Source of the DNA: Lacipirellulaceae bacterium
GTDB taxonomy: Bacteria > Planctomycetota > Planctomycetia > Pirellulales > Lacipirellulaceae
Length of the DNA stretch: 64,000 bases
NCBI GenBank assembly: GCA_040218535.1
Contig: JAVJRG010000010.1
Location: 248,001-312,000, forward strand
Direction: 5' to 3'
Shown here: positions 1 through 64,000 of the stretch, piece after piece
How positions within the stretch are numbered: position 1 is the stretch's first letter
Layout: each line of letters begins with the position of its first letter
Position numbers and translations under genes: made by a program
The notes under the pieces: generated by a model
The model's input: the letters and a program-made list of their open reading frames with translations, nothing else
Told to the model about the DNA's origin: nothing
Database searches by the model: none

Positions 1-446
1 CAATCTGTGCTGCCAATACACCCCAGCCCCTAGCAGGCACCTAAACAACCCAAACTGCGCACTGTTGCGCAATTGTTCCAAGTCAAACGAAAGAGTGAAT
101 TGGTATCTTTTTGGCGATGCAGATTTCCCAAAATCTGCTTGACTTTAGTCACTCAAAGCGAGACATTAAGATACATGGGTCGATGCTAGTACTAATGGAG
201 GTGTCGGCCACCTTCCGGAAGCTGGGAGCTTTCTGAGTTGCTTGGGAATATGTTGCAAATAGCAAAGTAGGGCAACGGAAATCCACGGTAGAGAAAGCCA
301 GGGATAGCGCGGGGCATGAGAATGCCGTTTCCAGACGCACCGTAACCCAGATGTCCATGTCGACGCCTACTTCCACGTGAGGTAGTCTCCTTCCCTGCGA
401 AGGAGTTGCGACGCTCAGAGCAACCTATCCAAGGAGGGACCTCATC
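1..446. other. Leader region without a convincing gene
   Basis: No open frame here has protein-like composition. The only long frame, on the minus strand at 149-376, has no domain and no good ribosome site. The right end is the leader of the csrA-receiver gene and is described separately. No clear sigma-70 or sigma-54 promoter could be fixed: a TTGACT at about 139 has no well-spaced -10 partner. Confidence 0.5.
387..439 (+). promoter_or_regulatory. Leader hairpin and GGA motifs ahead of the csrA fusion gene
   Basis: A perfect 7-bp stem (CTCCTTC at 387-393, GAAGGAG at 399-405) carries a GGA at 402-404. The ribosome site AAGGAGGGA at 431-439 contains two more GGA triplets, 8 to 16 bases ahead of the ATG. 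CsrA proteins classically bind GGA motifs in leader hairpins and at ribosome sites, so this could be an autoregulatory site. That role is inference; the hairpin and motifs are seen. Confidence 0.35.
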
Positions 447-1277
447 ATGCTGGTCCTGTCACGACGCTCGAAAGAGAAGCTGTCATTCCCCGAGTTGGGA
501 ATTACCGTCCATTTTCTACGAATCCAGTCAGGTGCCGTCAAAGTGGGGGTCGACGCTCCACCTTCCATTAAGATTGTCCGCGATGAAATTGCCGGTTCCG
601 GGAAGCAGGCTGAGGAAACTCGCCGACAACTCCTACGACTGCCCCGTGAGGTTCGCCACGATATCCGCAACGAACTTCACTCGATCAGCATTGGCTTGCA
701 TCTCTACCAAGAGCAGATGCGTGTCGGCGACGCCAAGGATGCTCAGGAAACCTTCGATGAGATCATGGCGGCGGTGCGTCGGCTTGATGAGAATGACGTA
801 TTGCAGCGCAAGCCTGAATCAAAAAAACCGATTTATCCTCGACTGAGCCAATTACCTGACGGCGAGGAATCCTCCTCCAACGATCGGAGCGTGGACAAGT
901 CAGCGAATCCCCGCATCCTGCTGGCCGAAGACGATGAGAATGAGCGAGAAATGCTAGCCGGATTCCTGCGGCTTGGTGGACTTGATGTCGACACCGTTGG
1001 TGATGGCGAACAAGCCGTCAACTACCTCAGCCAGAATCAACGTCCTGGACTTCTACTACTGGACATGAAAATGCCACTCTGCGATGGACCAGAAGTAGTA
1101 CGCTTTGTCAGGTCTCACGAGCAGCATCGCGATCTAACCATCTTCGGCGTCAGTGGCTCAACGCCCGAAGAAAATAATGTTGCGGTCGGGTCGCAGGGCG
1201 TTGATCGCTGGATCAGCAAGCCTCTCGACCCGCCAGGCCTGCTCAAGGCCGTACAAGAAACTGTGGTTAGCTGCTAG
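447..1277 (+). CDS. CsrA-like RNA-binding domain fused to a receiver domain
   Basis: The 276-residue protein has three parts. Residues 1-50 are a near-complete CsrA domain starting MLVLSRRSKEKL, keeping the early Arg and the IVRDEI segment that holds the RNA-contacting Arg of CsrA. Residues about 53-118 are helical; HDIRNELH from His71 resembles the H-box of a histidine kinase dimerisation (DHp) domain. Residues 156-276 are a receiver domain with acidic pair Asp162-Asp163, phospho-acceptor Asp206 in LLLLDMKMP, and Lys258 in SKP. There is no ATPase domain. A strong ribosome site, AAGGAGGG, precedes the ATG. CsrA normally works as a stand-alone dimer of about 60 residues. The fusion suggests that phosphorylation controls mRNA binding. 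Domain calls are firm; the DHp-like reading and the mechanism are inference. Confidence 0.85.
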   Translation: MLVLSRRSKEKLSFPELGITVHFLRIQSGAVKVGVDAPPSIKIVRDEIAGSGKQAEETRRQLLRLPREVRHDIRNELHSISIGLHLYQEQMRVGDAKDAQETFDEIMAAVRRLDENDVLQRKPESKKPIYPRLSQLPDGEESSSNDRSVDKSANPRILLAEDDENEREMLAGFLRLGGLDVDTVGDGEQAVNYLSQNQRPGLLLLDMKMPLCDGPEVVRFVRSHEQHRDLTIFGVSGSTPEENNVAVGSQGVDRWISKPLDPPGLLKAVQETVVSC

Positions 1278-1430
1278 GCTTCCGCTGCATTGCCTGCTCA
1301 GTCCCAGGCTTCGCTCTGCGGATACCTCAGCTCTCTGCTCTCAAGCTTCATCCGAACCGAATGTCGGTGACTCTCCTCAGGTTTCGGAACTTGTAGCAGC
1401 TACAGGGCTGCCAGGAGTTGGTGTGACTCG

Positions 1431-1452
1431 TTAAACTGGTTTTCTAGTTTAA
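1431..1452 (+). promoter_or_regulatory. Small hairpin in the aconitase leader
   Basis: TTAAACTGG and CTAGTTTAA form a 9-bp stem with one wobble pair around a TTTT loop, 43 bases ahead of the aconitase ATG. It is AT-rich and could be a weak terminator of the upstream gene or a leader structure. No function is established. Confidence 0.3.
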
Positions 1453-1495
1453 TCGGCCAATTCCTCCGCGATTTCCGACTTGAGAGAAGCACTCT

Positions 1496-4312
1496 ATGGC
1501 AAGCCCTACGCTGCTAACCGATCCGTTTTCTGCACGCGATACTTTTGACACTGGCTCCGGCCAAGCGGGGATTTACCGCCTCTCGAAGCTTGAAGACGCA
1601 GGCCTTGCAGAGATCGCTAAGCTGCCTTTCTCAATCCGTGTCCTGCTGGAATCGTGCCTGCGGAATTGCGATGGTTACGTTGTCCGCGAAGACGACGTCA
1701 AAAACCTAGCAGCATGGAGCCCGTCCTCCGCAGCGAGCGGCGAGGTAGAAGTTCCCTTCAAGCCAGCCCGCGTCGTCCTTCAGGACTTTACAGGTGTCCC
1801 TGCGGTCGTAGACTTGGCGGCCATGCGTTCGGCCATGCAGCGGCTGGGGGGCGATCCCAAGAAAATCAACCCGCTGGTCCCTGCGGATCTCGTGATCGAC
1901 CATTCGGTTCAGGTGGATCACTTCGCCAGCGATTCGGCCCTCGACCTGAACATCGAGCTGGAATTCTCTCGCAATCAAGAGCGTTACGAATTTCTCCGCT
2001 GGGGCCAAGAAGCCTTCGACAACTTCCGCGTCGTTCCCCCTGGGACGGGAATTGTTCATCAGGTAAATCTCGAATACTTGGCGAAGTGCGTCTTCCTCCG
2101 CGAAGATCATGCAGGAACGGTTGCGGTACCTGACTCACTCGTCGGCACTGATAGTCACACCACAATGATCGACGGCCTCGGTGTTGTGGGCTGGGGTGTC
2201 GGAGGCATTGAGGCTGAGGGCGTGATGCTCGGTCAGCCGATCTATATGCTGATGCCGGAGGTTGTCGGCATGAAGCTCACCGGTGAACTGCCAGCCGGTG
2301 CCACTGCCACTGACATGGTGCTAACCGTCACCGAGATCCTCCGCAGCCAAGGAGTCGTCGGCAAGTTTGTGGAGTTCTTCGGCGACGGCATCGCCAAGAT
2401 GTCACTGGCCGATCGTGCAACGATCGCCAACATGTCGCCGGAGTATGGCGCGACAATGGGCTTCTTCCCAATTGACGCGGAAACACTCGCCTACCTCAGC
2501 CGAACTGGACGGACCGAAGAGGAAGTCCAACTTGTTGAACGGTACACGAAAGAGCAGGGGCTCTTTGTGACAGACTCAACCCCAACGCCTACCTTTAGCG
2601 AGGTGGTTGAGCTTGATCTTTCGACTGTCGAGCCGAGCTTAGCCGGACCAAAACGTCCTCAGGATCGCATCAGCCTCAGCGCGATGAAATCGACTTGGCA
2701 TCACGATTTGGGGGAGGTATTCGGCAAGCATCCTGCCGATGGGTCACTACAAGGTCGTTGGGAAGGGGAAGGTGGCCAACCGGTCGAACCGGGCGCCGCT
2801 CAGGCCGAGCCTGCGGTGGCCGTGGCAGATGCGGGATTTGATGGAGTAAGTGTCCACTGGGACGAGAAGGAATTCGAGATCAAACACGGTTCCGTCGTGA
2901 TCGCCGCAATCACCAGTTGCACAAACACCAGCAATCCCTCAGTAATGGTGGCGGCTGGTCTCGTGGCGAAAAAAGCCGTCGAACGAGGACTGACCGTCAG
3001 CCCACAAGTGAAGACAAGCCTTGCCCCAGGAAGCCGCGTCGTGACCGACTACCTGGAACGTGCTGGGCTAGATGACGACCTAGAGAAGGTCGGGTTCTAC
3101 ACAGTTGGCTACGGCTGCACGACCTGCATCGGGAACAGCGGTCCGTTGCCTGAACCGATTTCTGGAGCTGTCAGCGAACACGACCTAGTCGTCGCCGGTG
3201 TCCTGAGCGGAAATCGGAACTTCGAGGGACGAATCAATCCCCATGTGAAGGCGAACTATCTGGCGAGCCCACCGCTGGTGGTCGCTTACGCATTGGCCGG
3301 TTCTGTAGAGACCGATTTGACGCGCGAAGCGATTGGCTCAGATCCTGACGGCCAGGAGGTTTTCCTTGAGGACATCTGGCCAACGCATGAAGAGGTACGC
3401 GAAGTCGTCGAGGCATGCGTCTTGCCCGAAATGTTCCAGGCTCAGTACGACAACGTTTGGCAGAAGAACCCGAAGTGGAATGCCATCGAAGTAACCGGCG
3501 GCGAACTCTATGATTGGAGTGAATCAAGCACCTACATCCAAGAGCCTCCATTCCTAGTCGGACTTTCTCGTGCAGTCGAGCCGATTCAAGCCTTGAGCGG
3601 GGCGCGTTGCTTGGCGCTATTAGGAGATTCCACCACAACCGATCACATCTCCCCGGCAGGAGCCATCGCCTCGACCAGCCCAGCAGGCGAGTATTTGCAG
3701 TCCAACGGCGTCGAGCCCCGCGACTTCAACAGCTACGGCAGCCGTCGTGGAAACGATCGCGTCATGACACGCGGCACGTTCGCCAACATTCGCATCCGCA
3801 ATCAGCTCGCTCCTGGTACCGAGGGCGGAGTGACACGATTCCTCGGCGATAGTGCAGATCAGAACGAAGTCATGGCGATCTATGATGCTGCCATGAAGTA
3901 TCAGGAAGCTGGGACGCCACTGGTAGTTCTCGCTGGTGCGGAGTACGGCACGGGTAGCAGTCGCGACTGGGCCGCCAAGGGAACCTTCTTACTTGGTGTG
4001 CGAGCGGTCATCGCCGCAAGCTACGAACGCATCCACCGCAGCAACCTCGTGATGATGGGCGTGCTGCCTTTGCAGTTTGAGCATGGCGCGACTTGGCAAT
4101 CGCTGGGCCTGACCGGGGAGGAAACATTCGATATCCCCGAGTTGGACGACAGCCTGGAACCACGTCAGCAACTAACTGTGCGAGCGACAAGTGCCGATGG
4201 AACTTCGCGTGAATTCGTCACTCAGGTCCGCATCGATACTCCCGTCGAATTGGATTACTACCGCAACGGCGGAATCCTGCAGACGGTACTCCGTAAACTG
4301 CTTGACGACTGA
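1496..4312 (+). CDS. acnA: Aconitate hydratase (AcnA/IRP1 type)
   Basis: This TCA-cycle enzyme interconverts citrate and isocitrate with a 4Fe-4S cluster. The 938-residue length and order match the AcnA/IRP1 family. Cluster ligands are visible in [10 protein letters not shown] near residue 475 and in [13 protein letters not shown] near residue 542. Substrate-binding segments include [26 protein letters not shown] and the C-terminal [14 protein letters not shown]. An Ala/Glu/Gly-rich insertion at about residues 420-455 makes it longer than the usual 890 residues. The ATG has only a modest ribosome site, GAGAAG. It stands about 220 bases after the csrA fusion gene and 26 before the mtfA-like gene, so read-through into the latter is possible. 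Confidence 0.96.
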
Positions 4313-4338
4313 GCACGCGGAGTAAACGGGACTTGCCG

Positions 4339-5136
4339 ATGCTGTTCTCCTGGTTAAAGAATCGCCGACGTCGACGCTGGCTCTCCGAACGCGCACCTTC
4401 GACCTGGGAAGTTTGGCTCAAAGAGAACGTTTGGCACTACAATCACTTAGACGGTGGCCAACAACGACGTGTGCTCGACTTTGTGACAATCCTTTTTCAC
4501 GAAAAAGAGTGGGTGGGCGGCAGCGGTTTTGAACTCGCCGATGAAATGCGGGTCACTATCGCCGGGCAAGCTGCCCTCCTAACGCTTGGATTTGGCAAGC
4601 CGTTCTACTTCGATCGACTGCATACCATCATCGTTTACCCCTCTTCGTTTCAGAATTCGCCAATCTCGACAGGCAGTATGCTCATCCCGAACGCGGATGA
4701 TCCGGCTTTTGGCGGGGCAGCGCGAGCCGGCGAGGCTTGGTTGCACGGTCCGATCATCCTCTCATGGGATCGCATCCTCTACGAGGGACAACATCGCGAG
4801 TCGAACACCAACCTCGTGCTGCACGAGTTCGCCCACCACATGGATGGACTCGATGGGCGAACCGACGGAGCACCGCCCTTGACCGACCATGAGCTCGAAA
4901 AGGATTGGTACCGCGTCATAGCCGGGGAATACCACGAGCTACGAAAATCGAGTTCGCAAGGTCGGCGAACCCTGCTCGATCCTTACGGAGCAGAGAACCA
5001 TGCAGAGTTCTTTGCCGTAGCGACTGAGTGCTTCTTCACGCGGCCCCACCGACTGTACGACTCGTCGCCCGAATTGGCTGTCATGTTGGAAAAGCTCTTC
5101 GGCCAAGATACCCGGACCTGGATTCCAGAAAGATAA
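4339..5136 (+). CDS. mtfA: MtfA-like zinc metallopeptidase
   Basis: This is a soluble protein of about 265 residues in the MtfA family, whose E. coli member binds the glucose repressor Mlc and has aminopeptidase activity. The zinc signature HEFAHHMDGLDG lies near residue 162, and a later Glu-rich segment (ENHAEFFAVATECFF) fits the third ligand region. The N-terminus is basic. An in-frame TTG lies six bases upstream of the chosen ATG; either may be used. It follows acnA by 26 bases and precedes the DinB-like gene by 21, so the three may share a transcript. The family is clear. The physiological partner in planctomycetes is unknown. Confidence 0.85.
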   Translation: MLFSWLKNRRRRRWLSERAPSTWEVWLKENVWHYNHLDGGQQRRVLDFVTILFHEKEWVGGSGFELADEMRVTIAGQAALLTLGFGKPFYFDRLHTIIVYPSSFQNSPISTGSMLIPNADDPAFGGAARAGEAWLHGPIILSWDRILYEGQHRESNTNLVLHEFAHHMDGLDGRTDGAPPLTDHELEKDWYRVIAGEYHELRKSSSQGRRTLLDPYGAENHAEFFAVATECFFTRPHRLYDSSPELAVMLEKLFGQDTRTWIPER

Positions 5137-5157
5137 TCCTAACATTAGAGGCCCCTT

Positions 5158-5643
5158 ATGAACGATACGCTTCGCACCCTTTACGCATTCAATCTTGGCT
5201 ACTGCCAGCGACTCGTCGAAGACATCACCGAGGAGGAACTGCTGACGGTTCCCACCGAGGGCGTTAATCCCCCCGGTTGGCTGCTGGGGCATCTGGCAAT
5301 CTGTACTGACTACGCTCTGGCGAACTTAGGCGCCGAAAAGCAATGCCCCGAAGCATGGCATAAGATGTTCGGCCCGAAGTCGAAACCAGCCGCCCCCGGG
5401 AGCGACCATCCCAGCAAAGCAGAACTGATGGAAGCCTTGGAAACCGGCCACAAGCTCGTGACCGAAGCGTCTATGAACGTCTCGACGGAACAGTTGAGCG
5501 GTCCTAACCCTATCGAGTTTCTACGCGGCCCACTCCCTACCGTGGGAGATTTGCTCGCCCACTTGATGGCCACGCACGAGGCGTCGCATATCGGCCATCT
5601 TTCCAACTGGCGTCGCCAAATGGGGCGACCACCGCTGTTTTAA
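5158..5643 (+). CDS. DinB-fold protein
   Basis: The 161-residue protein fits the DinB four-helix-bundle superfamily, often metal-dependent thiol transferases or proteins of unknown role. A His in WLLGHLAICTDYAL and the C-terminal HEASHIGHLSNWRRQMG supply the usual three metal-binding His positions. The segment GPLPTVGDLLAHLMATHE is typical. It starts at ATG 21 bases after the mtfA-like gene, with GAGG nearby. The substrate cannot be read from the sequence. Confidence 0.8.
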   Translation: MNDTLRTLYAFNLGYCQRLVEDITEEELLTVPTEGVNPPGWLLGHLAICTDYALANLGAEKQCPEAWHKMFGPKSKPAAPGSDHPSKAELMEALETGHKLVTEASMNVSTEQLSGPNPIEFLRGPLPTVGDLLAHLMATHEASHIGHLSNWRRQMGRPPLF

Positions 5644-5659
5644 GTGTCTGCTTCTCTCT

Positions 5660-5730
5660 GAGCCGAGAAGCGTTTGCTCTCGGGTTTTCGCGAGACAGAG
5701 TTCAACCCGAGAGCTGACGCTTCACGGCTC
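5660..5730. repeat. 27-bp imperfect inverted repeat between convergent genes
   Basis: The arms at 5660-5686 and 5704-5730 match at 24 of 27 positions; the core is GAAGCGT..GCTCTCGGGTT and its complement. The right arm overlaps the stop codon of the minus-strand gene at 5729. It lies between converging genes, so it could end transcription from both sides. A related copy is at 36991-37063. Confidence 0.8.
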
Positions 5731-6238
5731 AGGAGTTGGGAATCGGTTGGACAAGCTCAAGCGATTCTTGGTAATGCTCCACTGCTTGCTGTGGATTGAG
5801 GTTAAAGACCACTCGACCATCGGTGGCCCAGCTTCCCTGGCGATGCACAAAAACGGCGGTGGCGGAGCGGAGATTGCTGACCGCTTCAACGTGCTCCATC
5901 CCGCCTCCTTCGATCGCTGTGAAGCTGACAGTGGCGTCAATCATCGCATAGAGCTCGCCAGTCACACGGTCTGTCGCAAAAGCCGCTTCTTTGTGGAGTT
6001 CGACTTGCTTCCATGCCAGCCCCCTTGGCTTGCCAGTCGTCGAGGCCGCTTGCAGAAAGTCAGCGCCAAGTTGCGATTGCCCGCCTTCGAGTTCCTGCGT
6101 GAGGTCAAGCATGGCCAACTGCCGCTTTGCGGCTAACTGGGCCTTCCGCCATCGCCGCCAGAAAACCCCTGCCACGATTGCTAGGGCGGTGCCGACCGTT
6201 GTTGCTATGAGGAATTTCGCCAAAATGACCTTTCTCAA
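5729..6238 (-). CDS. Membrane-anchored protein of unknown function
   Basis: I do not recognise a family. The 169-residue product has one N-terminal hydrophobic helix (about residues 5-26, KFLIATTVGTALAIVAGVFW) followed by a basic stretch (RRWRKAQ), giving an inner-membrane anchor. The rest, from about residue 60, is a small soluble domain rich in beta-type segments, such as GELYAMIDATVSFTAIEG and HRQGSWATDGRVVFNLNP. It converges on the DinB-like gene, with an inverted repeat over its stop codon. Composition is normal for a real gene. Confidence 0.6.
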   Translation of the reverse strand: MRKVILAKFLIATTVGTALAIVAGVFWRRWRKAQLAAKRQLAMLDLTQELEGGQSQLGADFLQAASTTGKPRGLAWKQVELHKEAAFATDRVTGELYAMIDATVSFTAIEGGGMEHVEAVSNLRSATAVFVHRQGSWATDGRVVFNLNPQQAVEHYQESLELVQPIPNS

Positions 6239-6460
6239 GCTTGGTTACTGTCACGCGGACTGACTATTGTGGCAGGACTCGCGAGGTCGTGAAGTCTGAA
6301 TTCGGCGAAATGATCCAGTTTGCGGTGAACTTACTTCGTTCTGCGTCGGTCACCTTGGCAGTGGAAGCCGATGGGCCATAATAAAGGTTTGTAGAGAATC
6401 ACGTGAGGAATCTCTGCAGGCCCACCTTTTGATTTTCATTATTTTCCTGGAAGATCGAAC

Positions 6461-7744
6461 ATGCCGGAACCCGTTCCCGTTTTTACCGCTCAACAGATCC
6501 AAGACCTCGCAGCGGAGTTTCCTACTCCTTTCCACGTATATCATGCGGACCGCATTCGCGAGCGTGTACATAACCTGCTGGACGCCTTCAGTTGGAACGA
6601 AGGATTTAAACAGTTCTTCGCAGTGAAAGCGACACCGAACCCGCACATCGTGAAGCTTCTTCACGAAGCGGGATGCGGAGCCGATTGTTCCAGCCCGGCC
6701 GAACTCGTTATTTGCAATCGCTTGGGAATCACCGGCGAAGAAGTGATGTTCACCTCGAACAACACCACGCCTGCGGAGTTCCAGCAAGCGGTTGATCTTG
6801 GTGCAGTCATCAATTTGGACGATGCATCGCTGATCGATCAACTCCATGCAGCCGCGGGTATGCCGGAGTTGATTTCCTTCCGTTACAACCCGGGGGCGGA
6901 GCGGGCCGGCAACGTCATCATTGGGGACCCGAAAGAGGCGAAGTTTGGACTCACTCGCGAGCAACTTCCTCACTGCTACGAGCGTTGTCGCGAACTTGGT
7001 GCGTCACGATTCGCGCTACACACGATGGTGGTTTCTAATGAGCTTGAACATGAACAGTTCATGGCAACCGCCCGCATGCTATTTGAATTAGCTGTCGAGA
7101 TACAAGAGAAGGTGGGTATTGCCATTGAGATGATCAATCTCGGCGGCGGCATTGGTGTGCCCTATCGCCCCGAGCAAGAGCCGCTCGACTTGGCTCGACT
7201 TGGCGCCGGAGTGCAAGAACTCTACGAGCAGATCCTCGCACCTGCAGGACTGACCCCACTGAAGATCTGCATGGAAAACGGTCGTGCCATCACCGGCCCG
7301 TTTGGCGTACTAGTCACGCGGGCGATCAACTCCAAACACACACACAAGCGCTACGTCGGCGTCGATGCGTGCATGTCTAACTTGATGCGACCCGGCATGT
7401 ACGGAGCCTATCATCACATCTCCGTAGTCGGCAAAGAAGAGGCTCCCTCGGCTGGGCATGTGGATGTTGTCGGTTCGCTCTGTGAGAACAACGATAAGTT
7501 CGCCATCGACCGCGAGTTACCCGAGGTTGATCCAGGCGATCTGCTAATTGTCCACGATGCGGGAGCCCACGGCCACTCAATGGGCTTCCAGTACAACGGT
7601 AGGCTCCGTTCGGCGGAAATCTTGCTGGAGAGCGATGGCACCGCCCGAGAGATTCGCCGCGCAGAAACGCTCGACGATTACTTCTCGACCGTGGAGTTTC
7701 CCGAGCCGTCGACACGATCATCAGAAAACCTGGTGAATTCATGA
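6461..7744 (+). CDS. lysA: Diaminopimelate decarboxylase-like PLP enzyme
   Basis: A 427-residue fold-III PLP decarboxylase, best assigned to the last step of lysine synthesis. PLP-binding Lys56 lies in FFAVKATPNP. The glycine loop NLGGGIGVPY and the second-domain Cys (SLCENNDKFA, near residue 340) are present. Two motifs differ from classical LysA: the HIGS region reads HTMVVSNELEH, and the usual EPGR reads ENGRAITGP. It may therefore be a divergent LysA clade or a related decarboxylase. It overlaps hisS by four bases (ATGA), so the two are translationally linked. Confidence 0.78.
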   Translation: MPEPVPVFTAQQIQDLAAEFPTPFHVYHADRIRERVHNLLDAFSWNEGFKQFFAVKATPNPHIVKLLHEAGCGADCSSPAELVICNRLGITGEEVMFTSNNTTPAEFQQAVDLGAVINLDDASLIDQLHAAAGMPELISFRYNPGAERAGNVIIGDPKEAKFGLTREQLPHCYERCRELGASRFALHTMVVSNELEHEQFMATARMLFELAVEIQEKVGIAIEMINLGGGIGVPYRPEQEPLDLARLGAGVQELYEQILAPAGLTPLKICMENGRAITGPFGVLVTRAINSKHTHKRYVGVDACMSNLMRPGMYGAYHHISVVGKEEAPSAGHVDVVGSLCENNDKFAIDRELPEVDPGDLLIVHDAGAHGHSMGFQYNGRLRSAEILLESDGTAREIRRAETLDDYFSTVEFPEPSTRSSENLVNS

Positions 7745-9216
7745 GCAAGCAGGACAAGGCTAAGGCACAGCGTCCCAAAGCTCGAAGGCCAAAAGGCTTC
7801 CGCGATGCTTTTGCTCAGCAGGTCATCGCACGTCGCGAAATGCTGGCCAAGATCAGTGCGGTCTACGAACGCTTCGGCTTTCAGCCCTTGGAAACCAGCA
7901 GCGTCGAATACGTTGATGCTCTCGGCAAGTTTCTGCCGGAAAAAGACGCCCCCGACACAGGAATCTTCGCGTTCAAAGACGATCTTGACGATCAGTGGCT
8001 GGGGTTGCGTTACGATCTGACCGCACAACTGGCACGCGTTGTTGCTGAACACCGCTTGGAGCTCCCCACCCCATTCCGCCGTTATCAGTTCGGCCCCGTG
8101 TGGCGACGCGAGATCAAACCGGGGAAAGACCGCTTCCGGCAGTTTTACCAGTGCGACTTCGACACGGTCGGTGCGGGAAGCATCACGGCCGACGCCGAGG
8201 TTTGTGAGGTGCTGGCCGCCGCCATGCGAGCACTGGGCATTAACGACTTTCTGATCAGAGTGAACAATCGCAAAGTGCTCAACGGATTGTTGGAAGTACT
8301 CGGCATCGATGATCCGAGCACCTGCGGCGATGTCCTTCGTTCGTTAGATAAGCTCGACGATCTGGGGCTTGAAGGCTTGGCGGCTCAGCTTGGCGAAGGA
8401 CGTAAGGACAAGTCAGGCTCGTTTGTTGACGGAGTCGGCTTGGAAACCTCCGCGATTGACCAACTTCTAGCCTATTTGAATTGCCGCGAACAGGACCGAT
8501 CTGCCACCTGCGACGCCCTGATGAAAATGACCGAAGCGAGCGAAGTCGGTCGCGAAGGAGTCGAGGAGCTCCGACAGATTGACCAACTGTTACAAGCAAT
8601 GGACCTGGGACCTGAGCATGTGATGTTCGATCCCAGCTTGGTGCGGGGCCTCGACTACTACACGGGGCCGGTCTTCGAGATCGAGCTGCCGTTCGAGGTG
8701 AAAGTCAAAGGGAAGACCAAAAAATTCGGTTCGGTGGCCGGGGGAGGGCGGTACGACTATTTGGTTGAGCGATTCACCGGTCAAAAAGTTCCCGCGGTAG
8801 GTGCGAGCATCGGCGTTGATCGTTTACTGGCAGCGCTCGAGCATCTCGAAGAAGATGCTCAAGAAGTACCACTTGGGCCTGTTGTGATTACGATCATGGA
8901 GAAAGATCGGCTAGCTGAGTACCAGCGTATGGCAAACGAATTACGCGAAGCGGGGATCCCTGCTGAGTTGTACCACGGCGGCAGTGGCTTCAAAGCCCAG
9001 ATTAAATATGCCGACCGACGGAGGTCACCGGTGGTGGTGATTGCCGGGGGTAGTGAATTCGACAACGGTGAAGTCACGCTGAAGAATATGGGGCTCGGCA
9101 AAAAGCTGGCTGAAGAAATCGACGATAATAAACAGTGGCGTAAAGAGCAGCCGGCTCAATCGACAGTCGCGCGAAGCGAGCTAGTCAAAAGCGTGCGAGA
9201 GATCCTTGGCGAATGA
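7741..9216 (+). CDS. hisS: Histidyl-tRNA synthetase
   Basis: This 491-residue class II synthetase charges tRNA-His. Motif 1 lies near residues 15-45, motif 2 in FGPVWRREIKPGKDRFRQF, and the His-specific signature in VRGLDYYTGPVFE. A C-terminal anticodon-binding domain begins near residue 375. The YQCDFDTVG following motif 2 resembles the alphaproteobacterial/eukaryotic-like group more than the ordinary bacterial RQFHQ form. An internal Lys-rich KVKGKTKKFG follows the signature. It is translationally coupled to lysA and converges on the ATP-grasp gene, with a large palindrome between them. Confidence 0.93.
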   Translation: MSKQDKAKAQRPKARRPKGFRDAFAQQVIARREMLAKISAVYERFGFQPLETSSVEYVDALGKFLPEKDAPDTGIFAFKDDLDDQWLGLRYDLTAQLARVVAEHRLELPTPFRRYQFGPVWRREIKPGKDRFRQFYQCDFDTVGAGSITADAEVCEVLAAAMRALGINDFLIRVNNRKVLNGLLEVLGIDDPSTCGDVLRSLDKLDDLGLEGLAAQLGEGRKDKSGSFVDGVGLETSAIDQLLAYLNCREQDRSATCDALMKMTEASEVGREGVEELRQIDQLLQAMDLGPEHVMFDPSLVRGLDYYTGPVFEIELPFEVKVKGKTKKFGSVAGGGRYDYLVERFTGQKVPAVGASIGVDRLLAALEHLEEDAQEVPLGPVVITIMEKDRLAEYQRMANELREAGIPAELYHGGSGFKAQIKYADRRRSPVVVIAGGSEFDNGEVTLKNMGLGKKLAEEIDDNKQWRKEQPAQSTVARSELVKSVREILGE

Positions 9217-9217
9217 A

Positions 9218-9320
9218 TAGAAGCAGTTTCAACCACCCTTCAGCCGCCGGGCGTTAGCCCCCGGTTGCCTGGAGAACCGGACGCTAACGCGTTGCGGCTA
9301 ATATTTTGAAACCGCTTCTA
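9218..9320. repeat. Nested palindrome between convergent genes
   Basis: Outer arms of 15 bases (9218-9232 and 9306-9320; TAGAAGCAGTTTCAA with one mismatch) enclose inner arms of 25 bases (9242-9266 and 9275-9299), which share AGCCGC, GCGTTAGC and CCGGTT. The whole could fold into one hairpin of about 100 bases. It begins two bases after the hisS stop and ends six before the ATP-grasp stop. Confidence 0.8.
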
Positions 9321-9325
9321 GCAAC

Positions 9326-10288
9326 TCAGTGCATCTTCGCCAGTTCTTCGATAATTTCCCAGCGTCCTTCAAGCCGCCGATCGACATCCTGCTTCGAGAC
9401 ATGCTCAAGCCGCTTGATAATGCCTTGGCCGTGAGCAACCTGAATGGCCAATCCTGGGCGGGCGTTGGCTTCAAGGACTACTGGGCCGTCGTTGGCGTCG
9501 ATCACAAAATCGATTCCCACATAACCCATTTCCAGGACGTCCCCCAGTTTCATCGCCGCTGTGAGCAGGTTCTTCCAGCCGGGAATCAGCAGGCCAGCAA
9601 TTGGCTCGCCGGTGTCGGGGTGCCAAGAGATTTTGCGGTTCTTGCAAACACCCCCGAATGTCACGCCGGAAGTGAGATCGACCGCAGCAGCGATGGCTCC
9701 CTGGTGCAAGTTAGCCCGACCGCCCGATTCGTTGGTCGGAAGTCGGACCATCGCCATGACAGGCACGCCCTGATAAAGAATCACTCGGATATCCGGCGTG
9801 CCGCCAACGGTAACTTTTACCAACGCGTGATGACTGATGATGCGTTGCTCAACGATTACCTCGTCTGGCTTGCCCCCCAGGGAATAAAGCCCTGAGATCA
9901 CCGTTGAGAGGTGGTAACGCAATTCACTCCAAGTCAGCAGCTTGCCGCTCGGTGACTTGAAATCCTCTCCTGAACGAGCTGCAACGACAACGATACCCCG
10001 GCCCGCGGCCCCGCTGGCCGGTTTTATGACGAAATCAGATAGCCCCTCAATGTACTCTGGGAACTTGTAGACTTCGCCGTGCGAGCGAAGCACCGCATAA
10101 GTCGAGGGAATCGGAATGTCGTTCGCCTCGCAAATCTGCTTCGTGAGCAGCTTGTTATCAACACGCGGATAGTACAGGCGCGGGTTGTTCTCCGCGATGA
10201 ACTCCAAGTTGCGTCGATTGATCCCAAGGATGCCTGCTCCACGCAGTTCGCTTGGCCACGCCCAGGAGCGTGAGGATTCGCTACTCAC
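9326..10288 (-). CDS. ATP-grasp alpha-L-glutamate ligase-like protein
   Basis: The 320-residue protein belongs to the RimK-related ATP-grasp ligases, which join an amino acid, often glutamate, to a carboxylate through an acyl-phosphate. ATP-grasp landmarks are visible: FVIKPASGAAGRGIVVV, the acidic EQRIISHHALVKV, DIRVILYQGVPVMAMVRLP, and the metal-binding end VVLEANARPGLAIQVAHGQG. Its ATG overlaps the stop of the upstream 7TM gene by four bases, so the two are coupled. A divergent retropepsin-like protease gene lies beyond. This trio is known from comparative genomics as a likely peptide-modification system. The true substrate is unknown. Confidence 0.88.
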   Translation of the reverse strand: MSSESSRSWAWPSELRGAGILGINRRNLEFIAENNPRLYYPRVDNKLLTKQICEANDIPIPSTYAVLRSHGEVYKFPEYIEGLSDFVIKPASGAAGRGIVVVAARSGEDFKSPSGKLLTWSELRYHLSTVISGLYSLGGKPDEVIVEQRIISHHALVKVTVGGTPDIRVILYQGVPVMAMVRLPTNESGGRANLHQGAIAAAVDLTSGVTFGGVCKNRKISWHPDTGEPIAGLLIPGWKNLLTAAMKLGDVLEMGYVGIDFVIDANDGPVVLEANARPGLAIQVAHGQGIIKRLEHVSKQDVDRRLEGRWEIIEELAKMH

Positions 10289-11955
10289 GACTTCTCCTCC
10301 TGCGTGCCTTCGCCGGCGTTTCCTTGATCGCTAAGTTCCTTGGCAACAGGGTCTGCTGCCACGGCAACCGCAGCTGCCGGCTTCTCGGCTTCCTGGCGAG
10401 CCAAATCACGGAATCGCCAAAGTTCGGTCATGCGATAGCCGGTATAGCGACCGATCCAAATGAAGGCGGCGATCGTCAGTAGGTGAATTTCAGGGTAGAT
10501 CAGAATAAGCCGGCCGACTTCGTTCCAACTCAGCAACAAGTAGCAAAAAACGGAGACGACGATCGTACCGATGACTAACTGCAGAGCGAAGCGAGGACCG
10601 TCTTCCTCAGCGGAAACGTAAAAACGTTCGATCATGATGGTGAGTACGACTAGCGGCAAAAGAATCGCTTTGCCGGTCGGAGTAAGGCCCAATTGATTGA
10701 GCATGGAAACGCCAAACAACACACACATGATAATCAGTGTGAGGATGATACTCAGCCGCGGCACCATCAGCAGATGAAGCCTCTCGACTAACGCTCGCCC
10801 TGCTAGGCCGACAGCAATGATTACGCCAAACACCACCAAACCGGTCACCAGTTCGGCATAGATAAAGCTCATCGCGAGCAGTGCCGGAGCGAAAGTACCG
10901 TAGGTTTGGATACCAATGACATTGCGGAACAACGCGGTAATCAAAGCCCCCAACGGAAGCAGCAGTAACAATGAGAGCGTGTTGTGCATGCTCACAGGTA
11001 AACGCGTGAGATCGAGTGCTTGCGCAAAATGCGGCACGCCCGAGGAGAGCACTTCTTTCGAAGGTGCCATCCGTCGCATCGAAAACGTGGAGTTGATGTT
11101 GGTCACCATTGAGGTATCTGATTGCTCAACAATCGATTCGCCACCACGTCTTGCGGGAACAAAATTCACTGGCATGTGACGGGCGTAACCGTATTCGGGG
11201 TCAAAAGGCACCCAACGGTTATCGCGGAAGACCTCGACCCATACATGTGGCTTAATCTCGTCCTGTTGTCGCAGTTCAAAGCCCGTTGTCAAACGAGACG
11301 GCAACTCCGAAGCACGGCATAGGGCAACCATCGTACGCGAGCGGCCTAACGAAGAAGCCCGACTCCCATCGACGATGTTTTGAACTGAGTCACTTTCTGA
11401 GGCTTCGTTGGACCGTCCGATGTCATACGAGCAGTAGTCGAACAATTCCTGCAATCGCTCTTCGTCCGTGTCGGCTCCATTGGTGATTCGTTCGGCAAGT
11501 TGCTTCAGTTTTGTACGAAGCTGACTATCCTCCAGCCGCAGATACTCACTGCGGGCATCGGGACTCAGGTTGACTAGGTCATCGAGATTATTGCCTGAAC
11601 CTTCCGGGCTCAAACGGATGAGAAACTCAGCGGTGACCCGCACTGGGCCCGGCTTGCGAGTTTCCATAATGAACTTTCGCGTCCCACTGGTGAACATGCG
11701 AATGTCGTCTTTGCGACCAGGATGCTGAAACTCTGGAGAAGAAGAGATCGTGGCGTAATTTGTCGGAGAAGGGAGTGAAATCTGAACGGTCGCATCTTTG
11801 CCAGCTTCGTAGTTGATGTCGTAACTGAGCTCCCAGAGACTGTCCTGAAGAGCTGTCGTCGTCGCTTCACGAGAGTTGTGACGAATTGCCATAAAGGCAA
11901 TTCCCATGAGCACAAGTGCTGCCACGGTCAATTTGCTGAGGTTTCGAGCGCCCAC
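10285..11955 (-). CDS. Inactive transglutaminase-domain protein with 7TM region
   Basis: This 556-residue membrane protein has an N-terminal helix (about residues 7-25), an extracytoplasmic region with a transglutaminase-like core (about 165-265), and a C-terminal bundle of about seven hydrophobic helices (about 310-520). In the core, the expected catalytic Cys ahead of TMVALCRASELPSRLTTG aligns by eye with Ser, while the His (KPHVWVEVF) and Asp (PFDPEYGY) remain. This agrees with the family's description as an inactive transglutaminase. It is coupled to the ATP-grasp gene and divergent from the protease gene. It may present or export the ligase product; that role is inference. Confidence 0.87.
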   Translation of the reverse strand: MGARNLSKLTVAALVLMGIAFMAIRHNSREATTTALQDSLWELSYDINYEAGKDATVQISLPSPTNYATISSSPEFQHPGRKDDIRMFTSGTRKFIMETRKPGPVRVTAEFLIRLSPEGSGNNLDDLVNLSPDARSEYLRLEDSQLRTKLKQLAERITNGADTDEERLQELFDYCSYDIGRSNEASESDSVQNIVDGSRASSLGRSRTMVALCRASELPSRLTTGFELRQQDEIKPHVWVEVFRDNRWVPFDPEYGYARHMPVNFVPARRGGESIVEQSDTSMVTNINSTFSMRRMAPSKEVLSSGVPHFAQALDLTRLPVSMHNTLSLLLLLPLGALITALFRNVIGIQTYGTFAPALLAMSFIYAELVTGLVVFGVIIAVGLAGRALVERLHLLMVPRLSIILTLIIMCVLFGVSMLNQLGLTPTGKAILLPLVVLTIMIERFYVSAEEDGPRFALQLVIGTIVVSVFCYLLLSWNEVGRLILIYPEIHLLTIAAFIWIGRYTGYRMTELWRFRDLARQEAEKPAAAVAVAADPVAKELSDQGNAGEGTQEEKS

Positions 11956-12179
11956 GGTGGCCTGCCGCTAATCGAGTGAAAGGGGATGTTTCAAGCTGCC
12001 GCCCTGGCACTTCACCGAAGGAGAGTGCCATGGGAGGAACTTACCCCCCGGGCTGCGATGCAGTAATATAGGTCTCAAAAGGCGGGAAACCCTTGAGCGG
12101 GCCTATGCGTCTCATTGTTTGGCCCATTCGATTCTCCCGAATACGTTCGGGTTACACAACCTGTAGGGATTAGTGAAAG
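11956..12179. promoter_or_regulatory. Divergent promoter region of the ligase/protease locus
   Basis: These 224 bases lie between the 7TM gene and the protease gene and must hold starts for both directions. A small hairpin (TGGCACT at 12005-12011, AGTGCCA at 12024-12030) is the only structure seen. No promoter boxes could be fixed with confidence. Confidence 0.4.
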
Positions 12180-12776
12180 ATGGCAGAATACATGCGAACC
12201 CCAGCAAGACGTGGTCTGGCTGCCTTGCTGTGTGCACTTGCTGCGGTAGTTACCGTCTCGCAACTTGGCATCAGCACAGCCAAAGAGACGAAGAAAACAG
12301 AGAGCAAAGCAGAGTCGAAAAAGAACGCCAAAGAAAAGCACGTTATCGGTGCCACGGCTCAGCTGCGGGAACCCGAGACCGGCTACGACTTCAAATGCCG
12401 CGTCGACACTGGTGCGAAAACTACGTCGTTGCATGTCGAGGAGTGGAAGATCATCGATGAAGTGAAAGACGAGGACATCAAGAAAGAGATGGCAGCCAAT
12501 ATCGGCAAGATGCTTCGCTTCCGCGTCAAGAATAAGCAGGGCGAGGAAAAGTGGATCGAACGCAAGATCGCCAACTACGCTATTTACAAAACGTCCGAGA
12601 AGATGGAACGCCGCTACAAAGTGAAGATGAAACTCAAGTGGAAAGACTTCGAAAAGGAAGTACTGGTCAACTTGAACGACCGGTCGCACCTGGAGTTTCC
12701 TTTGCTGCTGGGACGGAATTACCTGCGTGGCGATTTCGTTGTTGATGTCGATATGGACGTGAGCCAGCGGGACTAG
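12180..12776 (+). CDS. Retropepsin-like protease (DUF785 / RimB-like)
   Basis: The 198-residue protein has an N-terminal signal-like helix (about residues 12-33), a Lys/Glu-rich linker, and a compact domain from about residue 54. Asp76 in CRVDTGAKTTSLH is the aspartyl-protease DTGA signature of the DUF785 family, often annotated as ATP-dependent zinc protease. The end of the domain has PLLLGRNYLRGDFVVDVD, the usual LLGR segment. Members act beside RimK-type ligases, probably cleaving isopeptide or oligo-glutamate tails. Here the signal suggests activity outside the cytoplasm, matching the outer domain of the divergent 7TM protein. ATGs at 12180 or 12192 are possible starts. Confidence 0.85.
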   Translation: MAEYMRTPARRGLAALLCALAAVVTVSQLGISTAKETKKTESKAESKKNAKEKHVIGATAQLREPETGYDFKCRVDTGAKTTSLHVEEWKIIDEVKDEDIKKEMAANIGKMLRFRVKNKQGEEKWIERKIANYAIYKTSEKMERRYKVKMKLKWKDFEKEVLVNLNDRSHLEFPLLLGRNYLRGDFVVDVDMDVSQRD

Positions 12777-12809
12777 TACAGAATCAAACCTTACACACCC
12801 TACCTTTAT

Positions 12810-12877
12810 GAACAGGAGAGAACGGAGGTAAAAGAATTTGTTGAACACCTCTCTCTGTTACCTCCGTTCTCCTGTTC
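12810..12877. repeat. Long hairpin repeat ahead of the aldolase gene
   Basis: The left arm at 12810-12831 contains GAACAGGAGA and AACGGAGGTAA. The right arm at 12858-12877, TTACCTCCGTTCTCCTGTTC, is its complement except for a two-base bulge. The arms contain a GGAGG and its CCTCC complement, like a ribosome site and its mask. No start codon lies within reach of the left arm. It ends 26 bases before the aldolase ATG. Confidence 0.85.
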
Positions 12878-12903
12878 AAAAACCTTGACGAGTTTTTCGT
12901 TCA

Positions 12904-13545
12904 ATGAGCAACGCAGTATTCACCCAAGTCAAAGAAGCCGGTGTTCTTGCCGTCTTGATGATCGACCGCGTCGAGGATGCGGTGCCGCTCGCCGAAACGC
13001 TCCTCGCCGGAGGTATCCGCGCGATGGAGCTCACGCTCCGTACCGATGCGGCGTTGCCGGCGCTGGAAGCGATTCGCAAGGCAACGCCAGACATGATCGT
13101 CGGCGTCGGGACAGTGCTCACTGAGGAGCAAGTAAAGGAAGCAAGCGATCGCGGTGCGGCCTTCCTCGTTTCCCCCGGCATGAATCCCAAGACACTCGCA
13201 GCTGCAGCGAAAGTCGGCGTTCCCTTCGCTCCCGGCATCGCCACGCCGACGGATATCGAAGCAGCCCTGGAGTTCGATTGCAAGACGCTCAAGTTCTTCC
13301 CCGCGGAGTTGCTCGGCGGTTTGCCTTACCTGCGTTCGATTGCTGCTCCTTATGCACACCTAGGTCTTGAATACGTCCCCTTAGGCGGCGTGAAGCAATC
13401 GAACCTCGCCGAGTATCTCGCTGAGCCGTTGATCTCTGCCGTGGGTGGTTCTTGGCTCGCGCCGAAGGATCTCGTAAAGGCTGGAGAGTGGAAGCAGATT
13501 GAAGGAATTGCCGCGACCGCGGCGGAGACGGTGCGTGGGGGGTGA
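12904..13545 (+). CDS. eda: 2-dehydro-3-deoxyphosphogluconate aldolase
   Basis: This 213-residue class I aldolase cleaves KDPG to pyruvate and glyceraldehyde 3-phosphate. The Schiff-base Lys130 lies in TLKFFPAE, and the conserved Glu in AMELTLRT. The segments GVGTVLTEEQ, FLVSPGMNP and PLGGV match the family's TIM-barrel phosphate site. No Entner-Doudoroff dehydratase or sugar kinase lies nearby, so the pathway cannot be told from context; KDPG, KDPGal or hydroxy-oxoglutarate are possible substrates. The hairpin repeat just upstream may affect its expression. Confidence 0.9.
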   Translation: MSNAVFTQVKEAGVLAVLMIDRVEDAVPLAETLLAGGIRAMELTLRTDAALPALEAIRKATPDMIVGVGTVLTEEQVKEASDRGAAFLVSPGMNPKTLAAAAKVGVPFAPGIATPTDIEAALEFDCKTLKFFPAELLGGLPYLRSIAAPYAHLGLEYVPLGGVKQSNLAEYLAEPLISAVGGSWLAPKDLVKAGEWKQIEGIAATAAETVRGG

Positions 13546-13662
13546 CATTCCTATGTTCCAGAAAAAGTGAACCATTGCGTGGCTGCGTCCAGCTTAAGCT
13601 GCTGAGTTAGGTGGTTCGTATATTCAACTCGGGTGTCGGTGTATCTCAGAATACCCTAGTCC

Positions 13663-14340
13663 CTATTCGGTCGACTCCGATTGATCATTCTTTGCCGAGC
13701 GACCATTGTTCGCTCCACCTTCTCCATTTTCAGCGACAAACTCGCTGACGGGCTTGCCGACGCGTGCAAAGGAAACCCCTTGTTTTCCTTTTGCGTCGAT
13801 CATAACCGCTTCGATAATTGGCTCAGTGACGTTTTCTTTGGCAAACCACTCGACGAGGAAGTTTGCCCCACTTCCACCTGATGCGTCGTTGCGCTCGACC
13901 AGAAATTCTGCTGTCGCAAGTGCGGGTAATCGAAGTGGTTTCTTTAGGTAAGATTTCACTTCTTGACCCTGGGTATTAAAGTAACGGACCGACTTAACGA
14001 CGATCTCTTCAACAAGGCTCGTATTTCGAATGCTCAGAGTTATCGTCAGCAGGTATGGAGCTCCATCATCGTGATAGATGTGAGAATAGGCCGGAACATA
14101 AACGATCTGACCTTGCACGGGATGAGTGATTGGGTAATCGATCCGCTCATCGAAGACAGGCTCGCTAGTTTCTTCCGGCGGCTGATATCGGAGAGATTCT
14201 TCAAAAGAATCTAGTCGTCGATCCATGTAGACCGCGTAGAAGCCTAGCGGGAGAAATACAAATACAAGAAGACCAACGAGGGCAAGACGAAGCTGCCGAA
14301 AGAACTTATCAATCTCGTCGGTAGAAATAGACTTTGCCAT
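13663..14340 (-). CDS. DUF3124 membrane-anchored protein
   Basis: The 225-residue protein has one N-terminal helix (about residues 17-38) and then an outer domain carrying the DUF3124 hallmarks: VYVPAYSHIYHDDGAPYLLTITLSIRNTS, ATAEFLVERNDASGGSGANFLVEW, and EAVMIDAKGKQGVSF. The C-terminus is Gly/Asn/Glu-rich and probably disordered. The domain's function is not established. It is read toward the aldolase gene, and its upstream neighbour pyrF is on the same strand 80 bases away. Confidence 0.85.
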   Translation of the reverse strand: MAKSISTDEIDKFFRQLRLALVGLLVFVFLPLGFYAVYMDRRLDSFEESLRYQPPEETSEPVFDERIDYPITHPVQGQIVYVPAYSHIYHDDGAPYLLTITLSIRNTSLVEEIVVKSVRYFNTQGQEVKSYLKKPLRLPALATAEFLVERNDASGGSGANFLVEWFAKENVTEPIIEAVMIDAKGKQGVSFARVGKPVSEFVAENGEGGANNGRSAKNDQSESTE

Positions 14341-14419
14341 AATTACTGGTTGCTCGTTGCGAGGCTAGTAGAGCAGGCGACCCATGCGGTACCCATTTCG
14401 TTCTATCAAGTATACCCAA

Positions 14420-15337
14420 TCACAGCTTCCCAACCCTCGTCCCATCCCGCAATTGCCCGATCATATCGATCGTCGCTTGCTCAACCGCCCGTTGCCATTG
14501 GGCGTCTTCAAACCGGTCTCGGTACTCTTGCCGATTGTGAGCGAAGATAATCCCGCGGGAGCTATTCACTACGGCTCCTAGTCCACGATCGTCGAAACCG
14601 CCTGCTACGTCGGCGGCCGCTCCGCCTTGGCTGCCGAAACCAGGCACCAAGAACCACGTGTGGGGCATTGCTTGGCGGAGCTCGGCTAGTTGCTCAGGGT
14701 AAGTCGCCCCGGCTACGGCACCGACGATGCCGTAGCCGCACTCGCCGACGGTTTCCGCCGAGAGGCGATCGACCAACTCGGCTACGTGACGGTAGACGCA
14801 CAGCTCGTCGGCGACCAAATCTTGTAACAAACCGCCGCCAGGATTGGAGGTTTTCACCAGCACGAACAACCCGGCCGAGCGTTGCGTCGCCACGTTCACA
14901 AACGGCGTGAGGCTATCCTCACCAAGAAACGGACTGACTGTCAGCGAATCAGCCCCCCAAGGGCTCTCGTCGCGGCCTAGTAGTCCGCGTGCATAAGCTT
15001 CGGCTGTCGAGCCAATGTCGTTTCGCTTGCCGTCAAGAATCACCAGTAATCCACAAAGCTGGGCGTAGCGAATCACATCCGCCAGCACGTTCATCCCTAT
15101 TGGGCCGAGTTCTTCAAAGAAGGCCACCTGGGGTTTCACGGCGGGCACCAACGGGGCGACGACGTCGATCACACCTTGGCAAAACTTCAAGTAAGCAGCC
15201 GCCCGTTCCTCCGTCTCACCCAACTTCGCATTAGTGAATTCGGCTGGCAGTTGTTCCCAGCGCGGATCGAGCCCCACAACGACTGGATTCTTGCAACGCT
15301 GCACCGCGGCAGCCAGTTCATCCATAAAGTGAGTCAC
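14420..15337 (-). CDS. pyrF: Orotidine 5'-phosphate decarboxylase (type 2)
   Basis: This enzyme makes UMP in pyrimidine synthesis. The product of about 305 residues has the catalytic LDGKRNDIGSTAEAYARG segment, with the Lys and Asp of the DxKxxD site, plus GLDPRWEQLP near the N-terminus and PGFGSQGG near the end; these match the longer type 2 subfamily. A GTG start at 15337 is chosen because AGGAAG precedes it by six bases. An ATG at 15325 is possible. An upstream extension of the frame to 15457 lacks family similarity and is left out. Confidence 0.92.
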   Translation of the reverse strand: MTHFMDELAAAVQRCKNPVVVGLDPRWEQLPAEFTNAKLGETEERAAAYLKFCQGVIDVVAPLVPAVKPQVAFFEELGPIGMNVLADVIRYAQLCGLLVILDGKRNDIGSTAEAYARGLLGRDESPWGADSLTVSPFLGEDSLTPFVNVATQRSAGLFVLVKTSNPGGGLLQDLVADELCVYRHVAELVDRLSAETVGECGYGIVGAVAGATYPEQLAELRQAMPHTWFLVPGFGSQGGAAADVAGGFDDRGLGAVVNSSRGIIFAHNRQEYRDRFEDAQWQRAVEQATIDMIGQLRDGTRVGKL

Positions 15338-15605
15338 TGATAACTTCCTACTCTTCCTGAGACGACAAGTGAATAGCACAAGAACTAAGTATAAAGAGCG
15401 GTTGCCGCTTGAATACGGGTGAGACGGACCACGCGAAACCAGGCATTTTTGACTCACAACTCGGCTTTAGGTAGACTACTTCTTTGCACAACTGCCCCAC
15501 CCAGATGACTGCCCCCGCCTTACTCCCTCCTTAGAAGCTCTCGCCGCGTCGTTCGAGGAGCAATGCTCTCTCGAAAAGTTCCTACACAAGAAGGAGACCG
15601 CTCGC

Positions 15606-16925
15606 ATGAGTTCGTTACGCTTTACCCCAACTCTAAACCGTCGCGGTTTTCTTTCCGCCGGTGCCTTGGGCCTGGGTAGCTTAAGTCTGTCTCTCGGCGA
15701 TTATTTTGCCTTACGAGAAACGTCCGCCGCGGAGAATGTCTATCAGACACCACCGCAAGTTGCGAAGAGCGTCATTCATATCTTCCTCCCTGGTGGGTTG
15801 TCGGGGCAAGAATCGTTCGACCCGAAGCCTTACGCTCCGATTGAGTACCGTGGTGAACTGAAATCGATTCCCACGAAGATCGCCGGGGAACGCTTTAGCG
15901 AACTTCTTCCCAAGACGGCTCAGATTGCAGATAAGTTGACGGTTGTACGCTCGCTGACCCACGGGGAAGCCGCCCACGAGCGTGGCCAACACAACATGAT
16001 GACCTACTACCGCCCTAGTCCGGCGCTGCAGTTTCCCAGCATGGGCAGCGTTGTGAGTCACGAGCAGGGCCCGCGCAACAACCTTCCTGGTTATATTTGT
16101 GTCCCCAGCGCCCCGAACCCGTATGCAAATTCTGGATACCTGAGTTCCGCTTACGCCCCCTTCTCGTTGGGCGATGCGCCTGAGCGTACCGGCTTCAAAG
16201 TGCGCGACTTGAACCACCCGGGCGGCGTCGATCACGCCCGGGCGATGCGTCGTCGGGAAGCTCTGGAGATCGTGAACAAGCAGTTCGCCAGTCAGTCCAC
16301 CGCAGACGATGTTCGCGCGATGAGTAGTTTTTATGAGCGAGCGTTTGACCTCATTGATTCTCCCGAAGCACGCGAAGCGTTCAATCTCGAAGCGGAAGAT
16401 GGCAAAGTGCGCGACCGTTATGGCCGCAACCAGGCGGGGCAACGAATGCTGATGGCGCGGCGACTCGTTGAAGCCGGAGCCCGCTTTGTGACGCTTTCCT
16501 ACGGTGGCTGGGATCATCATCAGCAGGTCACCGCGAACATGCGTCGCGTTACTCCCGCTTTCGATCAGGCTTACGCAACACTCATCAGCGATCTCGAAGA
16601 ACGGGGCCTGCTGGACGAAACGCTCGTGCTCGTTTCCAGTGAGTTCGGCCGCACCCCTAAGATCAACCAAGATAGTGGGCGTGATCACTGGTCGAAGGTG
16701 TTCAGCGTAGTGTTAGCCGGCGGCGGCATTCGCCGCGGAGAGATCGTCGGCTCCTCAGGTCCCACGGCCAGCGACCCCGAAGAGACGCCGATTTCTCCCG
16801 AGGACCTAGCAACCACCATCTACCATCAACTCGGCATCCCCGCGGAAAAGGAACTCATGGCCCCAGGCGGACGGCCCGTCGAGATCGTCAACGGCGGAAA
16901 GGTGCGACGTGAGCTTCTTGCGTAG
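15606..16925 (+). CDS. DUF1501 secreted protein (Tat signal)
   Basis: This 439-residue protein belongs to DUF1501, which has an alkaline-phosphatase/sulfatase-like fold and is greatly expanded in planctomycetes. A twin-arginine signal is visible (NRRGFLSAGALGLGSLSLSLG), so it is exported folded. Typical segments are HIFLPGGLSGQESFDPKP, HERGQHNMMTYYRPSP, YGGWDHH, SSEFGRTPKIN and GRDHWSKVFSVVLAGGG. It is the first gene of a four-gene block, and its 3' end overlaps the next gene by 17 bases. The role is unproven; it is usually found with DUF1549/DUF1553 cytochromes. Confidence 0.92.
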   Translation: MSSLRFTPTLNRRGFLSAGALGLGSLSLSLGDYFALRETSAAENVYQTPPQVAKSVIHIFLPGGLSGQESFDPKPYAPIEYRGELKSIPTKIAGERFSELLPKTAQIADKLTVVRSLTHGEAAHERGQHNMMTYYRPSPALQFPSMGSVVSHEQGPRNNLPGYICVPSAPNPYANSGYLSSAYAPFSLGDAPERTGFKVRDLNHPGGVDHARAMRRREALEIVNKQFASQSTADDVRAMSSFYERAFDLIDSPEAREAFNLEAEDGKVRDRYGRNQAGQRMLMARRLVEAGARFVTLSYGGWDHHQQVTANMRRVTPAFDQAYATLISDLEERGLLDETLVLVSSEFGRTPKINQDSGRDHWSKVFSVVLAGGGIRRGEIVGSSGPTASDPEETPISPEDLATTIYHQLGIPAEKELMAPGGRPVEIVNGGKVRRELLA

Positions 16926-19404
16926 GTCTTCTTACGGAAATCGTAATCCGAAGCGTAAGCGAGGGAGCAGCGTCTCTCGGTGCCGCCCCTCGCTTACGCT
17001 TCGAGTTACGATAGCGTTGTGCGTGCTTTTCTGCATCAGCCAAAGCTCTTCTTACGCGGGAGACCCCCGCCTCCAGCGCCTGCTCCCCCAAGGAGGACGC
17101 GTCGGCGAGGAAATCGAAGTTCAGGTCTACTGCGCACGAGGGGGCAATGAGTCAATTGACCTGTTGTTCTCCCGACCTGGGATCGAGCTGCTGGAGCTAA
17201 AACAACTCAAGGGCAATCACTATCGGGCAATGCTAAAAATCGCTAGCGACTGCCCGCCCGGGCTACATCCTGTGAGATTTGTTTCAGCTCTCGGCCTGAG
17301 CGATCTCCGAACGTTCCATGTCGGCACGCTCCCAAGCGTACAAGAGATCGAACCGAACAATGCTTCAGAACAAGCTCAGAAGATTGAAAAGAATGTTACC
17401 GTCTTCGGAACGGTTAAGCGAGAAGACATCGATCAGTTCCGCATTCAACTCGAAAAGGATGAACAACTTTCAATTGAAGTCGAAGGGCTTCGACTGGGGC
17501 GGACCTTTTTCGATCCCCATCTCACGGTCATCAATGACAAGGGCGAAGAGATTGCCCAGTGCGACGATGCTCCGCTGACGAGGCAGGACCCCTATGTATC
17601 GTTTCAAGCCCCTGCCTCTGGTGAATACACAATCTCGGTTCGCGAAGCTGCCTACCGTGGCGACGATCTTTGTACTTACCGCATGCACGTTGGTGATTTC
17701 CCTCGTCCGGCAAACGTCTTCCCGCCAGGGGGCAAGCCGGGTGAGCAGCTAGAGGTCGTTTGGCTGGGCGACCAATTCGCCAACGATTCGCGAATCGGCA
17801 AGCAAAAAATTCAGCTACCCGCCACTGGGACGATGCCACCCAATAACGGCACCGCCTCGATATTCCCAGCACTTGAGCTCGGGGAAGGTGACGCGAAGGA
17901 GTCGAAGATCGCTCCTTCGGGCGTTCCTGTAAGGATCGTTGATCTTGAGAGAACGATCGAGTTAGAACCTAACGACAGTCGCAAACAAGCAAACACTTGC
18001 ACTGCTCCTGGTGCGGTGGCTGGCATCATTGAGAAAGAAAACGATCACGATCTGTTCTCTTTTCACGCCAAAAAGGGACAAGTTTTCGAGGTCACTTCTT
18101 TTGCACGCACGCTCCGATCTCCGCTCGACCCGGTGGTGAGGATTCTCACTGCGGAAGGCAAACGCATTGCCGGGAACGACGACTACCAAGGCAAGCCTGA
18201 CAGTTACATGCGATTCACGGCACCTGCCGATGGCAATTATCTCCTCGAGGTCCGCGATCATCTGTTCCGTGGCGGCAATAATTTTATCTACTGGGTTGAG
18301 ATCATCCCGCCTCAGCCCGCGGTGGAAGTAAAAGTCGAAGAGTTCCGTCGTTACTTCGCAACAACAGTCGACGTGCCCCAAGGGGGCGTGACTGCGGCGA
18401 TGATGGGCGTCACTGAGAAAAACCGCAACGCCTCGCTCAAGTTCCTGCTAGATAATCTCCCCCCTGGGGTCGAGGCGGAAATCCCTGAACTACCGAAGAG
18501 CTTCCGCCGGCTGCCGATCCTCTTTCGGGCGAAGCCGGATGCGAAGCTTTCAGCCAGTCTAGCCACGTTCAAACTCTCAGATGATCCTGCCCCGAAGAAC
18601 AGCATACAGCCTCTGTTCTGGCAACAGACCTGGAGCGTACGCGGCCTGAACAATCGCCCCGTTTGGAGCGTCTTTGAAGATCGGCTGCCAGTAAGCGTGA
18701 CCAAGCCAGTTCCCTTCAAGCTAAGCCTCATCGCGCCCAAAAGCCCCATCGTGCACAACGGTGCCAAGGACATAAAAGTCGTCGCCGTGCGTGACGAGGG
18801 CTTCGAGGAAGCGATCAAGGTACGGCTGCTCTACAACCCGCATGGTGTTTACTCGAATCGTTCGCGTTCGATTCCCAAGGGAAAGAATGAAGCAATTATT
18901 CCAATTACCTCCAACGGCGGCGGCATGATTCAGCAGTGGCCAATTGCTGTCCTCGCTGAAACCAACATTGGCGGTCGCGTTGTCAGCGCGTCGGAGTTCG
19001 TCCCCCTGCGAGTAGCCAAGGCTTACCTGAGCTTGGCCTTTCCAACCGTTGCAGTACAGCAAGGTGAGGCAGTTGATTACGTCATGGGTGTCGAAGTCTC
19101 CACCCCATTCGAAGGGGAAGCAACTGCAACCCTACAAGGACTGCCACATGGGGTCACGACGAACCCCATCAAGTTCACAAAGGATGCAAAGCAACTCAAG
19201 TTTCCATTGCAAACGACACCGCAGGCACGCTTGGGGCGGCATCGACAGATCTCTTGCCGCGTCGTGATTACTGAGAATGGCGAGCCGGTTACCCACAATC
19301 TGAGTCGCGGCGAGCTGCGGATCGACCCCGTTCCCAAACCGGCGAAGCAGAGAGAACAAACCCAGGCGCAAGTATCAGAGCAAAGTAAGGAGGGGGCATC
19401 ATGA
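16909..19404 (+). CDS. Secreted PPC-domain protein
   Basis: This 831-residue exported protein contains bacterial pre-peptidase C-terminal (PPC) domains, seen as VQEIEPNNASEQAQKIE then VFGTVKREDIDQFRIQL near residues 145-185, and again as LEPNDSRKQANT followed by KENDHDLFSFHAKKGQVFEV near 350-390. No protease or hydrolase domain is seen. The GTG start overlaps the DUF1501 gene. The first 35 codons run through a palindromic repeat, giving a very basic N-terminus before the signal core ALCVLFCISQSSSYAG. No ATG offers an alternative; TTG codons at 16918 and inside the signal core could serve. The next gene overlaps by four bases. Confidence 0.85.
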   Translation: MSFLRRSSYGNRNPKRKRGSSVSRCRPSLTLRVTIALCVLFCISQSSSYAGDPRLQRLLPQGGRVGEEIEVQVYCARGGNESIDLLFSRPGIELLELKQLKGNHYRAMLKIASDCPPGLHPVRFVSALGLSDLRTFHVGTLPSVQEIEPNNASEQAQKIEKNVTVFGTVKREDIDQFRIQLEKDEQLSIEVEGLRLGRTFFDPHLTVINDKGEEIAQCDDAPLTRQDPYVSFQAPASGEYTISVREAAYRGDDLCTYRMHVGDFPRPANVFPPGGKPGEQLEVVWLGDQFANDSRIGKQKIQLPATGTMPPNNGTASIFPALELGEGDAKESKIAPSGVPVRIVDLERTIELEPNDSRKQANTCTAPGAVAGIIEKENDHDLFSFHAKKGQVFEVTSFARTLRSPLDPVVRILTAEGKRIAGNDDYQGKPDSYMRFTAPADGNYLLEVRDHLFRGGNNFIYWVEIIPPQPAVEVKVEEFRRYFATTVDVPQGGVTAAMMGVTEKNRNASLKFLLDNLPPGVEAEIPELPKSFRRLPILFRAKPDAKLSASLATFKLSDDPAPKNSIQPLFWQQTWSVRGLNNRPVWSVFEDRLPVSVTKPVPFKLSLIAPKSPIVHNGAKDIKVVAVRDEGFEEAIKVRLLYNPHGVYSNRSRSIPKGKNEAIIPITSNGGGMIQQWPIAVLAETNIGGRVVSASEFVPLRVAKAYLSLAFPTVAVQQGEAVDYVMGVEVSTPFEGEATATLQGLPHGVTTNPIKFTKDAKQLKFPLQTTPQARLGRHRQISCRVVITENGEPVTHNLSRGELRIDPVPKPAKQREQTQAQVSEQSKEGAS
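16941..17011. repeat. 25-bp inverted repeat inside a coding start
   Basis: The arms at 16941-16965 and 16987-17011 share AAGCGTAAGCGAGGG and its complement and match at 23 of 25 positions. The repeat lies within codons about 11-35 of the PPC-domain gene, where it encodes RNPKRKRG and SLTLRV. As I recall from planctomycete genomes, similar sequences are common between genes. Confidence 0.85.
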
Positions 19405-21872
19405 TTGAGCGTTTTCTGATGGTGCTGCTTCTTCTAGCTGGCATGACCAAAGCCCAGGCCGAGGATGCGGTAACTAAGGCCGAGCCGCCTGCTTTCACCG
19501 ACTTGTCAATTTATCCAGCAGAGATTCATCTCGACCACGCCAAGGCCAGCCAAAGGGCGATCGCCATTGCAAAGCGGTCCGACGGCATCACCGTAGACGT
19601 GACCAATCAGGTCGAGTGGGTCGTTAACGCTGGATCGCAAGACGCAGCCAAGAAGCTGGTCTCTTGGGATGATGGAAAGGTTCATCCGCTTCGTAACGGA
19701 CGGACGGCACTTTCAGCAAAGCTTGGCAAACTTGTGGCAAGCGTCCCAGTCAGCGTGAGCAACGCGGGCGTGTCGAACCCTGTCAGTTTCCGACACGACG
19801 TGATGCCCGTGTTCATGCGAGCCGGCTGCAATGCTGGGGGCTGCCACGGTTCATCCCGCGGGAAAGATGGGTTCCAGCTCTCGCTCTTCGGATACGACCC
19901 GGCGGGCGACTACTTCCGGCTAACGCGAGAACTCGCCACGCGGCGGATCAGCCGCGCAATTCCCGAGGATAGTTTGCTGCTAGAGAAGTCGATCGCCGCA
20001 GTTCCACACACTGGTGGAAAACGGTTTGACCGAGACAGTCAATACTATCGCACACTGCACGAATGGATTGAAAGCGGCGCGAGCAGCGATCTGGATGAAG
20101 CACCGGAAGTGACAAACCTGGAGCTTTTCCCTCGAGAAGCGACCCTGAATTTGGGAGAGACGCAGCAGTTTGTTGCCGTCGCGACCTACTCTGATGGCAC
20201 AGTCCGAGACGTCACCGACCTCGCCCTGTTTCACTCGAACGACCCGTCAATCGCGTCGCCAGATGCGGAGGGGCTGTGCACGGCAGGGGCACGCGGCGAG
20301 GCGTTCTTCATGGCACGGTTTGATACCCACACGGTGGGCAGCCCTGTGTTAACCCTTCCCGAAGACGCAAAGTATAGAGCGGTTGATGAAAAACCGGCGA
20401 ATTACATTGACGAGCTTGTCAACGCTAAACTGACTACGCTCCGCATCCCCGCAAGTCCACCGACCAACGATCGCGAGTTTCTCCGCCGCGTGACGATTGA
20501 CCTCGCCGGACGGCTTCCAACGGTGGATGAGGTGGAAGCGTTCCTCGCTGACGAATCTCCGGACAAGCGCAGCGTCACGATTGATCGACTGATTGACACG
20601 CCCGAATTTCGTGACGTGTGGACACTCTATTGGGCCAATTTGCTGATGGTTCGCTCAGAGAACAATCGCGTTGACTACAAGGCAATGCAGCTTTACTACG
20701 AGTGGATTGCCGATCAGCTCCAAGCGAATCGGCCGCTTGATGAGTTCGTCCATGAAATCCTGACCGCTAGTGGTCCAACCTTTACGCACCCGGCTGCCAA
20801 TTTCTATCAGATTGAGCTAATGGCTCAGAAGACCGGCGAGAATGTCGCTCAGGCGTTTCTCGGGATACGCGTCCAATGTGCCCAGTGCCACAATCATCCT
20901 TTCGATCGTTGGACGATGGATGACTATTACGGATTCGCCGCTTTCTTTTCACAAGTGGGACGCAAGCCGGGCGAAGACTACCGTGAGATGATTGTCTTTA
21001 ACCGTGGCTTTGGTGAGACGAAGCATCCGGTCGATGGCAAACCCCGGATTCCCAAGACTCTTGGCGGCGAGTCGTTTGACAAAGAGAAAGCAGCGCGACG
21101 AGACCGTCGGCAATTGGTCGCCGATTGGATCATTTCGCCGGAGAATCCTTACTTCGCACCGAGCATGGCCAATCGCGTCTGGGCCCACTTCTTCGGCGTG
21201 GGAATTGTTGAGCCGGTCGACGATATCCGCATCAGCAATCCTCCGAGCAACCAAGCCCTTTTTGACGCTTTAGGTGAAAAGCTCGTTGAGTACGATTACG
21301 ATTTCCGCAAACTCGTCCGCGATATTTGCAACTCAAACGCCTACCAGCGATCTTCCCAGGCGAGCGAACAGAACCGACACGACCGCCGCAACTTCGCCTA
21401 CGCACGTACCCGCCGCATTCCAGCCGAAATCTTGCTCGACTGTGTCAGTCAAGCGACCGACTCGCTAGAAAAACTGCCAGGGCTGCCGCTTGGGGCACGA
21501 GCCACCCAAGTGGCGGACGGACGGGCGAATCACTACTTCCTAAAAACCTTCGGTCGTGCCAGCCGCGATACCGTGTGTGCCTGTGAAGCCCGGGCCGAGC
21601 CAACGCTCTCGCAAGCTTTACACCTCATCAACGGCAGCACGGTCAGTGGGAAGCTGACAAAAGGCAAGCTGATCTCACGCCTGCTCAAGGAAGGAAAGTC
21701 ACCCGAGCAAATCACCAGTCACCTCTACCAGCGATGTTTCTCACGTGAGCCAACCGAGGCCGAACTCTCAGAGCTAATGAAGCTGTACGGCGACAACGAC
21801 AAACCACAACAAGAACTACAAGATGCTTTCTGGGCGATCCTGAACTCTCGCGAGTTCTTGTTTAACCACTAG
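19401..21872 (+). CDS. DUF1549/DUF1553 planctomycete cytochrome-type protein
   Basis: This 823-residue secreted protein starts with a signal peptide (FLMVLLLLAGMTKAQA). Next comes an Ig-like region (about residues 30-130), then a cysteine site GCNAGGCHG (CxxxCH) near residue 148, a Big2-like segment (about 240-310), and the DUF1549 (PSCyt2) and DUF1553 (PSD1) domains. A standard haem site CAQCHNHPFD lies near residue 496. In this lineage these proteins accompany DUF1501 proteins and PSCyt1 proteins. Their task is not established; polysaccharide breakdown has been suggested. It overlaps the previous gene by four bases (ATGA). Confidence 0.92.
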   Translation: MIERFLMVLLLLAGMTKAQAEDAVTKAEPPAFTDLSIYPAEIHLDHAKASQRAIAIAKRSDGITVDVTNQVEWVVNAGSQDAAKKLVSWDDGKVHPLRNGRTALSAKLGKLVASVPVSVSNAGVSNPVSFRHDVMPVFMRAGCNAGGCHGSSRGKDGFQLSLFGYDPAGDYFRLTRELATRRISRAIPEDSLLLEKSIAAVPHTGGKRFDRDSQYYRTLHEWIESGASSDLDEAPEVTNLELFPREATLNLGETQQFVAVATYSDGTVRDVTDLALFHSNDPSIASPDAEGLCTAGARGEAFFMARFDTHTVGSPVLTLPEDAKYRAVDEKPANYIDELVNAKLTTLRIPASPPTNDREFLRRVTIDLAGRLPTVDEVEAFLADESPDKRSVTIDRLIDTPEFRDVWTLYWANLLMVRSENNRVDYKAMQLYYEWIADQLQANRPLDEFVHEILTASGPTFTHPAANFYQIELMAQKTGENVAQAFLGIRVQCAQCHNHPFDRWTMDDYYGFAAFFSQVGRKPGEDYREMIVFNRGFGETKHPVDGKPRIPKTLGGESFDKEKAARRDRRQLVADWIISPENPYFAPSMANRVWAHFFGVGIVEPVDDIRISNPPSNQALFDALGEKLVEYDYDFRKLVRDICNSNAYQRSSQASEQNRHDRRNFAYARTRRIPAEILLDCVSQATDSLEKLPGLPLGARATQVADGRANHYFLKTFGRASRDTVCACEARAEPTLSQALHLINGSTVSGKLTKGKLISRLLKEGKSPEQITSHLYQRCFSREPTEAELSELMKLYGDNDKPQQELQDAFWAILNSREFLFNH

Positions 21873-21880
21873 GATAAGAA

Positions 21881-22023
21881 GTCCCACGCAGAGACGCGGA
21901 GAGCGCCGAGATTAGGGTTGAAACAAACACCAGCGGCATAAGACTCTGATTACTCGAGAATCAAAAAATTTGGCATGAATTCAGTTGGAATAACTCTGCG
22001 ACCTACGCGTCTCTGCGTGAGAC
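21881..22023. repeat. Inverted repeat pair spanning a gene start
   Basis: GTCCCACGCAGAGACGCG begins at 21881. Its complement, CGCGTCTCTGCGTGAGAC, lies at 22006-22023, with 17 of 18 positions matching. The left copy is ten bases after the DUF1553 stop. The right copy is inside the signal peptide codons of the next gene. The same family flanks the small ORF between trpB and trpA. Confidence 0.8.
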
Positions 22024-24407
22024 TAATCTGCTTTGCCGCGGTGGTTGCGTTCGCATGGCCTAAATACTCTTATGCGGCGAAGAATATCACCTACCAAGAT
22101 CATGTCCGCCCGATCTTTGCCGAACACTGCTTTGCCTGTCATAGCCGTGATGAGAAGAGCAGCGATCTGGCGCTCGATCAACTCTCTGACGCTCTAGCGG
22201 GTGGGGTGGGCGGAGAAGTTCTCGTGGCAGGCGACTCTGGGAGTTCGCGTCTCTGGCGGCTGATCAACCACGAAGAATCGCCTGCCATGCCCCCCGGCGG
22301 AGACAAGCTCCCTGCCAAACAACTGAAGCTGGTCAAGCAGTGGATCGACGGCGGTCTACTCGACAACAAGAATTCGAAAGTCCGCAAAAAGGCTTCTCTT
22401 GTTCAGCAAACGGCTACGACTTCTGACAATCGCCCGATCGGCGAACCGGCCATGCCGGAGGGTCTCCTGCTTCAACCATTAGTCACTCCCCAAAAGCCAG
22501 CAGCCGTCGACACTCTTGCTGCAAGCCCCTGGGCTCCACTGGTAGCGATCGGCGGCCCGCGACAAGTTTCCCTGTATCATACCGACACCCACCAACTGCT
22601 GGGGATCCTCCCGTTACCTGAAGGAACGCCCCGGGTCGTGCAATTCAGCCGCGATGGAAGTCTGCTCGTCGTAGGTGGAGGCCGTGCTGCCGCGTCTGGG
22701 AAGGTTGCTGTGTTCGAAGTGAAAACTGGAAAACGGTTGGCTACTCTGGGGGACGAGATTGACGAGGTTCTCGCCGCGGATATCTCACCCGATCACCAGC
22801 TTTTAGCACTCGGCGGACCCAAGCGTGTCGTGCGCGTTTACCGGCTCGCCGATTCGCAGCTCGCCTACGAGATTCGCAAGCACACCGACTGGATCACCGC
22901 CCTGCGGTTTAGTCCTAGTGGAAAGTTTCTCGCAACGGGCGACCGCAACGGCGGTCTGGTCGTCTGGCAAGCAAAACACGGCAACGAAATCGCTGCATTG
23001 AACGGACATAAAGAAGACATCACTGCGATCGCCTGGCGCGGAGACTCTCAATTGGTTGCTTCTGCAAGTGAGGACGACTCCCTCAGACTGTGGCAACCCG
23101 GCGGCAAACAAGTGAAGAGCTGGAACCCACACGGTAGTGGCCCTCAGAACGGTGTCACCAGTGTTGACTTTGCCCGTGATGGTCGTCTGGTCACGACGGG
23201 ACGCGATACACGGGTCAAGGTGTGGCAAGTCGATGGCAAGTTGATTAAGGAGCTGCCGAAACTGACGGAAATGGGCCTCACCGCCCGATTTGGACACGAG
23301 GGTCGTCGAATCCTCACGGGAGATTTTGCCGGCAAGGTAAGACTAGTTGAAATCGAGAGTGCAAAGCTGATTACCGAACTGGCTCCCAACCCTCAGCCTC
23401 TCGAGAGTCGAATTCTGCTAGCGAAAAAGCAACAGAGCGAGTTGAAGTCTCGTATCGACAAGCTCGAACAAGCCCATGAAAGACAAAAGTTGCTGCTGGC
23501 GGAAGCGCGAAAACAACACACCTCGCACGCCTCCAGGATTGCAGAAGTCAGCAAGCAAGCGAGTATGCTCACCAAGCAGCGAGTGCAACAGGCTCAGCAG
23601 GTCGCTCAGGTAACACAGCGTTGGCAAGCAGCTACCGAGACGCTGGCGAAAAACACAACGCTTCGTCTCGACTTCGAAAAGCAACTCACTGCAGCCAATC
23701 AAGCGGAAGGCATCAGTGAGGAGGAAGTGGGGGAACAGCAGAAGGCGGTCGAAGCCAAGCTGGCCACGACTGCCGAAGCTGAACGTGAGGCGCAAGCTGC
23801 CTTGCAAGCCTTGGCGGTCGAGAAGGACGAGATCGTTAAACAGGAACGGGCGACAGCACAGCAAAGCGAAGCTTTGCTGGCCGAGCTCGATCAACTGAAT
23901 GAGCAAACAAAGACGCTCCCTCAGCTTGATCCATTAGAATCCTCTGCTGCCCAATCGGCAGCAGCACTGAAAGGCTCGCAAGAAGAGCTTGATTCTAGCG
24001 ATCAAGAGCTCAAGAGGCTGATCTCCGCTCAACAACAGTTCCAACAAGCGTCTCAACGCTTGGCAAAGGCTCAAGAGCAAGCCACCAACGAAGCGACTGA
24101 ACTCACACAGAGGACAGCGGCTGCAAAGCAGGCGAGAGAAAAGACCCAGGCGGAGTTAACCCAGCTAGAGGCTGAGATTACCAAGCTCGCAAAGCAGATC
24201 GAGGAAATTCAGGCGGCTCAAAAACAGCTGACCACTCGCCAGGCACTAACAAAGAAAACGCTACAAAAGCACAGCGATCAGGCTGCGAAAGTTGTTGAAG
24301 ACCTGCAAGCGGCTCAACGAAGGGCAGAGCTTGCCGAGAGCCAACAAGCACTCTTGAAAGCGGCGGAAGAAGTACGCAAGAAGTACGCAGAAAAACCTGC
24401 GGGCTGA
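21975..24407 (+). CDS. Secreted PSCyt1 cytochrome with WD40 repeats and coiled coil
   Basis: This 810-residue exported protein has a signal peptide, then a planctomycete-type cytochrome C (PSCyt1) domain with CFACHSRDEKSSDLAL near residue 55 and the closing PAMPPGGDKLP. WD40-type repeats follow (about residues 170-475), for example HTDWITALRFSPSGKFLATGDRNGGLVVWQ. A long Gln/Ala/Glu coiled coil covers about 480-810. It probably scaffolds or docks partners outside the cytoplasm. The chosen ATG makes a repeat copy encode LRPTRLCVRL. No later ATG would keep the signal peptide, so the start looks right though unusual. Confidence 0.88.
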   Translation: MNSVGITLRPTRLCVRLICFAAVVAFAWPKYSYAAKNITYQDHVRPIFAEHCFACHSRDEKSSDLALDQLSDALAGGVGGEVLVAGDSGSSRLWRLINHEESPAMPPGGDKLPAKQLKLVKQWIDGGLLDNKNSKVRKKASLVQQTATTSDNRPIGEPAMPEGLLLQPLVTPQKPAAVDTLAASPWAPLVAIGGPRQVSLYHTDTHQLLGILPLPEGTPRVVQFSRDGSLLVVGGGRAAASGKVAVFEVKTGKRLATLGDEIDEVLAADISPDHQLLALGGPKRVVRVYRLADSQLAYEIRKHTDWITALRFSPSGKFLATGDRNGGLVVWQAKHGNEIAALNGHKEDITAIAWRGDSQLVASASEDDSLRLWQPGGKQVKSWNPHGSGPQNGVTSVDFARDGRLVTTGRDTRVKVWQVDGKLIKELPKLTEMGLTARFGHEGRRILTGDFAGKVRLVEIESAKLITELAPNPQPLESRILLAKKQQSELKSRIDKLEQAHERQKLLLAEARKQHTSHASRIAEVSKQASMLTKQRVQQAQQVAQVTQRWQAATETLAKNTTLRLDFEKQLTAANQAEGISEEEVGEQQKAVEAKLATTAEAEREAQAALQALAVEKDEIVKQERATAQQSEALLAELDQLNEQTKTLPQLDPLESSAAQSAAALKGSQEELDSSDQELKRLISAQQQFQQASQRLAKAQEQATNEATELTQRTAAAKQAREKTQAELTQLEAEITKLAKQIEEIQAAQKQLTTRQALTKKTLQKHSDQAAKVVEDLQAAQRRAELAESQQALLKAAEEVRKKYAEKPAG

Positions 24408-24430
24408 CGACTCGCAGCTCAATAAAGTTT

Positions 24431-25390
24431 CTAGTCGCCTACGGGCGGCTCGAATTCAAAGTCTTTCCACTTCATCGCGCGGCGGAATGGTTCGATGCGG
24501 AGCATCACTTCACCGTTCTGGAAAACGCGAACCGTGCCGTTCGATTCGCTCACGGTAATCGCCACGGCTGTCGTGGCGCGGCTGATTGCGGCCGCCGCCC
24601 AGTGTCGAGCTCCCAGCCCTTTGCTCAACGTGACATCCGCGGCTGGAGCGGAAATATGCTGAGCGGAAGCTGAAACGTTCCCCTTGGCAGAAATAATGAA
24701 GGCTCCGTCAAGCTGGGCGATTTCTTTCAACGCCTCACGAACCTTGGAATCCTCTAGTCGGCGTTCGGCCAGAACGTAGCCCTTCACCGGGTCGAAGCCT
24801 AACGGATGACAATGTTCCAGCACTTTCTTGTGATCGCCCACGACGAAAAGCGTCCCCACTGGCTTTCCTTCGCGGCCTTCGCGGCCGATTTCCACGGCCA
24901 AATCCACCGCCAGCTTCAATGTATCTAGCGGCACGCGGGTTTCCAACTTGCGTAGATCGTGAACTGTCAGACGCCCTAGATGTTCGTCGAGGCGAATGAC
25001 GCTTAGGGAATCGATCACGCCGGCCTCGAAGCCGCTGTACACGGCCACGACTGAAGAACCCGGAGAAAGCAGATCGTCAGCGACACTCTCTAGGAGCGCC
25101 TGAGCAAGCTGATCGTAGACGGGACTGTCAGGCGTGTTCAGCGGGACCGTGCTAAACCCGGCAGCCTTGGCCGCTTTCAGACACTTCTGGTCGTCGGAAG
25201 CGACCAAAACATGGAGTTTGCCGGTCGCTTCGTCGAGTTGCTTCCAGTCGAGCGGCTTTTCCAAGAGGAAAAGGAGGGCATCGGCTTCCTCGCTCGCTGC
25301 CAGTCGTGACGCGACGCTACAAAAGGCACTGGTTTGATCGGAAAACTTCGCCAAGGACGCCCGTCCCACTGCACACAGAAGCACCCTCAA
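24431..25390 (-). CDS. Diadenylate cyclase (DAC domain; CdaZ-like layout)
   Basis: This enzyme makes the messenger c-di-AMP from ATP. Of 319 residues, about 1-130 resemble the pyruvate-kinase C-terminal-like domain that precedes DAC in CdaZ-type cyclases. Residues about 150-300 are the DAC domain, with KPVGTLFVVGDH, the catalytic DGAFII, and GLGARHWAAAAISRATTAVAITVSES. The second motif, normally RHRAA, reads RHWAA here. No membrane segment is seen, so it is cytosolic. It converges on the cytochrome gene. The fold is clear; activity with Trp at this position is less certain. Confidence 0.85.
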   Translation of the reverse strand: MRVLLCAVGRASLAKFSDQTSAFCSVASRLAASEEADALLFLLEKPLDWKQLDEATGKLHVLVASDDQKCLKAAKAAGFSTVPLNTPDSPVYDQLAQALLESVADDLLSPGSSVVAVYSGFEAGVIDSLSVIRLDEHLGRLTVHDLRKLETRVPLDTLKLAVDLAVEIGREGREGKPVGTLFVVGDHKKVLEHCHPLGFDPVKGYVLAERRLEDSKVREALKEIAQLDGAFIISAKGNVSASAQHISAPAADVTLSKGLGARHWAAAAISRATTAVAITVSESNGTVRVFQNGEVMLRIEPFRRAMKWKDFEFEPPVGD

Positions 25391-25524
25391 ACACGTCCGA
25401 CAGTACGCCAGTCGGCACGATGAGGATTACCAAGAAACGCGGCCTAAACCGCCTTCAAGCAATGTAATACACTGCAGGCGCTTGTTCAATGCTTGATCAA
25501 GCCAGGGCGGTCTCAGAGACCTGC

Positions 25525-27228
25525 TTAACGGGCAGGGCTTCTCAGTCCACGCGCGATGGTCGAGCTTGGCTCTTGTTCTTCGCTATCATGAGGGGCAAAT
25601 ACGTATCGGTCGTACAACACCAACGCATGAATCGCATGCCCCAGCGGACCGGCCTCCCAGTCGCGGTTGCGATTCGCATTCATAATATTCGCTAGGTAAT
25701 TGACTGCCTTGACCGTGCGCCAGTAGGTCAGCTCTTTTTCATTGGCCGCATAGAGCAGCCACTCCAAGATATGGCCTGTCGTCTTGAGACGGCGATCGAT
25801 ATCCGCCTCGTCGCCGGGACCACGAAACCACTCAGTGCTGAAGCTCCCGTCACCGTTTTGTAAACGATAGGCATAGTTTTGGTACTTGTTGATGAAACGA
25901 TCTGCTTGGGCATACATTCCATCAACGGGTTCGCCACGTTGCTGACGTTTCTTCACGGCAAGCGTCAGCCCCGAAAGGCGATGCGTGCCCCCACAGGCCG
26001 CCCCACGGATCGGTTGACGCATTTCTTCCTGGATCAGTCGTGGAAAGTTCCAATCGTAGCCCTGATCGTTTTGCCATGTCGCGTCCGATGGCAGGTAGTG
26101 CATCAGCCCGATCAATTTGAACGTGAGTTCAGTACGGGGATAGCAGGTGAGCTTCTCAACCTCGATCAGATCTTCGATCGTGAGGTCTTTATCCTCGACT
26201 TTCATGGGATAGTTGCTCTTCACCCTCGATTGAGCAAGCAACGCCAATAGCTGGCCTTGATGGCCCTGCAAAGCGGGACCAACTCGAACGCGAAGATCTC
26301 CATCCTGATTTAAGTACATCAGTGTCCGCTTGCGGCAGGGCTGGTTGAAACAGAGCCAACCCACCGCAGTAATTGGCTCACCATTCGGTCCGTTCTGTAA
26401 GACGCGACTGTGCACTTCGAAAGAGAGCATTGCGTGCATCAGTTCCCAGGGTCCACGTGTTTTCGTGTCTAACGGGCGGTTGTAGTAGTGAGCAAGAACG
26501 CGGCGCACTTTGTTCCGCAGATTGATCTGCTGCCGGGTGAGTGGCTTCAAGTTCTTCTTCGGAACGACAGGTCGATCGATTGACTCCGGTGATTCTCCCT
26601 TTGGGAGTTGAGGGCTAGCCGAAGAGCGTGTCGTGCGGCTCGCCACGTCGGTCGGTTTCTCAGTCTGAGGCTGGCTCTTTGCGAGCGGTTTGGAACTCGT
26701 TTTTGTGGTCGCCTTTGGTGGCAGCGGCTTGCTAGAGACCGAAGGCCGACTAGAGTTGGTCTGAGTCTTAGCACTGCTGGAAGTCGATTTCTCCGGTACA
26801 GTAGGTGTTATCTCATCTCTGGGAATCGCCGGTGGCAGCCAGTCCGCCCTTTGTTTCTGTGAAGCCGAAGCTGCATCGCGACTCCGCCACTGACGCGTTG
26901 GAGCTTGTTTGCTCACGGAGGCTCGCGAAGACGACCTCGTCGTCGTTCGCTGCGAGGAGACTCGCTTTGCCGAAGGCGTTTGCATTTTCTCGCTTGCCCC
27001 GCTCCCTTGACGGCGCCAGCCGGTCGTGGAACGAAGGCTCTCGTTGAGAATGTTCTCGATCGCTGCTTCGCGATCCAAGTCTTGCGGCTCGATCCGCGCG
27101 GAGAGCGTCCCTTGACCAAAGGAGATCTCCTCCAGGGCGAAAAGACTCTGCGCGCCACAGGAAGACAGAGCGACGACAAGCATCAGGCGCAAAACATGAT
27201 CGTGAAAGCTAGACTTCCAGCGCAGCAT
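25525..27228 (-). CDS. Exported low-complexity protein with toroid-like C-terminus
   Basis: The family's role is not known to me. The product of about 567 residues has a signal peptide (VLRLMLVVALSSCGAQSLFA) and a Ser/Thr/Lys/Pro-rich disordered region (about residues 60-235). The C-terminal half is an ordered helical domain with repeats such as HAMLSFEVHSRVLQNG and TTGHILEWLLYAANEKELTYWRTVKAVNYLA, suggesting an alpha/alpha toroid like terpene-cyclase or prenyltransferase folds. No DxDD or QW catalytic motif is evident. The ATG at 27228 has a good GGGGGG-type ribosome site; the frame extends to 27321 without merit. Confidence 0.65.
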   Translation of the reverse strand: MLRWKSSFHDHVLRLMLVVALSSCGAQSLFALEEISFGQGTLSARIEPQDLDREAAIENILNESLRSTTGWRRQGSGASEKMQTPSAKRVSSQRTTTRSSSRASVSKQAPTRQWRSRDAASASQKQRADWLPPAIPRDEITPTVPEKSTSSSAKTQTNSSRPSVSSKPLPPKATTKTSSKPLAKSQPQTEKPTDVASRTTRSSASPQLPKGESPESIDRPVVPKKNLKPLTRQQINLRNKVRRVLAHYYNRPLDTKTRGPWELMHAMLSFEVHSRVLQNGPNGEPITAVGWLCFNQPCRKRTLMYLNQDGDLRVRVGPALQGHQGQLLALLAQSRVKSNYPMKVEDKDLTIEDLIEVEKLTCYPRTELTFKLIGLMHYLPSDATWQNDQGYDWNFPRLIQEEMRQPIRGAACGGTHRLSGLTLAVKKRQQRGEPVDGMYAQADRFINKYQNYAYRLQNGDGSFSTEWFRGPGDEADIDRRLKTTGHILEWLLYAANEKELTYWRTVKAVNYLANIMNANRNRDWEAGPLGHAIHALVLYDRYVFAPHDSEEQEPSSTIARGLRSPAR

Positions 27229-27476
27229 CGAAGAATTCCCCCCCTGGCTTCTGAAAAACTCACTAATGAGCTTGTAAGAAGCATCGACTGATAGCACTTC
27301 GTAGCCGCCAGTGAGAAGCAACTTGCGCTTCTGACCAATAGAGACGGCCCGTTGAAGTGGTATCGGGCAATGAGGGCGGCGAATTCAGCCCGAGAGAGAA
27401 CTTTTCACGGGTGGACAGAAGTTTTGGAAACTTCAGTCAATTACAACGCAAGTCGGCGAAAACTTGCGTCACTAGC

Positions 27477-28247
27477 CTAGTAAACCTTGCGTTCGGTGGG
27501 CTGTGTCGCAATCGAGCTAGCATCCGTGCCGCCTACTTTCGATTGAGCGTATTGCCGCCAAGCGGTGACATCATTGCCCAGCTCTTTACTGACACTCTCA
27601 TCGCTCACCTGCTGCAAAGCCTGCACACCAGCATATTGCATGGCCGGATCCCGGTTTTCTAAGGCTTTCGAGAGTGCGGCAACGGATTCGGGCGATTTTA
27701 TTTTGCCAAGTGCATCGACGGCCGCTAACTTCAGATCGACCTCCTCTGCCTCGGCAACAATTCTCCCCAAAGCTTCGATCGCTGCTGGCTTGCCTCGCTC
27801 TCCTAATTTTCGACAGCAAGCCCTACGGACATCCAGATCATCGTCGTTTAGGCCGGCAAGCAGCACTTGCTCTGCGAGTGGCTGGTCAAACTCAGCAATT
27901 GTCTCTTGAATTGTACGGCGAACGATCGGATCGGGCTCTGTTTGAATCTGAATCGCCAGTTGCTCGCAGTACTCCTTCTGTTGCTCCGCGTCGACTTTGG
28001 AGGCTCGGGGGCCGATTTCTCGAATCGCGGCCATTCGCATCCCAGGCGTGATCAGCGAAGTCCTTTCCTTCTGGCGAAACGGCCAAGAACTACACCCAGT
28101 CGTGGCTGTGAATAAGGCCAGAGCCGTGCTGGCGAGAGCCAAGAGGCAGATGCCTCCCACGAGGTTAGGTAGCTTTCTTTCAGACTCCAACGGTTTGGAG
28201 GATGATGTGCGTCGAGCTTTCATGTTTTGCTTGTGGTCAATAGCCAT
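27477..28247 (-). CDS. HEAT-repeat lipoprotein-like protein
   Basis: The product of about 256 residues has an N-terminal hydrophobic segment (LVGGICLLALASTALALFTATTGC) that may be a lipoprotein signal ending at Cys. At least four HEAT-type repeats follow: DPIVRRTIQETIAEF, DDDLDVRRACCRKLGERG, EVDLKLAAVDALGKIKSPESV and DPAMQYAGVQALQQVSDE. Such repeats bind protein partners. Starts at 28247 (MAIDH) or 28223 (MKARR) are more likely than the upstream one. It lies upstream of the toroid-like gene on the same strand, with about 250 bases between. Confidence 0.7.
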   Translation of the reverse strand: MAIDHKQNMKARRTSSSKPLESERKLPNLVGGICLLALASTALALFTATTGCSSWPFRQKERTSLITPGMRMAAIREIGPRASKVDAEQQKEYCEQLAIQIQTEPDPIVRRTIQETIAEFDQPLAEQVLLAGLNDDDLDVRRACCRKLGERGKPAAIEALGRIVAEAEEVDLKLAAVDALGKIKSPESVAALSKALENRDPAMQYAGVQALQQVSDESVSKELGNDVTAWRQYAQSKVGGTDASSIATQPTERKVY

Positions 28248-28380
28248 ATGCGGACCGGTTGCGAAGGTCGGGGACCTTAACAAACTCCCACATTGCATGC
28301 CATACTGGATCGACTACGAACGCCCGCACTCTACCAGCAGTGCTAGCAAAGTATTCGGAAACTAAGTCAGAAAGCCAAAG

Positions 28381-29367
28381 ATGCAGCATCGCAAGTTAGG
28401 AAACACTTCTTTGAATCTCTCGGTGATAGGCCTGGGGACCTGGGCTATCGGCGGTGGAGATTGGAACTTTGGCTGGGGCGAACAGGATGAACGAGAAGCG
28501 ATCGAAGGAATCGTTCATGCCGTTGCTTGCGGTGTGAATTGGATCGACACAGCCCCGATCTACGGCGACGGGAACTCGGAGATTCTGGTTGGCCGTGCCT
28601 TGCAGGAAATCCCTTCCGACCAGCGTCCTCTGATTGCTACCAAATTTGGACGCGTGATGCAGCCCAGCGGGACGCCCAAGGGTTGTCTCCAACCCGACCA
28701 CATTCGTCGAGAATGCGAAATCAGCTTAGAACGCTTGGGCGTCGAGCAGATTGATCTCTACCAAATGCATTGGCCCGATCCTGACGAGGGAATCGAAGCC
28801 GCTTGGGAAACAATGGTAGAACTCAAGGAAAAGAAGCTCGTTCGCGAAATCGGAGTGAGCAACTTCTCCGTCTCGCAGCTCGAAAGGGTCCAGAAGATTC
28901 ACCCCGTGGGTTCGCTGCAACCGCCCTATCATATGCTTCGACGCGGCATTGAAGAGGAACTTCTGCCATACTGCGAGAATCATTCCATTGGCGTGGTCGC
29001 CTATAGCCCGATGAGTAAGGGGCTGCTCACAGGGAAATTTACCGCGGAACGTGCTGCCGAATTGAGTGACAGAGACCACCGTTCACGTGATCCCGAATTC
29101 GCTCAGCCGCGGATTGGGGTTCACCTTGAACTCGTTGAGAAGCTCAAGCCGCTTGCGGAAGCAGCGGGTCGGGATGTTGTGCAGTTGGCCATCGCTTGGG
29201 TTATGCGAAATCCTGTTGTCACTTCGGCAATTATTGGCACGCGAAGTCCCAGCCAGATTGAAGAAACCGCCAAGGCGGGCGACTGGAATCTCGAACAGTC
29301 ATTGGTTCAAGAGATTCAGACGCTGATCGATGAGCACGACACTCAGCTTCAGGCACTTCAAGCATGA
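28381..29367 (+). CDS. Aldo/keto reductase
   Basis: This 328-residue NADPH-dependent oxidoreductase has the TIM-barrel AKR fold. The catalytic tetrad is visible: Asp and Tyr in NWIDTAPIYGDG, Lys in LIATKFGR and His in YQMHWPDPD. GVSNFSVSQLE and SAIIGTRSPSQIEE (the cofactor loop) are typical. It starts at ATG with a weak ribosome site and ends ahead of a hairpin terminator. The substrate is not predictable; similarity is highest to the auxin-induced/YghZ-like general AKR group. Confidence 0.9.
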   Translation: MQHRKLGNTSLNLSVIGLGTWAIGGGDWNFGWGEQDEREAIEGIVHAVACGVNWIDTAPIYGDGNSEILVGRALQEIPSDQRPLIATKFGRVMQPSGTPKGCLQPDHIRRECEISLERLGVEQIDLYQMHWPDPDEGIEAAWETMVELKEKKLVREIGVSNFSVSQLERVQKIHPVGSLQPPYHMLRRGIEEELLPYCENHSIGVVAYSPMSKGLLTGKFTAERAAELSDRDHRSRDPEFAQPRIGVHLELVEKLKPLAEAAGRDVVQLAIAWVMRNPVVTSAIIGTRSPSQIEETAKAGDWNLEQSLVQEIQTLIDEHDTQLQALQA

Positions 29368-29389
29368 GATTTCGTTGATTCGCATTCCG

Positions 29390-29413
29390 AACCCCTAGCT
29401 CGCGCTAGGGGTT
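29390..29413 (+). terminator. Hairpin terminator after the aldo/keto reductase
   Basis: AACCCCTAGC and GCTAGGGGTT form a perfect 10-bp stem around TCGC, followed by a short T run. It lies between same-strand genes, 23 bases after the stop codon. The T tract is short, so termination may be partial. Confidence 0.65.
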
Positions 29414-29447
29414 TGCATCGCGTACACAACTTCATCGCTTAGAACCC

Positions 29448-31037
29448 ATGCAAACGTCAAGAACGATTCTCTTCAGTCTGTGCGTTCTGGCTTTTGTTGC
29501 CCTCGGTTATTCCGCTTCGCCTCGACTTCTCGCCTTGTTGGGCATGACGGCCTGGCTGACGCTTGGAACGCTAGCCATCAGCTTGCCTGTCGGCACGTTA
29601 CTTGGAATCGCCATAGGTAAGGTCGAGTTCGCGTGGCGAGGTACTCTCACCTGCCTGCTAGTCTCTCTTCTCTTTGTCCCTCTCTACGTACAAGCTGCCG
29701 CCTGGCATGCGGCGTTTGGCTACGGTGGTTGGTTACAACAGTGGTTCACCTTCGACTCCAGTTGGTTTCAGGGGCTCACGGCAGCGATCATTATCCATGC
29801 CGCGGCGGCGGTCCCCTTTGTGACATTGCTGTGTGCGGCTTCGCTGGCGACTGCCGCACGCTCGCTGGAAGAGCAATCGCTTCTCGACGCCAAGCCCCAG
29901 CAAGTTCTCTCACGCGTGAGTTTGCCACACGCCGCCGGGGGGATTCTCGCCGCAGCGGCTTGGGTTGCTTTGACATGCACAACGGAGATCTGCGTGACGG
30001 ACCTCTTTCAAGTCCGCACCTTCGCCGAAGAAATCTTCACGCAAGCGAGTTTGGGAACGCTCAGCCTGGATGAAGAGTCTTCAAACGATCTGCTCATTGG
30101 CATCTTGATGATCATGTTCATGGCAACTGGATCAGCTCTCTTGCTAACCCCTTGGGCCATACGCACCGTCAAAAACTCCTGGGTCGAACAGGCTTGGCGA
30201 TGGAAACCTCAGCATCGCTGGCCAGTGAGTTTATTCGTTTGGCTAATCGCAAGCATCTTCATTGCCGTTCCCATTGCGAGCCTCGCGTGGAAAGCGGGGC
30301 ATGCGACAGATCCTAATTCGGATAGTCTTGACCTATCCTGGTCCTTGGGACACACCCTCTCAATATCGCTGAGTTCTCTCTTTGAGTTTCGACGCGAATT
30401 CGGCTGGTCACTACTGATCGGTATCTGCGCGGCATTGGTTTGCACCACTGCGGCAACCTTGGCATTTTGGCTTGCGAAACGGAGTTCTTTTTCGCTCGGG
30501 TGCCTCTTCGCGTTGGTAGTTGTCCTACTCGCAATCCCAGCGCCTTTGCTGGGAGTTTGGACTGTTCGCTTCTTGAACCAGCCCGACGATTCTCTCTTAA
30601 GTCCGCTCTCGATTCTTTACGACCGAACGATCATCGGCTGCGTGCTGGTGCAGTCGCTACGAGCGTTTCCGATCGCCGTGGCGATGATCGCCACGCAACT
30701 GTCCACCATCCCAACGGAACTGGCCGACGCCGCGCGCAGTGAAGGGGCAGGGTGGTGGCGGCAACTCTTGAGAGTTGTGATTCCGATGCGGCTCCCCTCG
30801 CTAATAGCGACGCTGCTCGTTTGCACCGCGATTTCGATGGCAGAAATCTCGGCAACCTTTTTGGTCCTTCCGCCGGGGGTGACGCCACTCTCTCGGCGAC
30901 TGTTCGGGCTATTGCACTACGGGGCTGACGATCGCGTCGCGGCAGTCTCGCTGGGATTCTTCCTGCTAGTCGTCGCAATCACGGCGATTGCAATGCGAGC
31001 TTTTGGCAAGAAGGGCCAAACGGGTCGCAGATCCTAG
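29448..31037 (+). CDS. ABC transporter permease, double-domain (FbpB/ThiP-like)
   Basis: This 529-residue inner-membrane protein has about twelve hydrophobic helices in two homologous halves, the layout of permeases for iron(III) or thiamine uptake. Each half has an EAA-like loop: LLDAKPQQVLSRVSLPHAAGG near residue 145 and LADAARSEGAGWWRQLLRVVIP near 430. No ATPase or binding-protein gene of this type is adjacent, so it is an orphan here. The ABC ATPase 2.7 kb downstream is of the export/ABC-2 type and is unlikely to be its partner. The substrate is unknown. Confidence 0.85.
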   Translation: MQTSRTILFSLCVLAFVALGYSASPRLLALLGMTAWLTLGTLAISLPVGTLLGIAIGKVEFAWRGTLTCLLVSLLFVPLYVQAAAWHAAFGYGGWLQQWFTFDSSWFQGLTAAIIIHAAAAVPFVTLLCAASLATAARSLEEQSLLDAKPQQVLSRVSLPHAAGGILAAAAWVALTCTTEICVTDLFQVRTFAEEIFTQASLGTLSLDEESSNDLLIGILMIMFMATGSALLLTPWAIRTVKNSWVEQAWRWKPQHRWPVSLFVWLIASIFIAVPIASLAWKAGHATDPNSDSLDLSWSLGHTLSISLSSLFEFRREFGWSLLIGICAALVCTTAATLAFWLAKRSSFSLGCLFALVVVLLAIPAPLLGVWTVRFLNQPDDSLLSPLSILYDRTIIGCVLVQSLRAFPIAVAMIATQLSTIPTELADAARSEGAGWWRQLLRVVIPMRLPSLIATLLVCTAISMAEISATFLVLPPGVTPLSRRLFGLLHYGADDRVAAVSLGFFLLVVAITAIAMRAFGKKGQTGRRS

Positions 31038-31134
31038 CTTCTTCACCGCGTGTAAACTCGTTCTCAAGCGATGTCTTCTCGTCTTGATTCGGGTAAACTA
31101 ACGCTAGAAGCGTCGGAACACAGAGAGCCTTGGG

Positions 31135-33657
31135 ATGCGTCATCAATTCTTCGTTAGAAACTTCACCGTGTTGTTAGTGGCGACTACTGTGTTGTGCTGC
31201 TCAGGATGCGGCGACGACCCGAATGCCGCTCAGCAGCAATCGGCTGAAGAAAAGAAAAAGGCGGAAGAAGCGGCGGAGAAGAAAACGAAGGACGACTACG
31301 AGGCACTTCCGCTGACCCCCGTTCTCAGCCAACAGATTTGGCAAACCGATCCCAGTGGCGGCGAGGGTGAAGCCAATGCTTTATCGTTGGTAAAGCCCGG
31401 CCACTGGACCGCCGTCTCGCAGCAGTGGCGTGCCAACTACGACGACCTCACCGGCTACTGCACCTTCACCCCCAAGTCGCGTAAGGAAGGCGAGCCACTG
31501 CCGCTGGTATACACGCCTTACTCTTTGACGACAGGCCGTCCCGCGCTTCTGGCGAAGAATCAGCCCAAGCGGATTACCGGAGAGATTTTTATTCCAGAAG
31601 ACTCGCCGACCCTTTCAATCGAAAGTCGCTTGCTACGGAGCGAGTACGGAGGGGAACTTCTGCCGAAGAATCAGAAACTCAAGAAGATGCCATCGCATCA
31701 ATATTTCTTTCTGGTGATCGCAAAGCAGCCTGAGAGATACGCCTTCCTCAAAACAACCGACTCGATTCGTTCTCCGTGGCAAGACTACAACCTCGGCGAG
31801 AATTACGCGCTCCATTATCGAGTCGCTCTGGCTGATGGCGAGAAGCGATTTCCGCTGCCTGACAACGTACTCGCGTGCACAAGTCTTGCTTACGTGCTCT
31901 GGGACGAGGTGAATCTCGAACGGATCCAGCCTGACCAAGAGCGTGCTTTGATAGATTGGCTGCATTGGGGAGGGCGACTGATCATCAACGGACCAAACTC
32001 GCTTGACGCACTCCGCGGTAGCTTCCTTGATGACTTTCTCCCCGCTGAAGCAGGGAACATCACGACACTGAAGTCACGCGACCTCGCACCAATGGCCAGC
32101 TATTGGGGTCAGCGTCAGCGGGGCAGCGAGCTTATTGCTCTAGAACCAACAAAACCCTGGTCGGCCATCACACTGAACCTTCGCCCGGACGCACGCTATT
32201 CGCCTCACACCGGCAGGCTGTTCGCCGAGCTCCAAGTCGGTATGGGCAGCGTGATCGTTTCGGCCATGCAACTCAACGAACGCGACTTCTTGAACTGGCC
32301 GGGCTACGATGGCTTTCTCAACGGAGCACTTCTGGGAAGACCATCACGGCAGTTTTCCGTCGAGCCCACCATCGGCGATGATCTGCAATTAACCTGGGCC
32401 GAGTACGCAGACCGGCGACTTGACGCGTACATGACAACCGGCCTGCGCTGGTTTTCACGTGATGCCGGTACGAAGGCGAACGTCTTGCGTAAGACCATTG
32501 AGGCAGAACCAAACCTCTACGGCATGCCCTCTGAGCCAAACGTGAAATCCACTGCAGAGCGTCCTGGCGGCTTGGGCTCTTGGAATGAGTTCAGCCCGGT
32601 TTCGGTCGCGGCACGCGACGCATTGAGATCCGCAGCGGGCGTGCGGGTGCCGGGCGCCGGCTTTGTCGTTGCCTGCCTGGCCTTGTACCTATTCGTCCTG
32701 GTTCCGTTGAATTGGATGCTCTTTCATGCACTGGGACGCGTGGAATGGGCTTGGATAGCGGCACCGATCATCGCCGTGGTAGGTGCTTTGGTGGTGATCC
32801 AGCAAGCGAATCTCGACATTGGGTTTGTTCGTGCCCAGACGGAGATCGGTTTCCTGGAGCTTCATAACGATTACAGCCGCGGCCATTTGAGTCGCTACAC
32901 GGCATTGTACGCTTCACTTTCGACGACCTACGATGTGGAGTTCGATGACCTTAGCGCGGTTGCGATTCCGTTTCCCAACGATGACGACGATGAGGCCCGC
33001 TACGGTGACGTCCGGCGAGAGCTCACGTTCGAGAAAGTCGAGAAGACACGACTCAAGGGGCTAGCGATTACCTCCAGTTCAACCCAATTTGTGCATAGCG
33101 AACAGATGCTCGAATTGGGTGAAGGACTAAAGTTTACCACGACCTCAAGTGGGACAAACAATCTGATCAATCGCCTAGGAGTCGCCTTGAAAGACGCCGT
33201 TGTCGTTCGGAAGCAGCGTGAGGAGCGATCGGGTAAAGTACGTCTTGACGCCTGTTGGCTAGGCCAACTCCGCACCAACGAAAATCGCGCGATTCCCTGG
33301 ATACAAATCAGCGCGAATAGCAAGGAATTGCCATTCACCAAAGAACGGAAAGCGGCCGCGGAAGGTGAGAGTCGCGAACGGCTTGATGTGGATGCCCTGC
33401 TGGAGCTCGCTTTCGAGTTCCCGGACGCATCCGATCCTCACTACAGCGACCGTAACGAATACCGATTAGTCGCCCGAGTCGACGAACCCTTGCCCGGCAC
33501 GATGGTTGACCCGGCTCCTTCTCAAATCGTCGGTAGCACGGTCGTCCTGGCACACTTAGAACTAGAACCTGCGAAAGCTCAATCACCCGACATGAATAGC
33601 CCCAACGACGTGCTTCCTGATCGTAATGCTCGCGAAGAATTGTTGTCGGCTTTCTAA
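31135..33657 (+). CDS. Large membrane lipoprotein beside an ABC ATPase
   Basis: I cannot name a family. The 840-residue product has a lipoprotein-type signal (LLVATTVLCCSGC) and a Lys/Glu-rich linker. A large outer domain runs to about residue 500 and includes ALIDWLHWGGRLIINGPNSLDAL, which resembles glutamine-amidotransferase-like domains of GldG-type proteins. Two helices (about 507-560) are followed by a beta-rich tail. Its place just before an ABC-2-type ATPase resembles planctomycete copies of gliding/export ABC clusters. The link to the ATPase is inferred from order and strand only. Confidence 0.65.
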   Translation: MRHQFFVRNFTVLLVATTVLCCSGCGDDPNAAQQQSAEEKKKAEEAAEKKTKDDYEALPLTPVLSQQIWQTDPSGGEGEANALSLVKPGHWTAVSQQWRANYDDLTGYCTFTPKSRKEGEPLPLVYTPYSLTTGRPALLAKNQPKRITGEIFIPEDSPTLSIESRLLRSEYGGELLPKNQKLKKMPSHQYFFLVIAKQPERYAFLKTTDSIRSPWQDYNLGENYALHYRVALADGEKRFPLPDNVLACTSLAYVLWDEVNLERIQPDQERALIDWLHWGGRLIINGPNSLDALRGSFLDDFLPAEAGNITTLKSRDLAPMASYWGQRQRGSELIALEPTKPWSAITLNLRPDARYSPHTGRLFAELQVGMGSVIVSAMQLNERDFLNWPGYDGFLNGALLGRPSRQFSVEPTIGDDLQLTWAEYADRRLDAYMTTGLRWFSRDAGTKANVLRKTIEAEPNLYGMPSEPNVKSTAERPGGLGSWNEFSPVSVAARDALRSAAGVRVPGAGFVVACLALYLFVLVPLNWMLFHALGRVEWAWIAAPIIAVVGALVVIQQANLDIGFVRAQTEIGFLELHNDYSRGHLSRYTALYASLSTTYDVEFDDLSAVAIPFPNDDDDEARYGDVRRELTFEKVEKTRLKGLAITSSSTQFVHSEQMLELGEGLKFTTTSSGTNNLINRLGVALKDAVVVRKQREERSGKVRLDACWLGQLRTNENRAIPWIQISANSKELPFTKERKAAAEGESRERLDVDALLELAFEFPDASDPHYSDRNEYRLVARVDEPLPGTMVDPAPSQIVGSTVVLAHLELEPAKAQSPDMNSPNDVLPDRNAREELLSAF

Positions 33658-33699
33658 TGATATTTCGTAGGGTATGCCGAGGCACGAGGCATACTCTAC

Positions 33700-33744
33700 A
33701 GCTTTCGAACACTGAAAACTGAACACTGCCAACTGAACACTCAC
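33700..33744 (+). repeat. Tandem AACTGAACACT-like repeats
   Basis: Four near-copies of the word GAACACTg/c appear in the 50 bases before the ABC ATPase start, spaced about 11 to 14 bases apart, as in AAAACTGAACACTGCC. The last copy ends just before the short leader CACCTCT and the ATG. No ribosome site is visible. Confidence 0.6.
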
Positions 33745-33748
33745 CTCT

Positions 33749-34675
33749 ATGATAGACATTCGGAACTTCGGCAAACAGTACGGTGACTTCACCGCGGTCG
33801 CGAATCTGAACCTGCAGATTCCCGCGGGTGAGATGTTCGGATTCATTGGTCCCAACGGCGCCGGGAAAAGTACCACGATCCGATTCCTCGCCACGCTTTT
33901 GAAGGCGAGTCACGGGGAAGCGACGATCAATGGGCACAGCGTCACCAACGATCCGATTGGCGTTCGCCGTAGTGTCGGGTACATGCCGGACAACTTCGGC
34001 GTGTACGATGGAATGAAGGTTTGGGAGTTTCTCGATTTCTTTGCGGTCGCCTATCAAGTGCCGCGCTCACGCCGGAAGGCCGTGTTGTCGGATGTGCTCG
34101 AACTGCTCGACCTCACGCATAAGCGCGACGACTACGTCAATGGACTGTCGCGAGGCATGAAGCAGCGGCTCTGCCTCGCCAAGACCTTGGTTCACGACCC
34201 GCCGGTCCTCATCCTCGATGAGCCTGCCAGCGGGCTCGACCCGCGAGCGCGGCTGGAAGTGAAGGCGTTGCTCAAGGAATTACGGAACATGGGCAAAACG
34301 ATCCTCATTTCTAGCCATATCCTGACCGAGCTAGCCGACTGCTGCACGAGCATTGGTATCATCGAACGGGGTCAGCTCTTAATGCATGGCCCAATAGACA
34401 AGGTCTACCGGCGGATTCAGAAACAACGGATGATTCAAGTTCGTTTTTCTGGCGATCCTGCTGCTGGCTTGAGCCTGATTCGCAGCGACCCTAAGGTGCG
34501 TAACTTACAAGAAAACTCCCGCAGTTGCACGCTCGAGTATGCCGGCGACGATTCGGACGTCCAGCGTCTGATGCGGGGCCTAGTGGCCGCCAACTGTGGG
34601 CTGATTTCTTTTGCTGATAAGGAACCGACGCTTGAGGATGTGTTTATGTTGGTGACGAAGGGACTGGTAACATAA
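33749..34675 (+). CDS. ABC transporter ATP-binding protein (ABC-2/export type)
   Basis: The 308-residue ATPase has Walker A GPNGAGKST near residue 36, a degenerate signature LSRGMKQRL in place of LSGGQ, Walker B VLILDEPASGLD, and the switch His in LISSHILTELADCC. Its C-terminal extension of about 90 residues is typical of ABC-2-type export ATPases. The natural permease is not evident: the upstream gene encodes a protein with only two helices and the downstream gene is an SDR on the other strand. It lies 91 bases after the lipoprotein gene. Confidence 0.9.
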   Translation: MIDIRNFGKQYGDFTAVANLNLQIPAGEMFGFIGPNGAGKSTTIRFLATLLKASHGEATINGHSVTNDPIGVRRSVGYMPDNFGVYDGMKVWEFLDFFAVAYQVPRSRRKAVLSDVLELLDLTHKRDDYVNGLSRGMKQRLCLAKTLVHDPPVLILDEPASGLDPRARLEVKALLKELRNMGKTILISSHILTELADCCTSIGIIERGQLLMHGPIDKVYRRIQKQRMIQVRFSGDPAAGLSLIRSDPKVRNLQENSRSCTLEYAGDDSDVQRLMRGLVAANCGLISFADKEPTLEDVFMLVTKGLVT

Positions 34676-34679
34676 AGAA

Positions 34680-34738
34680 CCAATGACCAAATCCAAAATG
34701 ACCAATCGCTAGCGACTGGCAATCAATCATTGGTCATT
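34680..34738. repeat. TGGTCATT inverted repeat between convergent genes
   Basis: AATGACCAAT at 34697-34706 pairs with ATTGGTCATT at 34729-34738 around a CGCTAGCG palindrome. A further CCAATGACCAAA starts at 34680. The right arm covers the stop codon of the SDR gene. It may terminate both converging transcripts. A related copy is at 57069-57138. Confidence 0.75.
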
Positions 34739-35486
34739 CGTGTTTGTTCCCCGCTACCGTACGCCCACCATCCACAGGTAAGCACGTCCCTGTGACAAAC
34801 TTGTTTTCAACAAAAAACTTCACGGCATGAGCGACCGTTTCGGGGCAATCAGCGTCCTTCACGAGCGTTGAATCAATACGACTTTGCTTTTCTTCTTCTG
34901 TCGCATCTGGCGGGAACATCACGGGACCGGGATGAATGCAATTCACACGGACCTTGGGATTCCGTGCTGACATCTCAACTGCCAACATTCGAGTGAGCGT
35001 AGGGATCGACCCTTTCGCGATAAAGTATGCCGCATGATCGACGTAGGGACGGTCGATTGACCAGTCACCGACCGTAATGATCGATCCTCCTTCGGGCTGA
35101 TCGCACATAATGAGCCCAGCTCGACGTGCAGGCAAAAACGTACCGAGGGTGTTTACCTCGTAGCTCTTGATGAGGTCTTCAGAAGTCGTTTCCTCGAAGG
35201 GAATCGTACGCCAGATCGAAGAAGTGGTGACAAGCACGTCGAGGCGGCCAAACCTCTCCATGGCCGCATCAAACATTTTTTCAACGTCATCCTCGTCCGC
35301 GACATCGGCTTTTAGCGCGATGGCCTCGATGCCTTGCTCCGCAAATTCGGCTACCGAGGCCTCCGCCTCCTCGCTTGAGGAATGATAGTGCAAGACAAGC
35401 GAGTATCCCGCTTCGCCGAGGGCTTTCGCGATAACGTAGCCGACGCGTTTGCGTCCGCTTCCGGTGATGAGGGCAACTTTAGACAT
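34734..35486 (-). CDS. Short-chain dehydrogenase/reductase
   Basis: This cytosolic SDR of 250 residues is closest to FabG/pteridine-reductase-like enzymes. The cofactor loop is TGSGRKRVG near residue 7. The catalytic Tyr and Lys lie in AAYFIAKGSIPTLTRML, and the Ser region in GSIITVGDWS. NxxG-type NTLGTFLPARR and PGPVMFPP are present. The ATG at 35486 places the cofactor loop normally; an in-frame ATG at 35513 is possible. Neither has a strong ribosome site. The substrate is unknown. Confidence 0.88.
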   Translation of the reverse strand: MSKVALITGSGRKRVGYVIAKALGEAGYSLVLHYHSSSEEAEASVAEFAEQGIEAIALKADVADEDDVEKMFDAAMERFGRLDVLVTTSSIWRTIPFEETTSEDLIKSYEVNTLGTFLPARRAGLIMCDQPEGGSIITVGDWSIDRPYVDHAAYFIAKGSIPTLTRMLAVEMSARNPKVRVNCIHPGPVMFPPDATEEEKQSRIDSTLVKDADCPETVAHAVKFFVENKFVTGTCLPVDGGRTVAGNKHE

Positions 35487-35845
35487 AGAGTCAGTTCTCG
35501 AAAGCGTCATCAAGCGATAGCTGTCGCCAGATTTCTTGTAGAGTTTCCTGATAATCCATTACCGGAAAGGAACGATAATTTCAACAAATCTCGCGAATTT
35601 CACTAATCTTTTTGAAGCTTTGGAGGCTAGCGAGCTGCCAACCGCAAAATGAGTCCAAGTGTGCCTCGTTCTTAGTGGATGCCCCACCGATACGACAAAC
35701 CTGCTTCCTTTATGGGCGTTAGTGAGATTCGTGCAATTGGTCGACGAAAAGCTTCGAAATCAGGCGCGCCTTTCACCAAGATTCCATTTACACTGACGAA
35801 TGCAGCGTAGCAGTATCAACTAGAATCGAAGGAAAGAAACTCATC
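35487..35845. other. Gene-poor spacer with a short inverted repeat
   Basis: No gene is seen in these 359 bases. The inverted pair at 35592-35606 (CGCGAATTTCACTAA) and 35719-35733 (TTAGTGAGATTCGTG) matches at 13 of 15 positions and belongs to another short intergenic repeat type. GAAGCTTT and AAGCTTCG words nearby form a second weak pair. The region must also hold promoters for the SDR gene and for the small membrane gene. Confidence 0.55.
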
Positions 35846-36136
35846 ATGCCAAACAAGAGCACGAGGGCACCGCACGACGATTCCACGGCAACCGAGAAGC
35901 TTCTCGCCATGCTTTCCGGCTTCGGCTTCGCCTGTACCGCCTTCTTCTTCTCGGTACTGGTGCTACTGCCGCTGACCGGCCATTTGGCGGAGCGTTTCGA
36001 CTTGCCTGAGGCCCTAACGCTTGCGCTCGTTTTATTCGAGCTTTTTGGGCTTACCGCTGTGGCTGGGGTCGTTGGTGTCGCTGTCGCTGTTCGCGGGTTC
36101 GTTGATCGTAGAGGCGAGATAGAGCTCGCCTCGTGA
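35846..36136 (+). CDS. Small two-helix membrane protein
   Basis: The 96-residue product has two hydrophobic helices (about residues 27-45 and 56-86) joined by GHLAERFDLPEA, a charged N-terminus and a short charged tail. The ATG is preceded by GGAAAG at a fair distance. The overlapping minus-strand frame is Ser/Thr/Pro low-complexity and is taken as its shadow. No family is recognised. Confidence 0.6.
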   Translation: MPNKSTRAPHDDSTATEKLLAMLSGFGFACTAFFFSVLVLLPLTGHLAERFDLPEALTLALVLFELFGLTAVAGVVGVAVAVRGFVDRRGEIELAS

Positions 36137-36245
36137 GACGAAGCCGGTGCGGTCGGCAACGCCTGAAGTGACGCGTGGTCGTCGAGTACGAACGGTGCGG
36201 ACGGTTCCGCTGAAACAGCTTACGCAAACAACACCTCTCAAGTCA

Positions 36246-36818
36246 TTACAAGAGTAAAGGTAAATCCTCATCTTCATTTCGGCGGTCCCACTCGCGGCGG
36301 ACTTCGCCCAAGCCGTAGACACAGAGTTCGAAGGACTCGCTCAAACGAGTGAGCACTTCGTCGGGGGCACTCGCGTCAGTCGCTGGTAGGGTACTCGCCA
36401 GGAAATAATTGCGTTTGCCTTGCCGTTGGTAGTCGAGCAGGCTGTCTTTGGTTCCTTCGCGACGGTTGCGCTCGGCTACTTCTGGGAAAACGCCCGAGTA
36501 GAAAAGCGTGAAGTCACCAATATGACGATGGGCGATCCGTCGCGCGGCTCCCTGTCGCTGATTCGCTTCGGCTAGCATGTCGGCTACTTGCAAGAGACGT
36601 TGACCTGTCGGATTCCGCATTGAGTAGATCGTATCGCTGGCAACAAAGCGGACGAGTAGTTCTGAGAGGTAATCGATCAATGGCGGGTCGGGCACCCCGA
36701 GACGTGACGCGAACACATATTCGGTCACTCCAGAAAAAAAGCGACACAACAGATCGTTGCGTCGCTTGGCAGTTGGATCGAAATCGCCCCCGTGGGCGTT
36801 GGAAGGGTTCCCGTTCAT
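36246..36818 (-). CDS. Conserved hypothetical protein
   Basis: I do not recognise a named domain. The 190-residue soluble protein is helical in composition, with segments such as RRNDLLCRFFSGVTEYVFASRLG and AHRHIGDFTLFYSGVFPEVAERN, and an acidic tail (NEDEDLPLLL). No signal or membrane segment is present. The ATG has a reasonable GGAGG-like ribosome site (GGAGGCACC, read on the minus strand). It stands alone between a repeat and the small membrane gene. Confidence 0.6.
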   Translation of the reverse strand: MNGNPSNAHGGDFDPTAKRRNDLLCRFFSGVTEYVFASRLGVPDPPLIDYLSELLVRFVASDTIYSMRNPTGQRLLQVADMLAEANQRQGAARRIAHRHIGDFTLFYSGVFPEVAERNRREGTKDSLLDYQRQGKRNYFLASTLPATDASAPDEVLTRLSESFELCVYGLGEVRREWDRRNEDEDLPLLL

Positions 36819-36990
36819 CGGTGGTGCCTCCTTCGGTCTCTGTCACACAGTTTTCAGTGCCTCGGGCGTCAGCTAGCAATGCTGGCTGCCTTCTAACTCA
36901 ATAATACTTAGGATCGGCTGGTTGGGTCAAATCCAGTTTTTACCATGGATTCCTAGAGTTCAATTATCGTCGCATCGAAAGCGAGGACTT

Positions 36991-37063
36991 GAGGCGAGAT
37001 AAGTAAGCTCTCGGAAGGCAAAGTGTGCGAGAGTTCGACCCGAGAGCTAACGCGACCCGGCTC
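36991..37063. repeat. Second copy of the 27-bp inverted repeat family
   Basis: The left part (36991-37014, with AAGTAAGCTCTCGG) and the right part (37037-37063, GACCCGAGAGCTAACGCG) repeat the arms seen at 5660-5730, with more mismatches in the left arm. It lies 20 bases past the trpA stop and could terminate it. Confidence 0.65.
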
Positions 37064-37083
37064 GGGGTGTTAGGAAGTTTGGC

Positions 37084-37884
37084 TTAGTTGAGTGCGGACA
37101 AGAGACTTGCCACATAATCGCCGACATCAGCAAGCACCTCATCCCGAGGCTTCTCTGAAGCTGCGGCGATACGACGGACAATTGCACTCCCAACGATGAG
37201 TCCGTCAGCAACCGGGGCAAGGAGCTTCACGTGTTCGGGCTTGCTAATCCCGAAACCGATGCATATCGGTAAGTTCGTTTGCTCCCGAAGCCAACTAACA
37301 TTGTCGGCGAGTTCTGGCGGAAGCTGAGTCCGTTCACCAGTGATGCCGGCAATCGAGACGTAGTAGACAAACCCGGTCGAGGTTTCGCAGATACGCAGAG
37401 CACGCTCACGAGGTGTGGTTGGCGTGACGAGTTGGATGAGGCTTAAGTCGCGGGGAGCGGCGATCTTCGCTAGCGCCGCTGCTTCTTCTACTGGAAGGTC
37501 CGGAACGATCATCCCCGCGACGCCACGAGCTGCAATCTCGTCACAATAGGCTTCGAGCCCTTTCCGATAGATAATCGCGTAACTGACCATCGTCACTACC
37601 GGCGCAGTAAGCTGCGGCGTAACCTGGCCGAGCATGGCCGTGATGTCATCCAACTTAATCTTCTTGTCCAACGCTCGAGTGTATGATGCTTGAATGACAG
37701 GCCCATCAGCAATTGGATCGCTGTAGGGGATGCCAAGTTCACACATCGCCGCCCCTCGTGAGACGAGCTCCTTGAGAACGGCTGCCGTAAACTCAAGATC
37801 AGGGTCGCCCGCAGTCACAAATGGCATGAGCGCCTTGCGGTTTTCTTGGCGGAGAATCTGGAAGAGGTCGTCGAGGGCTGGCAT
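37084..37884 (-). CDS. trpA: Tryptophan synthase alpha chain
   Basis: This 266-residue subunit cleaves indole-glycerol phosphate and passes indole to TrpB. The catalytic Glu lies in MCELGIPYSDP and the catalytic Asp in DPIADGPVIQ. The phosphate-binding end, ICIGFGISKPEHV and LIVGSAIVRRI, is normal, and YYVSIAGITGER matches the flexible loop. The ATG at 37884 is chosen; the frame extends to a GTG at 37905 that falls in a dispersed repeat. It lies downstream of trpB and a small membrane ORF on the same strand. Confidence 0.94.
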   Translation of the reverse strand: MPALDDLFQILRQENRKALMPFVTAGDPDLEFTAAVLKELVSRGAAMCELGIPYSDPIADGPVIQASYTRALDKKIKLDDITAMLGQVTPQLTAPVVTMVSYAIIYRKGLEAYCDEIAARGVAGMIVPDLPVEEAAALAKIAAPRDLSLIQLVTPTTPRERALRICETSTGFVYYVSIAGITGERTQLPPELADNVSWLREQTNLPICIGFGISKPEHVKLLAPVADGLIVGSAIVRRIAAASEKPRDEVLADVGDYVASLLSALN

Positions 37885-37898
37885 AGGCGATGTTTGTA

Positions 37899-38146
37899 GT
37901 CTCACGCAGAGGCGCGGAGAGATTACATTGAGGACTTAAGTGAGGTGAGTCGGCGAGAAATTGCGGAAAGCGTACTGAGCAGCATTACGAAGATTGCGCT
38001 GAAAGCAAATAACGTATTCCAGAGGCGAAACGATTTGTAATAAAGGGGTTTCAGCAGAAAATACACCGCGATCAGGAATGATAAAATTGCAACTTCTTCG
38101 TAACCAATCCCCACAATAGCTTCTCCTCTGCGTCTCTAAGCGAAAC
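37899..38146. repeat. Inverted repeats flanking a small ORF
   Basis: GTCTCACGCAGAGGCGCGG at 37899-37917 and CTCTGCGTCTCTAAGCG at 38126-38142 are opposed copies of the family seen at 21881-22023. They enclose 200 bases that are filled almost exactly by the two-helix ORF. Confidence 0.7.
37923..38114 (-). CDS. Small membrane protein between trpB and trpA
   Basis: The 63-residue product has two likely membrane helices (about residues 7-24 and 31-50) and a basic, Ser-rich tail. GTG is the start; GGAG lies eight bases upstream, within a repeat copy. No family is recognised. Its position inside a tryptophan synthase pair and its close flanking repeats are unusual. It may be a genuine small protein or a chance frame in a mobile-type repeat. 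Confidence 0.45.
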   Translation of the reverse strand: MGIGYEEVAILSFLIAVYFLLKPLYYKSFRLWNTLFAFSAIFVMLLSTLSAISRRLTSLKSSM

Positions 38147-38160
38147 CTAAGGCAACGAAA

Positions 38161-39387
38161 CTAGCCAAAGTCGACACCCTTAAGACGTGCAATCTCCATC
38201 GCGTCTTTGTCCCCTCGTCCGCTTAAACAAACGACAATCACGTCTTCTTTGTCTCGCTGCTTGGCGAGATCCATCGCCTTGGCGACCGCATGGGACGTCT
38301 CCAGGGCTGGCATGATCCCCTCAGCAGCGGCACAAGCGTCGAAGGCTTCCATGGCCGTTGTGTCGTCGCAACTTGTGTATTGAACTCGACCCGTATCTTT
38401 CCAGTAGCTGTGCTCTGGACCGACCCCTGGGTAGTCGAGCCCCGCACTCATGGAGTGGACATCGGAGGTCTGGCCGTCGTCGTCTTGCATGACGTAACTG
38501 AAACTGCCGTGCAAAACCCCGGGCTGGCCATAAGTGAGGGGGGAAGCGTGGTCACCCGGCTGATCGCTTCGCCCGCCCGCTTCAACACCGAGCATCTCAA
38601 CCTCAGGGTGTTCGACGAACGGGTAAAACATCCCCGCAGCGTTGCTGCCGCCGCCGACGCAGGCGACGACAACGTCGGGTAAGCGGCTGAGCCTCGAGCG
38701 GCATTGGTCGATGGTTTCTCTGCCGATAACGGATTGAAAATCGCGGACGATCTGTGGGAACGGATGGGGGCCCACGACCGAACCAAGGATGTAATGCGTG
38801 TCGTCAACCGAGGCCATCCAGTCTCGCATCGCCTCGTTAATTGCGTCGCGAAGAGTCCGCGAGCCACTCGTCACGGGGCGGACTTCTGCGCCGAGCAGTT
38901 TCATCGAAAACACATTCGGTTTTTGACGGCGGATATCCTCCTCGCCCATATAAACCACACACGGCAAACCGAAGTGCGCACAAGCCGTAGCGGTGGCAAC
39001 ACCGTGCTGACCTGCGCCAGTTTCGGCAATCACCCGGCCTTTGCCCATACGCAGAGTCAGCAGACACTGACCAATCGTATTGTTGATCTTGTGAGCCCCA
39101 GTGTGATTGACATCCTCGCGTTTGAAGTAGATCTGAGCGCCGCCGCATTGCTCGCTGAGCCGCCGAGCGTGGTAAAGCGGAGAAGGACGGCCTACGAAAT
39201 CGCGGAGCAGCGTGGTTAGCTCTGCTTGAAAATCATCGTCGCTTTTGGCCTTTTCGTACTCGACTGCCAGCTGGTCAAGCGCCTTGACGAGCGTCTCTGG
39301 AACGTAACGGCCGCCAAAGTCGCCAAAGCGACCTTGGGCGTCAGGGACGGTAGCACTTGCGGTCTCGTTATCGGTATCGATACTCAA
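38161..39387 (-). CDS. trpB: Tryptophan synthase beta chain
   Basis: This 408-residue PLP enzyme joins indole and serine to make tryptophan. The PLP Lys lies in [13 protein letters not shown], the phosphate-binding loop in [10 protein letters not shown], and the substrate Glu/Gly region in [30 protein letters not shown] near the N-terminus is typical of TrpB1. A TTG start is used, with AGAGAGG nine bases upstream. It precedes trpA on the same strand; other trp genes are not in the window. Confidence 0.95.
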
Positions 39388-39502
39388 TTGGTAAACCTCT
39401 CTTATGTGGCTGTAAAGCTATTGTCGATGCTGCTGTGAGTTGATTCAAGCGGGAATTTCCTAACGCTGAGGCCGAGTCACCGACCTCTCATGATACTGAT
39501 CT

Positions 39503-40381
39503 ATGCCTGAATTGCCTGAAGTTGAAACGATGCGTCGGGGCGTGGATTGCGTCGTCGGTTCCCGAATCGACTCCATCGAGCGACCGCCTTGCCCCCGCAA
39601 GCCTATTTCCATCAAACCCGCATTCGGCAAGCTACGTAGGCGAATCGTGGGGCAGCGCATTGAGCGAACCGGTCGTGCGGGTAAACGCGTGGTGTTGTGG
39701 CTGGAAAGTGGCGATGCCCTGCTATTCGAACCTCGGATGACGGGGCTCGTCTTGCTCGTGGATCCTCCCACCGAAGAGCACCTCCGCCTGCGGCTTCGCT
39801 TATCTGGCGGCAAGACCAAGCCCCGTAATCCCAAAGAGTTACTCTATTGGGACCGTCGCGGACTGGGCAATGTTCACCTACTTTCTGCGAAAGCATTTCA
39901 ACAGGCCTATGGCTTGCAAAAGCTTGGGCCTGATGCACTTGACATCTCCGCTGAGGAGTTCGCGGAGCGTCTCGGGAACTCAAGCCGGATGATTAAGGTT
40001 GCTCTGCTCGATCAGAAAGCGGTAGCGGGAATCGGCAACCTCTATGCCGCAGAGATCTTGCATGTCGCGGGAATTCACCCAGAGCGACAATGCCACCGCA
40101 TGTCAACGAAGCAGTGGGAAGCGCTCACTGCCGCAACTCATGCAGTGCTTGCGGAAGCCATCAAGTACGAAGGGTCAACACTCAACGATGGAACGTACCG
40201 CAATGCGTTGAACAAACAGGGCGGCTATCAAAACGAACACCGCGTCTACAACAGGGCAGGACAGGCTTGCCCTCGATGTGGTGGGGAAATCTTACGGAAG
40301 GTCCATACCCAGCGTTCCACGTTTTTCTGTAATCGGTGCCAAACCAAACGCGGAGCTATTCTCGTAGCTCAGGTCGAGTAG
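39503..40381 (+). CDS. mutM: Formamidopyrimidine-DNA glycosylase
   Basis: This 292-residue repair enzyme removes oxidised purines such as 8-oxoguanine and nicks the strand. The N-terminal MPELPEVETMRRG supplies the catalytic Pro2 and Glu3. The helix-two-turn-helix lies in QKAVAGIGNLYAAEILHVAGIHPE, and the zinc finger is CPRCGGEIL..FFCNRCQTKRG at the C-terminus. The Lys of GKRVVLWLE fits the conserved lesion-binding Lys. Convergent with the kinase gene, whose stop lies 11 bases away. Confidence 0.95.
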   Translation: MPELPEVETMRRGVDCVVGSRIDSIERPPCPRKPISIKPAFGKLRRRIVGQRIERTGRAGKRVVLWLESGDALLFEPRMTGLVLLVDPPTEEHLRLRLRLSGGKTKPRNPKELLYWDRRGLGNVHLLSAKAFQQAYGLQKLGPDALDISAEEFAERLGNSSRMIKVALLDQKAVAGIGNLYAAEILHVAGIHPERQCHRMSTKQWEALTAATHAVLAEAIKYEGSTLNDGTYRNALNKQGGYQNEHRVYNRAGQACPRCGGEILRKVHTQRSTFFCNRCQTKRGAILVAQVE

Positions 40382-40391
40382 AAGCTGCGCA

Positions 40392-41402
40392 CTACACCCC
40401 AGTAAGCGTCTGCAAGGCTCGACCGCGGAAGTCGCGAAGCGCAGCAATCAACTCTTCCATGTCTTGAAAGCGATCCTCGCGCCGTTTTTCCAATGCCTTC
40501 ATGCAAATGGCCGCGAGTTGCGGAGGAATGCGGCGATCGGGGGCACGTTCTCTCGGGGGAACGGGCTTCTCCTTAACAATCTTCTCAAACGTTTCGCCGA
40601 CTTTTTCCCCGCGCAGAGGCTCTTTCAAGGTAAGGGCTTCGTAAAGGACCACGCCAATGCTGTAAATGTCGGTACGTGCGTCAATCTCGTCACTTCCGCC
40701 GCGGACCTGCTCGGGAGCCATATAAAGAGGTGTGCCGGGACGTTGGTTCATCGTGGTGAGGACTTGATGTTCATGCTCGCTAGCTTGGTCGTCGTCTTCT
40801 GCCCAAACTTTGGCAACGCCCCAATCGAGAAGAATGACCTCGCCGAACGATCCGATGATGACATTCTCTGGCTTCACGTCGCGATGAACCACGCCGTTGG
40901 CATGAGCAGATGCCAAGGCGTTGCAGACTTGGATGAAGACGCCAAGCAGGCGTTCCAGGTCGTAGGTTTCGATTGCTTCCGCTTCGCCAGCGATTTGTCT
41001 TTCGAACACTTCACGGAGGGTATCGCCGGCAACTTTCTTCATCGTGAAATAGAGTTGGCCGTCAATGTCACGACCCAGATCGTATACGGCGACGGTAGCA
41101 GGGTGCTGCAGTTGTGCAGTGACACGCGCCTCACGCAAGAAGCGTGCCCGTTGGTGTTCGTTGTCCGCGAGATGCGTGTGGAGGGTCTTCATCACGACGG
41201 TGCGACCCAGATTGTTGTCACGACACGTCCGCAGAACGGCAGAGCCACCTTTCGAGAGCGGCTTGAAATCGCTGTACCGACCAAAACCCGTGGTCTGATG
41301 TTTTGGAAAACGAGCGTCGGTGTCTTTGACGGTAATATTCTGCGAACCAGCGGCAAGATCTTTCACGGGCAAGCGGAGTTCGTCTTGTTCGTCTTTGCTC
41401 AT
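40392..41402 (-). CDS. Soluble Ser/Thr protein kinase
   Basis: The 336-residue protein is a Hanks-type kinase domain with no membrane segment. The Gly-rich loop is degenerate (LSKGGSAVL), Lys is in VVMKTL, the catalytic loop is HRDVKPENV, and the usual DFG reads DWG (LLDWGVAKV), as is common in this lineage. GTPLYMAPEQVRG is the activation segment end. An N-terminal stretch of about 40 residues has no domain. It is read from the amt-P-II-glnD side, 94 bases past glnD, so it could be part of that transcript. Confidence 0.9.
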   Translation of the reverse strand: MSKDEQDELRLPVKDLAAGSQNITVKDTDARFPKHQTTGFGRYSDFKPLSKGGSAVLRTCRDNNLGRTVVMKTLHTHLADNEHQRARFLREARVTAQLQHPATVAVYDLGRDIDGQLYFTMKKVAGDTLREVFERQIAGEAEAIETYDLERLLGVFIQVCNALASAHANGVVHRDVKPENVIIGSFGEVILLDWGVAKVWAEDDDQASEHEHQVLTTMNQRPGTPLYMAPEQVRGGSDEIDARTDIYSIGVVLYEALTLKEPLRGEKVGETFEKIVKEKPVPPRERAPDRRIPPQLAAICMKALEKRREDRFQDMEELIAALRDFRGRALQTLTGV

Positions 41403-41496
41403 AACGTAACCTTCGCGCTAATTTCCGCCCACGGCTGTGTAGTAGCATGTTCCGGGGAATCGTTGGAAGAAACCGGCTCTAGAACATGGCTCCATT

Positions 41497-44118
41497 CTAC
41501 GCTTTCGCAAGCTCGACAATCGAGAGCATTGAATCGCGAATTTCCGAAAGTCGGCCTTCCTCGAAGATTTTTTCTCCAGAGCGGTCGGTTACGTAGAAGA
41601 CATCAACGACTTGGTCGAGGTAAGTACCGATTTTGGCGTGGCGGATCGTCAGCCCTAATTCGTGCAGTTGCCGTGCTAACTGGTATAGTAAGCCTGCTCG
41701 ATCGAAGGTAAAAACCTCAACGACGGTCCCCCTCTGAGAAGATTCGTTGTCGATACGGACCGCATTAGGTAATCCCGAAAGTTGGATCGCTGCTTCAGCG
41801 TCTTCTTGCCCCCAGACCTTTGAAAACTTCGGCGGGTCATCAGAATTCGCCGCTGCCACTAGAGCCTTACTCACGCGGTCGATCCTCGTCGTATCGACGA
41901 GCGTCGGATCGCTGGGGTCAACGGCAACGAACCGTAGCAGCAACAATTCATCGGCGAGGACTTCGACATCAGCTGCGAGAATCTTCAAACCGGCCGCCGT
42001 CAGTGCGCCGGCCGTACGAGAAAACATCCCTTGACCGACTCCCTTGCTCACTCCGGTGACGAATTCCAGAGTTTGAGTCTCAGGCAGATGACGCCCCCAA
42101 GCGATTGCTTCGCTTTCTTTGAGCGTCCTTAAACTGCGAAGCGTGTTAACTACGTCCTTTATCTCTCGCCCTGCCAAGTAGGAGGTGGGAAGGAGCTCGA
42201 CCTGACGCTCGAACCATGGGTCTTCCTGTTCTTGCTTCGTGAGGCTGCCGAAGACTCGACGACGATGTTCCGCAATCTGCACACCATCATGCGTAATGTC
42301 GTCGGTCTCCATGCATTGACGCGTGCGGATGTAGACGTCGGTTAGGACCTCTACTTTCCAATCGTTTAGAACATCGGGCCCGACCGCAGCTAAGTCGGCA
42401 CAAGTTAGGACGAAGAGCATTCTTAGTCGACGACTGCTGCCAATCTCTTCCGCAAAACGACTGAGCACCTCCGGATCGCTCGTATCACGCCTGAAAGTGA
42501 GGTGCGACATCGTGAGATGCTTGTGTACGAGTTGCATCACAACGTCCGCATCGCGATCCAGGATGCCCAGCCGCTGGCAAGTCTCCTCAGCGATTCGCCT
42601 GCCGACTTCGCTGTGATCTTCTTCATGGCCTTTGCCAAGATCATGCAGCAAGAGAGCGAGGTGGAGGAGTCGTTTCTCTTTGGTATCGCGATAGGCCTGT
42701 CCCAGAGCGTCTTGTCGCTCTGCAAACTCAGTGGCCTTACGGACGGCCAACAGGCTATGCTCATCAACAGTGTACTTGTGATACTGGTTAAACTGCAGCA
42801 AACAACGAACATGCTTCATCGCGGGAACGAGCTTCTCCAGATAGCCTAACTCATTGAGCACCCGAACCGCGTCGCCGGCCGTCTCCGGCTCGTCAAGCAT
42901 GCGGAGGAACTTTTCAGACACTTCGCTAGTTACTTCGTCGGGACAATCCGGAGCCGCCAGCAAAAGGGCGGACCACGCAGCATGGTCGAGGTGCTTACCC
43001 GCTTTCAAAGAGATACTGACAACATCCAGTACCGTCGCGAGACTTGATTGTATTTTCTCTTTGCCGAGCGTCGTCAGTGAAACGTTTTTCACACCGACTC
43101 GGCAGTCCTCGTTCGTGTTGCGACCGATGACAGGGTCAAGCAGCCTTTCGACGCGGGTCGGCTTCTCCATAGCGGCGACGCGGCGGCGAATCATTTCCCA
43201 AACCTGTTTGGTGTGGCGAAAGTAATCACGCATGAAGTGCTCAACGGGCAACAAGCCGCCGCGATTCGTATGACCGAACACTTCCGCGATGCGTACCTGT
43301 TCCGATCGATTGAGCGTTTCGTAAGATCGGCCGGCATGAAAATGCATCTCGTTCCGCAATCGCAACAGATACGTCCTTGCGTTGAGGATTCGCCGATGCT
43401 CAACCTTGGTCATCGCCCCAAGGAGTCTCAGTCGGTCGAGATCGAACTCACCATGTTCCGCGAAGCCCATCCATTGAAGCAAATGTAAATCCCGCAATCC
43501 GCCTTTGGAACGCTTCACATTTGGCTCCAAGAGATACACCGTCTCACCATACTGTTTCCGTTCTTCACGCCGGGCTTCCAGAAAAGCTTCGCTGCTAGCT
43601 CGCGGGCGTTTTCGGATAACTTTCTCGAACCCTGTGCGAAAATCTTCGTGGAGTCGTTGGGCACCGGCGATCAGACGGGCTCCGATCTGCGAGGTAGCGA
43701 TCACCGCATCCTCTTTTGCAAGAGCAGCTGCCTCTGACACAGTTCGAACGCTGTATCCTACGTCGAAACCAACGTCATAGAGTGACTGCGTGAAGGGTCG
43801 CACCGCAGATTTGAGCTGCTCACCCTCTTTCAAATCGTGAAGCAGACATATATCAACATCTGAGAAGGGCGCCATCTGACGACGTCCATAGCTGCCTAAC
43901 GCAACGATCGCGACGTTTTCTCGCAGGTCACTCACTTGCGATGAGGACGCGGCAAGCTCGGCACATGCGGCGTCGAACAAGCGAATCACAATGCCGTCAA
44001 CTAGCGAGGTGAGGCTGCTGCAAACTCGCAGTCCTTCGACGCCGCGGTCATGCATCTCACGGATGCGGTTGCGCCCCTCTTGGAGATCCGCTTTGCAGGA
44101 CTCGACGACCTTACTCAT
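41497..44118 (-). CDS. glnD: [Protein-PII] uridylyltransferase
   Basis: This 873-residue nitrogen sensor adds and removes UMP on P-II. The nucleotidyltransferase site is GSYGRRQMAPFSDVDICLLHD near residue 72. The HD domain, for UMP removal, has LLLHDLGKGHEEDHSEVG near residue 490. Two ACT domains that sense glutamine occupy the last 170 residues or so (REGMFSRTAGALTA-like and VFTFDRAGLLYQLARQL). The P-II and amt genes lie immediately upstream on the same strand, so all of its partners are here. Confidence 0.95.
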   Translation of the reverse strand: MSKVVESCKADLQEGRNRIREMHDRGVEGLRVCSSLTSLVDGIVIRLFDAACAELAASSSQVSDLRENVAIVALGSYGRRQMAPFSDVDICLLHDLKEGEQLKSAVRPFTQSLYDVGFDVGYSVRTVSEAAALAKEDAVIATSQIGARLIAGAQRLHEDFRTGFEKVIRKRPRASSEAFLEARREERKQYGETVYLLEPNVKRSKGGLRDLHLLQWMGFAEHGEFDLDRLRLLGAMTKVEHRRILNARTYLLRLRNEMHFHAGRSYETLNRSEQVRIAEVFGHTNRGGLLPVEHFMRDYFRHTKQVWEMIRRRVAAMEKPTRVERLLDPVIGRNTNEDCRVGVKNVSLTTLGKEKIQSSLATVLDVVSISLKAGKHLDHAAWSALLLAAPDCPDEVTSEVSEKFLRMLDEPETAGDAVRVLNELGYLEKLVPAMKHVRCLLQFNQYHKYTVDEHSLLAVRKATEFAERQDALGQAYRDTKEKRLLHLALLLHDLGKGHEEDHSEVGRRIAEETCQRLGILDRDADVVMQLVHKHLTMSHLTFRRDTSDPEVLSRFAEEIGSSRRLRMLFVLTCADLAAVGPDVLNDWKVEVLTDVYIRTRQCMETDDITHDGVQIAEHRRRVFGSLTKQEQEDPWFERQVELLPTSYLAGREIKDVVNTLRSLRTLKESEAIAWGRHLPETQTLEFVTGVSKGVGQGMFSRTAGALTAAGLKILAADVEVLADELLLLRFVAVDPSDPTLVDTTRIDRVSKALVAAANSDDPPKFSKVWGQEDAEAAIQLSGLPNAVRIDNESSQRGTVVEVFTFDRAGLLYQLARQLHELGLTIRHAKIGTYLDQVVDVFYVTDRSGEKIFEEGRLSEIRDSMLSIVELAKA

Positions 44119-44140
44119 AACGGTAAACTCTTCTCGGTTG

Positions 44141-44338
44141 TTTTTTGAACCGCCAAAGACGCCAAAAGCGCGAAGAGATTGCTACCAAACAAGCTACTCA
44201 GGAGGGTTCAATCCTAGCCTCTTTATTGGAGCTAGGAATTCAGTAACTGTGATTCGCGGAGGGTACAAGAGCCCCGCAAACTCGTCATTTATCCAGCGAA
44301 CGACCTTAGCGCTCTTGGCGTCCTCAGCGGTTCAAAAA
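44141..44338. repeat. Inverted-repeat element between the P-II gene and glnD
   Basis: Terminal arms of about 31 bases (44141-44172 and 44308-44338) share TTTTTGAACCGC, GACGCCAA and AGCGC, with about four mismatches. An inner hairpin uses AATCCTAGC and GCTAGGA. The element fills the gap between the two genes and resembles a small non-coding mobile unit. Confidence 0.75.
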
Positions 44339-44352
44339 GAACCTCTACGAAC

Positions 44353-44724
<372 letters not shown>

Positions 44725-44793
44725 TCAGGCTGACCGCCACATCATACCCGATATCATAGTGAAAACATTAGAAACTCGCTATGAGCATCCATC

Positions 44794-46290
44794 TTACGCA
44801 AAGATGTAACCTTCCTCACTGTGGTCCGTCTCATCGAGGCCACGGATTTCGCCTTCTTCGCTCACTCGAAGCCCGCCAGTCAAAGCGGCAACGACTTTGA
44901 GAAGGATGAACGTGGCGACGATGCTAAAGACCCAAGTCACGATCACAGCCACGATCTGGCCAATAAGTATCCGCGTCCCGCCTCCCTCAATTAGGCCGAG
45001 CTTATTCACTCCGTCGATATCCCAGCAAACTCGCGTCGCGAAAATGCCGGTCAACACAGCCCCGAGTGTCCCACCGACACCATGAACACCAAAGGCATCT
45101 AGCGAGTCGTCATAGCCAAACTTCTTTTTGACCGTCCCGCAAGCAAACGCGCAAACAACGCCCGCTAAGGCACCCATGATGAGAGCTGGCATCGGCTGGA
45201 CGAATCCGGCAGCCGGAGTGATGCACACCAAGCCTGCCACAGCCCCCGAAGCGGCTCCCAGGACACTGGGTTTTCCACTTGTGAACCATTCGTAAATCAC
45301 CCAGCCAAGCACGCCTGCCGCCGCTGAGAAATGGGTAACGGCGAAGGCGCTCGAAGCGAGGCCATCCGAGGCAAGCTCGCTGCCTGCGTTGAACCCAAAC
45401 CACCCCACCCACAACATGCCGGCGCCAATTACCGTGTACGTCAGATTGTGAGGCCGCATGTCTTCCGTACCGAAACCTCTCCGGCGTCCGAGCACCAAAG
45501 CACAAACCAGGGCGGAAATTCCTGAGCTAATATGCACAACAGTGCCGCCAGCAAAATCAAGGGCCCCGCCAGCGATGCTTACGGTCTCTCCGCTTTCATA
45601 ATCGGCTGTCTCAGCAAAAGCTAGAATGCCTCCGTCCCAAACCCAATGACAGAGCGGACAGTAAACGAAAGTTCCCCAAAGAAGCGAGAACAAAGCCATC
45701 GAGGTAAATTTCATTCGCTCTGCAAAAGCACCGCATATAAGTGCAGGTGTAATGATGAAGAACATGCCTTGGAACAACATGTGAGTCAGTGTTGGAATCG
45801 CATCCGACATCGGGGTTTCAGGTCCGCCTGCCGCTTCATTCCAAATCCGCTGTACGTTCTGCATGAATAGGTACTCGCCGTCGCCGATGTAGGCACCGTC
45901 GCCACCAAATGCCAGACTATATCCGTAGAGTGCCCAGACGACCGTCATTAGGCCCATCAGAAAGATGCACTGCATAAGCACACTGAGGACGTTTTTGCTA
46001 CGGACCAGACCGCCATAGAACATGGCGAGGCCCGGCGCTGTCATGAAAAGAACAAGGGCCGTGCTTGTAAGCATCCAAGCGTTGTGACCGGCCAGGGCTG
46101 CCGCTTCGGCTACCTCTCGATCTGTGGGCTCTTCTTCATCATCGCCAGATTCCCCTTGTGAATCAGCTTCTATACTCTCAGCGCCGTTGCTATCTTCCGG
46201 CGGATCTTGGCCAAAGGAAACGGGAGCGGCTGAGAAAACGACGCCAAGGAGAAGAAGTAAAAAGAAACTACGCAACCACAGACCATTCAT
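44794..46290 (-). CDS. amt: Ammonium transporter (Amt family)
   Basis: This inner-membrane channel of about 498 residues has a cleavable-looking signal (SFFLLLLLGVVFSAAPVSFG), an acidic Asp/Glu/Ser linker of about 40 residues, and eleven helices. The pore His pair is visible in CPLCHWVWDGGILAFAE and in FGVHGVGGTLGAVLTG. The ATG at 46290 gives a normal signal; the upstream TTG at 46329 adds a charged stretch. P-II lies downstream on the same strand 102 bases away. The acidic linker is longer than in most Amt proteins. Confidence 0.93.
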   Translation of the reverse strand: MNGLWLRSFFLLLLLGVVFSAAPVSFGQDPPEDSNGAESIEADSQGESGDDEEEPTDREVAEAAALAGHNAWMLTSTALVLFMTAPGLAMFYGGLVRSKNVLSVLMQCIFLMGLMTVVWALYGYSLAFGGDGAYIGDGEYLFMQNVQRIWNEAAGGPETPMSDAIPTLTHMLFQGMFFIITPALICGAFAERMKFTSMALFSLLWGTFVYCPLCHWVWDGGILAFAETADYESGETVSIAGGALDFAGGTVVHISSGISALVCALVLGRRRGFGTEDMRPHNLTYTVIGAGMLWVGWFGFNAGSELASDGLASSAFAVTHFSAAAGVLGWVIYEWFTSGKPSVLGAASGAVAGLVCITPAAGFVQPMPALIMGALAGVVCAFACGTVKKKFGYDDSLDAFGVHGVGGTLGAVLTGIFATRVCWDIDGVNKLGLIEGGGTRILIGQIVAVIVTWVFSIVATFILLKVVAALTGGLRVSEEGEIRGLDETDHSEEGYIFA

Positions 46291-46444
46291 GCGAAACCGC
46301 CATCCGACATGGGTGAAAGAAGAAACCAAATCATGGTGAAAAGCGCTAGATCACCGCCAGATGCTAGCTTCGGAAATAGAATAGATGGAGATCGTGGTAC
46401 AGTAAAGTGTCAGCAGAGGGCTCTGGGGAGCTTTTTTCGCAGGC

Positions 46445-46984
46445 TTATTTCTCCCAAGGCTGTTCTGGGGAATTACTGTCCGCATTGGTCGCCCTAGCAA
46501 GGACAAAAAGCAAATCGCTCAGGCGATTGACGTACTGGAGGAGGGTCGCCCGCACTGGGGACGACTCGCCGAGAGTGACCATTTCTCGCTCCGCTCGACG
46601 GCAGGCACAACGGGCCACATGGAGTGTCGCTCCGGCTTGGCCTCCTCCCGGCAAGATAAAGTTGGAGAGCGGCTCTAACTGCAATTCAAACCGATCGATT
46701 TCCAGTTCAAGACGGCGGACCTGGGGCTCGCCAATGAAGTCGGTATTGTGCTCTTCTGGCTCGGGAGTTGCCAGCTCCGCACCTACGCCGAAAAGTTCGT
46801 GCTGGATTCGCTCTACGGCAGAATCAATCTCGGGTGGCATGCCATGCGAGCGGGTCAGTCCCAAGAGCGAATTCAGCTCATCGATTGATCCGTAGGCGAC
46901 GATGCGCTCATCGTTTTTCGGGACACGCGGTCCTCCAAAGAGACCTGTGGTGCCGTCGTCGCCAGTGCGTGTGTAGATCTTCAT
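46445..46984 (-). CDS. Cob(I)alamin adenosyltransferase, PduO type
   Basis: This 179-residue enzyme transfers the adenosyl group of ATP to cob(I)alamin to make coenzyme B12. The ATP site is at the N-terminus (YTRTGDDGTTGLFGG). ERIVAYGSIDELNSLLG and the Arg-rich RCACRRAEREMV are family signatures. The fold is a five-helix bundle trimer. The amt gene is 150 bases further on the same strand but probably not co-transcribed by function. No B12-dependent enzyme gene is in the window. Confidence 0.93.
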   Translation of the reverse strand: MKIYTRTGDDGTTGLFGGPRVPKNDERIVAYGSIDELNSLLGLTRSHGMPPEIDSAVERIQHELFGVGAELATPEPEEHNTDFIGEPQVRRLELEIDRFELQLEPLSNFILPGGGQAGATLHVARCACRRAEREMVTLGESSPVRATLLQYVNRLSDLLFVLARATNADSNSPEQPWEK

Positions 46985-47428
46985 TGCTTCGTCTCCGTTA
47001 TTTGCTCCGTCTTCGTGATTTGAATCGCTGATTATCAGGCAGGATCAACGCGATTTACAGGAGCAAACTCTTGCAAAACGATAGTGCCAGTTCTTCCGGT
47101 TATGACTCCGAGTTCCTCATGCTGAGGGTAACTAGGCTGGGCGTACTGGCGACTGTCGCCTCAATCAACCGTCGCAATTGCACCTAACGACTGGGCAAAA
47201 CAGGGGGTTTTTCTGGTTGCCTGCCGCTGGCGCAAACGAGAGAATGTAGGCTTACGAGGACAGTCAAGGCGAATAAACAGCTTTCGCGAGACATTACCGC
47301 GTGCTTCCCTTGCTGCGAACGACTAACACGTTCCCGGCGTAGCATGGATCGCTCCCCTCTGTCTGAAGTTGACCCAATTTCGATTTTGCATGGGGCTCGC
47401 CCCACAGCTTTTTCCCAGGAGTTTGATG
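46985..47428. other. Spacer with at most one tiny ORF
   Basis: These 444 bases lie between divergent genes. The only candidate is a 36-codon minus-strand frame at 47184-47294, which would give a signal-like peptide (MSRESCLFALTVLVSLHSLV) after GGGAAG. It is too short to call with confidence. Promoters for both neighbours should lie here, but none could be fixed. Confidence 0.35.
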
Positions 47429-49129
47429 ATGGCTCGGTGGTTTACCTTCCTGTTCTGTTTCGCCCTAGTAACTTCCTTCAATCAAGTCGGCGAGCGAATC
47501 GCCTACTCGGAAGACTCCCCAGCGGAGCGGACTCACGAGTCTAAGGACCACGACTCGGAGAAGAAGGCCGAGGAGAAACAGGAGGAAGCCGAATCGAAAG
47601 ACGAGAAGGCAGACGAATCTGCTGAAGAGAAAGCTGAGTCTCAAGAAAAGGATAAGGGCGAAGCGAAAGCGGACAAGAAGTCTGACGCGAAATCAGAAGA
47701 GGACGACAGCAAATCGGACAGCAAAGAAGAGAAGAAGGAAGAGGAAGCGAAAAAGAAGCCCAAGACGCACAAAGTAGAAACCAAAGACCTGAAGATTGTC
47801 GTCACGATCGACGGAGTGTTCGTCGCTGAGGAAGCCGAGGAAGTCATTCTGCGACCAGAGACCTGGTCCTCCTTCAAGGTTGTTGAAGCGGTTGAGCATG
47901 GAACTCGCGTTCGCAAGGGAGACGTACTCGTCGAATTCGACGATCGCAAGTTCGAGGAACAACTGGCAGACAAGGCGCTCGATCAACGGTTGGGTGAACT
48001 TGCAATGATGGAAGCTGAGGAAGAGTTCCCCCGCCTTGAGAAAGCAATGGAACTTAGCTTCGCTCAGGCGAAACGTGATTACGAAGAGCAGAAATTCGAG
48101 CTTGATCGCTATAAAAAAACGATGCGTCCGATGACCGAAAAAATGGCACGCAACAATCTCAAGAGTGCCGAGCAATACTACGCCAACGCCAAGGAAGAGC
48201 TCGAACAACTCGAAAAGATGTACGACGCAGATGAGATCACTGAGGAAACTGAAGAGATTGTCCTCAAGCGTCAACGGCATGCTTTGGAAATGGCAGAATT
48301 CTATCTCGAGTATTCCAAGCTACAGCACGATTACACGCTCGAAGTCTCCATGCCGCGACGAGATGAAAGCTTAGAAAGCTCCATGAAGTTTGCTGAACTC
48401 TCCTTCGAGCGAGCAAAGATGCTCAAAGCGAATGGGCTTACCAAAAAACGCTACGAGATGGAAAAGAAACGAGAGGCACGCGCTCGCAGTGTCGAGGCCC
48501 ACGCCAAGTTGCTTTCCGATAAAGCGCTCATGACGCTCAAGGCACCAACCGATGGCATCGTCTACTATGGCGCTTGCGTGAACGGTCGCTGGGGCTCAGT
48601 GAACAGCCTCAAGAACAAACTTGTCCCCTACGGAAGTGTCTCGGCCAACAGCGTGGTGATGACCATTGTGCAGCCCCGTCCCCTTTACGTGTTGAGCAGC
48701 GTTGGCGAAAAGGATTACCCGAAGCTCGAAAAGGGAATGGAGGCAGTCATCTCGCCGGTAGGTGATAGCGAATTGGAATTCGAAGGCGAACTGGAGACGA
48801 TTGCCAGCGCTCCCGCGGGCAGTAATAAATTTGAAGTGGAGCTAGACGTCGACTTGGAAGAAGCCCCCGATTGGCTGCTTCCTGGCTTGACCTGTAAGGT
48901 AAAACTAACGACTTACGAGGCAGACGACGCGGTGGTCGTCCCACAAGACTACGTCAACACCGACGAGGACGACTCGAAAGAAAAGTACGTCTTGGTCCTG
49001 GAAGACGAGGATGAAGAGCCCGTTCGCCGCGAAGTGAAGCTTGGCAAGAAGAAAGACAAGGAAGTCGAAATCCTCAAAGGCCTTGAAGAAGGCGACGAGA
49101 TCGTCAAGAAAGAGGATGAGAAGAAGTAA
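47429..49129 (+). CDS. HlyD/RND-type periplasmic adaptor-like protein
   Basis: The product of 566 residues has a signal peptide (MARWFTFLFCFALVTSF). An extreme Lys/Glu/Asp/Ser region of about 90 residues follows. A membrane-fusion (HlyD/AcrA-like) architecture comes next: a lipoyl half-motif (VEHGTRVRKGDVLVEFDDRKFEEQ), a long helical hairpin rich in Glu and Lys, the second lipoyl half (MTLKAPTDGIVYYGA), and a beta-barrel end. AGGAG lies seven bases before the ATG. No permease or outer-membrane partner gene is beside it. Confidence 0.82.
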   Translation: MARWFTFLFCFALVTSFNQVGERIAYSEDSPAERTHESKDHDSEKKAEEKQEEAESKDEKADESAEEKAESQEKDKGEAKADKKSDAKSEEDDSKSDSKEEKKEEEAKKKPKTHKVETKDLKIVVTIDGVFVAEEAEEVILRPETWSSFKVVEAVEHGTRVRKGDVLVEFDDRKFEEQLADKALDQRLGELAMMEAEEEFPRLEKAMELSFAQAKRDYEEQKFELDRYKKTMRPMTEKMARNNLKSAEQYYANAKEELEQLEKMYDADEITEETEEIVLKRQRHALEMAEFYLEYSKLQHDYTLEVSMPRRDESLESSMKFAELSFERAKMLKANGLTKKRYEMEKKREARARSVEAHAKLLSDKALMTLKAPTDGIVYYGACVNGRWGSVNSLKNKLVPYGSVSANSVVMTIVQPRPLYVLSSVGEKDYPKLEKGMEAVISPVGDSELEFEGELETIASAPAGSNKFEVELDVDLEEAPDWLLPGLTCKVKLTTYEADDAVVVPQDYVNTDEDDSKEKYVLVLEDEDEEPVRREVKLGKKKDKEVEILKGLEEGDEIVKKEDEKK

Positions 49130-49141
49130 TAAACTACCTTG

Positions 49142-49245
49142 CCTTGGCAAACAAGGCCCGAAGAGCCGATCCCGGCGCGCCGGGATAGCCAGGGGCGTAA
49201 GCCCCTGGTAGCAACCTCCCAAAACCCATAGCCCCCAAGGGGCGA
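49142..49245. repeat. Cluster of hairpin repeats ahead of the toroid gene
   Basis: Three hairpins follow one another: GCCTTGGCAAACAAGGC (from 49141), a perfect 18-base palindrome ATCCCGGCGCGCCGGGAT at 49169-49186, and CCAGGGGCGTAAGCCCCTGG at 49189-49208. A fourth motif, GCCCCCAAGGGGCGACACGA, ends just before the next start and may lend its AAGGGG as a ribosome site. Similar words recur in planctomycete spacers. Confidence 0.75.
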
Positions 49246-49253
49246 CACGAGCT

Positions 49254-50516
49254 ATGTGTTGGAATCGTTACCGCCTATCTGTCTGCTTTACGCTCGTTGC
49301 TCTCGTGGGAATCACGAACCTCGATGCCCACGCCAAAGAAGCAAAGAAGACGGTAGAAGAGAATTCCGAGAACTCCAAACACCCCTATCCCCTCGCGGTA
49401 ACCGGTCCCAAACCCAAACCGATCGACCCACCGTCCGAAGAGGAGATCCTCGAAGGAATCACTCGTGGCGTTGACTACCTGTTAAACAACCAACGGAAAA
49501 ACGGCGCCTGGGGCGGACCGCAGCGGACGAAAAGCCTGAACATCTACGCGCCGGTGCCTGGCGCCCATTTGGCATTTCGCATGGGGGCCACTTCGTTGGC
49601 CGCCAATTCGCTACTGGAAGCTCGCGAGCTGTACACCGGGGAGCGTCGTCAGCAGATCGAAGCCGCTTTGGACAAAGCGCTCGCTTGGTATCTCGACCAG
49701 GGCGACGATCTCCGGCGAGCCGATGGCACGGCCATCTACAATGTCTGGGGCCATGCGTACGGATGCTATGCTTTGGTCAAACTGCATGATCGGGCCGTGG
49801 GTGACGAAGAGCTTCAAGCAAAGATCAAGAAACTGGTCGAGTATCAAGTTGATCGTCTCGAACGCTACACCTTCATCAACGGCGGCTGGGGCTATTACGA
49901 TTTCGATCACCACACCCGGGTTCCCGCCGGCAGTCCCACGAGTTTCACGACGGGGACTTGCTTGCTCGGTCTGAAGGAGGCTGAGAAGTTGGGGGTGAAG
50001 TACCCTGAGAAACTCGCGCAGAAAGCGATCGACTCGATCCTTCGTCAGCGCTTGCCTGATTTCTCCTACGCTTACGGCGAGTACCTGATGATGATGCCTC
50101 GCTACGGGATCAACCGTCCGGCGGGTAGCTTGGGCCGCTCACAGGTTTGCAACTTGGCACTCCGCAAGTATGGCCGAGAAGAGATTACCGACGAGGTCTT
50201 GAAAACATGGCTTGATCGGCTGTACGCGCGTAACGGTTGGTTGAGCATCGGCCGCAAGTATCCCGTGCCGCACGAATCGCACTTTGGCGTGGCCGGTTAC
50301 TTCTACTACTACGGCCACTTCTATGCTGCGATGTGCATTGATGAGCTTCCGCTGGAAGAGCGTCCGCACTACCAGTCACATCTTGCTCACATCCTCCTTC
50401 CTCTCCAGGAAAAGGATGGTAGCTGGTGGGATTACCCTCTTTACGACTATCACTACGCCGCGGGGACAGGCATGGCTGTTTCCTCGCTGCTGCGGTGTCA
50501 AAAGACGGCTGAATGA
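49254..50516 (+). CDS. Secreted alpha/alpha-toroid protein (terpene-cyclase-like repeats)
   Basis: The 420-residue product has a signal peptide (VCFTLVALVGITNLDAHA) and repeated helical units with QW-like ends, GVDYLLNNQRKNGAWGG near residue 77 and LLPLQEKDGSWWDYPL near residue 385, as in squalene-hopene cyclase and prenyltransferase toroids. YTFINGGWGYYDFDHHTR is a further repeat. The DxDD protonating motif of the cyclases is absent, so it is probably a binding or different enzymatic toroid. The function is unknown. Start ATG lies next to a hairpin cluster. Confidence 0.7.
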   Translation: MCWNRYRLSVCFTLVALVGITNLDAHAKEAKKTVEENSENSKHPYPLAVTGPKPKPIDPPSEEEILEGITRGVDYLLNNQRKNGAWGGPQRTKSLNIYAPVPGAHLAFRMGATSLAANSLLEARELYTGERRQQIEAALDKALAWYLDQGDDLRRADGTAIYNVWGHAYGCYALVKLHDRAVGDEELQAKIKKLVEYQVDRLERYTFINGGWGYYDFDHHTRVPAGSPTSFTTGTCLLGLKEAEKLGVKYPEKLAQKAIDSILRQRLPDFSYAYGEYLMMMPRYGINRPAGSLGRSQVCNLALRKYGREEITDEVLKTWLDRLYARNGWLSIGRKYPVPHESHFGVAGYFYYYGHFYAAMCIDELPLEERPHYQSHLAHILLPLQEKDGSWWDYPLYDYHYAAGTGMAVSSLLRCQKTAE

Positions 50517-50896
50517 GTCCAGTTGCTGCGAATGGGTTGCTGGGGACAGCTTGAGGCTGCCTCCAAAACTCTAAGTAACTGGGGGCTCACCAAGCTCGAA
50601 CCCAGCCACCCGAGTGACGTGACGGCTGCTTTTTTCTCACGGGTCCGGCTGTGCCGGTTGTCCGACCCCAGGCCGCCGCAATTCAGCCCCTCTTCGCTCG
50701 ACCTCCTTTGAGGGTGACCTAAGTTTTCTGTAGAGGAGGAGGAAGTTGCCGCCCCTGGGCTGGCTGGCTTCCTTGGAATGCAGAAATAACGCCCCCGCAA
50801 GCTCCCGGCACCAATCCCCAACGTTGATCGATAAGGTCCTGTCGCTCTATCGATCGAACCCAACCGTCCAAGAACCAGCCAGTAGCGAGCATCTCG
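50517..50896. other. Spacer without a gene
   Basis: No credible gene was found in these 380 bases. The overlapping short frames on both strands have unlike composition and no ribosome sites. A small GC-rich hairpin, CCGGCTGTGCCGG near 50645, may mark a weak terminator for the toroid gene. Confidence 0.5.
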
Positions 50897-51586
50897 ATGG
50901 GCTTTCTGAAAAAGTTTTTTCGTAACGTCTTTCACGAAGACGCCATTCCGCCGCTGAATAGCAGCTTTGAGACTCTCACCGACGAAGAACTCGAAGCTCA
51001 CCTCAGCGTCCGCAATTACGGCCAGTTCACACTGACCGATGCGGTGCGGCCCTCTTACGACCTAGAAGTCGTTCCTTCAGCCGGTTTTCGTCACGACACG
51101 TACCGCGACGAAGCCGCCCAGCAGGATGTCCCCGTGCTGATGGCAGCGGTCTCTCGCGAGGAGCTGTTTGAGACTTTCATGGAAGTGATCGAGCCGCTCG
51201 GCCCCGTCGTCGACGTCGTTCTCGAAACGAGTCACGACTACGGCAGCGCGGGGCACAGTGATCTCTACCGCGAGCATATCGACATGCCGATCCTGCAGAG
51301 CATTCTGTGGGACTTTGAAGACCTGCTCACGAACGACGGCTGCACAGGCATTGCGGTGCTCAATCCGCAACGGCCTCAAGAAGTGCAGTTCGACGAGCAC
51401 AAACTGCTAATCGTCTACGGCAAGGACCTTAGCGAGTACGAACAAGCGTTCCAGCGCTGTGATCTTCCGTGTCGCGAAGAGATGCAATTCATCACCGAAG
51501 CAGAACACGTTCATTCAACTCGGGACGAGTACCAAGAACGCTTTGAAGAACTCAAAATGCACTTGGGAATGGATTCCGAGGGCTAG
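50897..51586 (+). CDS. Conserved hypothetical protein
   Basis: The 229-residue soluble protein has no domain that I recognise. It has a basic N-terminus (MGFLKKFFRNVFHED), an acidic remainder with many His and Asp residues, and segments such as SAGHSDLYREHIDMPILQSILWDFED and VLNPQRPQEVQFDEHKLLIVYGKD. It has no signal peptide or clear membrane segment. A strong terminator follows 50 bases after its stop, so it is probably the last gene of its transcript. Confidence 0.6.
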   Translation: MGFLKKFFRNVFHEDAIPPLNSSFETLTDEELEAHLSVRNYGQFTLTDAVRPSYDLEVVPSAGFRHDTYRDEAAQQDVPVLMAAVSREELFETFMEVIEPLGPVVDVVLETSHDYGSAGHSDLYREHIDMPILQSILWDFEDLLTNDGCTGIAVLNPQRPQEVQFDEHKLLIVYGKDLSEYEQAFQRCDLPCREEMQFITEAEHVHSTRDEYQERFEELKMHLGMDSEG

Positions 51587-51635
51587 AGCTTTCCAGCGAG
51601 CCCCCCCTTCCACTTGGCCGCGGCTTGCAACCGCT

Positions 51636-51676
51636 CAGGCCGGTCACTTCCATGAAGTGGCCGGCCTGTTTTTATT
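51636..51676 (+). terminator. Strong intrinsic terminator
   Basis: CAGGCCGGTCACTTC (51636-51650) pairs over 15 bases with GAAGTGGCCGGCCTG (51654-51668), one pair being G-U, around a CAT loop, and is followed by TTTTTATT. It stands between same-strand genes and ends the hypothetical gene at 51586. Confidence 0.9.
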
Positions 51677-51790
51677 GGTCCACGGAAGCCACCGAGCTAG
51701 TGCTAGCACGGTCGGTCTTGTGCCTTATCCATAGTTTTCGCAGAATCCCTCCGGAATCGTTTTTTCAATTGGCTCAACCGGCAGATTTCT

Positions 51791-52501
51791 TTGCAAGACA
51801 GTGTCCTTCCAACGTGCTTATGCTTTCTAGCTGCAGCTATCGGTGCGCTCTCGGGTTGCCAGCAAACGGCCTTGCAGCCAAGCGGGCCGGAGCTATTTGC
51901 TGCCCCTCCAGTGATTGGGGCCGGGCAGGCACCCGGTGTTGCGATTCCGGTAGGTCCTACCGGCGCTCCCGTTCCACTTCCTGGAACTCAATCGGCGTCC
52001 AGTGCCGTTCATGCCAACGTGACCAACCGCGAGTGGGCATGGGAGGCGATCGTTGATAAAGTGGACGACTACTTCCGCATCGAGCGTGAACAGCAGGTGC
52101 AGCTTGTGGGAGACATTTTGACCGAAGGCCGCATCGACACCTATCCACAGATCGGTGCCACCCTGGCCGAACCGCACCGGATCGATTCGGTAGGCAGCTA
52201 CAACCGTTGGGAAAGCACCTTCCAGACGATCCGACGGCGGGCGATTATACGTGTGATTCCTGACACGACCGGCTATCTGATTGACGTTGAAGTGCAGAAG
52301 GAACTGGAAGACCTCCCCAGACCGGAACATTCAACCGCTGGGGCCGCTGCCTTCCGAAACGACTCTTCGCTCCCAGAACAAATCCGCGAGCCAGTAAGTC
52401 GGACCGAGCTTTCTCAGTATTGGATACCGCTTGGGAGGGATGTCGAGCTTGAACGACAGCTGGCGGCGGACATCAAGGCTTGCCTGGACGCGACCAATTA
52501 A
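51791..52501 (+). CDS. Hypothetical lipoprotein
   Basis: The 236-residue product begins with a lipoprotein signal (LCFLAAAIGALSGC) after a TTG start at 51791. A Pro/Gly/Ala-rich linker (about residues 30-70) is followed by a soluble domain with AWEAIVDKVDDYFRIEREQQVQ and YNRWESTFQTIRRRAIIRVIPDTTGYLIDVEVQKELED. No family is known to me, although the layout is familiar from planctomycete genomes. Its TAA stop shares the palindrome TTAA with the stop of the opposing kinase gene. Confidence 0.65.
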   Translation: MQDSVLPTCLCFLAAAIGALSGCQQTALQPSGPELFAAPPVIGAGQAPGVAIPVGPTGAPVPLPGTQSASSAVHANVTNREWAWEAIVDKVDDYFRIEREQQVQLVGDILTEGRIDTYPQIGATLAEPHRIDSVGSYNRWESTFQTIRRRAIIRVIPDTTGYLIDVEVQKELEDLPRPEHSTAGAAAFRNDSSLPEQIREPVSRTELSQYWIPLGRDVELERQLAADIKACLDATN

Positions 52502-53334
52502 ACCGCAGATGTCGGATCCGCCACAGGCACACCCAACTGAGTGATCGCTGCCGCTTGGCTTACAGGCTCATTGAACACCGGCAGTCGCACGGTAAACGCG
52601 GTCCCCTTTCCGACGGTGCTTTCCACCCGAACGCGGCCGTTGTGCTTCTCAATAATGTCGCGACAGGCGGCCAGCCCCACACCAGCCCCACCTTTACCCG
52701 TCTCGTCAGGGCCGGTCTTGGTGCTGAAGCCACGATCAAAGATCTTCGGCAACTGTTCCTTAGGAATCCCCGAACCAGAATCTTGTACCGTTAAGTCCAC
52801 GAGGTCTGCTTGCGCGTCGTGGGAAATCTTGATCAACAACGTCCCTCCCTCTGGCATCGCCTGACGAGCGTTCGTCATGAAGTTCAAAAGGACTTGCTGG
52901 ATCTGATTGCCAATCGCTCGCACGGCAGGCGTTTCTGAAAAGTCTAACTGCACGGAGATACGGTACTTCTGCATCTCCCGCTCGAGCAGCACTAGCGACT
53001 CTTCAACGAGTTGCTCCAGGCTGGTCGGAGCGAATTCTTCCTTGCGATTACGAGCCATGCCTAGCACGGAATTGCAGATTTTCTCGGCACGTTGAGCGGC
53101 GGCAAGAATCTTGGTCAGCGATTTCTCGCGTGTCGCATCATCCTTGTTGCGAAGGCCTAGCTTTGCATAGTTCAGAACCGTCATCAGCACATTGTTAAAC
53201 TCATGAGTCGTCGTGCCGACGAGTTCCCCCAAAGCGGCTAGGCGTTGTGTCTCGACCAGTTCCTGTTCGCGCGCTGCTAGCTGCTCTTGCAAACCGGCGA
53301 TCATTTCTGCTTGGGATCCTACGGGCTCACTCAT
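52498..53334 (-). CDS. Small soluble sensor histidine kinase
   Basis: The 278-residue kinase has no membrane or PAS region: a short coiled coil (residues 1-35) leads straight into the His box HEFNNVLMTVLNYAKLG near residue 50. The N box is QVLLNFMTNARQAMPEGG, and the G boxes are DSGSGIPKEQL and GAGVGLAACRDIIEKHNG. It is of the NtrB-like class. The input must come from a partner protein. ATG at 53334 is preferred; the frame extends to 53418. No response regulator gene lies nearby, so it is an orphan. Confidence 0.87.
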   Translation of the reverse strand: MSEPVGSQAEMIAGLQEQLAAREQELVETQRLAALGELVGTTTHEFNNVLMTVLNYAKLGLRNKDDATREKSLTKILAAAQRAEKICNSVLGMARNRKEEFAPTSLEQLVEESLVLLEREMQKYRISVQLDFSETPAVRAIGNQIQQVLLNFMTNARQAMPEGGTLLIKISHDAQADLVDLTVQDSGSGIPKEQLPKIFDRGFSTKTGPDETGKGGAGVGLAACRDIIEKHNGRVRVESTVGKGTAFTVRLPVFNEPVSQAAAITQLGVPVADPTSAV

Positions 53335-53605
53335 ACTTGCTTCTCTGTGGAACCTAGTCGTTAGTCCTTGCCTGGGAGACGCAGCTTCACCAATCCGGCT
53401 TGCCTGGGCAGTCAACACGGCTTAACTCACTTTGATGCCATGACTTACGACAAACTGCGACCCTTTGGTTCCTATCGTCGAACAGGGGTGGGCGACTGGA
53501 ACCCAACCCCGTACAATCCCCGCCGCTGAAAAAAGTAGCCACAGATAAACACGGGTGCTTGTTCACTTTGTTTTCTAGCACAGATTCACTGTCACGAGGT
53601 CTCTC

Positions 53606-53881
53606 ATGTCAACAATTCCCACGCCGATCGTTCGCTTGCTAGCAGAAGCTGCGGAACTTGCTCGTGAGAGCGGCTACGAGATTCGTGAGGACCATCTCGA
53701 TGGTGCCGGCGGCGGCCATTGTCTCGTGCAGGGAAAGAAATGGCTCCTGCTGGACGTGACGCAGTCGCTGGAAGAACAACTCAGCGATATCTGCGATGCA
53801 CTGCGTACTGAGAGCGGCGTTTGGAAACGTACTGTGAGTGGAGAGCTGGCCGAGATGATTCAACTCACTCGCGCGGCTTAG
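53606..53881 (+). CDS. Conserved small hypothetical protein
   Basis: A 91-residue soluble protein with no family I can name. It has the segments AGGGHCLVQGKKWLLLDVTQSLEEQLSDICDALR and VWKRTVSGELAEMIQLT. Composition and an ATG start support a real gene. It converges on nadD, with a palindromic spacer between. Confidence 0.55.
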   Translation: MSTIPTPIVRLLAEAAELARESGYEIREDHLDGAGGGHCLVQGKKWLLLDVTQSLEEQLSDICDALRTESGVWKRTVSGELAEMIQLTRAA

Positions 53882-53893
53882 TCACATGCCCCA

Positions 53894-53965
53894 TAGCCGC
53901 GGTGCTACGCACCGCCGTGAACCTGCCATTAGGTGCTAAGCGCCGATCAAACTCGGCGGCTAAAC
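53894..53965. repeat. Palindromic spacer of the GCCGCGGTGC family
   Basis: TAGCCGC near 53891 pairs with GGCGGCTA near 53956, enclosing GGTGCTACGCACC and GGTGCTAAGCGCC words. It lies between convergent genes and reaches the nadD stop. A relative lies at 54598-54665. Confidence 0.55.
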
Positions 53966-54577
53966 ATCTGATTGGTATAGTCGTTTCATTGTGATGTACT
54001 CGGCCACTTCCTCGGGAACACTATCTTCCCAACCCGATTCATCGCTCAAGATCCGTCGACGAATCTCGGAACTGCTCACGGCCATCGGAGGCATCTCGAT
54101 TTGAACCGCCCGGCATTGTCCGATTCTCTCGCTCGTGGTGAATTCTTCGAGAACCGAATAATCAAGCTTAGCCGCGTCGGGGCGATGGACGACCGCCAGG
54201 GTAGCCAGCGCAAGAATTTCCTCAGGGGACTTCCATTTCGCAATATCTGCGAGCGAGTCGGCTCCCATAAGAAAAAAAAGTTCTGCCTCCGGATGAAGCT
54301 GGCGGATCTCTCGAAGTGTGTCAACGGTGTAGCTTACGCCACCTCGTTCGTACTCGATCGGGTCTGCCTTAAATCCATCCTGTCCGACAAGTGCAAGCTC
54401 CAACATTGCCAGGCGGTCCCTTTCGCTGGCCACTAGCCCCTGCGGCTTCAGCGGTTGCGAGGCGGCGGGCAGAAACCAAACTTCCTCGAGCGTCAGTTGA
54501 TCCCGCGCACTCCCCGCCAGAAGCAGATGTCCGTTGTGCACAGGGTCGAAACTTCCACCGAAGATGCCTAGTTTCAT
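53960..54577 (-). CDS. nadD: Nicotinate-nucleotide adenylyltransferase
   Basis: This 205-residue enzyme of NAD synthesis transfers AMP to nicotinate mononucleotide. The nucleotidyltransferase signature is GIFGGSFDPVHNGHLLLAG at the N-terminus, with the His pair of the HxGH-type site; the C-terminal ISSSEIRRRIL matches the ISSTxIR motif. The ATG at 54577 places the signature at residue 4, as in the family; the frame extends upstream to 54652 without similarity. It is divergent from priA. Confidence 0.93.
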   Translation of the reverse strand: MKLGIFGGSFDPVHNGHLLLAGSARDQLTLEEVWFLPAASQPLKPQGLVASERDRLAMLELALVGQDGFKADPIEYERGGVSYTVDTLREIRQLHPEAELFFLMGADSLADIAKWKSPEEILALATLAVVHRPDAAKLDYSVLEEFTTSERIGQCRAVQIEMPPMAVSSSEIRRRILSDESGWEDSVPEEVAEYITMKRLYQSDV

Positions 54578-54597
54578 GGGAATCCGAGATAAGAAAG

Positions 54598-54665
54598 TTA
54601 GCCGCCGACCTTGGTCGGCGTGAGGTCTGTCTTTATTCCGAGTGCCAAGCACGCTCGGCAGCTAA
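54598..54665. repeat. Palindromic spacer between nadD and priA
   Basis: TTAGCCGCCGA (54598-54608) pairs with TCGGCAGCTAA (54655-54665) at 10 of 11 positions, enclosing the hairpins CCGACCTTGGTCGG and CGAGTGCCAAGCACGCTCG. It stands in a divergent promoter region, so it is not simply a terminator. Confidence 0.7.
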
Positions 54666-54738
54666 ACAGCATGGTAGGACTTCCCGCAGCTTGGCAGTAC
54701 CCTAAAGATTCAGGAGTATTCGGGAACCAGACTTCGAA

Positions 54739-57057
54739 ATGGCACAAAAGCAACCCTCACTTTTCGACGAAGAGCTAGCAGAGTGGGAACTCGATGCTCA
54801 GGAGCAGCGGCGCGTAGCGACCGTAGCGATTGCCAGTGGGCCCGATGGAGTGTTCGATTACGAAGTGCCCGACGGATTCGCGGATCCGGAGCGGCCTGAG
54901 AGACTGCTTGTGCCAGGAAAACGGGTTAGCGTCCCCTTCGGGCGTGGCAATCGTCAAGCGGAGGGGTATTGCATTGGGATCGAAACGAAGTCGGTCGATC
55001 CAAGCCGACTCAAGCCTGTGTCACGAGTTCTCGACAAAGAGACGCTAGTTTCGCCTTCGATGTTGAGACTCACCAAATGGATGAGCGAGTATTACCTCTG
55101 TCCCTGGGGACAAGTTCTCGAAGCGGTGGTTCCTGCTGGGGTACGTTCACAAGCCGGCACCCGTGCGGTGAAGCTGCTGCACGTTCCGCCGGATGTCAAA
55201 GCACGGCTCGCTGAGATTAAACTCCGCTCAAAACAACAGACCGCAGCGCTGAAAAAACTGGCCGCAAGTGACCGACCGCTGACTGCTACCGAGCTGGCAA
55301 AGGCGGCCCGCTGCACGACCGGGCCGGTTCAACAACTGCTGAAGCAGGGTCTTGTCGAAGCGACGTCTGCACGCGTCGTCAGCAACCCCCTCGACATCGA
55401 AGTGCCAGAGCGGGAACTACCGCTCAAACTCAACGATGACCAGCAGCAAGCACTGACGACGATTCACAACGCCCTCGACTCAGGTGAAAGCCGCGGGCTG
55501 TTACTCCACGGAGTGACCGGTAGCGGCAAGACGGAGGTTTACCTGCAAGCAATCGAAAAAGTGGTCAGCTTCGGACGACAGGCAATTGTCTTGGTGCCCG
55601 AAATCAGCCTGACCCCGCAAACGGTCCGCCGCTTCCGTGCCCGGTTTGATTCAATCGCAGTCCTACACAGTCACCTCACCAATGTCGAACGTCACCTGCA
55701 TTGGCAACGAATTGCAAAAGGCGAAGTCCAGGTCGTTGTCGGCGCTCGCAGTGCAGTTTTCGCACCCTGCCCACACCTGGGGCTCATCGTGATTGATGAA
55801 GAACACGAGAGCACCTTCAAGCAAGATACCGCTCCACGCTATCAAGCGAGAGATGTCGCTTGGCAACGAGCTTCTGCTGAAGACATTCCACTCCTACTTG
55901 GTAGCGCAACACCCTCACTAGAAGCGTGGCAGCGCGCTCACAACGATTCACAGTTTGAGTTGCTTTCGTTACCCAAGCGAGTGATGAATCGCCCGTTGCC
56001 AGACGTGCTGAACGTTAACCTCCGCGACCCAGCCCAGTCGCGTTTCAGTAGCGGAGGGATCAGCCGCCAGTTGCATCAGGCGATGCAGGTGGCGCTGCGC
56101 GACAAGGGGCAAGTGATCTTGCTCTTGAATCGTCGCGGCTATTCCACCCACATCCAATGCCCCGGGTGCGGGTTCGCTTTGAAATGCAAGGACTGCGAGC
56201 TTTCACTCACGTATCACCGACAGCACAACTCCGCCCTGTGCCACTACTGCGACCACGAAGAACCACCGCCGAAAGTCTGCCCTGATTGCAAATCACCGGC
56301 GATTCGCTACGGCGGACTGGGCACGCAGAAGCTCGAGGATGAAGTGCGTTCCCGTTTTCCAAACAGCAAAGTCGTGCGAATGGATACCGACAGCATGCGA
56401 AAGGCGGGAAGCCATGAACGGGTTCTCTCCGAGTTTCGCGCCGGGGAAATCGACATCCTGCTCGGCACTCAAATGATTGCCAAAGGTTTGGACTTTCCCA
56501 ATGTCACACTGGTGGGCGTCGTGAACGCGGACACGGCTTTGCACCTTGCCGACTTTCGTGCTGCCGAGCGCACCTTCCAACTAGTGGCCCAAGTCGCCGG
56601 GCGGACCGGGCGGGGCTCCAAAGGGGGCAGGGTGCTCGTGCAGACACTCGACCCCGAACATCCGGCCATCGCTGCGGCAGCGAGGCACGATTACCTGAAC
56701 TTCGCGAAAGCGGAACTCGAAGTTCGCGAATCCGTGGGTTATCCCCCGTTCGGTTCAATGGCGCGGATCGTCGTACGCGGGCCGGATGAAGTCGTCACGC
56801 GAGAAAGCGCAGAGCAACTCGCCCAAAGAATCCGCGAAGCAGCAAGCAAGACGGCGACTGAAACCAACGATGTCCGAGTCCTCGGTCCCTGTCCGGCGCC
56901 GATTCTCAAGTTGCGGAATGAGTTCCGTTTCCACATGCAGTTGCAGGCGAAGGAGATCGGACCGATTCAAGAAGCCGTGCGTGCGGCGGGCAAGGGATTC
57001 CGTTCGCCTGCGAAGGTTCGTTGGATTGTGGATATCGATCCCTGGGATATGCAATAG
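54739..57057 (+). CDS. priA: Primosomal replication-restart helicase
   Basis: This 772-residue helicase reloads the replication machinery at stalled forks. The N-terminal fork-binding domain (about residues 25-120) is followed by helicase motifs: Walker A GVTGSGKTEVYL near residue 255, DEEH in VIDEEHESTFKQD near 350, and GSATPSLEAW. A zinc region CPGCGFALKCKDC..LCHYCDHEEPPPKVCPDC lies near residues 475-520. GTQMIAKGLDFPNVTLVGV is motif V. Length and order are typical. The start is an ATG without a strong ribosome site. Confidence 0.95.
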   Translation: MAQKQPSLFDEELAEWELDAQEQRRVATVAIASGPDGVFDYEVPDGFADPERPERLLVPGKRVSVPFGRGNRQAEGYCIGIETKSVDPSRLKPVSRVLDKETLVSPSMLRLTKWMSEYYLCPWGQVLEAVVPAGVRSQAGTRAVKLLHVPPDVKARLAEIKLRSKQQTAALKKLAASDRPLTATELAKAARCTTGPVQQLLKQGLVEATSARVVSNPLDIEVPERELPLKLNDDQQQALTTIHNALDSGESRGLLLHGVTGSGKTEVYLQAIEKVVSFGRQAIVLVPEISLTPQTVRRFRARFDSIAVLHSHLTNVERHLHWQRIAKGEVQVVVGARSAVFAPCPHLGLIVIDEEHESTFKQDTAPRYQARDVAWQRASAEDIPLLLGSATPSLEAWQRAHNDSQFELLSLPKRVMNRPLPDVLNVNLRDPAQSRFSSGGISRQLHQAMQVALRDKGQVILLLNRRGYSTHIQCPGCGFALKCKDCELSLTYHRQHNSALCHYCDHEEPPPKVCPDCKSPAIRYGGLGTQKLEDEVRSRFPNSKVVRMDTDSMRKAGSHERVLSEFRAGEIDILLGTQMIAKGLDFPNVTLVGVVNADTALHLADFRAAERTFQLVAQVAGRTGRGSKGGRVLVQTLDPEHPAIAAAARHDYLNFAKAELEVRESVGYPPFGSMARIVVRGPDEVVTRESAEQLAQRIREAASKTATETNDVRVLGPCPAPILKLRNEFRFHMQLQAKEIGPIQEAVRAAGKGFRSPAKVRWIVDIDPWDMQ

Positions 57058-57068
57058 CAAGAAGTCGC

Positions 57069-57138
57069 AATGGCCAAGTCAAAATGACCAAGGCACCTTG
57101 AGGAGCCGCTTGCGATTGGTCATTTAGGCTTGGTCATT
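57069..57138. repeat. TGGTCATT inverted repeat after priA
   Basis: The arm at 57069-57091 (with AATGACCAA) pairs with the arm at 57116-57138 (TTGGTCATT..TTGGTCATT) at about 20 of 23 positions. It begins 11 bases after the priA stop. Same family as 34680-34738. Confidence 0.75.
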
Positions 57139-57226
57139 GGTCATTCATTGGAGCTTGCACTTGGACGGAGGCCACGCTGCCCTCTACAATCATCGGTAGA
57201 ACGCCTTCACCCTCCTTGCCTTCGCC

Positions 57227-59014
57227 ATGAGCTACCGCACCTTCAAACGAGCCCTCGGCGAAACGAGCCTGGAGAGGAAATGCCGACTGCTGTTTGGTGT
57301 TTTCTTATTGCTGCTGATCACCAGTTCCTTCTACTTCTACGCCTTAAAGACGAATGAAATCGTCTATGGCATGAATCGCTTCGTCGGTAAAGCGGTCGTT
57401 GATTCGATCATGACCGACGCTCATCGAAGTGTTTATGTCTCGAACAACGGTGCTTATATCGCAGATGTTGACGAGCAGGCCATCAACACGGAAATCAGTG
57501 AGACGTTACGCAGTGGGTCGTTCAAGTGGCAGATTCTTCACCCCAAAAACCCTGGCAACATCGGAAAACCGGCTGATGCATTTGAATGGGAGCTAATGGA
57601 CGATTGGGCTGCTGCCAGCGAGGCACTCAAGTCAGAGAATGATGTGAAGGACACCGATGAGAATATCAAGAAAGCGCTGGCAGACCCGGAGACTGTTTTC
57701 AGTCGCGAGAACTCAAGCGACGACGGCGAAACCTATCGCTACTATCAAGCGATCCATGCCAAATCAAGTTGCATGACCTGCCATAAGACTCTCAAACTAC
57801 CCGAAAAGCTTCCCTACTGGCCGGACTTGGAAGTGGGAGACCTGCTGGCTGTGGTTCGCGTCGACCTCGATGCCAAAGACACAAAGGCTGCCCGAGACCG
57901 CAATAATGCTTGGCTCTTGTTCCTCGGCATCGCGACCATGTTCTTTTCGATGGCCGCATTGTACATCATCGTCCGCTACGTCATTGTCAAACCGCTCGAA
58001 CACCTTCGCGATGTGTCGAACGCCGTCCGCCGCGGTGACGTTGAGCAGCGTGCGGACATTCACACGGGAGATGAGTTTGAAGAACTCGGTGCCGCTTTCA
58101 ACCGCATGTTGCGTCAGCTACTTCGTCAGCAGGATGAGCTCAAGGACATCAACTCCGAACTCGACGGGAAGCTTGATGAACTCGCTCAGGCCAACATGCG
58201 ATTGCATGAGATGAACCAACTCAAGAGCGACTTCCTCGCCACAGTCAGTCACGAGCTGCGTACGCCGCTCAACAGCATCATTGGCTTTAGTGATTTGCTG
58301 AAGAGTAATCCGCAACTCGAAGAGAAGTACCAACGCTACGCTTCGAACATTCAAACTTCAGGCAAGTCGTTGCTGGAAATGATCAACGACATTCTCGATT
58401 TGGCGAAAATTGAGAGCGGGCGGATGGAGCTGCGGCTAAGTGAATTCGACATTGGGTCGGTCGTCCTCACGCAATGCGACATGGCTCGTCCCTTGAGCGA
58501 GAAGAAACGGATCGAGCTCGACTGCGAGATCGCACCCGGCTTGCCACAGATGCACCAAGATCGGGGCAAACTCGAACAGATCCTCAACAACCTGCTTTCC
58601 AACGCCATTAAATTCACTCCTGACGGAGGCCGCATTCATGTTTCGGTACGACAAGATAGCCGCGGCGACCTGCGGCTGACAGTCATCGATACGGGGATTG
58701 GCATCAGCGAATCGGATCAGGTGACCATTTTCGATAAGTTCCGGCAGGGCACGACGGTTCTACCCGATGGCAACGCGATGACGCGTGAGTACTCCGGCAC
58801 AGGGTTGGGCCTCTCGATCGTGCGTGAGCTTTGTCGACTTTTGGGCGGAGACATCACGCTCGAAAGCGAGCTTGGCAACGGCAGCGAGTTCACGGTGATT
58901 TTACCTTGGAGCGTCACTGAGCATACCCGAATGGAGTCACCGCTGGCCGCTGAACTAAAGCAGCTTACGAAGCCGCGGTATGAGTCGGCAGTCGGCAGCT
59001 CTGCAGAGTTGTAA
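57227..59014 (+). CDS. Membrane sensor histidine kinase with haem-type CxxCH site
   Basis: The 595-residue kinase has two membrane helices (about residues 21-40 and 229-250) around a sensor domain of the DUF3365 (Tll0287-like) type. The sensor carries CMTCH at residues 182-186, a c-type haem site. HAMP covers about 251-303, then a coiled coil, the His box ATVSHELRTPLNSIIGFSD near 340, and an ATPase domain with LNNLLSNAIKFTPDGG, DTGIGISESD and GTGLGLSIVRELCRLLGG. It probably senses redox state, gas or a small ligand. No adjacent response regulator gene is present. Confidence 0.9.
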   Translation: MSYRTFKRALGETSLERKCRLLFGVFLLLLITSSFYFYALKTNEIVYGMNRFVGKAVVDSIMTDAHRSVYVSNNGAYIADVDEQAINTEISETLRSGSFKWQILHPKNPGNIGKPADAFEWELMDDWAAASEALKSENDVKDTDENIKKALADPETVFSRENSSDDGETYRYYQAIHAKSSCMTCHKTLKLPEKLPYWPDLEVGDLLAVVRVDLDAKDTKAARDRNNAWLLFLGIATMFFSMAALYIIVRYVIVKPLEHLRDVSNAVRRGDVEQRADIHTGDEFEELGAAFNRMLRQLLRQQDELKDINSELDGKLDELAQANMRLHEMNQLKSDFLATVSHELRTPLNSIIGFSDLLKSNPQLEEKYQRYASNIQTSGKSLLEMINDILDLAKIESGRMELRLSEFDIGSVVLTQCDMARPLSEKKRIELDCEIAPGLPQMHQDRGKLEQILNNLLSNAIKFTPDGGRIHVSVRQDSRGDLRLTVIDTGIGISESDQVTIFDKFRQGTTVLPDGNAMTREYSGTGLGLSIVRELCRLLGGDITLESELGNGSEFTVILPWSVTEHTRMESPLAAELKQLTKPRYESAVGSSAEL

Positions 59015-59075
59015 CTGCGAAACCGCAAGCGACGTTCATGTCATTCTCTAGTCAAAAGTAGAAACGTTAATCGAT

Positions 59076-59525
59076 ATGCCTGAAGTTCTTCTTTACACCG
59101 ATGGAGGTTGCAGCGGCAACCCTGGCCCCGGCGGATGGGCTTATTTGATGCGTCACCCGGAGAGTGGGAAAGAGTTGGAAGGTTCGGGCGGCGAGCCCGA
59201 AACGACGAACAACCGCATGGAGCTGAGCGCCGTAATCGAAGGCTTGTCTGTGTTGAAACGCCCTTCGGAGGTCGAGCTATTCACCGATAGTGTTTACGTT
59301 GGCAAAGGGATGAGCGAATGGATGCCGAAGTGGAAGAAGAACAACTGGCAACGCAAAGAAGGAAAGAAGCTCGTCCCCGTGAAGAACGAGGACCTTTGGC
59401 GTAGGCTCGATGAGCTACTCGGCACTCACAAGGTTAAGTATACCCGCGTGGCTGGTCACAGCGGGCATCCGGAGAACGACCGCGTTGATGAACTTGCGGT
59501 GGCGGCGTACCAGAAATACCTGTAG
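59076..59525 (+). CDS. rnhA: Ribonuclease HI
   Basis: This 149-residue enzyme cuts RNA in RNA-DNA hybrids. The four catalytic acids are visible: Asp in LYTDGGCSGNPGPGGW, Glu in NNRMELSAVIEG, Asp in ELFTDSVYVGKG, and Asp in HPENDRVDELA. The basic handle, KWKKNNWQRKEGKK, is present. It starts at ATG 61 bases after the kinase gene and 56 before recG. Confidence 0.95.
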   Translation: MPEVLLYTDGGCSGNPGPGGWAYLMRHPESGKELEGSGGEPETTNNRMELSAVIEGLSVLKRPSEVELFTDSVYVGKGMSEWMPKWKKNNWQRKEGKKLVPVKNEDLWRRLDELLGTHKVKYTRVAGHSGHPENDRVDELAVAAYQKYL

Positions 59526-59581
59526 CCGCTTCTTGCTACGCAGCGCGTGGGAACAAGCCCGAGGTACGCTACAATTCGAGT

Positions 59582-61699
59582 ATGGAGTCGCCCAAGGAAC
59601 TTTCCGCCGAAGAGATCAAGCGTAAGCTGAATACGCCCGTCGAGTTCGTCTCGGGTGTCGGTCCTGAGCGAGCGAAGCTGCTTGTGAAGCTTGGCTTGCC
59701 AACCGCGGCAAGTCTGCTGTTTCATTTTCCTCACCGGTATGAAGATCTTACCAACGAGCGGAAGATTGACGATCTGGAGGAGGATCTCACGCAGAGTGTG
59801 CGAGGAGTACTTGTTGAAACGGGAAGTAGTTCCTCCGGCTTTGGCAAGAATCGCTTCTCGGTCTTGCTTTCAGATGCAACAGGCGGGTCGTTACGGGCGA
59901 CGTGGTTCAATCAACCGTTCATGTCCAAGCGGCTGCAAAAGGGTCAACACGTGGTCCTTACGGCGAAGCCGCGGATGAAGGGCCTGATGTGGCAGATGTC
60001 GCATCCGCAAGTGACGCACCTGGACGAGGAGGAAGCCACCATTGAGAGGCCTTTGTTGCCCGTCTACTCCACCACCGAAGGGCTTTCGCAGTATTACTTT
60101 CGCAAGATCACCGAAGCTGCAGTCGAGGACTTCTCCCCGCTCCTGCCCGAAGTCTTTCCCCCGGGGCTGCTGCAACAATACGATCTGATGCCGCTGGTCG
60201 AAGCGGTGCGTACGATTCACTTTCCCGAAGACCATGAACAGCAACAACGGGCTCAGCATCGTTTTATCTTTCAGGAGTTGTTCGTATTGCAGCTAGCCCT
60301 GGCCGTGCGGCGTCGAGAACAACACGACCTAAAAGCGTTTGCTCTACCGACGACGACACAGATCGACGCACGCATCAGGCGATTACTTCCGTTTGAACTC
60401 ACAGAGAGCCAGAATCAGGCGATTGCAGAGATAACGGCCGACTTGGCTCTCGACCGTCCCATGAACCGCCTTCTGCAAGGTGAAGTCGGAAGCGGTAAGA
60501 CAATGGTTGCCTTGTACGCGATACTTGTCTGTCTAGCTCACGGACAACAGGCGGCACTCATGGCACCGACGGAGATTCTCGCTCGACAGCACATCGCTAC
60601 GCTCAGCAAACTACTGGACGAAAGCCGAGTCAGCTATGAGCTGCTCTCGGGAAGTCTTACCCAGAAGGAACGCGGCGAACTGCTGGGCCGCATCCTTGCC
60701 GGGGAAGTCGATGTGGTGATCGGCACGCAGGCGATTATCCAAGAAGGCGTCCAGTTCAAGAACCTTGGCCTCGTTGTCGTTGACGAGCAGCATAAGTTTG
60801 GCGTGAAACAGCGGGCCGCGATGCGGCAGGACGACCAGTCACCCCACTATCTTGTGATGACGGCCACGCCGATTCCTCGCACGACGACGATGACCATGTT
60901 CGGCGACCTGGATATTTCCACACTCCGCCAACTTCCGTCGGGCCGTCAGCCTGTTAGCACATATTTAGTTGAAGAAGGCCTGGAAGCTCGCTGGTGGTCT
61001 TTTGTCAGAGACCGTCTACGCGAAGGAAGGCAAGCGTTCGTTGTCGCGCCACTCGTCGAAGAATCAGAGAACATCGACGCCCCAAGCGTTGCCCAAGCGT
61101 TCGAGCAGCTTACCAACGGCGAGCTTGAAGCGTTTCGATTGGGATTACTGCATGGCAGAATGAATCCTGATGAGAAACAATCCGTCATGGAGGAGTTTAA
61201 CACAGGGGAAATCCAGGTACTGGTCAGCACGACCGTCGTTGAGGTGGGCGTCGATGTGCCCAACGCCACGGTCATGACGATTGCCGGAGCAGAGCGATTT
61301 GGTCTAGCACAGCTTCACCAACTGCGTGGTCGCATCGGACGAGGCAATCATCCGGGCTTCTGCGGCGTATTGGTCGCGGGGCTTCCTGAGGCCGATTCAT
61401 CTGATAAACGGCGCCAGCGCCTCGAAAAGTTTTCCCAGAGCACGGACGGTTTTGAGCTGGCCGAACTCGACTTCGAAATCCGTGGCCCCGGCGATCTGTT
61501 CGGCACCCGTCAACATGGCATGCCTCCGCTAAGGATCGCCGACTTGAATCGTGATCGTGAAACACTAGAAGAAGCTCGTCGTGAAGCCCAACTCTTGGAA
61601 GCGGCCGATCCTGGAATCAAGCATGCGAAACACGCATCGCTCCGCGAGCAAATGATGCGACGGTATGAGAAGGCGCTTGAGCTAGGTGATGTGGGGTAA
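59582..61699 (+). CDS. recG: ATP-dependent DNA helicase RecG
   Basis: This 705-residue helicase reverses stalled forks and processes branched DNA. The wedge (OB) domain spans about residues 20-200, with GVGPERAKLLVKLGL near the start. Helicase motifs are Walker A GEVGSGKTMVAL near 300, VVDEQHKFGVKQRAAM near 400, TATPIPRTTTMTMFGDLDIS, and STTVVEVGVDVPNATVM and QLRGRIGRG of the second lobe. The C-terminal DFEIRGPGDLFGTRQHG is the RecG-specific TRG-type region. It ends nine bases before the GNAT gene. Confidence 0.96.
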   Translation: MESPKELSAEEIKRKLNTPVEFVSGVGPERAKLLVKLGLPTAASLLFHFPHRYEDLTNERKIDDLEEDLTQSVRGVLVETGSSSSGFGKNRFSVLLSDATGGSLRATWFNQPFMSKRLQKGQHVVLTAKPRMKGLMWQMSHPQVTHLDEEEATIERPLLPVYSTTEGLSQYYFRKITEAAVEDFSPLLPEVFPPGLLQQYDLMPLVEAVRTIHFPEDHEQQQRAQHRFIFQELFVLQLALAVRRREQHDLKAFALPTTTQIDARIRRLLPFELTESQNQAIAEITADLALDRPMNRLLQGEVGSGKTMVALYAILVCLAHGQQAALMAPTEILARQHIATLSKLLDESRVSYELLSGSLTQKERGELLGRILAGEVDVVIGTQAIIQEGVQFKNLGLVVVDEQHKFGVKQRAAMRQDDQSPHYLVMTATPIPRTTTMTMFGDLDISTLRQLPSGRQPVSTYLVEEGLEARWWSFVRDRLREGRQAFVVAPLVEESENIDAPSVAQAFEQLTNGELEAFRLGLLHGRMNPDEKQSVMEEFNTGEIQVLVSTTVVEVGVDVPNATVMTIAGAERFGLAQLHQLRGRIGRGNHPGFCGVLVAGLPEADSSDKRRQRLEKFSQSTDGFELAELDFEIRGPGDLFGTRQHGMPPLRIADLNRDRETLEEARREAQLLEAADPGIKHAKHASLREQMMRRYEKALELGDVG

Positions 61700-61707
61700 G
61701 ACTGCCG

Positions 61708-62133
61708 GTGATTGCAATAACGGTTCATGACGAACTGCCAAAAGAGGAATTGGCGATCATCGATCGTGGAATCGGGGAGGCAAACTCTACTGCGGCGCCG
61801 CTACATGAAGTGCGCATGATCTCCTGCTTCGCCAAGGATGAAGCAGGGACTGTCGTTGGCGGAGCCATTGGTCGTTGGTGGGGAGACTGCTGCGAACTGC
61901 AACAACTGTGGGTCGCCGAGCCGCATCGCCAACAGGGAATTGGCAAGCAATTGATGGACGCCTTCGAGACCAAAGCCAAACAGCACGGCTGCAAGCAATT
62001 CTTTCTGGAAACTTTCAGCTTCCAGTCGCCTGAGTTTTATAAGACTTTGGGTTACTCCGTTGACTATCAGCGTGCAGGCTTTCCGCAAGGCATCGTGAAG
62101 TACCTTATGTCGAAAAGCCTCGAGGAAGTCTAG
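61708..62133 (+). CDS. GNAT-family acetyltransferase
   Basis: This 141-residue protein has a GNAT fold. The acetyl-CoA loop is visible in LWVAEPHRQQGIGKQLMDAFETKAKQ (Q/RxxGxG/A), and the second conserved strand in CKQFFLETFSFQSPEFYKTLGY. It starts at GTG nine bases after recG, so it probably shares the transcript. The substrate is unknown. It is convergent with the sigma factor gene. Confidence 0.85.
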   Translation: MIAITVHDELPKEELAIIDRGIGEANSTAAPLHEVRMISCFAKDEAGTVVGGAIGRWWGDCCELQQLWVAEPHRQQGIGKQLMDAFETKAKQHGCKQFFLETFSFQSPEFYKTLGYSVDYQRAGFPQGIVKYLMSKSLEEV

Positions 62134-62147
62134 AAGCACGTTGGGCT

Positions 62148-62753
62148 TTACTCCGTCAGCATCCCCTGCAGCTTGGCCAGCGAACGCGAGAGCATCACCC
62201 GCATCGCTCCATCGCTCTTGCCCATTTTCTCTGCGATTTCTTTTGAGGGTAATCCAACAAGGTAACGCAGTCTGAGCGCTTCGCGCTGTTCCTCTGGAAG
62301 TGTATCGAGGGCGGCAAGCATCCGAAGCTGCCTCTGATCGCGGGAGAACGCTTCGCTGGGCGTCGTCATGCTGGCAGCAAGCAGATTGGCGATGCCCCCA
62401 GCCCCTTGGCTCCCCTCGGGGAGTGCGGCCTCGCGGGATGCATCGCGTTTTTGACTAGCAAAGTGACGCCGATGGGCATCAATGATCTTCCGCTCGCAAA
62501 TCTGGAAAAGCCAAGTAATCGGGTCGCGATCGGACAGATCGACCTTATTCAACGATTTAACTGCTTCCAGGCTCGCTTCTTGGAGAATATCCTCCGGCTC
62601 GATCTTCTTCTTCAGCGGGCCGCCGATGCGACTGGTTATGAAGGCTAGCAGGGGCACACGCTTCGCCTCAGCAAACTCAGCCATCGCTGTTGAATCACCG
62701 GATCGAATTCGCTCGACAAGTGCGGTAAGATCGGGATCGTTAGATTCGCTCAT
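62148..62753 (-). CDS. ECF-type sigma factor
   Basis: This 201-residue sigma factor has region 2 (DILQEASLEAVKSLNKV..DPITWLFQICERKIIDAHRRH, about residues 50-95) and region 4 (LDTLPEEQREALRLRYLVGLPSKEIAEKMGKSDGAMRVMLSRSLAKL, about 150-198). No anti-sigma gene is next to it. Instead a Ser/Thr kinase gene starts 64 bases away on the other strand. Planctomycete ECF sigmas of this type are known beside kinases and are thought to be controlled by phosphorylation, which would fit here. Confidence 0.92.
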   Translation of the reverse strand: MSESNDPDLTALVERIRSGDSTAMAEFAEAKRVPLLAFITSRIGGPLKKKIEPEDILQEASLEAVKSLNKVDLSDRDPITWLFQICERKIIDAHRRHFASQKRDASREAALPEGSQGAGGIANLLAASMTTPSEAFSRDQRQLRMLAALDTLPEEQREALRLRYLVGLPSKEIAEKMGKSDGAMRVMLSRSLAKLQGMLTE

Positions 62754-62816
62754 AATCGCCCGTTCTCCAATAAATACAGGCCCTGGTCAATAAACGGCCC
62801 ACGCTGAACACACAGT

Positions 62817-64000
62817 ATGGCGACTTCGTCACATTCTAACCCTGAATCGGCTGGTTCCCAGAGCGGTTCCGCAGCGCGGGACGAAGATGCCTTTTGGGAA
62901 CTCGTTGCCGAAAGAATTGACGCTCTAGCCGCTGCGTGGGACGAACTCTCCGATGTCGTCGTCTCGTCGGTTAAGTTCTCGCCACCCCATCTTCGATCGT
63001 TCACTACAGGCTTAAGCGTAGATGAAACACGCCTGTTACTCATCGAACTCGTAAAAACTGACTTGGAATTCCGCTGGCAGCGTGATTTCGAGCCGCTAGA
63101 GATCGAACACTACGTCCGAGACTACCCTGAACTCGGGCTCGTCGAGCAACTTCCTTTGGAACTCTTGTACGAAGAGTTTCAGGCGAAAATCCAGGCCGGG
63201 CAACCCGTCTACGAGGAAGAGATTCGCGAGCGTTTTCCAGACAAGGCCGACGCGTTACTGGAATTGTTGGGCGGAATGGCGATCTCGGGTTCGCCAACCT
63301 GCACTTATTTCGCGGACACGCGACTGGCCGGACAACTGCCGGATACGCTCAAAGGCAATCACTCGGGGAGCCAAGCCCCCAAGAGCATCCAGCAGCAACT
63401 GGCAGATCTCCAACCGGGCGATTCGATTGAGGACTTTCAACTCGTCGCTTCGTTGGGCAGCGGTGCGTTCGCGCGTGTGTTTCTCGCCCGACAAGTCTCG
63501 ATGGAACGGCTCGTAGCGCTCAAAATTTCAGCCACATCTGGACGCGAGCCACAGACGCTCGCTCAGCTCGATCATCCGAACATCATACGGGTCTTCGATC
63601 AGCGCGAGTGCCAATCGCCGCCCGCACGGCTCCTCTACATGGAAGTCGCCCCTGGGGGGACGCTGCACGACCTGCTGAAATTGCTCGCTCAAAAACGCAA
63701 ATCTGTGGGAGGCATCAACTCGGCAGGGCAGGCGTTGCTGGATTCCATCGACTCACGATTGGCCACACTCGGGATGAGTCGGCCTGCTGATTCGTCGCGA
63801 CGAGAACGAATTGAAAATGCTCCATGGGTAGAGGTAGCTTGTCTGTTGGGTTCTGAAATCGCCGAGGGCCTCGCCTACGCCCACAAGCGCGGCGTACTGC
63901 ATCGCGACATCAAGCCAGCCAACGTGCTGCTTACCGCTGAGGCGACTCCGAAGCTAGCTGACTTCAACGTCAGTTACAACGGTGGACATGCTGAGGAGGA
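62817..64000 (+). CDS. Ser/Thr protein kinase, cut by the window end
   Basis: The frame stays open from an ATG at 62817 to the edge, giving about 394 residues without a stop. Residues about 1-205 have no domain I can name. The kinase domain begins near 206: LVASLGSGAFARVFLARQ (P-loop), ALKIS (Lys), LHRDIKPANVLL (catalytic loop), and ADFNVSYN where DFG is expected (DFN). It resembles the large planctomycete kinases that continue into other domains. The 64-base gap from the ECF gene suggests linked promoters. The 3' part and any C-terminal domain are missing. Confidence 0.88.
   Translation, partial: MATSSHSNPESAGSQSGSAARDEDAFWELVAERIDALAAAWDELSDVVVSSVKFSPPHLRSFTTGLSVDETRLLLIELVKTDLEFRWQRDFEPLEIEHYVRDYPELGLVEQLPLELLYEEFQAKIQAGQPVYEEEIRERFPDKADALLELLGGMAISGSPTCTYFADTRLAGQLPDTLKGNHSGSQAPKSIQQQLADLQPGDSIEDFQLVASLGSGAFARVFLARQVSMERLVALKISATSGREPQTLAQLDHPNIIRVFDQRECQSPPARLLYMEVAPGGTLHDLLKLLAQKRKSVGGINSAGQALLDSIDSRLATLGMSRPADSSRRERIENAPWVEVACLLGSEIAEGLAYAHKRGVLHRDIKPANVLLTAEATPKLADFNVSYNGGHAEE

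Follow-up and report, generated by a model that had tools for sequence, protein, structure and literature searches.

Regulators of the CsrA/RsmA family are normally small, stand-alone proteins that are titrated by decoy small RNAs, and the transcription of these RNAs depends on a two-component system (BarA-UvrY). In well-studied bacteria it is only by this indirect route, via decoy small RNAs, that two-component systems reach CsrA. The relevant passage of a 2007 paper (PMC2222644), which cites Galperin 2006, names CsrA and ANTAR as RNA-binding output domains of response regulators, so by this account a CsrA-receiver fusion as such is already known. In planctomycetes, the CsrA COG was found to be enriched in the sigma54 regulon of Planctomycetia (2025 paper, PMC12316311). 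A third point of reference is the CckA-ChpT-CtrA relay, in which phosphate passes from a hybrid kinase through a DHp-type histidine to a terminal receiver, with DHp and receiver domains alternating (PMC9981736).

The window studied here, a 64,000-nucleotide stretch of DNA from a member of the Lacipirellulaceae, encodes a protein that combines elements of all these systems (Table 1). It has the full N-terminal CsrA domain of the CsrA/RsmA regulators, including the equivalents of R6, R44 and E46, and differs from them in that a receiver and a putative phosphotransfer hairpin are covalently attached. With the ANTAR class (AmiR, NasR, EutV) and the CsrA class of response regulators listed in PMC2222644 it shares the presence of a receiver and an RNA-binding domain in one protein; ANTAR proteins bind other RNA structures. 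Unlike the known RNA-binding response regulators, it has the CsrA domain first and a conserved DHp-like hairpin between CsrA and receiver. We know of no ANTAR protein with such a hairpin. Judged from sequence alone, the order of steps would be that of CckA-ChpT-CtrA, except that the hairpin and the terminal receiver belong to one protein and the output would be RNA binding instead of DNA binding. The open-licence literature, searched for CsrA fusions in planctomycetes, yielded no study of a CsrA-hairpin-receiver protein, and the conserved DHp hairpin, its pairing with hybrid kinases and the pattern of histidine loss reported below appear to be undescribed there.

Table 1. Coordinates of the features discussed in the text (window positions unless stated otherwise).
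Feature	Position	Strand	Details
3' end of CheB-CheR-PAS-HisKA-HATPase-receiver hybrid kinase gene	1..44	+	preceding gene
CsrA-DHp-like hairpin-receiver ORF	447..1277	+	276 aa, ATG start
CsrA domain (residues 1-49)	447..593	+	Pfam PF02599 48.2 bits, cut-off 27
DHp-like helical hairpin (~residues 60-117)	624..797	+	HisKA 0.0053; profile-profile 96.5%
His71, candidate phospho-acceptor	657..659	+	H in 123/148 relatives; aligns with kinase catalytic His
Asn75 (H+4), HisKA phosphatase position	669..671	+	N in 119/148 relatives
Receiver domain (residues 157-270)	915..1256	+	Pfam PF00072 1.5e-17, 64.2 bits, cut-off 30.2
Asp206, receiver phospho-acceptor	1062..1064	+	D in 145/148 relatives
Trp255 (switch aromatic position) to Lys258	1209..1220	+	W255 145/148, K258 138/148
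Second CsrA-X-receiver cluster	L044:6891-11895 = G000:C10:238890-243894		~9 kb before window

A three-part protein conserved within one class

The original prediction placed a CsrA domain, a helical segment and a complete receiver in a single reading frame. Such a frame was found exactly at 447-1277, with a putative ribosome-binding site (AAGGAGGG) a few bases 5' of its ATG and with His71, Asp206 and Lys258 where they had been located. Pfam detects CsrA (E = 1.1e-12, residues 1-49) and Response_reg (E = 1.5e-17, residues 157-270) in the protein, each above its curated cut-off, but no HATPase_c domain, no ANTAR domain, and no HPt (PF01627) match up to an E-value of 1. HATPase_c is likewise absent from the families matched by 108 relatives. 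An AlphaFold model built from the single sequence has helices at residues 67-93 and 96-115, but was set aside as evidence because of its low confidence (pLDDT 41).

A single-protein pattern search of genome contigs returned unrelated receivers only. Searching 60 related genomes yielded 24 full-length CsrA-hairpin-receiver proteins, and in a class-wide search the fusion was detected in 102 of 398 genomes (about a quarter), spread over several families. More relatives were added by an order-wide search, bringing the total to 148 full-length proteins, all of which were extracted with their flanks. Phylum-wide samples (294 and 199 genomes) gave no full-length match outside the window's own class, probably Planctomycetia. 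The search for this domain order that the original prediction had proposed was thus productive, and it also disposes of the concern that an assembly or sequencing frameshift had joined two genes: the three-part protein is an uninterrupted reading frame in many genomes, both in the set of 108 relatives and in that of 148.

The CsrA domain of the window protein aligns with solved CsrA structures, for example 1y00, and the arginines that contact RNA are at the expected positions. The domain has the contact residues L4, R6, R44 and E46 (E. coli numbering; R44 corresponds to R45 of the window protein). Fears that the RNA-contact positions might be missing proved groundless, with R6 present in 148/148, R45 in 147/148 and E47 in 143/148 relatives. 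On the other hand, the protein scores below the cut-offs of the classical CsrA equivalog TIGR00202 (39.0 versus 70.1 bits) and of NF002469 (37.3 versus 73 bits). The large shortfall against the former, together with the seven other CsrA-domain proteins of the genome, which have no receiver (about 70-160 aa, some with long C-terminal tails; loci among L001-L010), would suit a CsrA domain that acts as the N-terminal dimeriser of a phosphorelay shuttle and not as a working RNA-binding output. However, a pure dimeriser would have no need of the contact residues, and R6, R45 and an acidic residue (E/D) at position 47 are found together in 146 of the 148 relatives, making this reading very improbable.

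Relationship of the helical segment to HisKA hairpins

The description of the helical segment as DHp-like stands at the level of homology but not at that of a Pfam assignment. The HisKA match of the window protein (residues 68-114; E = 0.0053, 17.2 bits) falls below the cut-off of 26.9 bits, and HisKA is matched by 6 of 108 relatives at an E-value of 0.01. Profile-profile comparison with hhalign, by contrast, aligned the hairpin profile to the DHp profile of 90 neighbouring kinase ORFs at 96.5% (E = 7.5e-10), with His on His. The corresponding values were 0.4% for the reversed hairpin, 1.5% for an ATPase and 0.3% for a PAS control, and the best of 50 column-shuffled profiles reached 17.7%. On these comparisons, the segment is a DHp hairpin of the HisKA type that lacks an ATPase domain. 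It has in common with HisKA (PF00512) the H-box His, Arg at +3, Asn at +4, Leu at +6 and the length of the two helices, and differs in its missing ATPase domain, its missing +5 proline, the lack of a conserved +1 acid across the family and its score below the Pfam cut-off. The pseudo-kinase phosphotransferases ChpT and Spo0B consist of a DHp hairpin and a degenerate ATPase-like domain. No degenerate ATPase domain is present here, the hairpin being followed only by a linker and the receiver, and the likeness that we suggest to these proteins is one of working, not of family membership.

Conservation within the hairpin is concentrated on few positions. Asn75 is present in 116 of the 123 relatives with His71 and in 3 of the 25 without it. 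In the 92 His-bearing hairpins compared, the columns best conserved after H71 are L77 (90/92) and N75 (89/92). Most of the positions flanking H71 and N75 in the same helix are variable, and no other polar residue in the hairpin is as well conserved as these two. The equivalent H-box positions are exposed in HisKA domains. DHp hairpins are known to form dimers, and some relatives lacking both His71 and Asn75 retain a segment of hairpin length and a receiver, as would be expected if the hairpin were only a dimerisation element or spacer that keeps the CsrA and receiver dimers in register, with an allosteric receiver and no chemical role for His71. Pure dimerisation should conserve core positions, however, and the conservation of the exposed pair H71/N75 renders it improbable as the sole function. 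The near-invariance of these two residues, along with their loss beside kinases without a receiver (see below), favours a chemical role over dimerisation alone, and the hairpin may take phosphate itself instead of merely dimerising.

Neighbouring kinases and two kinds of receiver

The window receiver is complete, with Asp162, Asp206, Ser236 and Lys258. Among the 148 relatives, D162 is present in 140, D206 in 145, S/T236 in 142 and K258 in 138, and all four occur together in 136. The hybrid kinase encoded upstream of the window gene (1,355 aa; G000:C10:243977-248044) lies mostly before the window. Proximity to a kinase is a common feature of the family: a histidine kinase gene was found within 1.5 kb of 103 of the 148 relatives, whereas about 2-4% would be expected by chance, an estimate based on the 15-33 HisKA domains present in genomes of 5.2-7.8 Mb. 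Restricting the count to relatives flanked on either side by 4.5 kb or more of sequence gave 73/101. Sixty-six of the kinases are of the CheB-CheR type and 62 are on the same strand as the fusion gene. No kinase was detected within 1.5 kb of the other 45 relatives, some of which are at contig ends. Of the seven loci with a stand-alone CsrA in the source genome, none has a kinase in its 1.5-kb flanks, and the genome has only one recognisable HPt domain.

The receivers of the neighbouring hybrid kinases and those linked to CsrA differ in sequence. In the former, strand 4 ends in T/S, followed by G (85/86) and then mostly Y, and the switch position is His in 80/86; in the latter it is Trp in 145/148, meaning that the aromatic switch is kept. 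The intermediate receiver of CckA-type relays is recognised by an (S/T)-G-Y motif together with a variable switch position; other hybrid kinases, ShkA among them, do not have the motif, however (PMC9981736). By this analogy, the sequences fit a kinase receiver that is intermediate and a CsrA-linked receiver that is terminal. We also considered whether proteins of the window type might be recent partial copies of the adjacent kinase from which the ATPase domain was deleted. The data did not bear this out, the neighbour's receiver being the top-ranked one in just 2 of 84 cases.

Retention of His71 beside hybrid kinases

A kinase with a receiver of its own needs an intermediate histidine to pass phosphate on, while one without a receiver can reach Asp206 directly, and a relay therefore predicts that His71 will follow the type of the neighbouring kinase. 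With a hybrid kinase within 1.5 kb, His71 is kept in 86 of 87 relatives; with a receiver-less kinase it is lost in 12 of 15. The sole loss in the first group has Phe for His (IRFGVRNELP; L192:5965-11039); the neighbouring kinase ORF runs on for about 430 aa past its kinase domain, and this extension gives more than one receiver match. In all three of the His-keepers in the second group the nearest kinase is more than 900 bp away, and for one of them (L062) a hybrid kinase is also present at a greater distance. Several further losses of His71 are in genes without a nearby kinase. The raw Fisher p-value for His71 against hybrid kinase at 1.5 kb (4e-12) is inflated by relatedness and was set aside. 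On the tree, the His-less proteins beside non-hybrid kinases are mostly from one clade, and there are about three independent switches of H71 and kinase type, all in the predicted direction and one of them on well-supported branches; with so few switches the correlation does not reach significance when relatedness is taken into account.

The same data bear on a simpler scheme of direct two-component control, in which the neighbouring kinase phosphorylates Asp206 and the hairpin is a built-in phosphatase (H71/N75) and not a relay step. In HisKA proteins, the acid at H+1 is needed for kinase activity only, and Thr/Asn at H+4 for phosphatase activity only (PMC3510030). Asn75, which occupies the phosphatase position, is nearly always kept with His71 and rarely without it, whereas the kinase-specific acid at H+1 is present in 90/90 neighbouring kinases but in only 41/92 hairpins; similarly, Pro at +5 is found in 85/90 of the kinases and is not kept in the hairpins as a rule. 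Because the window protein itself has Asp72 at H+1, this argument applies to the family and not to the window copy, and lacking an ATPase domain the hairpin could not in any case act as a kinase by itself. Direct phosphorylation of Asp206 is also plausible beside non-hybrid kinases, where the relatives without His keep their receiver. Nevertheless, a phosphatase alone would account neither for the retention of His71 beside hybrid kinases and its loss beside non-hybrid ones, nor for the recipient of the phosphate from hybrid-kinase receivers that have no HPt partner. As a full explanation we regard it as rather unlikely, but it comes close to the relay reading, and since DHp hairpins are capable of both activities the two could operate together.

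Proposed phosphorelay

The reading that we prefer, with a probability of roughly 55%, is that the window protein is a CsrA-output response regulator with a built-in His phosphotransfer hairpin that serves the adjacent sensor hybrid kinase. Most likely, as far as the sequence comparisons indicate, this would be a His-Asp-His-Asp phosphorelay with its last two steps and the mRNA-binding output in one polypeptide. The hybrid kinase would autophosphorylate on its own His, and the phosphate would move first to the Asp of the kinase's C-terminal receiver, then to His71 of the hairpin and finally to Asp206 of the same protein as His71 or of its dimer partner. The phosphorylation state of the receiver would in turn alter the binding of the CsrA dimer to mRNA leaders. 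With Asn75, the hairpin might also strip phosphate from a receiver, which would allow the signal to drain back. The sequences themselves show how the domains are arranged, which residues are conserved, that the hairpin is homologous to DHp domains, that no ATPase domain is attached and that kinase genes lie nearby; the flow of phosphate, the direction of its effect on RNA, the dimer geometry and the targets are what we infer. Conservation of the receiver active site, of the H71/N75 hairpin and of a mostly hybrid kinase neighbour gives good support to the idea that mRNA binding is under phosphorelay control, although CsrA as the output of a receiver is not in itself new.

Extended to the family, the proposal is of a phosphorelay found across members of the class, in which a phosphotransfer His, a terminal receiver and a CsrA mRNA-binding output are united in a single protein that receives phosphate from a CheB-CheR hybrid kinase encoded next to it, environmental signals control translation directly and without decoy RNAs, and the His step has been discarded more than once beside receiver-less kinases. 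We hold this broader version more tentatively, at slightly under even odds. If true, the covalent union of CsrA, phosphotransfer hairpin and receiver with a sensor kinase would amount to direct phospho-control of translation, and bacteria with such proteins may switch mRNA control straight from a sensor instead of via decoy RNAs. Naturally occurring forms that have kept or lost the relay His would also provide material for studying how phosphorelays gain and lose steps.

Paralogues and further observations

The source genome has ten CsrA domains, three of which are in CsrA-hairpin-receiver proteins, namely the window protein and two paralogues. One paralogue, without the His, belongs to the second cluster of Table 1, upstream of the hybrid kinase, where the CsrA-X-receiver gene is followed by a lone receiver encoded on the opposite strand and by a second CheB-CheR kinase of 1,120 aa that has no receiver. 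Tandem double systems of this kind are also present at L148, L149, L153 and L181. In the relatives at L176:13575-14144 and L182:4752-5309 (about 186-190 aa) and at L218:12357, the H-box part of the hairpin is skipped; each is near a receiver-less CheB-CheR kinase. Elsewhere in the window, positions 58223-58420 lie in a separate 604-aa ORF and encode a HisKA domain with a strong match (6.3e-23). The YTV repeat family is represented in a neighbouring gene, in line with the class being Planctomycetia. The third paralogue, of the CsrA-DHp-receiver type (L045:4178-8461), has no kinase nearby and adjoins a gene for a 1,007-aa protein with Flagellin_IN repeats (hook/filament cap type).
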